From Polytrichum commune (Eukaryota; Streptophyta; Polytrichopsida; Polytrichales; Polytrichaceae): a DNA stretch of 64,000 nucleotides. Shown here piece after piece: positions 1-64,000 of the stretch. The position numbers and the translations under genes were made by a program. The notes under the pieces were generated by a model. That model saw nothing but the letters and a program-made list of their open reading frames with translations, was not told the origin of the DNA and searched no databases. The stretch covers positions 46,207,554-46,271,553 of the forward strand of contig OX485803.1 in NCBI GenBank assembly GCA_950295325.1, read 5' to 3'. Numbering within the stretch: the first letter of the stretch is position 1; each line of letters starts with the position of its first letter.

Positions 1-1250
1 ATTGCCGCCTCCCGCCCGCTATAGTCCGGGCCTGGCCTGCAGGCTAAGATGTTGTATGCAACTCATGATCTCCCACGATGTGCTTGACGAACGGAGGAAA
101 GGAAATGAGGAAGAAGTTACAGCTGATCACGTGGACGAGTACGAGCATGGATCAGTGTTCACATTATACTACTAACTTTCATACAACAGGTAACTTACAT
201 GCACTCACTCGATCACACGGCAAGCAGGCTGCTGCTGCTCCAGCAGGCAGGCAGGCAGGCAGGCAGGCCAGAGGCAGCAGCAGCAGCAGCAGCAGCACTA
301 ACTTAAGTTACATAGCAGCTCTGTCTGTTGCACAACCACTTTGCACCAGAGCCGCAGTTATAAGTCGAGTGGTATAGTGCAGCCAGAGCAGTGCAGGGTC
401 TTGGCAGATACTAATAACTTAGTCTGCTGCGCAATTCCTCCCCAAGACCCACCTCTGACTTTCTTGACCTGCCACCTCCCATGTCTCCTGAGCTCCAGGC
501 ACATTGTCCTGAAGGTTCAAAAGTATTTAGATGCATGTGTGGGCCTCGAGGCTAAGCTTGTTGTGGACACTTCCGACTCCACACACGATTTTGGGTTGTT
601 GGATTGGGCTGGGAACAGTGATCGGGGAGATTTTTGGGCATAATCATCGGTTGAGATCCGAGTGTTTGCAAGTCCAACCGGTTACATGATGACATCCTCC
701 GGTTTTCCTTTATTAAATTGGGGCGTATTCTCTAAATTCCTCTAAAATGATGGGTGATTTTCCTGCAGTCTTGAACTTCAATTGGTTAATTTTGAAACTC
801 AACTGGTTCATATGTAACTAACTGCCGGTTCTCCCCGATCGTTGGTTGGGAACTGTCTCGTCCGCTTACCAATTGATTGTGGGGATTGCACGCAAATTGT
901 TGTTTCAATCTTTAGGTGCGGAGTTCAGACATTGTGAATTAATTTTATGCAAAAGGGTACGTAAGAGAGGCCAAAGTGGAAATTCTAGGTAGTCTAAGTC
1001 CAACGATTTGAAAACGCTCAAGAAAAATCTGTGTGATCACTTCAAGAGAAACAAGATCTTGACTTTGACCTCCCATAACTTTTGTCATGTCAACTCAGAT
1101 TATGGATCAACAATCTTTGTGATTCATCGCAATTGCTCGCCGCATGAGACAATTTTCGATCCATTACAACAACCATAATTATCTATGGAGTCAAAAGTGC
1201 CCACAATAGGATCACATACCTCAATCTAACTTAATTAAGGATATGATTAG
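1..1250. other. No gene seen; short repeats and a CGG-rich palindromic patch
   Basis: I find no convincing gene. A CAGG tetranucleotide run followed by a CAG run lies at about 240-297. A segment at about 595-855 is rich in CCGG, CGGTT and GGGGA. It is bounded by imperfect inverted ends (GATCGGGGAGA near 620 and its complement near 832), so it may be a worn MITE. The open frames at 78-377 and 341-643 look like chance frames. Confidence 0.5.
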
Positions 1251-1593
1251 GAGCTAAGGTAAGCATACCTAATTCAATTACTCATCTTAATTGGATGCCT
1301 ATTTTTGAGTTGTATATGGTCAGCTTTGGACCTAAGAGCAGACACTGAAGAGACATATGTTTAGAAGGAATGAAACTACATGCTCCAACCATCCTAGATT
1401 CAATAGTCAACATACTAATTTAAGGGGACATTTATGATCATTTAATGAGAAATTACGAGGAAATTAATGACATGCATGATTTGGATATGCTAACCATCTC
1501 ACACTAAAATGCACAAACATCATAACCTATGAGAAGTGGGTGTAGATAGCCGGAGCAAAAAATTGTCCATTTAAGGCATGCTTACCTTAGCTC
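1251..1593. mobile_element. MITE-like element, family C, with terminal inverted repeats
   Basis: The ends are GAGCTAAGGTAAGCATACCT and its near-complement finishing at CTTACCTTAGCTC, giving a 343-bp element with TIRs of about 22 bp. The interior carries a phrase (GATATGCTAACCATCT, then GAGAAGTGGGTG) that recurs at 18766-19146, inverted at 42105-42745, and at 45480-45715. It has no coding capacity. No clear target duplication is visible. Confidence 0.6.
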
Positions 1594-1689
1594 AAACGGA
1601 AATGTGGAGGTTGTACGTAAACAAACAAATAAATAAACAAGGTAGATGTGCGTAAATTCTAATTTTGGTTACTTCTCTTAATTAATCAC

Positions 1690-2015
1690 CTATATTGTAG
1701 TGGTATGTGGTTTGGTGTGACTCCAAGAACAAACATTAAAAAGGCTCGTGTTTATAAAAAAAATTGGATTGCTTGCTCAAAATATGATAACCATATTAGA
1801 CTCAACAATTAACATTATTGGGACAAACCTATATAACCCTCCCAAGCACGAGAATATGTGCCTTCCAAACAAATGAGATATTCATATCCCATTCATACAA
1901 TCTCCAAGAATTACAAGGAAAGTGACTACAACGTTGGTTCATATTTTCTAACCATCTGGTCTCGATCGCGTGTTTCATCGTATCCACTGATCATATCCTA
2001 GGAGAAGTGGGCTAG
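1690..2015. mobile_element. Second, degenerate family C copy
   Basis: It shares the GTGGTATGTGG...GGTGTG start and the CATATCCTAGGAGAAGTGGGC end with the family C copies at 18766-19146 and 45480-45715. It lies about 100 bp downstream of the copy at 1251-1593. The termini are too worn to define exactly. Confidence 0.45.
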
Positions 2016-2101
2016 TTGGGAATAGTAACCATTCAAGACCCATCTCTACCTTAACTTAAGTACTCTGATTGGGTGGGCTCATCTAGAGGAGCCTATGCCC
2101 A

Positions 2102-2355
2102 ATAGCATGTCCACACTGATAGCCCACCCACACTTTTTGGTGTAAGCCACCAGTGAATAGTTCCTACTAGCATTGGTTACGTTCAGTGGCCATCACTGAC
2201 CAAACCAATATGTGTGGTGTGGGCGACCAAGGAACGACTCCAACCAACATGGATCAATTTCAGGTCCAGTTTGGCAAGTGATGGCCACTGCACGTAACCG
2301 GTGCTGATAGGAACCATTCACTAGTGGACCACACCAGTAAGTGTGGGCATGCTAT
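2102..2355. mobile_element. Foldback/MITE element with long inverted arms
   Basis: The ends are ATAGCATG and CATGCTAT. The left arm (2102-about 2206) and right arm (about 2265-2355) are inverted copies for roughly 90 bp. The matching blocks are AGTGAATAGTTCCT / AGTGAATGGTTCCT, GGTTACGT and GCAGTGGCCATCACT. The left arm has an extra stretch of about 20 bp. The transcribed sequence would fold into a long hairpin. It lies about 1.2 kb upstream of the receptor-kinase start codon. There is no ORF. Confidence 0.65.
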
Positions 2356-3587
2356 AATTAAGTTAAGTCCCCTTCCTTCGTGTTGGAGCTGTAAGAGAAG
2401 AGAGAGGAGGGCACCTTGGGAGGGGAGGGGACCCCTCTATCTCAAATCAAGGCAAAGGAAAGCAACAATCCCATGATTGTCATCAAGAGGGGAGGGAGAA
2501 GATTTGGGACTGTCTGCAATTACTGGTCAGCTGATTCGACTCATTGTGACATGCCACCACCATCCCATCCATCCCATGCATCGCCTTCATCTGTCAACTC
2601 CATTGGCACATCACAAACTCCTCATCACTCTCGCCACTCTCGTCACACAGAACACTTTGAAGCTCAGGCATGAGCTCCTTGCAGTCTCAGTTTAAGCACT
2701 AGACCCCTCCCTTCTCTTGGGTCCCGTGGCATGCAGAGCCTGCAGCTGCTTATGTATAAGCAGCAATGTAGCAGCAGCTACGATGATGTTTCTGGGGCAG
2801 CTACTGGTCAAGGAATAACAAACTTGTTTGGACGCCTGGCCGTTGTGAGTACATGTGTCTGCTTTCAATTCACAGCGCTCAGGTTCTGGGTTGATGTTGG
2901 AGTTAGTTAGCCTTGAATTAGGTTTAAGAACAGGTGTGTGCTGATGGTGGATGATCTTTGGTGCGTCTCACAATGGAGGTCATATCCCAGCTTCATCTGA
3001 GCAATGGTGCATGCGGACGTCTGGGCTTTCGGGGCTCACGAGTACGAGGTGCAAGTGACAATGATGCCAAGATTAATCCTGGAGTTATACTTACGCATGG
3101 GTAGGTATAAGCAAGGGGGATGCATCAGTTGGCAAAGGTGGACATGATGTCTAGTCCCCAGCCTGTGGAGTTGAGGGTGGAGCCCTACAGCTTATACTAC
3201 ATCGAGCTTTTGCACTGAACGTGACTTCATCACATTGCTCTTCTGTATGTGAACCTCACATTGCTCGGTGGTTTCAAATTTTAGTGCACTCAGAGGTGGA
3301 AGAAGAAGCATACTGCAACACAACTGGACCAGGCTTGCCACTACGTAGAACTGTTTCCCCAATCAGAGGGCTGGAAACCGCAAGGAAGGCTCCGAAGCTT
3401 TAGGAAGTGGCATGTCATGTTGATGCTGGAGCTTGTAGCTCGTTGTCAAAGGTCACCCATGATTGCCTTCATGCGTTGGAGCTGACCCACAGTTATAGTA
3501 AGCCAAGAGGTGGGGTTCATGGTCTGTATGTGAAAGCTTGCTTGGCTGTTATAGCTGACAAGTTCGGTGCTGTCACAAACATCAGCA
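2356..3587 (+). promoter_or_regulatory. Presumed promoter and 5' leader of the ERECTA-like gene
   Basis: No separate gene is visible between the foldback element and the receptor-kinase start codon. A purine-rich GA/GGGAG tract lies at about 2392-2440. A TATA-like TATGTATAAG lies near 2752. Several short upstream ATGs occur before 3588. The transcription start cannot be fixed from sequence alone. Confidence 0.3.
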
Positions 3588-6500
3588 ATGAGAGGAGGTG
3601 GATTGGCGGAGCTTTTTATACCGATCCTGATCATCTCCATTTTCTGCTCCTCTGGCTGCTCAGCCACCACAATCGCTGATGAAGGTGACATAACCCTCGC
3701 CAATGGGTTTTTCCGGGGTTAATATGTCTATGTTTGAGAGATTCCAATAGAGTGTAGAGTCAGTAAAGGCTGCAGCAACATAATGTTCGGGTTTAGTCAC
3801 TGCCTGTATACCCAACTTCACCTGCCTCCCTCATCCTTCACCTCTCTATGGCACATCCTGTGCATTTTGTCGAGACATTCTTGTAAGGCTATCTCTAGTT
3901 TCTGAGTTGGTTTCAAGCCCCACAGCCTAGAGATGGTGGCACAAATCATGCTCATGTGATGCTACCTGCAAGAAATTACATCAAACCAATAGTCCTATAA
4001 TCAGCTTGCACACCCCGGGGTGGCAACTTTTAGTCGTCCCTCTAGAATGACTGTTTCTAAATGATCACTTCTAACTCTCATGCTTCTGATGAATTGAGGA
4101 GTCTTTTACTATACAAAGAGGAGGAACATCCTTCGAAAGAAAGAGGGCATCCATTGAGACCGTTTGTGTTTGCATCAGAAGAGATTTTACAAGTTCAAAT
4201 GTTGTTTTTAGACCTCCCTAATCAACTTAGACTCGGTAATAACACCTTTCGAAAGCAGGGGTCACCATGACATCATCTAGACCCGCCGCTAAGAAAATTA
4301 ATCAGAAATATTACTTTGAGCTGATAGTCTTAAAAGTGCTTACAATACGAAAGATAACCAGTTAATTCCTGCGAGTGCGAAAAGCAGTTTTGGCGGTATC
4401 ATATTGAGTGAATGGAATTGTGGTCTATAGAAACTCACGTATTTCATGGACTAGGGGTTTCAGTCTGCTGAGGTTTAGCCTACAGCCATGATGAGGAGCC
4501 ATATGGGCAGGAAAGTAAGTTGTATCCCATGTTGAAGAATGATCTGAGTGGAGAATTTACCCGCAACTTAAGGTGCTGATAACCCACCAATAATAATTCA
4601 ACGCCAATTCGACTCTGACTTTATCTGGTGGAGATAATTAATTGACATAGTTGTCGTAAATGAAATTGAAATTGTGGGTGTTGAGGCTTGCAGTGGCCTC
4701 GTTACTGGATCTGAAGAAGGGGTTTGAGAATGGCGACATTGAGCTGGATGACTGGGATGAGGGCAGCCAGAGCCCGTGTCATTGGCGAGGCGTCACATGT
4801 GACAATACTACCTTCCTGGTCACCACTTTGTGAGAATCCTTACTTCAACCATCCATCCCTTTATTGGCATTCAACTCGAGCTCTCCCTAAAGTCTCTGAA
4901 AAACTCATGTTTCGATAGGGAGTTTCGATTTCTATCTTTGACAATATATTATAATTGAGTGTTCGAGTGGTACTAAACATCCAATTTTGGTAAGACGAAG
5001 GTGATACTTTGACTTTGGCCAAAAGAGGGTCATAAAAGTGAACTCCTTGTCAAACTTTCGTGAGCACCATTTTAGGCGCTTGAAAAGTTTGACACGAAAT
5101 TCATTTTTCTATAGCCGTCTTTTGCCCAAAGTCAAACGAATCCCCTTCATTTCACTAAAATTTAGACACTCCTTAACCATTACAGATTGTCAGAAGTGGG
5201 GCGAAACTCCCTACATGAGTTTTTGAGAGAATTTATTATCCTCATTTTCTTTTTCTGGTGCTTGGAAGTGGAAATGTTTTTCGCTCACCATGACCTAGAG
5301 GATGATGCTTGTGTGGCAAGTGCAGGAACCTCTCACTTTTAAGTCTCACAGGCGAGATCTCGCCTTTGATAGGCAACCTACACAGCCTCCAGGTTTTGTG
5401 AGTCGCCCAAACCGTGACAGAATCATCTTGATTTGTTTTTTGTTTTTGTTTTTTGGTCATTTTTGTTTTTTAAAATTAATTAATTAATTACGATTCCTAC
5501 GTGTTCCAGTTCTGATAAAATCTTCTCTTTTATGAGTTGCGAAAATAGGAATATTCTACCTGCTTCGAGAATTCAAGGCCTTACTGGGACTAATATTCGG
5601 GGGGTTTGTGGCCGCAGGGATTTTAGTGAGAACAATATTTCAGGAAAGATTCCGCCAGAGATCCACACTTGCATAAGCCTGGTCCTTCTGTAAGTGAGTT
5701 GCTAGATAGGATTTCCTCTAATCTTAAAGTACTATAAAAGAAAATTGACAAAAGCACATGCCAGACCTCATGCACCTTTGAGATAATATAGTTTGAACAA
5801 GGCTGCACATTTAATTCGACACGCTGAGCATTGGGTTTGATAATAAGTAAGCGATTCATCAATGTTTGCAGCGATCTGTCATGGAACAACTTGACGGGCG
5901 AAATACCTTACATTATGTCGGAGCTCCAACAACTGCAAGTTTTGTAAGTTGCCACACCCAGTATGATAATTCTCTTATCTACAGTCGTTTGACAATGATT
6001 TTATGATGAGGAAAATTCGTACACAGCATGGAGACTCCTCTATCGCAACTTATTTATTGAATGTGACGATGTGGCTCAACAGGAAGCTGAGATTCAACCG
6101 GTTATCTGGACCAATTCCTCTTTCATTTTCGAGCCTCACAAACTTACAACGCCTGTATGTACTGCACCCACCAATACCTTACTTATAAGATGAGTTTATT
6201 AATTATGACATCTTCTAATTTAATGATAAATGTCTGCGACAGCGATTTAATTTCGTGTCTGGGTGAATTACAGTGACTTGCAGTACAATGATCTTTCGGG
6301 GCCCATACCACCCTTACTGTACTGGAGCCCTTCCCTCCAATATCTGTAAGTGTCTGACACCGGTTGTGAGTAGTTACATCATAGAGCAATGCAATTACAA
6401 ATAGGGCATTAATTCCTCTATTATTGTCAGCACTGAAACTGGTGCTGAATTGTATGACCAATAATCAAGAAGCTGTGCAGGATGCTGAAGGGGAACTATC

Positions 6501-9500
6501 TGACAGGAAATCTGTCATCGGATATGTGCCAACTCACTCAGCTTGCCTACTTGTAAGCTCCCTCGGACTTCACACAAATAATAAAGTTATCCTTTAATTC
6601 AACGGGACTTTTCGTTGGGAGTTGGTTGTTTTGCATACAACACCTTCCATGTTCTGCAAGTTTTTGATGCATGCTTGACTAAATCGATGGTTTCCATAAA
6701 AACAATCTCTTCTGAATGGGTAAATGTGAGGTGTAAAGTGACTCAGATGCTCTCATTTTCTCTCAACAATTTGGTGTTTGGTTCTGTAGCAATGTACGCA
6801 ACAACAACCTCACAGGACCAATACCGGATGGAATTGGAAATTGCACATCCTTTCAAATTCTGTAAGCCTCTAAATTCTTCTAATTTTAAATGTCTGTTCT
6901 TAATTCCTCTCAAGCTGCTCTAGGCATCCTGATATTGTGAAATATTTGATAAAATCTTGGGTTCTGGGAATCTTGACAGGGACTTGAGCTACAACGATTT
7001 GAGTGGGGAGATCCCATACAACATTGGTTATCTTCAAGTGAGCACATTGTAAGTAACTTGAGTGTCTTCTCAATATCTTATATCAGGACATTAACTTAAG
7101 GAAGTTAGTATGTCTTCAACACTAAAGTGTTGGTTTGTTATTGAGGTCGTTGTATAGAATAACAGACCCAGCTATTTTATAAATTGGTGGACTGAGTTTG
7201 GATGATTTCACAATTGTTTTGGTGCTGCTGTTCTGAGGATTGCATAACATTCAATGCCAGGTCATTGGAGGGCAACCGGTTCACTGGTCAGATTCCTGAT
7301 GTCATTGGCCTCATGCAAGCATTGGTAATATTGTACGTGACTGAAACTTCACCCCTTGATTGTGAAATTAGATCGATGCTCAAAAAGCCACTAGAAAGTG
7401 GTTTGACATTGAATGATGATATTAACATTTACAAAGGATGGTGTTTGATGCAGAGATTTGAGTGGGAATTACCTTGAAGGCCCAATACCACCAATCCTTG
7501 GAAACCTCACTTCTGTGACCAAGTTGTGAGTATACGTCTATTGATGAGCTTTCTGTGTTCTCTGAGTAGTTATAAAATAACAAACTACACGGATATCAGC
7601 TATTAGTGTGAGTTACAATTTGGAGCTACACGTTGCTATAAATTCTTATCGAGAGTTTCATTTTTTACAAAGTAGGTTTCATCATAGTCCTTGATGTGGG
7701 CCTGTTAAATACTACACTAAATATTCCTATTACTGTGGTCCACAGTAAATTTCTAGAGCCCACGATAATTCCCATAATGAGAATTAATGTGGGCCACATT
7801 TTTCAATCCACGCTAAATTTCTAGTAGAAAATTAGTGTGGGCCACAGAAATTGGTATTCTAGAAAGTTAACATGGCTGATTATTTGTGTTTGTGCTATTT
7901 TTGATGTAAGGTGACTATTTTTTTTTATGTAAGGTGTTGATTGGAAGTCTTCATGAACACTTAGGGGAAGACTCGGGTTTCAGACCCATGGTGATTCCAT
8001 CTTGACTAGAAAATTAGTGTGGCCCATGCTAATTATTTCCACACTAATTTTCCACCCACACATTTAGTGTAGTTATCTATGTTATTTGAGTAAATGGTGA
8101 TACTCTCAGTGAAATGCTATAGCAACACGTGACTCCAAATGGTAAATTACCCTAATAAGAGACATCCGTGTAGTTTTGGAACTGTTTGTCAGTTTTATAA
8201 TTACAAGCTTACAATGTCGACTGAAAGAAGTGAGATGGAGGTTTGTTTCTCCAAAGAACTTCTATCATGTATTTACTTGTTTTGGATCTGTGGCTGAATG
8301 ATCATGGCATATTGGTATGGGATTGTGATGCAGATACTTGTTTAGCAACCGCTTGACCGGACAGATACCTCCAGAGCTTGGCAGCATGACCCTCTTAAAT
8401 TACTTGTAAGAGGCGACCCTGGACAATATTTAGCTCATTATTTCCACTTTGCACAATTTACTCATCTAGCTTGACACGCTGAGGTGAATCTATTGCCTCC
8501 ATTAACCTCTCGGAGGACAAATATTCACAAATATTCTACGGATATTCTCTGAATGAATTTATTGGACCCTATTTACTTCATTTGGTTTTATGATTTGTTG
8601 GTCCAAAGAGTTTATGGGACCTCATATTTTGTCCCACGCGTTTTCCCAACACCTCCTGAGTAAGCCTCTGAAATTAACCTGGTGTCTCCCGGGATGTTGT
8701 TGTGGTTTTAACAGAGAACTGAACAACAACAATCTAACTGGCGAAATACCTCCTGAGCTTGGCTACCTCGCTGACCTCTTTGAATTGTGAGCACATTCAT
8801 GCAGTTAGTCCACATTTTTAATCATATGTGATGATGTAAACCCAACTCAGTAGAAGACTGCCCTAAGATTTTCCAGAATCAATGTGTTTTGTTTTTTTAG
8901 CTTGATGATTTTGTAAGACATGTGTTACTAACCATTAACTTTGGCTTGATTTAAGATATGATACTAAGAAATTCTCAAATTTAATCTTTTGCTTCTACCA
9001 TTAGGTTTCGATAACTACATAGTCTGGAATCTGGGGTACATAGTATTGCACTTGTTTAGCATGTTTTCACTCTGAGGATGGGTTTTGATTTATGACTGCA
9101 AATTTGTTAGGATGCTGAAGCGGATGTGATTTGCGTCACTTCAAGGCCAAACCCAAACCATAGAGATTACAGCAATTTGCAATTCTAATTTCAATTTCAT
9201 GTGAACTTCCTGTTGTCCTCCCCACAATTAATTCAGTTTTCTAAAGCGCATTGTTGTGGGTTATGTTGAATCACAGGAAGTTGTCTGAGAACCAACTGGT
9301 GGGACCCATACCTGAAAACATCAGCTCTCTTGCAGCCTTGAACCTCCTGTAAGGCCGCCTTCCTGGTCATTTAGTATACATCCTTTATTCCACCTGTAGT
9401 CAATCATACTTTTATACGATTCAAAGCATATGATGAGATTGCAAACAAGTGAGTTTGTTCACTTGATGTCTCTGCGGAATTGTATGTAGGGATGTGCATG

Positions 9501-12500
9501 GAAACATGCTGAATGGTAGCATTCTGCCGGACCTTGAAAAGCTGACAAATTTGACCAGCCTGTAAGTTTACTGCCCCAGCCTTACTTTACATAAATGTTC
9601 CTTTTAACTTTAATTTACGAAACATATTAGCAAGGACTCTAATCCTAGCAAATTTTCATGGTAAATGATATTTAAAATAGTTACAACTTTCAATTTGTCT
9701 GCAATTAATGTACAACTTCATGATAAATCATCTCCTACATTTTTCCTTGAAAACAATTCCTCAAAAGGCAAGATGATGGCATCTGATCAAAGTTTTGTTG
9801 GTGGCAGTAATCTATCTTCAAACCACTTTACAGGTCCCATTCCCAAAGAGATCGGTATGATATTTAATCTTGACAGGATGTGAGTCCCTCTTAACTTATA
9901 CCCCAGTACATTGCTGATAGGTGATGAAATTTTTTATATTTCATTTAGTGTTCTTAGGAATCATATTATGCAATCTTGATATAATGAATATCCTCAAAAA
10001 AGAGTCTTACTAAGTGCAGAATTCTAGCAGTGAAACATTATTGTGCATCAGTGTAATTGAAGGATTTGCGATGAATTTGTTTCTGGTATCATCATCGTTC
10101 CTGTTTTGTACCCATTTAGATGTTACCAAATCACATCCATCTTACTTTTCAAGTCCATTACATTAAACTGGGCATCTTCCTTGGAACTATTTAATTTTGT
10201 GCAGGGATCTGTCAAACAACAACCTGAGTGGTCCTATCCCACACTCCATTGGAAGCCTGGAACACATGCTGACCCTGTGAGCTTCCACTTTTTCTTTTCT
10301 TGTTCCTTTGATAGAGTAGATTGATGATGTGACACAACATATAAGAGGTTAAATTTTCAAGGATATTTATAGTTCACTTGTTATTAAATTTCTATAAAAG
10401 GGAGTACTACTTTATCATTCATACGAGAAATTACATGTTATGAAATCTGACAGAGTATATACACTTATGGCTTGATACAGAGACCTCCATGGAAACAAGC
10501 TGAGCGGTCCAATACCCACACAAATTGGAAATCTTTCCAGCCTCAATTTCCTGTAAGTTATGTTGCAAGTAGCTGTTGCTCATCTCCAACTTTAGGTCAT
10601 GTTTTGGTTGCACTTCTCTGCAGATGTTGATGTGGTCTTTTTCGTTGGAAGAGCAATAAATGAGGCTTATGATGACATTGGAATTCTCTTGTTCTGTACT
10701 TCTAACCTACTGCTACTACACTAAACATCTGATTTAGTGTGGCATCAAACAGGAAATAGTTAACATTTGAGACCCATCTAACTTATATTCTAATCTGGCT
10801 CTCTGTGTTTCTACTGTGATCATCAGAGACCTCTCGCACAATGCAATCAGTGGACCCATACCACCTGAGATTGGCCAACTCCAAGAACTGAACTCCATGT
10901 ATGTCATGTTTTGCCTGCAAATGTATAATTACTAGCTCGCCTAGCTTGTAGCTTCCATCCAATTTAACAACCTATGAGTATTATTTTCCTTTGATCAATG
11001 GATGCAAGATGTTGGAGCTGGCATCAACACATGATGATTCTTTTAGCAGTTTTTGAAGTGTTTTGTTTTTTTCTGCAGGAATCTAGCCTACAACAATATT
11101 ACAGGTGCAATACCTGTGCAGCTTGTGGAATGCTACAGCCTGCGAACCTTGTAAGCCAAGAATGATATTTTTTTGCATTATGTGTCAGAAACCAGATCAC
11201 TGATCAGTATTACTTTTTTTCCCAGAATTTGAAAAGTTTTTTTTTTTATCTGTTGATTAACTTGAAGAGTGATCTGTCGATCTCCAGAAATCTCTCATAC
11301 AACAATCTGTCAGGCGCAGTACCTATTGCACAAAATTTCACAAGGTTCCCAGCAAGCAGGTGGAAGATTTTCTAATTTTCTAATTAATTCAAGCAATTAA
11401 CCTCATGTTGTCAAAGCGAAAAGTAGGCTGGGCTTATTCTGAGATCTTGTTGGTAAACCTGCAAATTAAGAAAATAGGGGTTGTTGTTCTTTCTGCTAAA
11501 GTTTACTTTTTTTTGTAGAGTTTGCAACTTTGTGTTTGAAAATTATTAGAAGTTGTTGATCAGATGATGATTAATTTCTATACATTGTCTTGATATCGGA
11601 GTTGTGGATTTGACAGCTTTTACGGCAACCCGCACTTGTGTACAGCAAACAATAGCTTATGTGGTATCAATGTAAAACCGCCCACAAACGTCACCCCGAC
11701 AGCAAATGGTATTTACTTGAACCTTGATTTTAGTTGTTTGAAGGTGGAAGACGCACACAATCATGAATTGCAGTAAAATATTTCGAAATTGCAAAAATAA
11801 GCCATTAGGTATATGACTCTGATGAAAATATGAAGCAGGTTCGTTGGGAGCGACTGCTACATGGGGAATCACAATCTCTGCAATCTGTTTGCTGGCACTA
11901 CTACTCTTTGGAGCGATGCGTATCATGCGGCCCCATCATCTTCTCAAAATATCTAAAGCATCTCAAGGTATATAAGTTTGCATGTTAATAGTTTCCGTTG
12001 ACACTTTCGCCACTGAATAAATCAGTAGACTAAATGTCTATTTGATGTCGCACAAAAACCAAGGTGCCACATATTTATCGTGGGCCACATTATTAATCAA
12101 TCTATTTAAAATTGATGGGTTGTCTTGTTATAAACTATACTCGAGTCTTTTGTCGTGGTGCTACCTGCCAGATTATCTATGCCACTTGTCTTAACTTCCT
12201 GATTCAAATTAACTTATGTCCATGGTAAATCAGGTGGCCCACAATACTAAATATTATTGAGAAAAAAGTGTTATTAGAAAAATAATGTGGCCACAACAAA
12301 AAGGTCTAATGTTCGATGTTGTGGGTCGATGATTAATAGTGTGGCTCAAAATAAATCAGGTGTTTGTAAGTAGTTGATCTTTCTCTCAAATAACCTCACT
12401 CCGCATTTGCAAATAATATGAATGGAAATTGCTCTTTTTGCAACTCAAACCTTGAAGAACTGATGTGGACATGTTTGGGTACGAATGCATGGTCAGGACC

Positions 12501-15291
12501 TCCGACGCTTGTGACCTTTCACTTGGGAATGGCACCACAATCGTTTGAGGAGATGATGCGGTTGACGGAGAATTTGAGCGAGAAATATGTGGTCGGTCGC
12601 GGGGGCTCAAGTACTGTGTACCGATGCACTCTCAAAAACGGCCACTCCGTTGCTATTAAGAAGTTGTTCAACTACCACCCACAAAACATACACGAATTTG
12701 AGACAGAGTTAAAGACTTTGGGCAACATCAAGCACCGGAATGTCGTCAGTCTGCGTGGCTATTCCATGTCGTCCGCTGGAAATTTCCTCTTGTACGATTA
12801 CATGGAGTTTGGTAGCTTGTACGACCACCTGCATGGTATGGCTTTAAGTTAATTTAGCCGGCTTACTACACAATCATTTCAAACATATCAAATTAACCCT
12901 TAAAGGACAAAGAAGATTAATATACGACCCCTATAATAGAGTCCACCACCAAAAGGTGGCAGTAGCCTGCGGGCAAAGTGACTCTTCATACACACTTGCC
13001 TTCAATTGAGGCCGGCATTTCTATCTATCTACAACCTACATACACAATACCTATGAGCATCTCATCAAGTCTTGAAAATCATAATTTTTATATATAGAGG
13101 TTTGAAACTTTATCTAGTACAGTATCTTATGTCAAGGAGAATATATAATTGATGATCAAACTACTAGGTATGTAATTGCATCCAAGGGCATCCATGTGTA
13201 TTTGAACGCAGGTCTTTAATAACATGGCAATGACATTTAGGTATTAACTCACTTTATAAAGTGCACTTGAAGACTGAGTTATTTTTAGGTTTGGTTTACA
13301 TGAAGGTCTAGGTCCAAGAAATTTGGAGTCTAAAACACCCCTTCATGGACCTTACTTTCGGACTCAGGATTGAACCCAAGCTTTAGGATTGGTTATAGGA
13401 GGAGTTTTTCTTGAGTGGGGACTGTTGAGATTGGCGGAAAAGTGATGACACATTAACACCACTTCATGTTTTCATACCTTGAACCTGGACCTTGATGTAA
13501 ACACCTTGAACCCAAAATTTTGCTCTAGACCAATAAGATCACTCAGTTCTAAAGTTTCTTGGGCTTGGGCTTGGACATTAGCGTAAACCCACCCCTAGAT
13601 AAGGTCACTTTTAGCATTCCCCTCAAAGCAAAATGTTATGTTGTGATTAACAGGACCGGTGAAGCTGCGAATGAAGATGGATTGGAACACACGGGTGAAG
13701 ATAGCATTGGGAGCTGCACAAGGACTGGCTTACTTGCATCAAGACTGTAAGCCCCAAGTCATCCACCGTGACGTGAAATCTTGCAACATTTTACTTAGTG
13801 TGAACATGGAGGCGCATTTGTGTGACTTTGGGCTTGCCAAGAACATCCAACCCTCGCGGACTCACACGTCCACCTATGTGTTGGGCACAATCGGGTACAT
13901 CGACCCCGAGTACGCCCAAACCTCACGCTTGAATGAAAAGTCAGATGTGTACAGCTTCGGCATTGTGCTCCTCGAAATCCTCATGGGCAAAAAGGCTGTG
14001 GACGATGAAGTCAATCTTCTTGATTGGGTTAGTAACTCCTCCATTCCCACTTAATTACTTTGCTCATGGTGACCATATCTTTTACCTCTCAAAAGTCCTA
14101 AGGTAGACATGTCACATTGAAACACATACTTTTGGGTGTGACATGGTTTAATAATCTCCTATAACAAACACTACTAACAATTTCCTAAGGATCAATATGA
14201 CAGCTCATTGGTTGGGATAGCCAAAAAGTCAATGCTCAACACTGTCCATTTTGTGCAGACCTATATGACCACTTAAGAAGATTGCATATCTGCTCTTTGA
14301 GAGTTCATCACAATTTTATATTTTTTTGACTTGGCCTTATTCTTGATGACGTGCAATAAAATTCTGAAAATGATGACTCATGGAAATTTATTGATGTGAT
14401 TTTTAGCTAATATGCCAAAAGTGACCTATCTAAAATTAACCTATTTTTCAGTTGCAATCTTTCCACCAGACCAACACATATGCAAAAGAGAAGCAAGAGA
14501 GATTTGGGCCCGTACAAATGTCCTAGATTTAGCGTGCATTTGATCACCATTTTCAGCACCCTCCAATTATAGGATTGATGATGACTCATCTTAATTCAAC
14601 CTCAGTAGCCTAATTTGAGGTCTCTGATCCTGATTGAGGCGTTATTTTGCTTAAAACAGCACTCCACGGGCTCTACATAGCAATCGGTTTTTCATCCTCC
14701 CCGGTGGTAGGTGCTGTGAGTGTTTAGCCTTTTAACACTTGTTGGCCACAGCTTGCTTGTTGAAACTGACATGTAGGCTCTGCATTGGCAGCTATTTCGA
14801 AACCTTGGAGAATTAACTTAAATGTGGTGTGCTCGGCGGGTCAAATGTGTATGCAGGTGAGATCCAAAATCGACAGCAAGAATTTGTTAGAATTTGTGGA
14901 CCCTCAGGTGCGTGCGACATGCTCAAGTGTGGACCACCTCGAAAAGGCATTGAAGCTCGCCTTGTTGTGTGCGAAGCAGAATCCTGTGCAACGGCCATCC
15001 ATGTATGATGTCGCCCAAGTGTTGAGCTCCCTTCTTCCCACCCCCTCCCCTCCCTACAAGCCCCCTCCTACCTACCCCTCTCCTGCTTCCAAACACCACC
15101 GCTACATTGACATTTACAGTTCCAACAATTACAAGCAAGCTGAGCATAGCATCGCAAGCAGCAGTAGTAACACGTCCAAGAATGACTTGCTGGACCGATT
15201 TGAGGATATTATGGCAACAAGCAGCAGTAGTGCGTCCAAAGGAGACAAGTTGCTTGACCAATTTGAAGACGTCATCTCAAGAAATGGGTAA
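3588..15291 (+). CDS. ERECTA-family LRR receptor-like kinase, 27 exons, about 1012 aa
   Basis: Exons: 3588-3684, 4694-4829, 5326-5397, 5618-5689, 5872-5943, 6083-6154, 6274-6345, 6481-6552, 6790-6861, 6980-7048, 7261-7332, 7454-7525, 8334-8405, 8715-8786, 9277-9348, 9490-9561, 9808-9879, 10205-10276, 10481-10552, 10827-10898, 11079-11150, 11288-11359, 11617-11708, 11839-11967, 12497-12835, 13654-14027, 14857-15291. Order: signal peptide (1-26), LRR N-cap with W-R-G-V-T-C-D-N (about 60-70), 20 LRRs (78-556), transmembrane helix (about 593-613), kinase. The glycine loop is G-R-G-G-S-S-T-V, with Lys685, H-R-D (Asp783), D-F-G (Asp801) and D-P-E. The joined frame stays open and the 27-exon plan equals that of Arabidopsis ERECTA. 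In that family the kinase sits at the plasma membrane, senses EPF/EPFL peptides and patterns stomata and organs; the ligand here is unknown. The start is the first ATG after an in-frame stop. Introns carry MITEs. It could be ERECTA or an ERL-type paralogue. Confidence 0.93.
4893..5230. mobile_element. Hairpin MITE inside intron 2 of the receptor-kinase gene
   Basis: The ends TCTCTGAAAAACTCATG and CATGAGTTTTTGAGAGA are inverted copies. The similarity runs on through GGGAGTTTCG and through an inner pair (GACTTTGGCCAAAAGAG / CTTTTGCCCAAAGTC, AGCACCATTTTAGGCGC). Almost the whole 338 bp is therefore one imperfect hairpin. No target duplication is evident. It sits between the exon for the LRR cap and the first LRR exon. 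Confidence 0.75.
7600..8159. mobile_element. MITE with a nested palindromic element, receptor-kinase intron
   Basis: Inverted ends of about 55 bp run from TATTAGTGTGAGTTAC and finish at the complement near 8159. They share ATTTGGAG, TTGCTATA and GAGAG blocks. Inside, a second inverted pair starts CTACACTAAAT (about 7709) and ends ATTTAGTGTAG (about 8075), the same terminal motif as family A/B. The inner part repeats GTGGGCCACA in both orientations. It makes this intron (7526-8333) one of the longest in the gene. Confidence 0.6.
10708..10740. repeat. Short palindrome with family A terminal motif
   Basis: CTACACTAAACATCTGATTTAGTGTGG is an inverted pair of the CTACACTAAA terminus with almost no interior. 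It lies within a receptor-kinase intron. It looks like a collapsed or excised MITE end pair. Confidence 0.4.
12030..12365. mobile_element. Degenerate MITE-like repeat in the intron before the kinase exon
   Basis: This intron segment repeats GTGGGCCACA, GGTGGCCCACAA and CTAAAT/ATTTAG words, in the style of the element at 7709-8075. The ends are too worn to place. It carries no coding frame and lies between the transmembrane exon and the first kinase exon. Confidence 0.35.
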
Positions 15292-16558
15292 TGAGTTCAA
15301 CTTTAGGTTGGGTTCCTAGACATAACAATTTTGGTGCCTTCTGCTCTTAGTCCTCAAACCTTGGAGATCAATTGCCTAGATTGAGGGAGTGGGAGGGCGA
15401 GAGTTATGATCTGGGCAAGACATCCTCCCCCCAATCCTGGAAGACCATTTCATGCGCAAAAGGGTTAGAGTGACCCAAATCTTGAAGTAATCCATACAAT
15501 ATGGGCACGTGAGATTGATTGACGGTGGCTTGCCTTACCTATTGGTGAACTGCGATGTGATGCGATGCTTGCACCACGACAGCCATTGGCGCGTAAAAAG
15601 CTCTTCTTTAAGGGACTTGCACAATATGAAGGTTATGTTGAACAAGAATATCGAAAACTTGTCCGCATTGACAACTTTTGTTCATCTCATCACACCTATT
15701 ACTCTAACACAGAACTGTAGGCTGCTTTCAGTTTTCCTCCACCCTGTAAATTTATTATGCCACTCCTAAGATCGAGTCAAAAGCCCACAACTGTTGTGAG
15801 GTTGAGGACAGTCAAATGGATGTCATTGGCCATTATTGAATGTAGCAATTTGAGCTTGCATCTTGTACCTCTTCCTACACAGGAACGAATGGACAGCCAA
15901 TTGGGATGTTAAAACACATGACCGGAACTACAGTAGTTTAAAATCGTCTCCTTTCCTCTTGGCAGTATGCAAGACATGCATGTTTACATTTTGCTTATAA
16001 AGTCAGTTTCTCAGAATAGCCATCTGCGTGTACATATTTTGCACCATAGTAAAAGACTACACCAAAGGTGGGCAACCCAAAAAGTGCCGTGCTTCAAAAT
16101 GCATGAGCTGAATGTGATTCCTGAGAACTCAACAGGACGTGGAATATCATAAACATCAATTGGCACTTCCGACAAATTTTACCTTTCCTAAACTGTGATG
16201 AATGGGGTCTAGGCTGAACCATATAACTTTCCACCGAATTTAGTGGATCCCCCCACCAAGCACACGGTGTTGTTGATCTAAGTTTCTAATCATCTGAATA
16301 GCCTATTCTGAATAGTGGGAACCCCTCGATGATTCCACTACCAACCCAACCCAACCAAGGTGAAGTGACCTACAACCAACCAAGAACCTCAACAACCTAA
16401 CCAAACCTGTGACATCATATCTTACTGGTACACATGTACAGAGTCTGCGGATGCGCCTATACCCTAACTTGCACAGCTGGCAGATCAACCATTTTACCTC
16501 AATTTCAATGTCCCCCAATTTACTCCAATAATGTGATGCATGCTTCTTGAGTATTCCA
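15292..16558. other. Tail-to-tail intergenic region
   Basis: This lies between the stop codons of the receptor kinase (+) and the NRL gene (-), so it should contain both 3' UTRs. I see no third gene. The short frames at 15509-15769 and 16303-16638 have no recognisable product. Confidence 0.5.
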
Positions 16559-19500
16559 CTAGGAGATAGAATGGCGCCGTTTCCGACCAAAGCCACCTCG
16601 GGTGAGAGACTCGGGTGTGCGGGCAGGCTTTCCACCACTGCCCTGACTGGAGCTCAGATCTTTCGCATCCTTCCTTGAAAATGGATTGAATCTGCTAAGT
16701 TTCCTAGAGACTGATGACATGACCTTGGTATTCTTGAGGGGCTTCTCCAGAATTTCTTGCTTCATGACAGCCTGATCCTTTTCCAAGTCTGTCAACCGCA
16801 TCCGCATGCGAGCAAGTTCGAGCTTCAGTTCCCGATTCTCACGTCGAATCGCAGAAGTTGTATCTTTTGGTGATTGTGTAGTGCTCATATGCCCACTTCC
16901 TAACTTGTGTCCCGTGCCCGTGCCCGTGTCCGCAGCATCCGCAAAAACTCCTGAAGCCAGGGCATTTCGCATTCGCAGTTGTTCGAAGTAAAGAACTTGA
17001 ACGACCACCTGGACCGGTAATCTTTCATTTTGAGCTGCATGTGTGCATGCCTCCTGAGAGAGTTTCTGGCAGTCCATTAGCTTGCACAATTTCTTTCGGT
17101 CCATCTCCGATAATGCTGGATGTGCCTGAGAAAGCAGATTACTCACTTTAGAAAATCGCATAAAAGAGGTTCTTGATTGGGTGGCTTCTTCGCATACACT
17201 GCTGTTCCATATTCCAACTTATAACTTTCAGTTGATTTATAGAGGTGGGACAATGAGGACTACAAAAAAAAGGAAATCAAGGTGGCAGGTTAACAATTTG
17301 TATGAAGATTCATTTTAACTTGGTTGTTAAAAATAAGAATACTTGTGTGCAGAGCCTCATGGGCCATAATTGCAGACTGTGTAAATGTTTTACCTTAAGA
17401 TAAATATCTATTGACCTATATAAACCATCGTCCACTACTCTTGAATAATCAGGCAGGGTTTCTGCAAGCGCAATGAACTTGCTAAGCTTGAGGTTTGCGT
17501 CGGGTGCGATTTCTGCAAGGTAGCTATCAATGAGCTTTGCAACTTTCATGACCACACTTTGAGAAGGGGAAGTTCCACCATCAGAGTCGTACATTGGGTG
17601 AACAACCTGTATCAGTCAATTCAAATGATAAGCTCATATAAGGGGGAAGATGTTCAAAATCACAAAGAATAAACCTTAAGAAGACCATCTAAACTGAGAT
17701 GTACACATAATATGTACTCAAGAAGTCCAGAGAGTTTGGATCTACGAACAGGGAGATCCAGCTGCTAGTTACTGATGGGCCGGTTGAATTTGAGAAATCA
17801 CTGGTTCAAGCTCAAAACATTAGGCAAATGCCTATCATGTTAGATGAATCTACAGACTATACATTAAATTAATAAAAGAAAACCAGAAAATATCAACATG
17901 TATCCAGTTGGACTTGGAAACACTTGGATCTTGACCGATTTTGCCCAAGATCTCCCCAGACACTGGTTTGGAGGCCATTCTGTAATATCAGAAGTGGTGC
18001 TACTTTCAAAGCACAAGTCCACGGAATAATTTTCATTGAACGGGTTAGGATTTGAAAATAGGACCCCTACTCGATACTAAAGGCAGATTTAGGCAGAGAT
18101 TAACATGTCCTGCCTAGATTTGTAGCTGGAAACTGTTTGCTAAGAGAGCTAGGTATGACCAAATCACAGCCACAAAGTGCTGTAAAGCTGCAATTCTCAT
18201 CTTCGTTGTGGAATTTCAGAGTCTCATTAACACATATTACATTCATCTGGGAGCACCATCCGTTGCTCAAAGACTGGTTATTCAATAAGTTTGCAAGAGT
18301 TGTACCTGAAGATCATCACTATCGTCTTGTTGCAGAAAATTGACCAGAATACGTTGGATGATGTCCACATCAAACAGTGTATCCCCTGTGTAGGAGAATG
18401 ACGGGATTAGGAGATCATCCAAAGTTGCTTGCTCCAGTTGGATTCCAATACGCCTCTCAAGATCGAGCCGGCACGCTATAGTTGTATCTAAGATGATGGC
18501 TGTCCGTAATAGATTAAACAAGAAGCTGCAAGAAGCAGAATTTCTATCAGGAGGTAAGATGCTAACTATGGTTTCCACCAGAATACGTTGCTCATGCTCC
18601 ATTGCTGTGTCATGAATCTGCAGCGAAGATGGAAGAAAGGGATTAAGACTTACTCACAAACCAAAGCCTTGCTCTTTTCATGACAATGAGAAGGAAAACC
18701 ATGTGAAAAACACTCAATTCTTAATGTCTTCGTGAAGTTAGCAGCTCCTGAACAGGTTCATTAAAGTAGGCGTGCCTAAATTGAACACAGCAATAATCTG
18801 CACACCTAAATTTGAGTGGTATGTGGTTAGGTGTGGATGTAAGAACTGGCACCCAAAAGACACAAATTTTTTTTCTAAATAAAAATTGCGCTACATTCTC
18901 AGAATATGCCAGTCATTTTAGGCTGAGAGTCAACATGATTGAGGGGACCTGTATGGCCACTTAATGAGCACAAGAATCTTCACTTTGATAATGATTAAGA
19001 TATTCATATGAGCTCTGAAAATTATGAGGCAAATGGCTATGAGCACGATTAGGATATGCTAATCATCTTGCACGAATTGCAAGTTTCAGATCGTGTGAGA
19101 AGTGGGTGCAGAGAGAAAAGTATCCATCTAAGGCACGTCAGCCTTAAATCCTCGATCATTGAATGATTAACAAGTGCCCTAGATGCAGAAGTCAATACAC
19201 TTGCACATACACTATTTGAGAGGCTGTTTGAGATGGATGCCACAACATACAAATAGCCGACTTGCCCTTCCTACATCTCCAAAAGAGATGGTACCTTCAT
19301 CTTGGGGGGCTTGAGATCAGATCGTCCATTTTGTTTCCTGTTGAAGCCCTTCAGAGACCTAGTAGCAAAGTGCATGATAGCCCCTCCTATGCTCTCAACC
19401 CTTAAGCCCTTAGTTCTCATGGCAGCCAAAACCCTTTGATACAAGTCAATCCTCAGTACAGCCAAATCTTCTGCCCACCAGTCTAATGGAATGTTGGGTT

Positions 19501-22500
19501 TTGAAGGGTTACTCCCAAAAGATGAGAGCTTGAAATTATCAGACCCGCCTGAGCCCTCAAAGTCTGAACGACTCAAAGCATTTGTAGCCTGTTCCCTGCA
19601 TAGAAGCTCCAAAAAGTTATCTATACCTGACAGACCTCCAATGTTGTCTAGAGTAGAAATGAAATTTCCTATTTAGTTCCAGTTTGCTTGTAATTTGGAC
19701 CCAGGAAATGAAAGAGATGAAACACTAGAGAGAGAAACTGGGATCCGAGATAGACCATAACAATAAACAGAGATGTAAAGAAAGTCTGTAGCCACTTATG
19801 ACAACTATGCGTTTGTTCACATGCAATTTGGGCCCTATTCCCGTGGTGACAGACTAAAAAAATCTGACAGGATGCAACTACCAGTGGCTTTGCAGACTTT
19901 AGCCACATCTTGTAAATAGTTTACCACATAATATCTCGAATCGTATTATGCAGAACAATGAGGAGACCTTCTAATGGTCATATATAATACAACTTTTAAT
20001 ACATAAAATGATGGAAAATCCAAGGAGGGAACCTAACATGTAAAATACCCTTGAATTACTGACAACAGTTCAACTTAATTATTTAACTCTCAACACTCAG
20101 GCCTAGTGGAATAATCACCTGCAAGCTTTCGTTGCCGTAGCCTCTATGCACCTGCTCACAATGCCCAGGTCTTCCGCAAGGGGTAGAAGGCTCTCACAAT
20201 TATGAAGAACTGCAATAGAATCTGCTAGACTCTGCAGTACAACCTCTGAGAGGAACGCCTCTGTTCTTGCCACCAAGTTGTTATCTCCAAAAGTCTCTGT
20301 CATTTCTAGGTAATCAGCTGCACATCGTAAGACAGCAACATTTGAGGTCGTGATTTCAAAGTTGATGCCATAACAAAATTTGGCTGCTAGATCAAACGCC
20401 TCTGCACCGCCAGGTACATCTGGAAGTTGCAACTTGTTGGGTGTTTCGCTCTCTGCTGCACTTGCTATGAGTTTCCGGATGCGGCCACTCCTTGCCACTA
20501 ATGGAAACTGTTGAGCATGCAGTTTTGACACAGATTAGTCAACACTTTAAAGGTAACACATTGTATGTTAGAAAGTTGGGATCTGTTCCAGATGCAAGAT
20601 TGTGTTCATCCCCACTAACGCATTGTTTGCATTATTCATGTCCTGCCTACAAGCAGATCAATTAGGGATCACTTCAACACTGATCAATTATCAATTAGTG
20701 ATCACCAAACACTTGATGCATTTATTGCAGCAACTTGCGAACTGGGCAACTGTTGAAACTAATAAATGCATCCTCAATAAGATCTTAATAGTGACTGGTC
20801 AAATGATAACAACTGCCCAACTTTGATAAGACGATTGAACTCATACAGAACATCACTTTCACCAACGAGAATTTGTGAGCAATATATGTAAAGTTCTCTA
20901 TCAAGCATTGCCATGAAGACAAATTCCTCCATGACAGTCATCTTCTTACTTTGTGAAGGGAGAAGTTCAAGCCCCCAGCTTCCACAACCACATCGCTTGG
21001 AACGTCCGTTGTCAATACCCTGCATCAGAATAATGGTAGGAAAAATGAGGACATGTTTCTGTCTTCCTACATACTGCTAATTATTAATCCTCCCTCTACA
21101 TCTCTCTCCTGAAGATTTCCAAATTCTGGTAAAATCTGTGCTGAACAGGTCGAACTCCTTGACATATCACAGTTGCTTTCTAGACTAGCTACAATCCTGA
21201 AAAGCTCGTCTACAAACTGGAACGCAACAGGTCCAAGAGCCAAGAAAAATTCAACATTCCAAATTGAAAGTCTTGCACATTACTGAAACTTGGAAAACAA
21301 ATGTGATGAGACTTTTTCAGAACATTGTACATCTGGTAATAACATTTCACTTTCAGTAAACGGAATTAAGAGTTCTGTTTTTATAGTGAAATTAGGGGGA
21401 GTCCAATTGGCTTCAAGAGTCATCAGCCTACCTCCAAAGGTGCAAGCTCTAAGAAATGTTCATGAAAATAGCACATTGCAAGGGCATCATAAGTAAGAAA
21501 TATAACAAATATAGACGGCCAACTTAAGTGCACACTGAGTCCTGTATCATAGAACATACAATAGGTACACCCATGACTCTTGAAAAACATTCTCCCTACT
21601 CCAGTCGACCAGCTTTATGATGCCTGGACAAATCTCACATGAAATCCTCAATCAATACCCAAGCGACATTGAGATTCACCACGAGACAACCAACACCGAT
21701 TGACAAAGGGAGCACCGAAAATCACAACCAAGAGATGCAAAATAAAACTGGAGAATAGGTTCACCCTAGAAATACAAATCACCCTCACCCTCTCGAACAA
21801 TTCTCAAGCAAATCGTCCAAGACGCAAAACCTCGAGAAATCTTGACCACCGCCGAGCGGTCGGCCGAGTGAGAAGCCCACCGTCCTACTTTACAAATTTT
21901 ACAAACCTCGTGGCATTGAAGTTCCAAAAGCATTATTCTGTTCAAAATTTCTCAAAAAAAATGCACCCATAATGATAGGAACTAGAAGCACTCAAGCGAT
22001 CTTGTAAAGGAGAACTCCGGAACTCGAACGCTCTGGGTATCTATATTCGAAGTAACAATCCGGTTCCGATATTTTTCCCCACGATTTTCCTGTATCAGAC
22101 AGGAAGCGACCCAAAATCTTTCGCATTTTTAAAACTTGCACCTTGGGAATACAGATATCGCTTACAGCCATCGCAGGTACCAATGGGACACAATGGGACA
22201 AGGCTAGATACCTTCCCCTACGAAAGCAATTTTTGGGGAAGCATGAAAGGAAGCACCGAGATTCCTACATACTCTACATACTCTACATCACTACAGTAAC
22301 GATGTCCCTAGATTCTTGCAATATTGGACGAGCAGAAAAAATATATATTTACGCAATCCATCCCATCATCATATTCTTGATAACCATATAGGTAATACAA
22401 GAAGAGTCATAGCGACATATTCCGTGGTCGCAAATGGGTAATCTCCGCATTAGGAAGTGACACCAAGTAAGCGATTACCCAAAAAATTCTATCAACCTTT

Positions 22501-22853
22501 GAGGAGGTGAACTATAGGGCTAGGGGACAAGCAAGAGAGGGAGATCGGGAGATGAGACGAGATGAGATGGGAAGAGGGGGATCGATAGATACTTACCATT
22601 CGTTAGTGCGCTTCATGGAGAAACTAGAACGTGAAGATCTTCTTCCCGTGACAATGTCAAGGGAATGCCGCCGGGCCGGAAGCGGCTTATTGTTTGACAA
22701 TGGCGCGGACGCCATGTCGGCCCGCGTTCTCGCTAACCAATCCACTTTCGCTCCTTTTGCATACAGCTTCCCCTTACCTTTCTTCGTCGATTCTTGCCAC
22801 CCTTCCTTCCTTCGTTTCCTGCTCGCGAGCTCAGATGATGGTTCCTGTCTCAA
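16559..22853 (-). CDS. NPH3/RPT2-like (NRL) BTB protein, RPT2/NCH1-like, 7 exons, about 702 aa
   Basis: Exons in transcript order: 22853-22597, 21019-20950, 20507-20119, 19595-19295, 18617-18306, 17606-17394, 17125-16559. The spliced frame is continuous. A BTB segment (about 90-200) contains [13 protein letters not shown] and C-Y-G-I-N-F-E. The NPH3 domain begins at D-W-W (277) and includes [10 protein letters not shown] and [14 protein letters not shown] coiled coil follows at about 605-640. The protein ends [11 protein letters not shown] proteins are plasma-membrane adaptors for phototropin signalling and CUL3 substrate receptors. The M-K-R-T-N-E-W lead-in and F-S-L-H-K resemble RPT2/NCH1 more than NPH3, by eye only. 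The start is uncertain: 22853 is the first ATG, while an in-frame ATG at 22715 would give about 656 residues. The N-terminal basic stretch is not conserved to my knowledge. Intron 4 holds a family C element. Confidence 0.9.
18766..19146. mobile_element. Family C MITE in an NRL intron
   Basis: The ends are AGGCGTGCCTAAATTG and its approximate complement at AAGGCACGTCAGCCTT. The interior includes GAGTCAACATGATTGAGGG, ATTCATATGAGCTC and GAGAAGTGGGTGCAGAG. These align in inverse orientation with 42105-42745. This copy preserves the sequence that was interrupted by the SINE at 42284-42564, so it serves as the empty-site reference. It lies within the intron between 18617 and 19295. Confidence 0.65.
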
Positions 22854-23394
22854 AGTGCTTCTTCCCCCACAGTATCACTAACTATACCTTGATGTCTCTC
22901 TCTCTGCCTGCAACAATTTCAAGGAGGCTAATGAATCTCGTTTGTTTGTTTGTTTGGTCTGCTTCATCGTCAGCTTCTCTCGTAGAAGCGTCTACGTTAC
23001 CTTACCTTCTTACCTCCTTGCCTGCTGCCTGCACAAGGCAAGGCCAAACTACTTACTTCCTCATCGGCCCCTCCTCCAAAGAATAAAAGCCGCTAGGGTA
23101 CCGACGTACAAGAATCCTGGCAAGCACGGCAGGCAGGCACGCAGGGAAGATGGAGGGGGCCAGAGTACAGCAGATGCAGAAGCGATGATGCCTCTGTAAA
23201 TTTTGCGTTCTGACAGCTCAGGGTCAGGTAGGTATGCCCTTACCTCTGCCAAGTTGCGCAAACTGCCAAACGGCAGGGAATGTGGAGCTCACGCTCGTCG
23301 TTGCTAAGGTGTCAAGCCAGGGCCCAGGCTATGGCTTTCAGGAGCTTCAAGCGTTAGGCCAGCACTACACTGGTAGTAACTTACTGCACAGCTA
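22854..23394 (-). promoter_or_regulatory. Upstream region of the NRL gene
   Basis: This stretch should contain promoter and leader of the minus-strand NRL gene. On the minus strand it is rich in AGG and GAAGG words. I could not place a TATA box or transcription start. The overlapping frames at 22694-23261 on both strands are mutual shadows with no recognisable domain. Confidence 0.3.
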
Positions 23395-24108
23395 TGTACA
23401 TACCTGTTCAGTAGCTTACTAGGCCAGGTGAAGAAAACTGGCTTTTGAGGAGATTACACTGGCGGTGTGTCAGAAACGATGTAAATATAGAGATCTGACA
23501 TTTGACAGTCGTACAATGAAGGTCACAACTCATAGTGAATGAAATTGATGATTTGTATGTTCAGCTGCCAATCCTGACTCAAATTACTTACTGCAATCTT
23601 CATAAGTTAGTATAAGGTTCAACTCATTGTGTCGGAAGAGAATGTGGAGATCACGTTCGACTTTGTGTTCCAGCACTGCAAATCCGCCCAAATTCGCCCA
23701 CGCCATGCGCCATTGATGTAAGGTATGGGAGGCGTGCATAGGGGCCGGTTTTGGCATAGATGTAAGAATGGTTCTAGGTGTCATCCGGTATAGGAGGAGT
23801 GCATAGGGCTGTGGTTTTGGGGTGGAAACGGGATTAACAGCCTCTACCTTCAACTTACTGTATTACTGTACTACCTGTTGAGTAGCTTATTAGACAAGGA
23901 GAAGAAAACTGGGTGTTGAGATTACGACTGGCAGTGTGTCTGTCAGAAACGACGTAGCTAAATATAGAAATCTGACATTTCACAGTCGATCGTACAATCA
24001 AGGTCCCTCATCAGTGCATGTTGATTGATTATATTGTTCAGCTGCAATGAAATTACTCAAAACTGCAATCTGCATAAGTTAGAAGGTTCAACTGATCGGG
24101 TCGGAAGG
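23395..24108. repeat. Diverged direct duplication, about 240 bp per unit
   Basis: Unit 1 (about 23395-23640) and unit 2 (about 23866-24108) share, in order, TACCTGTT, GTAGCTTA, GAAGAAAACTGG, GTGTGTC, TCAGAAACGA, CTGACATTT, ACAGTCG, TTCAGCTGC, CTGCAATCTTCATAAGTTAG or close variants, and GTCGGAAG. The offset is about 470 bp. Unit 2 has small indels. The repeat lies 0.5-1.3 kb upstream of the NRL gene. No coding frame spans it. Confidence 0.7.
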
Positions 24109-25263
24109 TCGATGGCAGTGCTGCAAACTTAGCTCCACTCTCATCATCATCAGGAATGCTTGGAGGTGGACGGCACTAGTTTAGTACGGCAACCTCACCA
24201 TCACGCATTCTGCCCTCCCGAAAATGAATGAGAGAACAACGAAGGCACGAATGAGGAAATTCATGTGAAGTATGATGCTCTGGATGCATCATCATCACAA
24301 TCAAGAGAAGACAGACACAATCTACACACTATACACTACTTCAACAGAAGAAAATTACTTCTTTAATTTATTCGCAGTGGCTTTGGATGCTCATCCTACC
24401 AGCTACTAACTGCGAAGCTCAAGGCACATGAGGTCGAATGTCAGCACTAGTAGTAGTACCAGCCAAGCCAGCAGCGCTTTCTCCAACGGCCCCCCACCTG
24501 CCTGCCTCCTCCAACTCTCTGTAAGAAGAAGTAAAAGTACGATCGATCGGCACTTCCTCCAACATGCTTCTTCCTCGTTCTCTGCCTATCTGCCACGGCA
24601 CACAACTATGCCTACTTACTCCTTAACAATTATTAACCTTGAAGTACTAGCAGCGCCTGCCATGCCCGATATGTTGATGATGACGACCTACGTCAACAAT
24701 CCATGCCTCATTGCTCCGCAGTCTGGCTTAGGTGATATGACAATCTTGCAATGGAGTAAACAAGGAAGCCAGCTGGAAGTGGATGAACCCTCCTCTCCTC
24801 CCTCACAACACGGCGCCCTTGATGAGGCTTGTACTGTGGGGGGCAGGAATATCAGCCGCTAGGCTTTTGGCTATGGAGATTGATCTTGCTACCTTTGCAC
24901 TTTTACATATTGCCCACCACTTGCAAGGCTCACCGCCACCATGTGAGGGGGAGCGACACACTAAAAAGCTAGCTGCGGCGAACTTCTTAACTTCGCTTCC
25001 AGACAAGAACACTTGACAAGAGAATTGCCAAATCGACCTATTCAAAAGTAGGGCCCCAGATATGATTAGCTTGCGATCGCATGTGCACCGAAATTTCCGA
25101 ATCGCCGACGAAGATGTGAGGCGACGGTGATGGGTCCTCTTGTTCCATGGGATTGGATTACCGACCTTCCACTGGAGTCTGGGCCGGCCTTGTTCCTACC
25201 TACCAAGCTCCTATCGACCTGCCTAATTCCCCTGCCTCTCCATACTACACTACACTACACCAC
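24109..25263. other. No gene seen
   Basis: A few overlapping open frames lie on both strands (24428-24862, 24783-25045). They have no recognisable motif and no splice partner I can support. The composition is slightly richer in G+C than sequence further right. Confidence 0.4.
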
Positions 25264-25488
25264 ACTACACTAAATATGGTATTTAGTGTGACTTACTATT
25301 TGGAATTACGCAATGCTATATCTATTTACTGTACATCTCATATTCTACCAACAAATGTTTAATTGGTATTTTGGATGTTATAGAACATTGACAACTTTAC
25401 TTGGTAGAATATTATTTCAATAGTAAAAAGATATAGCACCGTGTAAATCCAAACAGTAAGTCACACTAAATATCATATTTGGTGTAGT
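25264..25488. mobile_element. Family A MITE, copy 1
   Basis: Its inverted termini begin ACTACACTAAATATGGTATT and end in the complement, TCATATTTGGTGTAGT, for about 225 bp. The internal similarity between arms extends to GTGACTTACTATTTGGA and ACTATTTGG-type words. It is a near relative of 35037-35234. The terminus resembles those of family B. The sequence just to the left repeats CTACACTACAC, which obscures any target duplication. Confidence 0.7.
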
Positions 25489-25620
25489 AAAGGACCATCC
25501 CCACCTGGCTTTAACCAACCAACCAAAGCCTTTTTCCACCAAGCCAGGTAAAGCTCTCCTGGCCATCATGGTGCACCTACGAGAACTTGCTCCCGAAATT
25601 TTCAAATAGCTTCTAGTTAA

Positions 25621-25997
25621 CTACCCTAGATATGATATTCAATGTTACCGATTCTAATTGTCTTAATACAAACTGACTGTGAATCGCGGTATAGTGTCAC
25701 CAACGGCAAATGTTAACCCACTACTATTTTGTTATTCTTTGTAAATTTTGGCGGACTATATATTTACAGTGTTGCAATTATTGTCGCTTACCAAGTAAAT
25801 TTTCATCCAAACTTCAATCATTTATGACAATTCTTCATCACAAGTCGATGACAAGAGAAGGGAGGGTTTTGGCCAATGGTTGAACTCATCCATCATCCAC
25901 GACAATATTTGTTCACTTATTCATAAGAGGTGTCGTCCAAAAAGTCACCATAGTGACATAAAGTATCATATGACGTTAAATATCGTATTTAGTGGAG
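25621..25997. mobile_element. Family B MITE, copy 1 (inverted relative to 56989-57353)
   Basis: The 377-bp segment aligns in reverse complement along its whole length with 56989-57353. Shared blocks include ACCGATTCTAATTGTCTT, GGTATAGTGTCACCAA, TGGCCAATGGTTGAACTCATC and TTATTCATAAGAGGTGTCGTCC. Its ends carry the same ATATGATATT...TATTTAGTG type of terminus as family A. There is no ORF. Confidence 0.7.
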
Positions 25998-26345
25998 CTT
26001 TCACACATGTTCATCGTTTTCTCTACCAAGCAATGACATGCTGGATAGTTTTTTGAGAGAAGCCAAATGCCTTACTACTCATCTACCTTACCGTTAGTTT
26101 TTGTTAATGAAGCTCCTCGCACCCTCATAGCTAAAACTAAGAGCAACTAATCACAAGGGTTGGAGGTGACACTTTTAAAGGTCCTACATTTATGCCTCCT
26201 CTCTAGGTACCAATGGGAGGGTCAGTGCTTGAGGCTTGAAACCTCAAGTTTTAAACCATACCACGTCCTTTGCTAACTATGATCGGGTCTGGATAGCGAC
26301 GATGGCGTGGAAGCCATGTTTTTAAAAACTTACTTTTACGCTAAG
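25998..26345 (-). mobile_element. Family E element, inverted copy lacking the LTR insertion
   Basis: Read on the minus strand, it matches 26745-27073 joined directly to 28564-28640 and also matches 41450-41830. Diagnostic blocks are GATGAGTAGTAAGG followed at once by CATTTGG, AGTTTTTGTTAATGAAGC in complement, and GGTACCAATGGGAGGGT. It therefore shows the uninterrupted form of family E. It forms an inverted pair with the copy starting at about 26690. Confidence 0.65.
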
Positions 26346-26384
26346 TGAGGTTCTAATAAAGTCAAATGGGAAGTGGGCATATAT

Positions 26385-26660
26385 ATATTGTATTTTAATA
26401 TCATATGGTGTTTTATGTCAATGTGGTGACTTTTCAAATGACACGTCATGTGATTGAGTTTACAAATCTTGTCATGGATGAAACCCGTGCAAAATATTGA
26501 AACGAATTTTGATATATTTTGCATCCTAACATTCTTGTAATGAAATATTGAGATGGATGATTGAAGGTGGGATGAATACCATTTAGTAAGTGATAGTAAT
26601 TGCCAACATTATAAATCTATAGTGCCCGAACCTTGAAACCTTAAGGAGTATTGCAACGAA
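26385..26660. mobile_element. Family B fragment, diverged
   Basis: ATCATATGGTGTTTTATGTC, CAATGTGGTGACTTTT, GTCATGGATGA and TTATAAATCTATAGTGCCC match the corresponding blocks in 57000-57240. It lies between the two inverted copies of family E. The termini are not recognisable. Confidence 0.45.
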
Positions 26661-27073
26661 CAATCCATGTTCCCAATCCACTAGAACATGTCACTTTCCA
26701 AGGAGAAAGGTAGGCAAGGCGGAGCTTCCAGACCTCGAATTTGGGCCTATAGCAACATGTGAGTGTTCGACTTATGCCCCCTCCCCACGTGACTTTAGCT
26801 AAGCCTAAAAGTTGGTTCTAAAAACATGAACTTCACACCATCAACATTATCTAGTGTCGAGCCTAGTTGGCAAATGATGTGGCATGGCTTACAAGTGAAG
26901 GTTTTAAGCCCCAAGCACCCACCCTCCCATCGGTACCTAGACACGAGGCAAGAATGTAGGACCTTTAAAAAAATCGCCTCCTGCCCTTGTGATCGGTTGT
27001 TTTTAGTCTTAGCTATGAAGGCACGAGGGGCTCCATTGACAAAAACCGATGGTAAGATAGATGAGTAGTGAGG

Positions 27074-28558
27074 TGTGAGCCCAAAATGGTGCCCACATGT
27101 GGTGATTAACTCTTCGAAACCAATTTTAGTTTGACTTTGATGTGTTATGATTATTCACAAAACATAAAAAGAGTGAAGTGTGGTGTGGATTTAACTTTAG
27201 GCATTAGGTGGTGTTGTGTGATTATTTCAAGGTTTGATTTCAATAAGAATATGCCTTGATAATGTGAGTAGGGGGTAAGGTGAAGCAAGGTGAGCTCCGC
27301 GGGTTAAATGCCCACTTTTGGATCCACCTTGTTAGTTTAGGAAGAAGGAAGCTTGGTGGATGGGGATTAGTCCCTACTTTAGAGGTGAAGGTTAAGGGAT
27401 TGTGATTGGAGGTGCTAATCCTCTCACCCTATCCTCACCTCTCTCTCCCTCTCTCCCTCTTTGCTACTTAAGGTGTTTTCTCTCTCATTTACCACTCTCT
27501 CCATCAAGCGCTCTCAAGGGAGCAAGTCCTTAAGAGCTTGAGCCACGTGTGTAGGTTATTAGTTTTAGTGAAGTTAATTAGTTAAGCTCTCTCTCTCACT
27601 CTCACACTTGGGGTAAGCTCTTAGGATTAGACATAATGTTAGGGATTAGGTAGTTAAACATTTAGAATTAGGAGGTTGGGATTGGTTGGTTAGTTGAAAG
27701 ATTATCTTGAGTTTAGTGGAAGTCTTAATTAGTGGTGTGGGGTGGCTAGTTTAATAGTTAGACAAGCAGTTGGGAGTTGGTTTACCTAGACTGGGCTACA
27801 TTCGGCAGCAGAGATGCAAGCAGCTGGGAGTTGGTTTACCCCAGACTGGGCTACATTCGGCAGCAGAGCTGCAAGCAACTGGGAGTTGGTTTACCCCAAA
27901 CTAGGCTACATTCGGCAGCAGAGTTGCAAGCAGCTGGGAGCCGGTTTACCCCAACTGGGCTACTTTCGGCAGCAGAGCTTCAAGCAGCCGGGAGGGCTTG
28001 GTTATTAACACATACACATGAAGCTACAGTGGGTAGCTAATTAGTGGAAGTAAGCAAGGTGGCATTTACTCATTAACTAATGGGTACCAGTTGTAAGTAA
28101 GATAGCCTAGTAGGTAGACAACTTAATTAGCTCATAGATAAGTAGCTAGTCACATTAGGCTTGCTTGGCATGTGTGGCCTTCACTAGCAAAGTGTACTTA
28201 CTATTGGTTATAGAGAATAGCGTTTTTCAACGCTTGCATCCTCTATATTAAATAAATCAAGTGCACAAGTGATGGAGAATGTTAACAACTCTAGCGATGG
28301 CCAGACAAAGGAAGTCAAGACTAAGGGTGCAAGGGGAATTTCCTTGAGGGCATGTGTGGCCAAAGCCGCGGGTTGGACTCTTGAGAAATCAAACTCTACC
28401 ATAAGCCAAGAGGCTAACATTAATAAAGCACGGTGAATTAAGATGACATGAATGCCTTGGGATGTGAAGGGAGCATTTTCAATACACAAACAATACATGT
28501 GATTCTCAAAACCATCACCTGGACTAGGACGCTTAAGGGTGGTGGGTTTGGCCTCACA
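27074..28558 (+). mobile_element. Solo-LTR-like insertion, 1485 bp, 5-bp target duplication
   Basis: The insert begins TGTGAGCCC and ends GGCCTCACA, so it has TG...CA borders and short inverted tips. TGAGG flanks it on both sides (27069-27073 and 28559-28563). Two paralogues without the insert (25998-26345 inverted and 41450-41960) run straight through this point. The interior has a pyrimidine-rich stretch (27430-27520) with CTACTTAAGG and a 54-bp minisatellite. I see no protease, integrase, reverse transcriptase or second LTR. A solo LTR is therefore the simplest reading, and a non-autonomous element is the alternative. Confidence 0.7.
27772..27997 (+). repeat. 54-55 bp minisatellite, four full copies
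   Basis: Units start at GGGAGTTGGTTTACC (27772), then 27826, 27881, 27936, with a partial fifth at 27990. Each contains CTGGGCTACATTCGGCAGCA followed by GAG-TGCAAGCAGCT. It lies inside the LTR-like insertion. The 87-codon and 64-codon frames crossing it arise from the repeat and are not likely genes. Confidence 0.85.
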
Positions 28559-28795
28559 TGAGGCATTTGGGGATGGGACAAAAACTACCCAACATTTTAG
28601 TGCTTGGTAGATAAACAATGAACATGTGTGAAAGCTACTTAACTAAAACCTACTTGAAAATCTTTGGACCAAGTTCTTGTAGGTGCATTGGGAGAGTTGG
28701 ATGCCTCCGCTATAACCGAAGGAGCTTTACCCAGGTTTTAGGAAAAACTTTGTTTATTTGGTTAAGTCAAGTGGGGATGGGGCATTAGCTGGTTA

Positions 28796-30062
28796 GGGAC
28801 ATCATCAACCATCCTATTTGGAGGAAAATATGTTGCAAATGTACGTGACAAAGCTAAAGCGGGTCGAAAGGTGCCTCGAGATAATTGTTGGGTTTGGTAT
28901 TTTCTAGCCTACACAAGCCCAATGGTCATGGGGTTGGTCTAGACTCCAATGATCGTACTTAGTGACCATAGGAAATACTCTTAGTTGGGAAGTATAGTAC
29001 TTGTCTTTTGATGAGGATGCGGTTAAATAAAGGTCCTCTTCATAATGACATGACAATCTAGTTACTATTCCTCATCTATTATGGTTGCATGTGGGTCGTA
29101 TGGGTCCTCTACCTCTTGGTGCATGATGTCACTCCTTCCTCTTTTAGGAGGTATGTAGTATATTTTGTGCATGTTGTTATCTCTAAAAGTACATTCTCTA
29201 AGGAGACACGTTTAACATGACAACATGCATAAAAGTACAACCATATTGAGTAATATGAGATGAGAACATGCACACCATGAAGACACCGAATTTTTTTTGG
29301 AATTAGTGATGGTGATGATGCCATAAGCATCACTAAGCACGTAAATCTTGCTCCCTTTTCTAATATGGGAGGGGATATGACAATATGGATCAACATTACA
29401 CTGTTGTGAACAATGTTATGACATGCTATATTGTTTTCAATACTTAGTGTAAGACATCATCATTATAAGATCTATATCACATCACTTTTTCTTTGTGTGA
29501 CTCACACAAAATTAACTGGATAAATAGGCATAGAATGCACACTTTGGCTTTGCACCCAATTCTCCCAGGATAAAACCCCTAAAGGACCATCTGTAGAGCG
29601 GAGTTGAATTTACAATAATTTACACATTTTCAATGGGCGACGTTAAAGTGGTTGATAAGTTCAATGTTTCCTCAAGTCATCTTCATGTATTGAATAAAGT
29701 AGCCATGAGCGCACTAACTTTCTTTTTCTTTTTTCTAACATTTGAGAGCGTTTGGGCGACTGAGATTTGTATGTGAAAACTCAATAATGGAATAGTCTAG
29801 GGAATGTTCGAATCTAATTTTCGGCTTGTGTTGCCTTCTTGATGGTCAAACTGTGTTTTTTTCGAGGCAACATTTTGCCTTCTCAACCTCCGTATGTGAG
29901 TTTATCTTATGTATAAAAAATAAAATAAAATAAACTTATGAAGTTTATTTACTATGGCTCCCTAGGCTTGCTTCGGGCACATGTCAAATATGAGTTGGGT
30001 TGAGAAATTTCTTCCATAAAAAAAATACATTTCCCAATTACTCATATTCAAATAGTAGATAA

Positions 30063-30113
<51 letters not shown>

Positions 30114-31634
30114 AACACGTAGTATTTTCTTTCAAATTTGAGTCCATTTTAATCCTAATTGAACCTATCCACATATAATTACCTTGATGCCAAAATGCTT
30201 CCAAGATGTCCAAACGCATGCTCAAAAAATCCTTATGTCACCATGTTTTTTATAGGTTTAAAATAGAACTTACCACAATCTGCTTTTAATTCTGGTCAAA
30301 AGGTAAAACCTTACAAGAACAACTCCCTAGTTTATATATACCACTCTTGGGATTTATAAACAAAGTTTGTGGACCTAAAAAAAAGTGCAAAAAACAAATT
30401 ATCATTATGGCCATATGGTCCTTTAGGGGTTAAGCTTGCGGTTAGTATAAGTTAAATGAGCAAATCTGCATCGAGGTCGTAGTCACTTTTCTCATAAACT
30501 TTGAAGCTTATGAATATTGTATGAGGAGAAGTGGGCCTAAAACGGAGATGTTCTTCACTAGCCCACGTCAACTAGGATATTGAACTCACTTGAATAGGTA
30601 TTAGATGACAAGCAAATCCATATCAACTTGGTCGGAACTATTTTTCTCATACTTTTTGGCGCTCATATGGCATCCTATTCTTATTTTATTTATTTTTATC
30701 AAAATGGAGAGTCTTTCTTCTTTTAAAATTATCATATAAGCTCCCCTCTCGAGGGAAGCTAAGACATGAGCGGTGAGCGGTAACTTATGAGCGGGGTGTA
30801 ATAACTTAAGAGCAATTAGGCGCTACTTATGAGCAATAAGGAAAGTGCTAGCCACATTGACACGGAGATAGGGGTAACAATCATATTCTCAACCCATGTG
30901 TGGGTAGTTCATGAAATGCACAATGTGTGGAATGGCACCTATTACCACGGAATGTTGAAAACCGTAACAACCAAATGTTGTATGTTATTATAAAACACTA
31001 TAACAACCAAATATTATATTTTATATTGCAAACATAATTGATTTCAGCCATAATAAGTTGAGATCATGTGTTATCATGTAATGACATTTATCGACATTAA
31101 TATGAAAAATGGCTAACATGACTATTCAAATAGGCAATGACAAGCCATCCTAAACCCACCTTGAACCAACCTGAGATAGAATGGAGCCCGTTACCTACCT
31201 TTACATGAAGGTAGTGTAGGCTGCTTATGAGGAGAACAGTTCAAGGTAATAGAGTGTTGGCAATTGGGAGGCGTTGGTTTCAGCACCCTCTACCTTATAA
31301 GGGAACTTAGTGGGTGGCATCCATAGTGATTATGAGTTTCTCTTAGTATAGGTCCACCGAGAGTGATCATATGAAGACCAATTTGATTCACAAGCTTCAC
31401 TATGTAAATAGTTTTGAGAAACTAAAACTTCACAAATTTCGTGACCTCTTGTCCCTATAGCAATACACTTCTTGCAAAAGAGACACAATGAGAATACATG
31501 ATATCCTTTGATATTGGACATATTACAATTCTTATACAAGGTTTGTTGCCACCCTCTCTCTTTCGTCTCAACTACTTCATTTTTTTATTTTAAAAAAATC
31601 CAATAGATATTTTGTGTTTATGTAGCATGAGATA
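28796..31634. other. A+T-rich repeat-derived stretch, no gene recognised
   Basis: A TA dinucleotide run occupies about 30066-30111. A partial family C phrase (GAGGAGAAGTGGGCCT) lies near 30520-30540. The minus-strand frame at 29109-29396 has no motif I recognise. Nothing else in the stretch can be supported. Confidence 0.4.
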
Positions 31635-32446
31635 CAATCAAGACTCTATAAGTGTTACCTCTATAAGTGTTATAATTTTATATATGTTAAGAAAATTTTA
31701 CTCCCCTACGAAAACACAATTGGTAAGATTAGTGAGTGTTATGTGTTAAGTGTTATAAAATGCTCTACTCCTTCCTTTGTTAATTGCACCTTTATAAGTG
31801 TTAATTTTGAGAAAATCAAGGTAATAATATATGAGAGCATACATTTTAAACATGTAATCACATTTATCCCATATTCTTTGCAAAAAAAATTCAAAATTGT
31901 TGGTGGCACACAGGTGCTCTTTCGATCTCTATTGAGAGGGAGATAGAGGAAGTTGGGCACAGAACATCAAGAAATTGATGTTGATGAGGTTATGGTTGAT
32001 GTGGTAGAAGAAGTTGTAGGATTTAGTGTTGATGAGCGTTCTCTAGAGACTTTGAAGAAATACTTTGAACAAAGACCAAATGATGCCCTATCACACATCA
32101 GGAGCATTCAAGGACTCCAGAAGGAAGTTTCATCTCATCATTTGGAAGCTTCTCATCATACTATTATAGACTCTTTCTTTCAGTTAGTTTAGTTGGAAGA
32201 ATATCGTCAAGTTACTACTATATAGATTATTTCTTTCAATTAGTTTAGTTGAATTATGTATTATCATTTGTACTTTCATTTTTTATTTTTATAGAACGTT
32301 ATGTTCTTCATTTTTGGAATTTTTAGATGTTATTTCTATAAAATGTTATTAATCATTGGTATGAATTCTAAAAACGTTACTTGTTATAATTCTATATATG
32401 TTATTTTTTTGCTACTCCCGACTTGTCACATTTAGAGTCTTGACTG
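31635..32446 (+). mobile_element. pogo/Tigger-like DNA transposon remnant
   Basis: The inverted ends are CAATCAAGACTCTATAAGTG at the left and the complement of CAGTCAAGACTCTAAATGTG at the right. The repeated CTCTATAAGTGTTA near the left end recalls the CCTCTATAAAT ends of plant Emigrant/pogo elements (family knowledge). Inside, an open frame at 31953-32192 (79 codons) is acidic at the start and contains S-V-D-E-R-S-L-E-T-L-K-K-Y-F and S-I-Q-G-L-Q-K-E-V. It could be the C-terminal tail of a transposase. The expected TA duplication is present only on the left. The element is too short to be autonomous. Confidence 0.5.
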
Positions 32447-32469
32447 GAGTTGCTACAATAGAAAAAGGT

Positions 32470-33033
32470 GCCCATAAATACACAAACAAAACACCATTGG
32501 AGGCAAGAACATAGAATGGTGTGAAGTTGGCCAGATACAATGCAACAAAGAAGGCTATAAATGACATAAGGAAAGGCGAACTTGAGAAACTAATCGCTAT
32601 GGCAAACTTGACAATTGGAGATGAGTTTTTATCCGAGTACATCGGACCAAAAAGGCCAATTTCCTCTTACTTTTGAAAAAAAGAGGGGGGTGAATATCAA
32701 TGAAAGCTTATAGAGAGACCTTAGGGCATTCCCCTTTATGTGGGATTTCTTGTTTTCTCTTGCATGTCTTCCACCTTCTTTCAAATTTATTTATTTTTAT
32801 TTTGTAATTGTTTTTCCCCACTTGACCCTTGTCTATTGTGTAGATTAACAAACACTTTGGCATATCCACAAAAGCCCCAAATGACCTTGGAGAAGTTCAA
32901 AATGCTTGTCACCACGCCGGTGGAGGGGAAATATAAAGGTCGTCAGTTGCATCGGTGGAACTCTAGTCCTATGTCACATGAATCCCTTCGTTTCCTGCTT
33001 GGTGAACTCAAAAAGTGTGACATTGAGACATGA
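32470..33033 (+). pseudogene. Coding-like remnants of an unrecognised protein
   Basis: One frame reads A-R-Y-N-A-T-K-K-A-I-N-D-I-R-K-G-E-L-E-K and on to I-G-P-K-R-P-I-S-S (about 32490-32675), with one internal stop upstream. A second piece (about 32845-33033) reads L-E-K-F-K-M-L-V-T-T-P-V-E-G-K-Y-K-G and S-P-M-S-H-E-S-L-R-F-L-L-G-E-L. Both have protein-like composition but no family I can name. They lie between the pogo-like element and the methyltransferase-like pseudogene. They might be its 5' part, but this is inference. Confidence 0.35.
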
Positions 33034-35036
33034 GTTGTTAAAAGCTTCATTTTGGGCTGAAGTGATGCTATTTGATTAGTCTTGTCTCAAATTGCCTTTC
33101 ATCACACTTGTTGGTTACAATATTCTAAATACTTTGTATTCTATCTTGTAGTTGTAGAAGGACATGGTTAATGAGTTTGAACATATCAAGGGTGACATGG
33201 GAAGGTGAATTGGCGTGATTGTGTCCATAAATCTGGTGATTACGTTGAGAAATAGAAGGTTAGTTTGTGGACTGTGGTACTTATTTTTTTTCTTTTTCTA
33301 AACAAAACTAGGATTCTAGTGAGAATAGAACTTTCTATGAACTAGAATTCCTAATTGAGCATGTGAGAATAGGCCATGGTCTCGAGATATCACAAATGAA
33401 GGATTGTAAAGGCCATAGTCAAATAGCAATAGGCAAGTACTTTCATATTTACAAGGGTAGGAGAAAAGAACATCTTCAAGCATATATGAGTGTTTCATGC
33501 ATGCTAAGGCAATTGTCTGTGTTGAAGTAATTGATTTACCTCTAGGAAGAATGTACTGGAGCATCATCAATTCCATTTGAAATTATGGGTCAAGTCAATT
33601 GTTAAAGTCATGGTTGAGCAATAAGGATTACTATGATATATTTATAGTTTTTGTATGATAATTGATCAACAAGTTGTCACATGTACTGACCATTGTCTAT
33701 GATTAAGGAAGGTTTGAATGATTGATCATTCTTTGAGTAATTTGGAGAGGGATCGGCCATTGTCTGTGCACTCATCATGTCTGATTAAAGTATATTAAGG
33801 CGATAGACTCCATCGGAAGGATTGTAAAGCATGTTATCATCTTGATTAAGCCATAGTGTGGGATTACAACCCTATTACTTGAGGACTCCCATAGGAATTC
33901 AGGTAAGGATGATAATATGCTGACATTGCCATAGCAAAAGGCTAAGATCACCTAATGTCATTGCACCACTCAAGTTAGGCCTCGTAAATGTTCACAATGA
34001 TCCCCAATAACGCAATCTCAATGTACATGTTGATGAGAATATGAATGGAATAATTGGACGGGCCTTTACTTGTTGAAATCGCAACCTAGTAATAGGTTAT
34101 GTTTGAAGAGAATGAGGCTTTTGGCCTTCATATAGAAGAACATGGCGAGACCATAGCCATGAATTTTCCAAGATAGGCAGAAGTGGTTTGCTGACCCTTG
34201 GCAAGAAAGAGCCGAAAGGACAAACCTACGAAGATGGAGAGTCTCAATAGCCAAACAATGAGGAGGCCAGCAGAGTTCAGGTAAAAGCCCATGGTCTAAC
34301 TATATCACTAGAATCTAAATTAACCATGAGGGATTGAGAATTCCAAAAAGATAATTATATTGCCATTTCAAGTCCTATTCAATCGAATTAATCAATACAA
34401 GACTATCGACTAGACCAAAGCGCCCTTGGCTTTGGTAAAGAGACACAAATGGGATATTTTATGCAAGATAATTGATGATGACTATGCGTACGCACTTAAT
34501 CCCATTAAAATGAACTCACTACCAAACTTTTGCGTGGATAATTAGAGTGAGATGAGAGACCGCCACAATTGTATGTATTGCTATGGAGAGATATTCAAAG
34601 TGTCCCCCCTTTTGTTACGATCTTATTGTTGTTCTAAACCGCAAATAAAATGAAATAACCTTGTATTTGCTTTAATAAAACTTATATGTGACACCTAGAT
34701 GTTGCCAAAATCACCTTTTGAGTCTTCCTTGAGTGTTTCCTTGGGTTTGTTTGTAACCAAAAACTAAACTACATTGACTAAAGCATGCCATATAATGTTT
34801 AGAGGGAAAAACCATTTCACCAAATCAATCGTTCTCTACGACTTTCCTGATGGTAAAATCGTGGTCAATGTGTCCTCTACATGTTAGTGTTTTAACATGC
34901 ATGTCAGTATTTCATTGCTTCCTCTTCACATGTTCATTTTTTGTGTTTTCATTCTGATTCTTAGTTTTATATTGCGACCTCCTTCCAACCACCAATCTTG
35001 CATTCTCATTTGGTTTGTAAGGTACCTCGATAGGGA
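33034..35036 (+). other. Decayed coding-like fragments, no intact gene
   Basis: A 68-codon open stretch at about 33321-33530 contains F-L-I-E-H-V-R-I-G-H-G-L-E-I. Around 34150-34260 another frame contains R-Q-K-W-F-A-D-P-W-Q-E-R-A-E-R-T-N-L-R-R-W. Neither has a start, stop or splice context I can defend. They may be parts of the same decayed transposon or gene as 35528-37017. Confidence 0.3.
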
Positions 35037-35234
35037 ACTACATTAAATATGGTATTCAGTGTCACTTACTATTTGGAATTACACAATGCTATATTAACTT
35101 ACTATACATCTCATATTTTACCAGCAAATGTTAAATTAGTTGTTTGGACATTATAGAACATTAACAACTTCACTTGGTAAAGAATTTAGTGTGAATGTGT
35201 GAATCCAAATAGTTAATAACATATTTAGTGTAGT
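35037..35234. mobile_element. Family A MITE, copy 2
   Basis: It starts ACTACATTAAATATGG and ends ATATTTAGTGTAGT, with TCACTTACTATTTGGAATTA and GGACATTATAGAACATTAAC shared with the copy at 25264-25488. The length is 198 bp. A run of ten G follows at about 35279-35290. Confidence 0.7.
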
Positions 35235-35527
35235 GGCATTGAAAGCTCTCACATTTGATGCCCTTCCTTCATATGGGGAGGGGGGGGGGGTGTAATCTTT
35301 GTATATTCACTAATGCCCAAATGAGTATTTGGGATCTTCCCACATTGAAATATTAGTCTTGGTTCATAGATTGAAAGGACTCAAGTGTCACTTTTCCGAA
35401 CTAGGGGCCAAAATTCAAGAACAACCAACTCAAGGTGATGTAAATTGCAATAACACCACTTCCACATATAGTGGTTGCTCTAGATACAAGTTTCCAATCT
35501 CACTCAATCTCAACATGTGGCACAAAA

Positions 35528-37017
35528 CTTGATTGCGATGAATGAAGGTGCATTGTCAACAAAAGATGCATTCCCAAATGTCATAATTGTGGGGAAGAAC
35601 ATTTTTACTGCGACGGAGCTAATGGGCATCCAATATTGATGGAGACAATTGAGTTTGAGAAAGAAGTAAGAATTTTCACTCCGCAATTCTATTTACCTTC
35701 CCATAGTGTGTGTTTTTCTCTTCCCTATTTCATTTTCATGATATGTGGCTTTGTTTTTATCATTATCATAGATAAGCCCGAGGGGCTTCCGGTTCCTAGC
35801 ATTTCCTCTTCACCCAATGCCTTTCCTCTATGGAAAGTATACAATGAAGACCACGTCGAAGCACTTTTTGAATTTTGTCATGCTTATCTTAAGGATGATT
35901 CTTGTATTCTTGTGTTCATGCCAAGAGTTAAATGAGTTAGGTACGATGTCCGCACTTGTGTGGATACATATGATTTTGGAATTGCGAAGAATTGGTGAGG
36001 GGATCAATGAACTGCCATTGTGCTTGAGTGTTGATAACATAAAGATTGTAAGACATTACTCATACCATTTGCAATTGTGTTAGGTTTTTTTTTTTTATCT
36101 TGAACCTTATCACATCTTGTGTTGTTACCTTTTATTGTTGTATACTTGACATTTTCGCATTTTGATGATGGTTCACAAGCGCAACTCCAAGATGTTGTTT
36201 TATTTATTTTTCATTTATTTAAATGCTAAAGTGGATGTCGAGAATTTAGACATATTCTTGACTTTGATGATTTTTTATTTTTTATTTTTTAATCATAGTT
36301 CAAGAATGGTTTTGTACATTGTAGAGGAGGACATGTGAAAGACCCTATGTCCACGCAAATTTTGATAGAGGCCTTTACTAAGCCCAAAGATGTTGTACTA
36401 GATACCTATGCATCCACATGTGATAAACATTTTCATAGTCATTCATGCAAAAATTTGACCAAGGAAGGTTTTTGTTTGGATTACATGCCGACTTTATCCA
36501 TATATGAATGTCAGGAGCTTCCATTCATGCTTGCAAATGTAGTGGATGCCACATCATGGCATTTGAGGGTGATTTTATTATTTCTGATGGGATCATGGCT
36601 CCTCTTTGCAACGACACAACACCAAACACCTCTACAAATGCAACTCATATTATCACCATTGATGACGATGACAATCATGTTAGGAAGGTTGCAAAAGGCT
36701 GTTGCATTAGGAAGTAAGTTTGCAATTAACTATTTTTTTCCAGATTTTTCTTAATCCTTGTTGGTGTTCTTTGCCATTTGTAGCAATTGATTAATTAAAA
36801 TTATGTTTGTAGATTCATGGCAACGGCTAGGTCATCTCTTAGTGACATGGTTCTCCCTCCACATGTAGAGACTATGGCACAAGTTATGTCAAAAACACCG
36901 AACCCTAGCTGGAAATCTAGACGTGCACTTCACAACCCGTATGTAGACGACATGGCAAAGGAAGGGAATGAGAACGATATCATGGATGTTTGTAGGCCCA
37001 ATAGCAATCAATCCTAG
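35528..37017 (+). pseudogene. Broken gene: cysteine-rich finger plus N6/N4 DNA-methyltransferase-like domain
   Basis: Pieces in order: a cysteine-rich finger at 35534-35640 (K-R-C-I-P-K-C-H-N-C-G-E-E-H-F-Y-C) with an in-frame TGA at 35543-35545; 35772-35935, D-K-P-E-G-L-P-V-P, then W-K-V-Y-N-E-D-H-V-E-A-L-F-E-F-C and C-I-L-V-F-M-P; a TGA, then R-Y-D-V-R-T-C and N-W, another stop and a frame change, then G-I-N-E-L-P-L-C; about 36303-36419, D-P-M-S-T-Q-I-L-I-E-A-F-T-K-P and D-V-V-L-D-T-Y-A-S-T; an intron-like gap 36420-36514; 36515-36713, A-S-I-H-A-C and H-I-M-A-F-E-G-D, ending at GTAAGT; last exon 36813-37017. The V-L-D-x-Y/F-x-S-T-G region after an F-T-K-P block is the SAM-binding motif order of beta-class DNA methylases (PF01555-like). 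The expected D-P-P-Y is at best D-K-P-E. Stops and shifts make it non-functional. Its function in the living ancestor is unknown, and it may be transposon-encoded. Confidence 0.6.
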
Positions 37018-38367
37018 TTTTGGGTTGGAGTGGTTTGTTTTGAATTAAAATTCACTTTAAGTAACCCGCTATCAATGGGCATGGTTTTGTGTGTGCAATT
37101 CTCCTACTTTTGTGTGTGCTATCCACATTGTTTTGTATGTGTTATGCACATGGTTTTACATGTGCAACTCGCTTGGTTTTGTACTTGGTAAGAAATCATT
37201 CGGCACCTATACCCACTACATTTTGCCATTAGTTCATGTCCCATGGGGGGTAGATTCTTCATACAAATGTACGAACTAACATGAGTGTAAGAAGGGGTAT
37301 TATTTGAGGCATTAACGTACATAGTATACACTAAAGAGAGGTATTGTTTTTCTCTAGTGTGTGCATTTAGAAAGGCTATGAAGAATTTTGAAGTACGTGT
37401 AAATTTACAAAAGGGCCCCCCAAGGTTAGAGAAAAAATTGACAATATATGTGTTATTTTTTCATCCAATTCATGTTTACATCCACTGTTATCATATGATG
37501 ATAGTCCTTAATTTTTATCTTGTACATTCTTGTTAGGATTTGCATTTCGGTTCTAGGTTTAAGAACTAGAGGTTGTTGGAGCGCTCATGGGCTACGTTGA
37601 GATTTGCTCTTAGGATTGTCATTTGTGGATAAGTTATTATGCTCTTGTCTTTATTTGTTTAATGTAACTATAACTTGAGTTACATGTCATGGATGAAGAA
37701 ATGTTCAATGACTTTCTCATTGGAAAGTGAGAGTGGATTTTATCAATAATAAAGGCCCATTTAGTTCATAGTTTTTATATTGTATATGTAGTGGAGGCAT
37801 TTATCGCATTAAATTGAAAATCTCAATATAAATCCGTGGTTCCATTTTCTAGTGTGATGCTAGTACGTATAATTTGTTTTTCCTCTCTAAACATCTCATA
37901 TATAGGGGGGCTCAATTTCACAGTGACCCACACACGTCATTCAAGTTCCCAATGAAGAGTCCACCCCCAGGCTTATGTCATGTTTCCATGGATACATGAT
38001 ACATAATGTTGCATTAGCACCATTAAATTTTCCTTCATTGCCCATGTGTTAGTACTCACTATCACTGCTCATATGACATCATTCCCCGGCCCCTACCCCC
38101 TACCCCCAAAAGTGTTTGAGGATTCAACCTAGAAAACTTCACAAATTTGAACACGTAGACTAATCTCTTTTGAACATGTACTGTTTTTTCGGTGTCCGTT
38201 CTTGTTTTCACACCCAACCACACACCACTCAAATACACGTCTTAGATTAAGACAAGTGACCAACTTCGGGTTTATCTACCTTATTCACTATGAGAAGTCA
38301 ACACCGCTCCACATTCAAATAGGTAACATAATTGAGAGTGCATGTGTAATGAGAGAGAGAGAGAGAG
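37018..38367. other. No gene; partial family C copy and GA microsatellite
   Basis: TTTTGTGTGTGC-like words repeat at 37080-37190. A family C fragment, inverted (CACACCCAACCACACACCACTC), occupies about 38165-38340. A GA run lies at 38351-38367. No coding frame can be supported. Confidence 0.4.
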
Positions 38368-38544
38368 AACTTAGAAGCTAGTTTCTATCTGGAAGGTTCG
38401 TTGCAAGGATGAATGTTCACTCAATGGATGAACATACTCAAGGAGTCTAGAAGAACTTAGAAGCTAGTTTATAGAATAGAACTATCTGGAAGGTTCGTTA
38501 CAAGGATGAATGTTCACTCAACGGATGAACGTACTCAAGGAGTC
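38368..38544 (+). repeat. Tandem duplication of about 85-90 bp
   Basis: Two adjacent units start AACTTAGAAGCTAGTTT (38368 and 38454). Both contain TATCTGGAAGGTTCGTT, AAGGATGAATGTTCACTCAA and CGGATGAAC or TGGATGAAC, and end CTCAAGGAGTC. Unit 2 has a small insert (ATAGAATAGAAC). They abut a GA microsatellite. Confidence 0.85.
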
Positions 38545-40179
38545 GTCTCTCCCGAAGATATATACAACCCTTGTGGTTAATTTGCTACTTTACTTGTGTC
38601 TGTAGAATTTATGTATTTGTAAGTTGTTGATTACTTGATAATAAAGTGTAAGAGTATAGTTTAAGGACCATGGTGTATATCAATGTGTAAATGTATATGA
38701 ATTTGTTTGGTTCTATGAAACAATACTTTTCAGTTTGACGACTTCCAAGTTTTGCATCTCAACTTGCGTTTCGACGCTTGAAACAACAATCTTCACGATT
38801 TACAATTACTAAGCGGATGAGACAATTTGCAATCCCATTCAATGGGCCAAAAGTGGATGTGGAGTTGGAAGGGGGGGGGGGGGTCTGCATGCATACGTTA
38901 AGTACGTTAGATGTACGTGCTAATCCACAAGATTCGCTTCCAAATGGAACAACATCTAAGAGAGATCAAAAGGTCAGCTGGTGGGTCAGAGGCGAGCCTG
39001 CACCCCACCTGCCATCACACAGCCCACATCATGTAAGTTAAGTACTGCATGCTACCAGTGTTCAAGTTTGAAATGTGCACATGCATTTCAATGTGAAGGG
39101 CTTCAAAATAACCACACTTCACTCAAACTTTCAAGCTTTCTTGCCACACTTCACAAAAAAATGCTACTTGATATTGGCCGTTTTGTATCGAGTATATACG
39201 AAGATAATAAGATGTCTCACTATATTGAAGAAGTACTTGCAATACAACGATGCACTAAAAGCATTTAGATTCCCTACATAATGCACTTAAATCATCATCC
39301 AACTTCAAAGGCAAAGCCCTCCAGTTTTTGGTCGGTTTCCAAGTGTCAAAAATTCTAGCCCAATCCATGTTTTCTCATCGGGAGTTTGCATGATGATGAC
39401 GTTCGCATCAATGCATCCAATGTTTCGAGTTTCAATCGACTTCTCCGATCACTCTTCATCCAATCATGTTTGGGAAATCCACGCTCACATATAGTTGTGC
39501 TTGCCAAGCCAAAGCCACAGTCAGTGCCGAGTCAAAGTTGTAGGAGTTATTGGAACTTGGAAGTGTCCGCTAAAGTGACAAGATTGGAGTCCAACTTTGT
39601 TTCTATTTACAAATTGCAGCCACTGTGTTTTGTGATGGACAATTTTGGAGAGGCCTTCACTGTGACCGGTAGAAAATTTACAAAACACAGTGCCCCCCCC
39701 ACCCCCCCCCCCAAAAAAAAGACAGCCAAAATGGCATTTGACAGGTGTTGAAGACTTCAATATTGAACACTGACTGCTACTGTATGATCATCAGACGAAG
39801 AAGAAGAGGGCGAGTGTAAACGCCAAGCAGGAAATCCAAGGCCTAGTAACTCAACTATCATTCCGTTCCCCACCCATCATAACTGGATGCTGGCTATTTA
39901 ATATGAAAAGAGCATTTCTTATGGCCCAGCCACAATGATCATAAGTTGAGGATGGGCTTTTCTATGTTGAAAAATTCCACACTCCCTGCTTTATATTATG
40001 AACCTCATGAGTGGGCCGCACAACATCCCTCACCATGGCAGTCATTAATTATAGCCGGCTATGGGGATGAGTTCCATGTCCACAAATAGCTCAGCCTTGC
40101 TCTTGTCAACGTGTTGCAGTGACTTGCGTGGGCAATTAATTGCATGAGGCAAAATGGAGTATCCTTAAGGCCGCTTCAC
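38545..40179. other. No gene recognised
   Basis: There are G and C homopolymers at 38868-38881 and about 39692-39712. The frame at 39386-39751 crosses the C/A runs and has no recognisable domain. The frame at 38778-39041 crosses the G run and is equally unconvincing. Confidence 0.35.
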
Positions 40180-40745
40180 ACTATATATGGCCGTCCAAGT
40201 CGAGAGGGCCGTGGGATTGAGTGGCCAAACTTTGTTCAGAGTCCAAAGAAATGGGCTGAAAATACATAGCCAATAAAATATAGGAATTGGAGCCTTCGGC
40301 CGGGCACAGTGTGAAGCCTGCAAAGGCCAAGCCCAGAGTCCAAACCTTTGGCCATGAACTCCCACGGCCTCTCGACTTGAACGGCCATGGTGTGAAACCT
40401 CCAAAGGCGAAGCCCAAAGTCCAAAGGAAGAAGGAGCATCCCACTTTGTTCCTTGCCCAAAACAACCCCTCCAATCAAACGGCCAAGATCTTGTCAATGT
40501 TTGATATTTTTAGGAAAAAAAAATCGACGGCCTCTCGACCATAGTTTGGGTTTCCATTCCCATCCGACCCAAACTTCCTTTGAGAGTATGTCGCCTTGGT
40601 AAAGAAAGTATTGCCCTGTAGGCATTTTAAATTGCGACAACCTTTGGACTTTGGCATGTAGTGTGAAGGGTCAGCAGGCCGAATTATTGGTTTCTTGCAG
40701 TTTGATTGGTGGAAATCGACGGCCTCTTGACCTTTGGCCATAGTT
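40180..40745. repeat. CGGCCTCTCGAC repeat cluster with inverted and direct copies
   Basis: The word CGGCCTCTCGAC or its complement occurs near 40200 (inverted), 40366, 40528 and, as CGGCCTCTTGAC, 40719. A 37-bp phrase (GTGTGAAGCCTGCAAAGGCC, then AAGCCCAGAGTCCAAA) recurs about 80 bp later as GTGTGAAACCTCCAAAGGCG plus AAGCCCAAAGTCCAAA. It is richer in G+C than its surroundings. Overlapping frames on both strands are by-products of the repeats. Confidence 0.6.
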
Positions 40746-41440
40746 GTGAAGTGGCGCTTAGTCCAGCTACTAAGGTAGAAATACCATAAACTGTGAACTA
40801 CCCTCTACCCGTGCAATAGACTTCTGTTAGAATAGTGAAGTGTTATTTCTGAAACCGATAATTGCGAGGCTGGCAACTTGAAATGTGTGTACAATCAATT
40901 CAGCCAAAATTCGTCATGTTTGACTACCATCAATCACATTTTAATGTACTCATGAGTTAAAATGGTTTAGGTGATGTTCTGTGTGGAAATGAGCATTACC
41001 GTGTTCGGTTTAAGGAGAATCTCGTGAACTAGTAAGGGGTTTGACGAACTTTCCACTTTGAAAAATTGTAGAATTTTTTTTACATGGAACAAAAATATGA
41101 AACAACTTGCATTCTTCACGAATCCCTCTCTTCTATCTTGGAAAATCATCTCATGATTTTGAAGACCATGTCTTCAATGCGAATCACCTTATTTTCACAG
41201 TTTATGGTATCTCTACCTTACCGCTAGCACTTGGCAATGGTGGTGTGGGCCACACCAACTACAAGAATAAGGGGATTGATTGCAGTCGCATCATGTGTGG
41301 GACCCGGGCACTATGGGCTGGGGTGAAGCAACCCGTACACTGGTTCCTTGGAGGCAAGGGTTTAGGCATCCAACAAGGGACGAGTGTATGGGTTGGTTCG
41401 CCCAAATCGGGCACCATGCTAGTGTGGATCCCAATTATGC
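40746..41440. other. No gene seen
   Basis: The frame at 41107-41484 overlaps the start of the family E copy and has no recognisable motif. The rest is A+T-rich without visible structure. Confidence 0.4.
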
Positions 41441-41960
41441 CCCCTCCCGACCAGACTTTAGTGAAGCCTAAAAGTTGGTTTTAAAAACACGGCCTCCACA
41501 CCATCGACATTATCTAGTGCCAAGCCTAGTTGGCAAATGATGTGGCATGACTTAAAAGTGGAGGTTTTAAGCCCAAAGCACCGACCCTCCCATCGGTACC
41601 TAAACATGAGGCAAGAATATAGGACTTTTAAAAGTGTCGCCTCCCGCCCTTGTGATTGGTTGCTTTTTAGTCTTAGCTATGAGAGCACGAGGAGCTCCAT
41701 TAACAAAAACCGATGGTAAGATAGATGAGTAGTAAGGGGTTTGGGGATGGGACAAAAACTATCCAACATTCATTGCTTGGTAGATAAAACAATGAACATG
41801 TGTGAAAGCTACTTAACTAAAACCTACTAAAAAATCTCCGGAGCAAGTTCTTGTAGGTGCATCGGGATAGTTGGATGCCTCCCCTATAACTGAGGGAGCT
41901 TCACCCGGGTTTTAAGAAAGACTTTGGTTATTTGGTAAAGTCAGGTGGGGAGGGGGCATT
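41441..41960 (+). mobile_element. Family E element, copy without LTR insertion
   Basis: It aligns with 26745-27073 and then directly with 28564-28795. The two blocks meet at GATGAGTAGTAAGGGGTTTGGGGATGGG, whereas the other locus has a 1485-bp insert plus a TGAGG duplication at this point. The right end stops at GGGGCATTAG in both loci. There is no intact ORF. Confidence 0.7.
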
Positions 41961-42104
41961 AGGGTCACTTTGATCTTTATCTGCATGTAGGGTAATAAAC
42001 AGGAGATTCTAGGAAAACCCCAACTGCAATCCCATGACCCACCAAACATTCGTAGCATGTTGACGAATGTTTTGGGGCTCGGGATCCATGTGACATTGTT
42101 TTAG

Positions 42105-42745
42105 TAGTAAAGCTTGCCCGTGTATTATTTGGACACGTGTCTCTTTGCGCCCACTTCTCATCCGATATTAAACCCATAATCAACACAAGATGATTAGGTG
42201 ATCCAAATTGTGTCCATAGCCATTTGCCTCATAATTCATGGAACTTGCATGAATATCTTATTCAATTTCAAAGTGAATACCCTAAAAATAAATAAATAAA
42301 TAAATAAATAGAAAATCAAAGTTGGGGTAATTCCGACATGAATTTGAGCATGTTGGCCTTACCCTACTCAAGAATCCTCTTGGTGCAAGGTGGGGTTTAC
42401 TACCTACCTTGCGGTGGATGAGCTCTTGGCTTCCTACCCACCTAACTAGTTTTTCCTATCAAGTAGAGAGAAGATTTCGCAGCGGGAATCGATCCGCCAA
42501 CCACTCCATTTGGAAATGGGTACCTCTCTCCTATCACCGAGTAGTTTAGGGTCATCTCAGACCTAAAGTGAATACCCTCGTGTTCATTAAGCAGTCATAT
42601 AGGTTCTCTCAATTGATGTTGACTATCAAACCTAGAATAGTTAGCATATTTTGAGTACGTAGTTCAAACTCTTCTAAACACGTGTCTTCTAGGTGTTTGA
42701 TTAAGTCCATTGTTCGATTAAGACCCATATGCAATAATTGGGGGA
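42105..42745 (-). mobile_element. Family C element, inverted, split by a SINE
   Basis: Flanking the SINE, CCACTTCTCATC, ATAGCCATTTGCCTCATAAT, GAATATCTTATTCAATTTCAAAG on the left and CATTAAGCAGTCATATAGG, TTGATGTTGACTATC on the right match the complement of 18766-19146 in the right order. The outer limits are approximate. Confidence 0.65.
42284..42564 (-). mobile_element. tRNA-derived SINE with 14-bp target-site duplication
   Basis: AAAGTGAATACCCT occurs at 42270-42283 and again at 42565-42578. Between them lies 281 bp that is absent from the paralogous sequence at 18766-19146. On the minus strand the head reads CTACTCGGTGATAGG (like a tRNA A box), then a CCATTTCCAAATGG stem, then GGATCGATTCCCG (a B box). 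The 3' end on that strand is a TATTTATTT run, seen on the plus strand as AAATAAATAAAT at 42285-42309. This is the structure of a tRNA-derived SINE moved by a LINE reverse transcriptase. There is no coding frame, as expected. Confidence 0.8.
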
Positions 42746-44504
42746 TGTATGCTCCTTTCCCAAAATTTAGCGTTGAATTTGGGAGTGGAGTCCACCTTTC
42801 AACGCTTTCCTATTTAGGTCCATTCATTGTCAGTGTCGACACCAACTAGGCCAGAGTTCGGGAAGTTTTTGAAGCCTTAGTGGCTAATTGCCGGTAGTTG
42901 CTACGAAGGGTCGGATTTTTTCCAATTTACATCGGCAAGAGCCGGTCTTCTGTAAAATCAATCGGCCAATATCCGATTAAATGGAATTCATATCCGCACT
43001 AATTGTTTAAAAAATGTATGAAAAGTTATTAGAAATCATTTTTTAGTACAAAATCTTGAATAAGTGAAAAGAAAGGCATGTTCAAAATTGTAAATTTGAA
43101 GAGTTAATATCCTTGGCAGGAATTGAACCTAGCAATGCCTTCACCGCTTGAAGGCCAAGGGTCCCCCAATTCTTCATAGAAGCAATTGGATTTGGTCATG
43201 GAAAGGTTGCATAATTCAAAAAGTTTAAGGTTTAGGGTACTTCCTCAAGTGCATCATCAGATGCCCCAGACAAATAGCGCTCTGGATGCTTCCGGCTGAA
43301 ATCCAGTAACTCACAAGAAGAATCGGCTACATTTCCGGGACATTTTCTGGTCCATCGGCTAATTGCCGGAGGATTGAAATTACAGTCGGATTGCCATCCA
43401 ATGGTTGGAAATTTGGACCGGCCATGAGGGGAAATCATCGGCTGATAATGAACTAGCCGTCGGTTTTCCCCGAACATAGAACTAGGCTATACTAGGACCA
43501 AATTTGGAATGTTTTTCTTAGGATTCACGGGCAAGTAACAAGTGATTTGTCATTACCCTTTGGTCACCTTGAGTGAGGGCCCACATCAACATGGGATCGA
43601 CCTCCAAGCCTAGGGTGAATTCAACACCAATTTCGGAAGTGAACCCAACTTGCCAATGTTGAATATTGTTGTGCACACTTGTTAATGTGACCTCACCTAG
43701 TAAGTTAGAACTAGCTTCTTCCCCGCCTCATCGTAAGGGGTCCTATATTGGCAAGTACGTGGCAAGTGTTTTGGAATAGATTTTTGATGTGGTTGTTATC
43801 AATGGTGATTGCATTAAGAATGTTGGCACATATATGATGAGGAGATGCATGAAGAGTTTGAATGGTGACACATTTAATGAAGACGTTATTTCGGCACTCA
43901 AATGTTTCCTTGTTACCCATATATGCAAGCGCCGATGTTGATGCAATAGTAGAATGGATGGAAGGAGAGGGAGTCCAACAATGTGCTCACGTTATGAATG
44001 CAAAGAAACGCATTTTTGAGATAGATATTTCCAATTTGGGTTAATTATGCTAAAAGAAACGTCATCCAAAATTCACTCATACTTTAACAATGCACACCCA
44101 AGTCCCAACTTCAACAATCAACCTTCTAATGTTGCCACTTCAAATATGGCACATCTATTTTAAAAGTAGATTGTTGTACGGATCAAACCCCTAGATTCGT
44201 TGCTTTCTATTGGCCAGTCAAACCCAAATTCCTAGCACTTTTTGTTTTGTTTTGTTTCATTCAAATCATTCAAATGTGCTTGGCCATAGAGTTGCACAAC
44301 AATTGATATATAGTGTGGACCACACCATTTTATAAGTTTCCAAATTCGTAAGATATTCATCTTGACTCCAAGGATAGAAAACCCAACCCTCATGTTCATC
44401 ATTTGGAATTGCTAATGTGCTCATCTAATTTTTATTTTATTATCAAACCTCTACATATGGTAGATAAGGCATCTCTAACCCTGTGGGTAATGAAAAACAT
44501 CTTC
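42746..44504. other. Repeat-derived, no gene; CGG-rich segment and tRNA-like box
   Basis: 42845-43490 is studded with GCCGG, CCGAT and ATCGGC words on both strands, resembling 595-855. On the minus strand 43112-43165 contains TTGGCCTTCAAGCGGTGAAGGC followed soon by GGTTCAATTCC. These look like the A and B boxes of a Leu/Ser-type tRNA with its middle lost, so it is a SINE head or tRNA relic and not a working tRNA. No protein-coding gene is seen. Confidence 0.4.
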
Positions 44505-44965
44505 CATCATTCAATGTTGTGTAAGTGGGCAACATCACTAGCAGATTCTACCTGGGTCATTTGCCAATGAATACCACGTTTAATGCCAATAGAGAATGTG
44601 TCATGTCTCTAAACATGTAAGATAAAATGTTGGCTTTTCATTATAGAATACCCACAATACAAGTTTGGTCAGTAGATTGTGGCAACATCACATGCCGCGT
44701 CCTGATTTGTCCACCTCACCACAAAAATCAAACATGTCATAGCTCAGTGGATAGCACTCCTAATTATGGAGGACGGTGAGTGTAGTACGAAGGTGACTAA
44801 CCCCCAAATATCATCAAGGTGGCAGCTAAATCACCATGTAATACCCACCCACCGAATTAGAGCCATAGCACTGCCAATTAGGAGCCAAAAATAGGTGTAT
44901 GATTAAGGGAGCTAACCGAATTAGCCTCATCTACCTTATGCTAAAGCACAGTAAGAGGTACATCA
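44505..44965 (+). mobile_element. Family D repeat with tRNA-like A box
   Basis: It aligns in inverse orientation with 53020-53500. Shared blocks include CAATGTTGTGTAAGT, GGGTCATTTGC, CATTATAGAATACCCA, CACAAAAATCAA, TCATAGCT, GGATAGCACTCCTA and GTGTATG. TAGCTCAGTGGATAGCAC at 44740-44757 fits a tRNA A box. It is followed by a CTCC/GGAG stem with a 7-base loop and a weak B-box position. The tRNA-like part lies mid-repeat, so it may be an embedded SINE. Confidence 0.55.
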
Positions 44966-46963
44966 TAGGTGCACTCACCCTAGAACAGGTTATCTGCCCC
45001 ACAGCCTACGAACCAGAAAATATAATATAAAATAAAATAAAAACAAAACAAAAACAACAACAAGAAGTCATGGGGAATCCATTCCACTGAGTACACGCCA
45101 AAGACTCTGGACGCCCAGGCCAAAGTTGGAAAAAATCATGATAATAAAAGAGAATGTCTTGCTCCAGGCTAGAGAGGTATCATAGAAAACACCACTTCAA
45201 TGATTTCCAGACCATATTCTACATTACCTCATCCGACTCTCTACAGCCCTTTAAAAGCACATTGTCTCTTGCTCTCATGGCCTGTTTGTGCACAAGAATG
45301 GAAAAAAAAAAAGGATGTCTATTGGAACCCATCCTTCAAGCAAGGTCTTTGGTATAAATAATGGAGGACTACCTTTTCATAAAGGAGATACAAAATTCTA
45401 TGTGTGGTTGGGTAAGAGAGGACTTTTCGAGGCAAGTGGTGGAAAGGAAGAATTCCACCAGAAGTATAAAGCATCCATTATGGCCGTTAAACATTCCAGG
45501 CCCAATAGTCAACATAATTGCAGGAACCTATATGATCATCAATTAAGAAAGTGAAATTTCACTTTGATAATGAAGATATCCATATGAGCTCCAAAAATGG
45601 CTAGAGACTCGATTTAGATTCACATTTCATGATCTCGTCCTTATCGCGTTATTAATATCCTAGGAGAAGTGGGTGCAGAGCTAAAAGGGTCCATTTTAGG
45701 CCTGCTTACCTTCCATGTGCCCACACATGGCAACTATTGACTTCAGGCCATTTGGCACCTCCAGTGACCTGAGTCTCCAAATTGTTCGACATGCTTGACT
45801 CTCCTGAAGTAGATTGTAAGGGAGGATTGCTCAAACAAATTAAAAAAAAAATTTAAAAAAAAAAAAACCCATACACATGCACAAGGATTAATACCTGATT
45901 AATCCTTGTGGAAATACATGCTTGAACAAAGTGTGTTCCTGGTTCCATCAAGGTGCTCATTGGATAGATCGCTCGTCTTGATCACCTGCCAACAACCCCA
46001 GAGACAACTGGCACACACATCCTTTGTCCCAATTGCACAGCAATTCTACTAGGACCACGTGAATATTCTTAACAAATTGACAAGAGTTATAAAACAAATT
46101 GACGAAAAATAAGTTTCTCTGGTAGCAGTGTATCAAACAAGACTAGGGAACTGAAGTACAAGTCTGAGATTGCTGTGAGGGCTTTTCTTCCCAGAAGTAG
46201 CAGCTCATTGGCATTGCTCTGATTGAGACGGGTTTCTTTGCAGAATGATACCTCAGCAAAAACATATCATGGTGTGTCACCATACTAGTAACCATGTGAA
46301 GTGCACATCACCTCGTAGAAAAACCTTGATTAAAATCTGGAGAGACTATCTTGTCTACTTAAAGAAACCTCCGTTGCAAGTGCAACAATATATGTTTCCC
46401 CCAATAGGAGAAGTTGCAACTGGAAAACAACACACGTACAAGACACAAAAATCTCAAGTTTGTCAGAATTCTGGTGGACACATACAAGTGCAGCTATGTC
46501 CCAGATACCTTGCTAACAGTGCAATGCTCAGCATTCATGTTACACACCACATTCTACATGGCATTTCATGCACTTGCCAAAGTTCAGAATGGTTTGGCAA
46601 ATGAGAGCTTACAACTTCAGTATTGAGCTTTTCAAGACATTGCCTACAGACCCCAGTTGGGAGTTGATAGAGAGCATTGAGACTTATATCCCAAAACAAA
46701 AGACAAGGTGATGTACGACAACGCCTGAAAATAATCTGGCGGATGCTTGCCAGCTACTCAAAATGCAATCACTACTTGAGAACTTCAAGAAAAAGGGTTT
46801 GGAGCATTGTTATGCACGCATCACTTGATGTTCAGTAGAAAAATTACTGCAATCGAGAATTTACAAAACTCACCCTGAAGCATATCTCATCTGGTGTGTC
46901 ATTTGAGTAGCCGTGAGCTTTCAGGGCAAAGAGATGCAGTATACAAAGAGAACGAACATTGGT
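44966..46963. other. Family C fragment, otherwise no gene
   Basis: A family C copy lies at about 45480-45715 (CCAATAGTCAACATAATTG, CATATGAGCTCC, ATCCTAGGAGAAGTGGGTGC). The sequence from about 46650 to 46963 is probably 3' UTR of the SKIP8-like gene. The frames at 45154-45554 and 46245-46626 carry nothing recognisable. Confidence 0.4.
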
Positions 46964-49634
46964 TCATCCAAATTGACCAAAATCAGTCCCAGCTTCCATT
47001 TGAGGTGAGCTGTGGTGGTGAACCAGGAGCCAATGTCCATCATGAAGCTCGAAGATATTGGTGGCAAGAAGTGGTTCAACAGAGGAATTTACAAATTCTT
47101 TCACAGTGACCCAGGCACTCTCCCCTCTGACCCGCACACGCACATCATCCAAAAAGAAGTCGTATCGCTGACTCCAATTGAAAACAATTTTCCAATTGGC
47201 CATTACAACATCATACCTGGCCAAATCACCCACATCACATATACTTCAAAGTGAGCAGATTGTACCCAAAAAAATCTGGGATCGATGCTAGACCAAAGTG
47301 ACACATGCAAGGTACACCAAATTGAGCCACACAAAGCAATAGAAATGCTTCAGCACCAGTAGTAATAAGAGTCAAGAGACTTCCGTGACCATTAGAATTT
47401 GACTAAAAATATAATCAATATGATTCATCCGTTAGCTAGAATACATATTTGTGATATAAAATAGAAATAATAAATAACTGTTAATGTGGGTAGATTGTGT
47501 GAAATTGATATGTTCCAGAACTAACATCACTATGTAGGCATTTGATTTTGATATTCAGGACAAAAGTGGGCCTCACTACTTACATATTTGGAATTAGTAC
47601 CTATTCTTAGATTTTACCAGTTCTCTGCAAGATAAGAAACCTGCAAGTATATGGACAGCATAGAGATAGGTCTCCATGACTCAGCCCCACAGGTACGTGG
47701 AGGAAGCAGAAAAATTTCAACTTACATTACCAACTGCTATTGCAAAGAGTATAGGCCCTTGACTACTTAGTTTTATGCTTCTGATATTAAGTACAGGAAG
47801 AGAAAAACTACCCGGAGAGAAGCTCGCCGCCAGGGTGTATACATTTCACATAGTCTGCTTGTAACCATAACTTGCCCATCCCCCGCAGAGATTTAGCTTT
47901 GAACTTCTTGTAAAAGGTTTTATTTGCATCTGCCACTGCTTTCGTAACTGCATAGTGGGCCTTCCACTTATTAGCAGCCACAACAGTATCTTGCTCCCCT
48001 GAAAAATCCTGGTAGAAATTATCACAGCATCTTATGATTAAATCCCCACCAGCCATTATGTAGACTCCTGCATGATTGAAAATACGGCACTCTTGCAAGC
48101 GAAGAATGACCTACTGACATTCATGAATGTCTGTCACATGCCCTCTCTCCAGAAAAGGCCATCCCCAAGGAGAAAAGAACCCAGGTATAAAAAGAGGTCA
48201 ACACCAGAAAATGTTTAGCACCTTGTGAAACAGAGATTTCCACGCACTGTCATCACTGGCTGCTCTCCGGATTACAGAATTTGTCATTGACATATTGCAT
48301 AAGCTTTTGTAGTCAAGATAACTGAGAGTGTGTTGCATGATTTCAGGCACAAGCTGCTCCATCATTGAGCTATATTTGTCATTCCATTTATCATCTCTAT
48401 ATGGAACTGAGCCATTCGTTATCACAGCTGTCGATGCAGAAAGAGAATTGCAGAGCGGTTGTTGGTTGTAGTCCTGCTTCCCCAACTTCAATCCCCTGCA
48501 CGAAACACATAATTATCAGCCATGCCATATTTCTTGATCAGTAACATAACAACTGGAAACCTCACACTTAACCATCAAGCAACTCTAAATTGAGTAATCC
48601 ATGCAGCTGCACAGCGAGATAAGCATTAAACAAAGTTCCAGCCTCTACCTCCACTTCAGCAAATTTTGCCCTTCCACTCAATTACTTTTTCATTCCTCAC
48701 AGTTAAAGTCGCTATAAATTTCTCCCACACACGAAATTAATCTATAACCTTACCACTGGTCGATAAAGTATCGATACGTGTGCATCTTCTTCAGTGTATA
48801 ATCATTACAGGGTTTTACAAATCCTTCTCTTCAATTGAAATTTTCACCATCTCCACACCAGAGTCTTCATAAGACTGGAATATGGAAGGTCGAATTGATA
48901 GAAAGAATACTGTAGACTATCATATTTGTATGCTGGAGGTTAAGTGAAATCAGCATGTCCATGTTTTCATTTCTTGCAGAAATAAGAACAACATGTAAAC
49001 CGCAATAAAGCAAAAAGAAACAAAAAACAGAAACCGGACAATGACATAGATAACCAAACTCCATAAAAAGGAGAACAGGCTCCACATCATTGCCGGTAAA
49101 AGAACTGTTAAATCTTGGGAGTGTTACAAGTGTGAAGGTTAGGGCATTAATACATGGTAATGCGATTAAATATATATCGTCTTCTAGTCGTGGCTTGTTC
49201 CATGAGACAACCTCACCCTTCTTCTTCTCAGTCCCTTTTTTTGCATTTTCCGCTTTCCTTATGTACACAGCAGTAGCCAGACATACCAGGGCTTTTGAAC
49301 GTGTTCTCAATTGTGTCATTTTACTGAAGTAAAGAAATATTGCCGTTGTGTAGAATTGCATTTAATATGGTCCAAATAGTGTTCATGGGCATTTACTATT
49401 TATCCCGCCGTCTCCGCAAAGTTTTAGAAAAACCTTGGGAATAATCCAGAGTACATAGACAAAATACCTGGAAGAAGCATCCGGACTTGCAGTTCGTAGC
49501 AGATTAGCCAGCCACACATAAGCGCAAGTGCAAATGAATAATGCAGCGGCGATTGGATACAGGTACTCGTTATGATGTTCTATCACATAGCCCAAATTTG
49601 TAAATCTCGACGCTTCTTCCACCGTAGCCGCCAT
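46964..49634 (-). CDS. SKIP8-like F-box protein, 4 exons, 296 aa
   Basis: Exons in transcript order: 49634-49468, 48495-48222, 48008-47812, 47216-46964. The joined frame is uninterrupted and all borders are GT-AG. Order: a hydrophobic anchor (about 24-46, Y-L-Y-P-I-A-A-A-L-F-I-C-T-C-A-Y-V-W-L-A); an F-box (about 101-147, M-M-E-Q-L-V-P-E-I-M, L-S-Y-L-D-Y-K-S-L-C, W-K-S-L-F-H-K); then an NTF2/SnoaL-like domain (about 150-285) with A-D-Y-V-K-C-I-H, F-N-W, S-A-W-V-T and N-I-F-E-L-H-D-G-H-W-L-L-V-H-H-H-S-S. The M-E-Q-L-V-P-E-I and D-Y-V-K-C-I-H blocks and the anchor match Arabidopsis SKIP8 as I remember it. F-box proteins bind SKP1/ASK in SCF ubiquitin ligases, and the substrate is unknown. The N-terminal helix suggests membrane attachment. 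The start is the first ATG of the open frame. Confidence 0.9.
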
Positions 49635-50410
49635 CTTCTACGTCACATTTCCTATCAAAAGTGACAAGAGACAAAACCCCAACCCTCACCAACGCCACAC
49701 AGCCCGTAGCTTCTTATAACCTCAAACCTCCTTTTAAACGCTAGCCAAGTACACACAGGTTCCCTTAATCACACCACACTATATCCCCCGACACACGGAT
49801 GCACATTCATAAATCCATTTGATTCATTCGTTCAATTATACAGACATATATACCAATTCCCCCTCCAACTTCAACTTCTGGCCATAACTTAGCACATTCA
49901 CAAAATTGAACTGCTGTTCGGGATGGCTTGTCAACGGTGATTGCTCCTCCTCATCTCCGACACCACCGCCTCTGCACTCTTCCGAGTCCACACCCTAGGG
50001 TTTCATCGAGACTCTACTCTTCTACTTTACTTAACTTACAACATGATTCTGTGTGTAGATTATGTAAGTTAATGAAGATGTTATGGCTCCATATGAATGA
50101 GAACGCGATGAGCACACTGCCAGATGAGCGCAAGAATGAATGAGAAAATTCACCAGCCCGGGGTCTCCTTCATCGTCACCATAGCCATCTGCCTCGACAC
50201 CACATCCCTAAAACTTCATACCCGCCTACGTATATACCCTCCACGTCTGCACATACCCGTATGGACGATAGTGAACACGTGACTAGGTACCCGCCCTCGT
50301 GGCGGATATCGCTTTGTCGAGCAGACGGATGCTCACATTTTCATCCGAGGCGAATGATACGTTCTTATGACGACGTTTTTCATCCATCACTTGTGTGCGT
50401 TCTTGTATTA
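49635..50410 (-). promoter_or_regulatory. Upstream region of the SKIP8-like gene
   Basis: This should hold the promoter and leader of the minus-strand F-box gene. On the minus strand there are GAAGTTGAAGTTGGAGGG words near 49860-49880. No clear TATA box is identified. The frames at 49928-50143 and 50261-50758 lack recognisable domains, and the latter is driven by the palindrome. Confidence 0.3.
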
Positions 50411-50536
50411 GGTAATCGTTTTATTGGAACCGGTTATCGGTGCAGAACCGGTTCTGTCAAGGTGGCGAGCCCGCGGGCGAGCCAGCTTGACAAAACCGGT
50501 TCTGCACCGATAACCGGTTCCAATAAAACGATTACC
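50411..50536. repeat. 126-bp near-perfect palindrome
   Basis: The left half begins GGTAATCGTTTTATTGGAAC and the right half ends with its exact complement. The arms match for 48 bases with one mismatch, then continue with a few mismatches to the centre, CCGCGG at 50471-50476. There is essentially no spacer. It contains four copies of AACCGGTT. Confidence 0.95.
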
Positions 50537-50540
50537 GGAT

Positions 50541-50720
50541 GTAACCGGTTGGCCGCTTTGTTGAGCCGCGCATGTGACCTAAACAGTGGGTCACCTGTCA
50601 CCATAACCGATTTAGATGATCATAACCGGCTGGGATGTCGAGGTTATCGTCTGCAAACCTGTGTGCTCAAAGCCAATCATGTAGTGCCACCTCGGCGAAA
50701 CAAAGCGGCCAACCGGTTAC
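50541..50720. repeat. Inverted repeat with 22-bp perfect arms
   Basis: The arms lie at 50541-50562 (starting GTAACCGGTTGGCCGC) and 50699-50720 (its exact complement). They are separated by about 136 bp. This lies directly beside the larger palindrome and brings the local AACCGGTT count to six. The two together look like one complex foldback element. Confidence 0.85.
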
Positions 50721-51280
50721 GTGTGTGTTTTGAGTACCTTATAAGTGCACACAAATGATTGCGTTTTTGTGATGACATTTTCCCATCCATCTTTTTTAGG
50801 GCACTCTCCTGAGTCTTTGTCATGCTTCACCATTTGCAAACCTTGCAAGAAACACAACACAAGCGGTCACCCTCCTCTCCTTTGTTTTGCTTCATTGTTG
50901 CAAACCTTACGAGAAGCCCAACATGAGCATCCAATCTTCCTCGCATTTCAAACACGGACTGAGTAAAATTTCAAACACTAGAAACTTCTGACATTTACAA
51001 TAATCAACTCACCATATTAAGCATGTAATGGTTTGTTTGTTTGTTGTTATGTCATGCAAATTGTTGTTGGATATACGTATGTATATAGATCTGCTTGAGG
51101 TACCTTAGGATAAAATCATGTGAGAGAACTGCCTCCAAGGATCCATTAAAGTATATAGATCCATCGCGGCCTTACAACCGGTGAGTTACTAGGTATAACC
51201 TTTTCAAGAATCAAGATCTACCTCATGTGTAATATATGTATATGAGGAAAGCCACTAACTCATTTATGTTTCCTTCCCAT

Positions 51281-51663
51281 GCTAAGGTAGGGGTGGCTAT
51301 TTCCGTCCAAATTTCAGATGTGCCTAGTTGGGATGCTGAAACTATTTTTTTATAAATTTTGAGCGCTGGTGCAAGAGCAACTATGAAAAAATCAAAATTT
51401 TCCAGCATGTTTATGATTTCCTACAAAATTTTAAAGGAAACCTTGTAGAGTGACCAACACTCACACATAGGGTATGTGGTATATCCACAGTGTGGATTTC
51501 TAAAACCGACCGCTGGCAGCCAATGAAATGTTGGCAGCGCTGTGAACGGTAAAAGCACCTTGGTAGGTGCTTTTGTAAACCCAGGTAAAAGCACCTAGAA
51601 AGGTGCTTCCGACATAGGGGTTGACTTTAGGACCCGCACGGAAATTGCCACCCCTACCTTAGC
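51281..51663. mobile_element. MITE with 26-bp terminal inverted repeats
   Basis: It begins GCTAAGGTAGGGGTGGCTAT and ends with the complement, matching 25 of 26 bases. The interior (51550-51612) has AAAGCACCTTGGTAGGTGCTTTT and AAAGCACCTAGAAAGGTGCTT, which are two further hairpins of the same word. It is 383 bp long and non-coding. No clear target duplication is seen. Confidence 0.8.
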
Positions 51664-53019
51664 AATGTTATTTTCAACAAAAACTCTAAGTATATTTAAA
51701 GCAAAGTGTTGTGATGCATGTTTTCAACATATACACATCAAAGCAGTTGAACCTTAAGATTGCATTTGACATTTTCATACTTGAAGACCAGGACAATGGT
51801 GGAGGGTGCCTCTGAAAATAAAGAGAATGGAGTGCATGAGGCAGTTAGTTATTTGTAAAGTAAAGCAGATGAAACCAAGGGTATAGTCCCAAACACTGAG
51901 TTTATGAGAATTAATGCAATGTCGTCCAAGTTTCCTTAATGCTTAAATTAGCACACACACAAAGTGGTGTCGGGCTATTGAAAACTAGTTTTCTAGCTTG
52001 TCTTACCAGGAAGGGTGGGCCAAGCTTAGCCTTGCATAGGCTGATCCAGGATTTCGGACAATGAGTCCCATGCGCATACCCTATTTTAGATCCTAAATTC
52101 TCTTAAAGTTTGAGAGGCGAAAAGAGGAGGTCCCAAAAGTTTCACCCAACTTTCAAAATAGGCTCCGATACACAATGAGCTAATGAGCTCTTAATATAAA
52201 GTTTTATGAAAGAATGATCAATCCCATAATTTCGTCCCTCTTTGAGGACAACTCTATTATAATTCAACATGATGTCATGGTGGCCCATACGGTCATGGGA
52301 ATGAAGGCAATGAAAACATGTTGTTGGAGCTACACACTTTCTTCTATCAAGTGTGGGCTTCATTATTTCAAAACTTTTGCATTAATTTAGCTATCTTGAT
52401 TAAATGTGGTAGACACTCTAGTAGAATGCCACATTATTATGCAAAACTGAAAAATACATGTAGTGTGCATGACATTACATTTCACAATGTAATGTGGTTG
52501 GAGCCCGCAAACACAAACTTAACCATCAAGAAATGTCTAAAACACATTATTCATGTCAAGCAATGGCAACCCCTAGGCATGACAAATCGTCTTAAGAAAT
52601 TTAGAGATATTGTTCACTTCTTCTTTACTTGGAGACTAGTGGTGAACGTTTGCGAGGAGTGATGGCCAATCAATGGCAGCGGAAGCCAACATGACATTAC
52701 TCAACACTAGGGTATTGCATCCCTAGTGCCAAGAATCATGATGGAATGATGCCCCCCTAATGTTGGACCACCCTTGCAAAATAAACAATACTCGTTTGAA
52801 TGTTGTTCACTTCGCAAGAGTGAACCGACATCAAGGGGGTAGACTCCAATTTGTATTAATGCAAGGCATTAAAATATTATATTTGTCCTTACATGTTGCA
52901 TGTTGACCACCCGTGTAGGGCCTAGCATTGGGCTAACATATCAACAAATGCTTGGTCATTAAAACGAGATATGCGTGTCATGAATCTTATATGTTTGATT
53001 TGTGGTTTTACCCTATGCC
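51664..53019. other. No gene recognised
   Basis: This is A+T-rich sequence. The 114-codon frame at 52318-52662 has no motif I recognise and no splice context. It could be a transposon relic. Confidence 0.35.
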
Positions 53020-53500
53020 ACTCATTTTGGGAAAGGGAGCGGCTATAGTAAGGTACACGAGGCTAATTTGGTTAGCTTCTTTATGCATACACCTATTCAT
53101 GGCTCCTAATGAACGGTACAATCGCTCTAATTTGGCAAGTGAGTAATACATGGTGTTTTAGCTGCCACCTTCATGACATTTGGGTTATCAGCTTCACACA
53201 TCGTCTTCCATAAGTAGGAGTGCTATCCACCAAGCTATGACACACTTGATTTTTGTGGGTGAGGTGGGCAAATTAGGAGGCGGTATGTGGTTGTGAGGTG
53301 TTGACTGACTTGTATTATGGGTATTTTATAATGAAAGGTCAATTCAATAGCATTTTATCTTACCTATGACCATTTTAGAGATACTGGGTAACCAATATTG
53401 GCATTAAGCTTGGTTTTCATTTGCAAATGACCCATGTAAAATATGCTAATTTTGTCGTCTACTTACACAACATTGAGAGATAAAATAGTTTTCCACTAGA
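53020..53500 (-). mobile_element. Family D repeat, second copy (inverted)
   Basis: The complement of 44505-44965 is followed here over about 450 bp, including the tRNA-like A box (seen as GCTATCCACCAAGCTATGA at about 53223-53241). No ORF is associated. Confidence 0.55.
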
Positions 53501-53894
53501 ACACCATATTGGGAACTAGTGAATCTTTGATTCCAAAGCCTAGATCAACACCTTCTTCGACTCTAATTTCGACAATTTCAAATTCTTTGGTCCTATTTTA
53601 CAATTGCAAGCCTACTCATGCTTCTAATGCTTGAATGCATTGGCTAGATGATTTCACAAAACTTAGAGGTGTCAACATGAGCCTCGTCTACCTTACACTT
53701 TGTAATGTTATGCACACAATAGTTATTTTCTTGAGCCACTTCACATCACAAAAACTCTTCAAATAAAGTGGACCACTCTAATACGATGGCCTATTATTTA
53801 AGAGCCCACACTACATAGGAAAAACATAGTTAAGGAAGAAGAGGATGACATTTACAACAATATTTAGCCACATGACAAATCGTCTAGCCTAGGT

Positions 53895-55616
53895 ATGACA
53901 AATCATCTTAAAAAAGAATTAAGAACATATTTTGATAAAACTATGCATTCTTTATTTCAAGTTGCATATTATGTTAAAAAGAAACTCATTCCATTTTTGA
54001 AGTTTCATGGCTTATGTTATTTGTTTGTAAAGGTAAATACTAGCATGACGGAAAAACTCTACTATGATGAAAATAGTTGTAGTGAGATTCTTTTTTGTAT
54101 TTCATCGGTTGTCCAAAAAAATTCCTAAACATGGTCCAAGATTCTAAAGTTTTTTGGAATTATGATTGATAAGTCTACGTACATATCGGTGACGGGTCAT
54201 CTCGTTGTATATGCTTTGTGTTGTTGGGGATGGTTTTCCTATATGTGTCTTTATGGGCTTACTACTCATTGAAGATGAAAAAAAGATGCAAGCATAATTT
54301 TGTATATACTAATAAAAAATAGGAAGAATGAGATATAGACTTTGATAATTGTGTACAATTTGATTCGGACAGAGCGACAACAATGACATGTAAAAAATGA
54401 TGTTGCAGCAAGGATAAAAGAAAATGTAATTTTTTTCTTCCCATCAATGTATTGTATGGCTTATAGGACAAATTTGGCATTAGAAGATGCAACCAACGTC
54501 CATAATTATAAGGGTTTTTTTTTTTTTTGGTATACCTTTAAATTCGATTGCAACATGTTTTAAAAAAATCATGCAAATGAAAAAAAATAGTTTGTTGCAT
54601 TTGCAAAAAGAATTTGTTAATTCTCAAAAGTATTCAAAAAATGTCAAAAGATGATGGTTATCACGGCGACAAGCTGTGACAATCTTATGTGTTTCCATTG
54701 AGAATATTCCAAATTATTTTCATGACAATATGGATATTGTGGAGGATGGTTCCGGATAGGTTATTTATACTAAACTCCACACTTTCAAGTATTTTTATAA
54801 TTTATAATTTCTAGCTGATATTTTGCATGTTTTGTCAATATTATTTTGCATATTCCAACATAAATTTATACCGATATCACAACAATAGGTTCAATAGTGA
54901 AGACGAGCATCATTCAATTTGTATGTTCTTCATTGAAGAGACTATGGATTTAAATTGTAATACATTCAATGAGAACATTGGATATTATATACTCTTAGAA
55001 TTTGTTCCTCGAGGTGGATATGTGAGGAGATTGTATAGTGTAATTTGGGGTGCCAAGTTTCATGACATAGAAATGATACAAGATAGAACATGCCAAGATC
55101 TATTGGACGTTTTAGCTTTCCAAAAGCAATTCGCTTTGGTCATATGTAAAGCATTGGAAAACAGATTTGATGACAACCAAACAATATGATTGTTTTTCGC
55201 ATATTAGGTCTTACCCATATGCTTTCACGTCAAATAGGTTTAGTGATTGGAGTATGGTTGATTTATAATTATTATGTGTTCAGTATGGTGTTAAGTAAAA
55301 ACTTTAAAAAATCAATTCATCCTTTCATAAACTCCCTCTAAGAGGGAGTTTTTTCATTAAATTTACAAGCAACAACAAATTAGTTGGATAAAGTTTCAAA
55401 GATTTATAGACAATGATAATTTGAAACACTACATTGAAAGTGAAGTTTGATGCTTTGGTAGTTTTTGTTGAGAATGCTAGAGTGTGGTATGTTAGTATGG
55501 TGACTTGTAAAATAATATTTTCAAAACTAAAAAGTATACAAATAAAATATGGGAATATAATGTTAACAAAGAATTCGGAGAGTGTGTTAAGAGATGCATT
55601 GGAGGGACCAATCTAG
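53895..55616 (+). pseudogene. Dead hAT-superfamily transposase (DUF4371/ZNF862-like)
   Basis: Broken pieces appear in transposase order. 53895-54128 contains L-F-Q-V-A-Y-Y-V-K-K-K and C-Y-L-F-V-K. 54150-54215 contains F-F-G-I-M-I-D-K-S-T-Y-I-S-V-T-G-H-L-V-V, the usual D-E-S-T region. 54375-54500 contains D-R-A-T-T-M-T, A-A-R-I-K-E-N-V and C-M-A-Y-R-T-N-L-A. At 54805-54840 there is A-D-I-L-H-V-L-S. 55525-55616 contains K-S-I-Q-I-K-Y-G-N and D-A-L-E-G-P, like the hAT dimerisation tail. Stops and frame changes separate the pieces, so it is inactive. The outer element ends were not found. Confidence 0.65.
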
Positions 55617-56023
55617 GGTTGTCATGACATTTTCAATTAAGCAGTGGGAATTGAAAAAATAATACCAAATTTAGGTATTTGTTTTTGCATCCCGAAAGCT
55701 ATCTTGTTGGGCATGTGGACCTCGAAGATGAGGAACCTAATGCTATGTGATTTCTTCCGCAATGTGAGTGTTATGTGATTTTTAATGTTGTTTGTGCTTT
55801 ATTTACTAACTTTCTAACCCTTATACTTAATGGCTTGAGATAGTGTAGGTGTCTATGAGGACCAACAAAATATAGTTGTCTTTATGTTGTAATATACATG
55901 ATAAGTGTTGGTACCCAATTGATATAGATGCTTTTGTTGTTGCTAGTTGTTAGGTAATGCATTAAACTTGAAGTTGCTGATCCTCACAGTCCTAGAGTGT
56001 TTGAAGTTGTTGAATTTAGAAGA
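55617..56023. other. No gene seen
   Basis: This is A+T-rich sequence following the transposase remnant, possibly its 3' flank. No structure is visible. Confidence 0.4.
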
Positions 56024-56280
56024 ATCACTATATTCGTTAATTTGGGACTTTTTCGGCATTTTGAGACAGTTACAAATATAAGAACATGGATAAAATCACA
56101 TAGATATTGGAGAATGTTGTAAGATGCAAATACTTTGAAGCGGGTGTTCATATCAAGAACCCAATCAAGAACTCATATCAAGATGGTTTAGGTAGGACGA
56201 CCCAAACATTAGACCATGTTGTTGTGGTCCATATATTAATTTGAGACAAGAGAAAGTCTCAAATTAACGAATATAGTGAT
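56024..56280. mobile_element. MITE with about 28-bp terminal inverted repeats
   Basis: It begins ATCACTATATTCGTTAATTT and ends with the complement (AAATTAACGAATATAGTGAT), with one mismatch in the adjoining GGGACTTT / AAAGTCTC block. It is 257 bp long and non-coding. The ends resemble the plant Emigrant style (ATTAAT...GGGAC), which is an impression only. Confidence 0.75.
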
Positions 56281-56988
56281 AAGATTGGAAATCCTTAGCC
56301 GCCACCCGGTGGAGGGCATTCAAGCCAAGTTCAACTCCTACTAAGGATAATTGTTTTTTGTTCTAAATTGCAAGGGACTTAAAATTAACTAACATAAGAA
56401 TGAAAACCAACTAAAAATTGGACGAAATGAAATTTTAACTGCCCATAAATAAATAAAAAATCAAATTTTCAACTAAAGTGAAATTTGTAATGAAGGTATT
56501 CAACCGGGTCGTTTTTGTGGGCCCTAGTTGCAACCAGCCAACATCAAGCTCCAATTGGTAGGGCCCCAACTCAACCAATTATTGGAGGGTTGATCACGAA
56601 AATCTCATTGTTCAGTGGAATCAAGTGTAGTTTTTTATAAAAATAGGTTGTATCATTCAATAGATTATTGTTGCATGTATTCCCTGGCATACTGCAAGTA
56701 ATGAATGGTGTGTCACAATCCATAGAATGTCAATGCATAGCAAAGATGTCTTGTTTTCCAATTCCGACCACATGCTACATGTCCCGAGAGGGTGGAGAAA
56801 TAATTGCAAACAATACAAAACATTCACTTTTTCATGATATGTATTTGTTCATGATTGCATTAGAAATCCCTTGAGATTCTCTTTAACCCCTAATGTCTTA
56901 TGCGACTTTAATTTGGTCATGAGCAGTTTGCTTTGACCCCTGTGACACTAGTTCAAAATGGTTTCTTGATTGTTTCAACTACACTGAA
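56281..56988. other. No gene seen
   Basis: This is unremarkable A+T-rich sequence. The 68-codon frame at 56668-56874 has no recognisable motif. Confidence 0.4.
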
Positions 56989-57353
56989 TATGATATTTAG
57001 TTTCATATGATATTTCATGTCATTGTGGTAACTTTTTGGATGACGCTTCTTATGAATAAGCGAACAAACATTGTCATGGATGATGGACAAGTTCATCCAT
57101 TGGCCAAAACCATGCCTTCTCTTACCAACATTTTGTGATGGAATATTGTCATGGATAATTGAAAATCTGGATGAAAAATCATTTGGGAAGTCACAGTAAT
57201 TGCAACACTATAAATCTATAATCCCCCAAAAAAATTACAAGGAATGACAAATAATGTTGGGTTAACATTTAGTGTTTGTGATACTATACCGCACTTTACA
57301 ATTAGTATGGAGCAAGACAATTAGAATCGGTGACACTAAATATCATAGAGTAG
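56989..57353 (+). mobile_element. Family B MITE, copy 2
   Basis: It starts CTACACTGAATATGATATTT and ends GACACTAAATATCATAGAGTAG. It is the inverse of 25621-25997 and a relative of 26385-26660. Internal words GTCATGGATGATGG and GTCATGGATAATTGAAAATC repeat within the element. It is non-coding. Confidence 0.7.
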
Positions 57354-59890
57354 TCCTCTTGGTCATGTTCGAGTCTGCTATAATTTGCCACATGGATAAT
57401 TTTGATTTAACGAAGTTAGTTATTTTTGGATAAAATCAAATATGGAAGTGTGCTCCCTGGTTTACAATGGAATTGGTGCAAAAACCAAAATTTGACATTT
57501 GTCACCTTTGCGGATTAAGGGCAACATATCCTAAACACGGCCTTTGTTGATCCCTCTGTGCATATGATTCCCGATTGATATGAAAATTGCATGACACTCA
57601 AATGCAACATACCCTAAACATCTATCATTGAATTTGTTTAGTTTGACGTGTGTTTGGTAGGTGTAAATCCTTGTGAAATGTGCAAAGTTGTGGCATTGCA
57701 GCCTCAAATTGCAAAGCTTCCCCAAATATCAAAGAATAATGGTTTTAGGATTTGTGAGATGATTTGAGTACGTAAATTGCCCCTCCTTTGAACAAGGGTA
57801 GCATTTTGTCATTTGGAAATGATTTGAGTGGAGGGTTTGATAAAAAATTTAAAAAACCCTAATTTAATTTCTAGATTGTTGCCCTCAAGACCGCTTCTAT
57901 TATATTTCTGCTAACATTTCTATTATAATCTCGTACATAATAGAACTTCGGTGTTTAAAATATGAATTATGAGTAATCACCTCTAACTTGCAAACATCTA
58001 TATGATTGGAATTGTCATAAAAAATTTAGAACTTCAACTTTAGTCGTTGGATTTGAAGTCACATTTTCTAGACAAATTTGAGGGAAATTAGGGGTTAATG
58101 TGATATGGTTCTAGGGTGTCGTTCCAAATGATTTTTTGAGTGCTTCACATTTGCACACGTTCGAGAGGTTGAAATTGACCATGATATCATTCAAAAGCTC
58201 TTGAATTTTCTATAAATTTGATAAACTCGTTTTCTCTTGTACTCTAGGATTTAATTAGTTTCAGAAAAGGTTTTAATTATTTTAAACAAAATGTTTTAGT
58301 ACTTGGCCTCTTGAAATTATCTTTAGGGTGATGAATTTACTTGCTTCATTGGAGTAAGCTAGAGTTTAGCATAATATGATCAAATTAGGGTTGGCTAGGC
58401 TTACATGCTTCTAACAAAATCTCTTGACCCTTAACTCCTTGGCGCTTATTGTGATTTCATTACATCATCTAAAAAGTAATCTATATGGAGCTCAATGCTT
58501 ATTGTACCTAAAAGAAAAGTTGTTGTTAATGATTTTAAGATCACATTGATATAGTAGCAATAATTAGTAATTTTCATGATTTTTTAATAATTGATGTAGA
58601 ATCAAACTTCAAGAAATTATGGTAAATATATAATTATAGTCCAAACTCTCAAATTTCTATTAAAAATGGATATACACTTTGAGGTAGGTAGAAAATTCCA
58701 TAGAAAATCGATGATCTTCCATCAAAATGTTACGAAATTACTATACATGGAAATATATAAACAAAGGGAAAAATTAGTTCATTCTTGATTTAATTCAATC
58801 TTTTGTGAACAACCATCTTTTCATATTGGAATGGGATCATCGCAATTGCCAAAAAAAATCATGTGGGACACAATGATAAGTATTGTGGCTTTCCTAACAC
58901 CTTCCTTTTGGATGAATTTGCCTTCAAGAGTCATTCACAAGCCGTAAAACAACCTCTCATGAAGTTAAGGGTTAATGTATGTCATTATCAAGTGATCGGA
59001 GTTTAGGTTCAATTTTATAGTATTAGTGGGAAGTTTTTCAATTTTCATGAAGTCATGTGTTCTTTCATTTTCGTTGAGCAAGGTTTGTACAAGTTATGAT
59101 TGAATTGCTTTATATCATGATTCCCATCCAAGGTTTCCAAGGTAGATTTGTTCTACAAATGCTTTCCATTTATGGATGCTTGGGAGACTATGTGTGATAG
59201 TAGTAACGACATTGGTGGCTCTTCCCATGTTTAAAACAATGTTTAGGTCTTTTGTTCACTCAATTGCCATTTTAATTTGTTGTGATGTCTTCAAAGATAA
59301 CTTATAGATCTTACCTTCTACGAGTGATACCCTTATGTTAATTTTTTTTTACATACTACATATTGACCATTCTTGTGTATCTACATATCCTACATTTGTA
59401 CTTTTGGCATGCATTGCAACCATTCTCATCTTATATGAAGCTTTTTAATAAAATCTTGGGAACACAATCTAGGACCCAAAGGGTGTAAACGGATCTAAGA
59501 AATCTTTTAACTCAACAATTGGACTTGAATCGTGCTTGTATACGATCATGTGTAATGATGTCAATGTGTATGAAGATGAAGCTATTTCAAGGTGTATCAA
59601 ACCCTAACGTAGGTGCATCCCTACAATATACTTCAAGCAATTCAATGTTGTTTCCAACTACTTGAGAATTCACATGTAATTCATTGGACAAAACTATGCC
59701 ACGATCATTCAATTTTCATTGGACTGTAATTTGAGATGCATGGCGCTCGCTAGCTAGATACATGTGGATGTGTGAGGCCAATGTGGAATGGATGTCGGTT
59801 GGGAATGTTGGATGAAGGGGACGCGAGCGAGGCGGAGAGGTTGAAAACATAATGACGTAAGGGATCGAGGAAGAGGAGGAGAGAGGAGAG
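57354..59890. other. Long A+T-rich stretch, no gene recognised
   Basis: There are no convincing long frames and no repeats I can pair within the window. The minus-strand frames at 59716-60082 overlap the C-rich stretch and are shadows. Confidence 0.4.
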
Positions 59891-60479
59891 GCGTTGTGTT
59901 GCTTCACCTCCCGCCTCCCATCGTGCCCACCGCTTCACCCACACCATGGTTTCCCCATCCCCACCATCCTCTTGCCGGTGCCATCCTCTCGTCACCCTCC
60001 TCTCCTTCCTCCATGTCGCTCTCCTCCTCCAACCTTCACGCCATGTCATCATCCTCCCCTCACCTCCTTTCATTCTCGACATCTCACACCCGTTCTCACA
60101 CCTTCGAAACGCACATTCATTTCATGCATGCTAAGCTCGTTTAAAGCACATCGCTCGTCCATCTCTTCTTGCCACCCAACTCGCTTGATGCATGACCACG
60201 GTCCCTTGCATCACGCCTTGTCAATGAGCTCCACATGTCTTCTCCTACACCTTCTCTATGGATAGTTGAGATGTCTATTGAGCCATTCAACACCTAGTTG
60301 TCGATCGCATCCTCGGTGGGCCATATATCTTCGAGTTCCAAGGTATATTTCCAAGTAACAATCGAAGTGGATTCATGTGTGGAATAGGTGGCTCCTAAAG
60401 GGGGTCGTAACCACTTAACTTAGGCCAAGATTCTCAACAAAAGTAAGTAACGAAAACGAGGCATTGAAGCAAGAAGAAG
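59891..60479 (+). other. C-rich stretch upstream of the orphan membrane ORF
   Basis: The plus strand is rich in CC, CTCC and CATC words at 59905-60110. This gives overlapping Pro/His/Ser-rich frames in two registers (59894-60265 and 59896-60144). Such frames are typical of low complexity, so I do not call a gene. The stretch may be a leader or promoter for the ORF at 60480. Confidence 0.3.
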
Positions 60480-61088
60480 ATGATATCAATTGGGACCATC
60501 ACTTATTGGTGCTATATGACGTGTGTGATCTTCCAAGGCATTCAAGCACTCGCATTCGTGTCCGCTCCCACATTTCTATACCCTAGCGCAACCGATGCGA
60601 CGGCGCAATTCTTTGTGCGCATAACGGGGGTTTGCTTGCTCATGCTAGTGAATGTGTTTTGGAGTTATCGCCACATTCCCATTCAAATTGGAGGCATCGG
60701 TGGCATCGGGGGATTGGACCCGATGATGGCATCGACGTCGATAGGCATCGCACGCATGTTCACCAAGTTCCATACGATGGTCGCCTTAACGATCGCGTGG
60801 TCCATGTTCCAAGCGGGCCTTAGCATCCCATACTGGCGGGTCATGTTGGGGCTGCATACGGTGTGGGCCATGGCCATGACATGTGCCGTGATGAGCAACC
60901 ATCAATCTATCCATGGCCACATCATCGACACAAGCTCGGGGGGTGCGGCTATGCAAAGCGTGGTGCAGATTATCAAAGGCGACGACGCTCAACCTCGCAC
61001 CATGTTGCAAATGATCAAGGGCGAGGATTCGTCCAGGGGTGTCGTGGCGATGATTCAAGGTCAGTTCGTTTCCTTCGGTCTTTTGTGA
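60480..61088 (+). CDS. Orphan four-helix membrane protein ORF, 202 aa, function unknown
   Basis: This is a single open frame with clearly higher G+C at third positions than the sequence around it. Four hydrophobic helices are visible: about residues 8-28 (Y-W-C-Y-M-T-C-V-I-F), 45-65 (R-I-T-G-V-C-L-L-M-L-V-N-V), 93-113 (M-V-A-L-T-I-A-W-S-M-F) and 120-139. A Gly/Ile loop (I-G-G-I-G-G-I-G-G) lies between helices 2 and 3. The tail has three degenerate repeats: V-V-Q-I-I-K-G-D-D, M-L-Q-M-I-K-G-E-D and V-V-A-M-I-Q-G. The frame may be a complete intronless gene, or a first exon ending at CAAG|GTCAGT (about 61060). I do not recognise the family. A recently acquired or rapidly evolving gene is possible. 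Confidence 0.5.
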   Translation: MISIGTITYWCYMTCVIFQGIQALAFVSAPTFLYPSATDATAQFFVRITGVCLLMLVNVFWSYRHIPIQIGGIGGIGGLDPMMASTSIGIARMFTKFHTMVALTIAWSMFQAGLSIPYWRVMLGLHTVWAMAMTCAVMSNHQSIHGHIIDTSSGGAAMQSVVQIIKGDDAQPRTMLQMIKGEDSSRGVVAMIQGQFVSFGLL

Positions 61089-62607
61089 TGTTCGCCTGTT
61101 TGTAGAGTTACCGGACTTGATGTGGTTTACTTGCATAGACCTCGTCATCATTTAGCATTGTTGTCAATGTAAAGTTCAATCCTCAATCATATATTGGGGA
61201 CTTATGCATTTGAGGACCTTTTTTTTCCAATATTTGATGACGAGTTTACGAACTTGGATGCGTACACCCAAATTATATCGAGTTGGTTACTATGGCCCAA
61301 GCATAGTAACCATGGAATATATATGTCATTGTAATGGGTCCAATACATCGTAGGAGCCTAAGGAATTGATCTTAGTGTACGTACCATAATGTTCATCATT
61401 AGGTCGGGAAACGAAAGGAGACAACTACGTTCATTTTTGGCCAATTTGGCAATGTTGTATGGTGCCACTTGTAACACATATGGAAGCATGGAGTCATGAG
61501 ATCAGGAAGGAAATTGCCAACCAAACTCTACTAATCCAAATTTACGGGATACCAACAAGTATCAATATTGCATGGCTTTTTAGTATTTGCATTGAAAACC
61601 CTCAATTGAAATGAGTGCGAAGATGTTGCTTGAAAGTTGAGAAGTCACCGAATGGCTCACTACAAGAGCTTGAAATTATGAGCAAAGTTTCAAGTTGGCT
61701 ATACTTTTATTGACGATTTGTGGCATACAATTTAGGGTTCAAATATGCTGCAATTAATTCTTACAAAATCTATTACTCTTTACAAAAACAATACAATATG
61801 GCCACTTTTAAGCCTTTAGAGCTTTAGAGTGGGCACTCATTTTGATATGTGCAGTGCTATGAAACTTTTTTTTATAGAATTAAAATTTCTATAAACAATG
61901 TATAATTAGGAATTAAGTGTTGAGATAATAGAATAAAAAAGGGATCACATTAGAAAACACATGCATTATGTAACATTATAGCACTACTAGACTATGACAT
62001 TGTATTACAAGGATACATCATAAGTGACATTAGTGATAAATTATACTTAGTTTGCATTTTCCTTGAGGGGCACCTAAGTTGTGTAGTTGAGCCTGAGTGT
62101 ATTATCTACTTTCATATCCCAAATCAATTAAGAAAAAAAAAGGTTTTTGATGAATGAGTTGGTTCTGGAGAGGGTCACCTTAGACACAACTAGCTCAAAT
62201 TGGGTGCATGTAGTTCAAATACTCAATTTTGTGCATATTGAGGCCCATATTGGACCTTGTAGATGCTCAAGGGTAAAAAGAGACGAAGTTCTAGCGTTAT
62301 CAATCACAATACTATGTTGACACCATCTAGTGGATCTAATACTTTCATATGGTCCTTTGTGTGCAGATGAAATCAAAACAGACTGAAAAGGCTATGCTGA
62401 AATCTTGATAAAAGACTTCATATGCTTCGCCATGCCTCTAATAGGATGTTTATCTTATTTTCAAGTTTCATCTTCTTTCAAGGCTTTTGTTGAACTTACT
62501 ATTATGTACGTGACATCTTATTCGTGCCAACCTATGGTTGGCATCACCTTTCTCTCTATGTACGTGACATCACTTTAAAGTAAACAAATGGTTCTTCAAC
62601 TATCAAG
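61089..62607. other. No gene seen
   Basis: This is A+T-rich sequence with no repeat partner found in the window. It may include the 3' UTR of the orphan ORF. Confidence 0.4.
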
Positions 62608-62876
62608 TACCGTAGTACCATAGCTGGTTCGTTCAAAAATAATTCTAAAAATAAAAAACGTAAAAATTATGAAATTATGAAGACAGAAAAACGAAAATGA
62701 AATTAATTAATTTTTGCAATCTTTTGGTGTTTCTAAGCCATTTAAGGTCATTTTTACTGATTTTTTTGCTAAAAATGAAAATTGAGAAATTCAGTTTTTT
62801 GAGAGGCGAACCTTATTTTTTCAAAATAAATAAATATTCGTTCGCCAGGGGACGAACCAGCTATTGTGTTACGGTA
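62608..62876. mobile_element. MITE with about 27-bp terminal inverted repeats
   Basis: The left end TACCGTAGTACCATAGCTGG and the right end are inverted copies with about four mismatches over 27 bases. Both continue with TTCGT. The interior is very A+T-rich and contains an open frame (62697-62912) that looks accidental. No target duplication is evident. Confidence 0.65.
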
Positions 62877-64000
62877 GTTGTTTCTCATAGAGGCATGGTT
62901 TGTGAAATGTGATCAGCAACAACCCATGTGTAATTTGGATATCACTTTAGAGTGTTCATGTTGGTAAGTTGGCTTTGCAAATTCTAAGTTATCAACTAGG
63001 ATTTCAAAAGAAGCAAGGTGTGTGTGTGTGGCAGGGTGTAAATCACATTAGGATGTTTAAAACAAGAAGGGTCTCAATGTGAGATGGGTTTTGGAGATAG
63101 TGTTAAAAACATTAAAAATTGAAAGGGGCATAAGGTCAAGAAGCATCATAGCAATGTAACTTGCATTGACATGTGGATAGTTGCCCCCAACAACTTGAAA
63201 GATGATTCTCAAGTAGGTAGGTCGCCACAACACTTAGATGATTGACAAAAGGAAGGTGATTGGTTATCTGCACACACATAAGAGAGCAACTTTCTTTAAG
63301 ACAAGTTCATACTTGAGTTATGTGGGTGACAAATACTTCACTCTTGTCTTGTATATGTATGAAGTTTGCATTTGATCATAGATCCTCTTTTTCTTTTTCT
63401 TTTTCTTTTTTTCCCTCATGCTATATCATTTTGGCATGGGAGAGGAGTATTAATGAGCTACATTTTGATGAGTTGGGAGCTCAACCTTTGGATTCATAAG
63501 AATTATTACAAAGTGCCAACTATGTTCCAAGTCCTTGACCATCTTTCAAGAGCTATCAATAGTTTTAGCAAGTGTAAAGTGTTTATGCTCAAAGTGGAAT
63601 ATTGAGTTTAGGAGGGTGGTATTTAACAAAAGGGAATTCATGACAAAAGAATGCTTGAATTTTCACTTGCTTGGGCCTATTCAACAAGGGTTTGAGCTTT
63701 TAATATGTTCAAGCAACCTCCACAATGTACTAGATCATCATTATGAACCAAGAGTTTGTCTAAAAATGATTGATATAACGTTGTAGTCATTCCACATGGA
63801 ATCCATCAAGGCATCGTATAAGCATGATATTCTTTTAGAAATTATGAATCATGATATTTTTGCTTAATTTTGAAGTAAAATTGAGATGCAAAAACTACAA
63901 GACATCAAAGTGGAGAATGTTTTTCATATTGAACAATCGCATAGGCCCTCCTAATTCTAATAACCATGGTACTTGGAACCGTGTCTACAATTTGAGAATA
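62877..64000. other. No gene recognised
   Basis: A CTTTTT pyrimidine run lies at 63385-63412. The overlapping frames at 63366-63605 and 63535-63786 contain no motif I recognise. The window ends inside A+T-rich sequence. Confidence 0.4.

Follow-up and report, generated by a model that had tools for sequence, protein, structure and literature searches.

The window analysed here is a 64,000-nucleotide stretch of the 408-Mb, 64-contig genome assembly of Polytrichum commune (C1:46207554-46271553). It contains what is very probably a dead transposon with terminal inverted repeats and no transposase of its own, whose relatives carry a putative transposase and a methyltransferase-type gene in divergent orientation. 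The gene inside it, which judging by its exon remnants probably extends from about 32.9 to 37.0 kb, can be read with high confidence as the broken remains of a DNA-methyltransferase-like gene of bacterial type, lodged within a DNA transposon. The features of this copy are collected in Table 1.

Table 1. Features of the decayed element, in window positions. All E-values between window exons and family exons come from searches of small local databases.
Feature	Position	Strand	Evidence
Complete span of the decayed element (7,337 bp), a non-autonomous transposon	30751..38087	+	Both terminal inverted repeats located
Left flank CTCCCCTCTC	30741..30750	.	Right flank GGCCCCTACC at 38088-38097 agrees at 6/10 positions
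5' terminal inverted repeat GAGGGAAGCTAAGACATGAGCGGTGAGC	30751..30778	+	Pattern: one match in the window, without mismatches; 100 shuffles give an expectation of 0
Middle exon m1, weak remnant	32878..33150	+	tblastn, 4.75-kb target: E = 0.002 with the A-family exon and 0.009 with that of D, at one place and in one frame
Exon m2, weak remnant, two frames	35259..35371	+	tblastn, 4.75-kb target: F_m2 E = 0.010 (two pieces), D_m2 E = 0.036
Cysteine-rich stretch, not conserved	35546..35635	+	Comparison with relatives
Motif IV-equivalent exon, DPPY replaced by DKPEGLPVP	35753..36001	+	tblastn: E-family E = 2.6e-16, F-family 2.3e-12; L059+L061 9e-10
Motif X exon, which also holds the first half of SAM motif I, RGGHVKDPMSTQILIEAFTKPKDVVLDTYAST	36323..36419	+	Genome matches, relatives; L059+L061 E = 7e-11
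Intron within motif I, junction codon damaged	36420..36514	+	Same position as in relative E1
Next exon, carrying the second half of the SAM-binding region; starts ASIHACKCSGCHIMAFEGD	36515..36714	+	62% to L014, 44% to L015; L059+L061 E = 6.5e-14
C-terminal exon remnant	36802..37014	+	62% to L013 over the last 56 positions, E = 5e-17; L059+L061 E = 4e-6
3' terminal inverted repeat, ends ...CATTCCCC	38067..38087	+	L014-derived pattern: 1 match, 2/21 mismatches; 0 expected in 100 shuffles

The 5' end of the element was first noticed as a short match to the end shared by two of the families described below, A and D (E = 0.006). At the other end, the alignment of relative L014 with the window stops exactly at base 38087, and ends homologous to those of the window are found in L014, L015 and L018. 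Both end patterns in Table 1 were written after the places had been seen. An exact target-site duplication was sought in the flanks of the window element and was not found; their partial agreement could at most be the worn remains of a target-site duplication. In the window, the transposase search gave no match at E ≤ 0.1, and the left half of the element gave only chance-level matches (E of 1.4 or worse). Since remnants of the methyltransferase-like gene are kept while a transposase is undetectable, we regard the window element as a dead, non-autonomous copy.

The first-pass annotation had described a decayed gene in which a cysteine-rich finger was coupled to a DNA methylase. Both translated blocks on which the methylase assignment depended are present, F-T-K-P..D-V-V-L-D-T-Y-A-S-T at 36374-36418 and A-C-x-x-S-G-x-H-I-M-A-F-E-G-D at 36529-36573. 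The stops and the change of frame that it had reported were also recovered, with a stop at 35933-35935 and a frame change near 35990-36000 in the motif-IV exon, so the copy is dead here. The same is true of the damaged splice border, the intron being placed as in E1. The motif-IV exon itself had been missed; its best match is to the motif-IV exon of E1, and an A-family exon matches over 35753-35932 with E = 1.2e-5 (tblastn). The two exon remnants further upstream gave E-values in the range 0.002-0.04 against the 4.75-kb target, and the remnant at 32878-33150 scored E = 0.053 in a wider search.

When the exon containing VVLDTYAST was searched against the genome, it returned 13 matches, itself and 12 others. 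Five of the 12 overlap matches found independently with the PF01555 model, among which the window is absent. We therefore consider that the methylase blocks of the window are not due to chance. Joined with X at the breaks, the window exons reached E = 0.005 and 17.2 bits against PF01555, under the curated cut-off of 26.7, and no PF01555 match was obtained with the unjoined pieces.

The coupling of a metal finger to the methylase was not borne out: conserved cysteine pairs are absent from the relatives compared. Its site is anchored on the left by a 17-base identity and on the right by the sequence G-A-N-G-H-P-I-L-M-E-T-I-E-F-E-K-E (E = 0.004); the stretch between these anchors was aligned by eye, and the cysteines are readable in the window frame. 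None of the four relatives read there (L015, L018, L019 and L059+L061) has a cysteine, and the sole other genome match to the finger at E ≤ 10 covers 28 residues with E = 0.107. The cysteine stretch is read here as probable drift in a dead copy.

Relatives of the element in the genome

A PF01555 profile search of the genome gave 118 matches at E ≤ 10. Five of them score above the curated cut-off: two are on large contigs, and three are on C10 and C12, both small. On these small contigs (47 kb and 61 kb, respectively; L005-L007) the N6/N4 methylase matches are strong, the best at 9.6e-26, and L005 reads like a bacterial gene; both contigs are probably bacterial contamination in the assembly.

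The exons of the relatives match each other and the window in the same order and fall into six sequence families. We read families A (a 577-aa frame; L008-L010), B (L025, L026), D (L030-L033), E (L034-L037) and F (L038), together with C/G, the window's own kind (L013-L019; L059+L061). Copies within a family are 93-98.5% identical in DNA, which indicates recent amplification. Better-preserved relatives elsewhere in the same genome, as the first-pass annotation had anticipated, were found by the genome search, among them stop-free copies of family D and L059+L061. The latter is the closest near-complete relative of the window, and it carries a frame change of its own. Extra exons at the N-terminal side of the gene bear a domain with the pattern V-R-P...[D/E]-G-N-H-R. 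A reading of this domain by eye as ParB/Srx-like was set aside, there being no ParB match in NCBIfam, PHROGs, Pfam or PDB.

Element borders at both ends were delimited in A, D and the window. Comparison of copies gave sharp borders for three A elements, at C1, C7 and C4, of 15,167, 14,939 and 15,375 bp, with inverted ends GAGGGAAGCTAT... and ...ATAGCACTCCCC. Two D elements measure about 11.7 and 11.8 kb and have ends closely similar to those of A. All five of these delimited elements (three A and two D) are flanked by exact 10-bp target-site duplications. The methyltransferase-like gene lies on the plus strand of A and D, and the minus strand carries large frames (742 and 455 aa in D). We call this second gene a putative DDE-type transposase, perhaps Mutator-like, because it occurs within repeated elements flanked by target-site duplications and because of motifs read by eye. 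The 742-aa frame of D had no Pfam match, and a PDB search with the putative transposase gave no match.

Several of these elements hold further sequences. In A-family elements, a protein-kinase-like gene (L024:82-1170, C7:18936581-18937669; PF00069 E = 3.3e-5, under the cut-off) stands beside the methyltransferase-like gene. A genome search with this kinase returned 112 rows, more than 80 of which are dispersed kinase matches of roughly 25-33% identity, many in frames of about 708 aa (for example C2:35844230-35845108); these appear to form a further kinase gene family that has been amplified and is possibly mobile. Between the two genes of an A-family element lie direct repeats of about 100 bp with TTGTGCGCTGGCGCACAA palindromes (L028, about 8244-8926), and D copies have shorter tandem repeats at a similar place. 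An E-family element contains, at L034:3822-8474, an open LTR-retrotransposon frame of 1551 aa with a C-terminal stretch that by eye is chromodomain-like. The D element at C1:48087994-48099821 (L030/L031) has retroelement-like frames on both sides, by eye RNase-H-like on one, and seems to have inserted into a retroelement.

A 22-base version of the window 5' end occurs in 221 exact copies in the genome (0 for a reversed-pattern control), and the exact end variant of the window stands at 11 of 100 listed places among them. Two loci with the window variant were followed. At L059+L061, a putative transposase (75-85% to D) is accompanied by the gene through its C-terminal exon. L060 has transposase fragments only, with no methyltransferase match in its 8 kb.

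The two genes are strongly linked. Of 58 methyltransferase loci, at least 34 have one of the 94 putative transposase loci at a distance of no more than 15 kb, and 33 of these 34 pairs are divergent. Loci were counted once per place: 84 methyltransferase rows became 58 after 26 were dropped as further pieces of kept loci (the kept row C7:13704801 is an N-terminal piece), and 97 transposase rows were reduced to 94. In 1000 trials of random placement, the mean was 0.39 pairs and the maximum 4. The earlier suggestion of a transposon passenger is thus upheld by the terminal repeats and, in the relatives, by target-site duplications and a linked second gene; the search that it had called for, covering copies elsewhere in the genome and flanking terminal repeats, found both.

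The methyltransferase-like domain and selection on the gene

The assignment to beta-class N6/N4 methylases was supported by the relatives. The 577-aa frame of family A reached 32.4 bits against PF01555 (E = 1.1e-7), and the E-family exons, joined by eye, reached 34.2 bits (E = 3.4e-8), both above the cut-off of 26.7. The window copy itself falls below it, as do the closest near-complete relative (23.5 bits) and single exons of D (13.5) and F (17.8). The best solved structure is that of the DpnA adenine methyltransferase, at 3.4e-8 with a three-family profile (A1) and 1.9e-8 with E alone; CcrM matched profile A1 at 0.0014. The significant match lies in motif X and the SAM-binding part. This region, motifs X and I, is conserved, including the terminal E-x-D. 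As had been claimed, the SAM-binding motif comes late in the protein: the order is IV, X, I, with catalytic motif IV ahead of SAM motif I as in beta-class methylases.

The catalytic motif of beta-class enzymes is (D/N/S)PP(Y/F/W), and the aromatic residue of known methylases stacks on the target base. This motif is absent from every family read, its place being taken by D-x-P-[E/D]-G or another sequence. The window has DKPEG; E, G and L019 have DLPEG, B has DIPEG and F has DQPEG. Family A has DIP[D/Y]G, with DIPYG in one copy. In D the first Asp is lost, with QFPDG in eight of nine copies and QFSDG in the ninth, and two decayed copies of the window type read NLPEG (L015) and DLREG (L018). Since DPPY is replaced in every family read, methylation by the protein is unproven, and some members, with D lacking even the first Asp, may be pseudo-enzymes.

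We compared nine D copies over 817 codons and obtained a pS of 0.0955, a pN of 0.0202 and a pN/pS of 0.21, with exon blocks picked by eye inside open frames and insertions relative to copy B1 uncounted. Seven of the nine have no stop (L040 has 2 and L045 has 9), although seven of the copies came from pairs selected for transposase frames that are largely open, a choice biased towards intact copies. By block, the ratio was 0.18, 0.19 and 0.23 in upstream exons and 0.36 and 0.32 in the methyltransferase-domain blocks, where changes are few; synonymous divergence along the gene ranges from 0.03 to 0.21. The transposase core gave 0.40. Among families E, B and F the ratio was 0.21-0.28, with synonymous sites near saturation. 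The values for E1-E2 (1.08) and L025-L026 (0.59) rest on too few changes to be informative. Given the ratio in the nine D copies, and also that between E, B and F, the methyltransferase-like gene is a selected part of the element, and intact copies elsewhere in the genome look selected to work.

Possible role of the protein and affiliation of the element

Full-length relatives thus appear to have two divergent genes, one for the putative DDE-type transposase and one for a multi-exon protein ending in a domain of beta-class amino-methyltransferase type. We infer that this protein would bind SAM and DNA and act for the element itself. Its target would most likely be the GAGCGGTGAGC-type repeats packed into the element ends, where it might methylate a base or occupy the repeats, and its effect might be to tune access of the transposase or to oppose silencing by the host. 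A tentative extension, which we would sooner question than rely on, is that this land plant is home to a recently active transposon superfamily whose members encode a DNA amino-methyltransferase of their own with a novel active-site motif, D-x-P-E-G, write a non-5mC mark on their own ends and in this way escape or steer silencing by the host.

Whether the protein is an active enzyme or a binding factor derived from one is a choice to which we give equal weight on both sides, each being plausible but somewhat short of probable. An active DNA amino-methyltransferase (N6-adenine or N4-cytosine) with the unusual site D-x-P-E-G, marking the DNA of its own element, would fit the match of the SAM region to adenine methylases, the purifying selection on the gene, the recurrence of D-x-P-E-G in E, B, F, G, L019 and the window, and the single A copy with DIPYG. 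It has to contend with the replacement of the base-stacking aromatic residue by E or D, the missing Asp of D, and the different motifs again in decayed L015 and L018. Replacement of the active site together with purifying selection would be expected if the methyltransferase fold had lost catalysis and been retained as an accessory factor that binds DNA or SAM. Inactive methyltransferase partners are known and offer a parallel. A second parallel is VANC, the anti-silencing factor of Arabidopsis VANDAL elements outlined in an excerpt of PMC10398659. A protein that never used SAM, however, would hardly be expected to conserve its SAM-binding region. The capture of gene fragments by transposons is common, according to an excerpt of PMC6431247, and together with the dead state of the window copy this could suggest Pack-type capture, in which a piece of a host or bacterial gene was trapped between transposon ends and has no role. 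We find this very improbable, and for the family as a whole it is strongly disfavoured: all six sequence families have this multi-exon gene, it is under constraint both within D and between E, B and F with most D copies stop-free, and its order with the second gene is fixed, almost always divergent.

For either reading of the protein as a selected part of the element, the affiliation of the element is a separate matter, and on membership of the Mutator (MULE) superfamily proper our judgement is evenly divided. MULE target-site duplications are 9-11 bp long, and the exact 10-bp duplications at five of five delimited elements agree with this. The putative transposase has a weak SWIM match under threshold (14.0 bits against a cut-off of 19.6, E = 0.037), and in hhalign its second Asp and a C-x-x-H align to MULE proteins. 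Against this, none of the 94 putative transposase loci is among the 150 PF10551 matches listed, and PF10551 was not found in the scanned transposase proteins. The hhalign comparison with six MULE proteins gave a probability of only 1 of 100 (P = 0.053) with a query almost without diversity (Neff 1), and global mode gave a probability of 0 (P = 0.86).

Comparison with known systems

The PF01555 beta-class methylases, such as DpnA, CcrM and MboIIA, resemble the plant gene in the motif order IV-X-I and in the significant match over motifs X and I. They have DPPY, whereas the plant gene has D-x-P-[E/D]-G and extra N-terminal exons, is spliced and is borne by a transposon. Relatives outside the plant were sought in several collections. 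A tblastn search of 50,697 phage records found none. Searches with two short peptide patterns each, which distant relatives may escape, gave 71 stretches in viral contigs and 93 in prokaryote genome contigs, none of which was confirmed.

MULEs, including VANDAL elements, have 10-bp target-site duplications, a second gene beside the transposase and a SWIM-like finger. The moss elements are alike in the duplications, in the second gene and in a weak SWIM-like match; unlike MULEs, their putative transposase is unmatched by PF10551 among the matches listed. We know of no methyltransferase gene in MULEs. KDZ transposons carry TET/JBP genes and so likewise combine a DNA-base-modifying gene with a DNA transposon, although there the enzyme is an oxidase and the transposase belongs to another family.

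Mariner elements of giant viruses carry methyltransferase genes and, in the excerpt of PMC3627910, are likewise DNA transposons with a methyltransferase next to the transposase. They differ, as far as that excerpt describes them, in having a mariner transposase, Methyltransf_26 or C5 cytosine domains and an adjoining endonuclease, whereas the elements described here are in a land-plant genome. The bdelloid rotifer N4CMT and the 4mC methyltransferase of Marchantia, horizontally acquired and acting on the host genome in the account excerpted from PMC8885841, are likewise bacterial-type amino-methyltransferases in eukaryotes; unlike them as excerpted there, the plant gene is on many mobile copies and has an altered catalytic motif. 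As far as titles and abstract openings show, a plant transposon of this kind is undescribed in the open-licence PMC literature.

Transposons with a DNA-modifying type of enzyme of their own are rare. In the plant set, one end sequence is present in 221 exact copies, some members are intact and the gene is clearly under selection; this permits a direct test of 6mA and 4mC on the elements and of the effect of the protein on silencing or transposition. What looks like an N6/N4 methylase of the host in plant genomes of this kind may instead belong to a transposon. DNA transposons with a gene of DNA-modification type are already known in kind; new here are the plant genome, the different class of methylase, the altered active site and a putative transposase without a PF10551 match among the matches listed.
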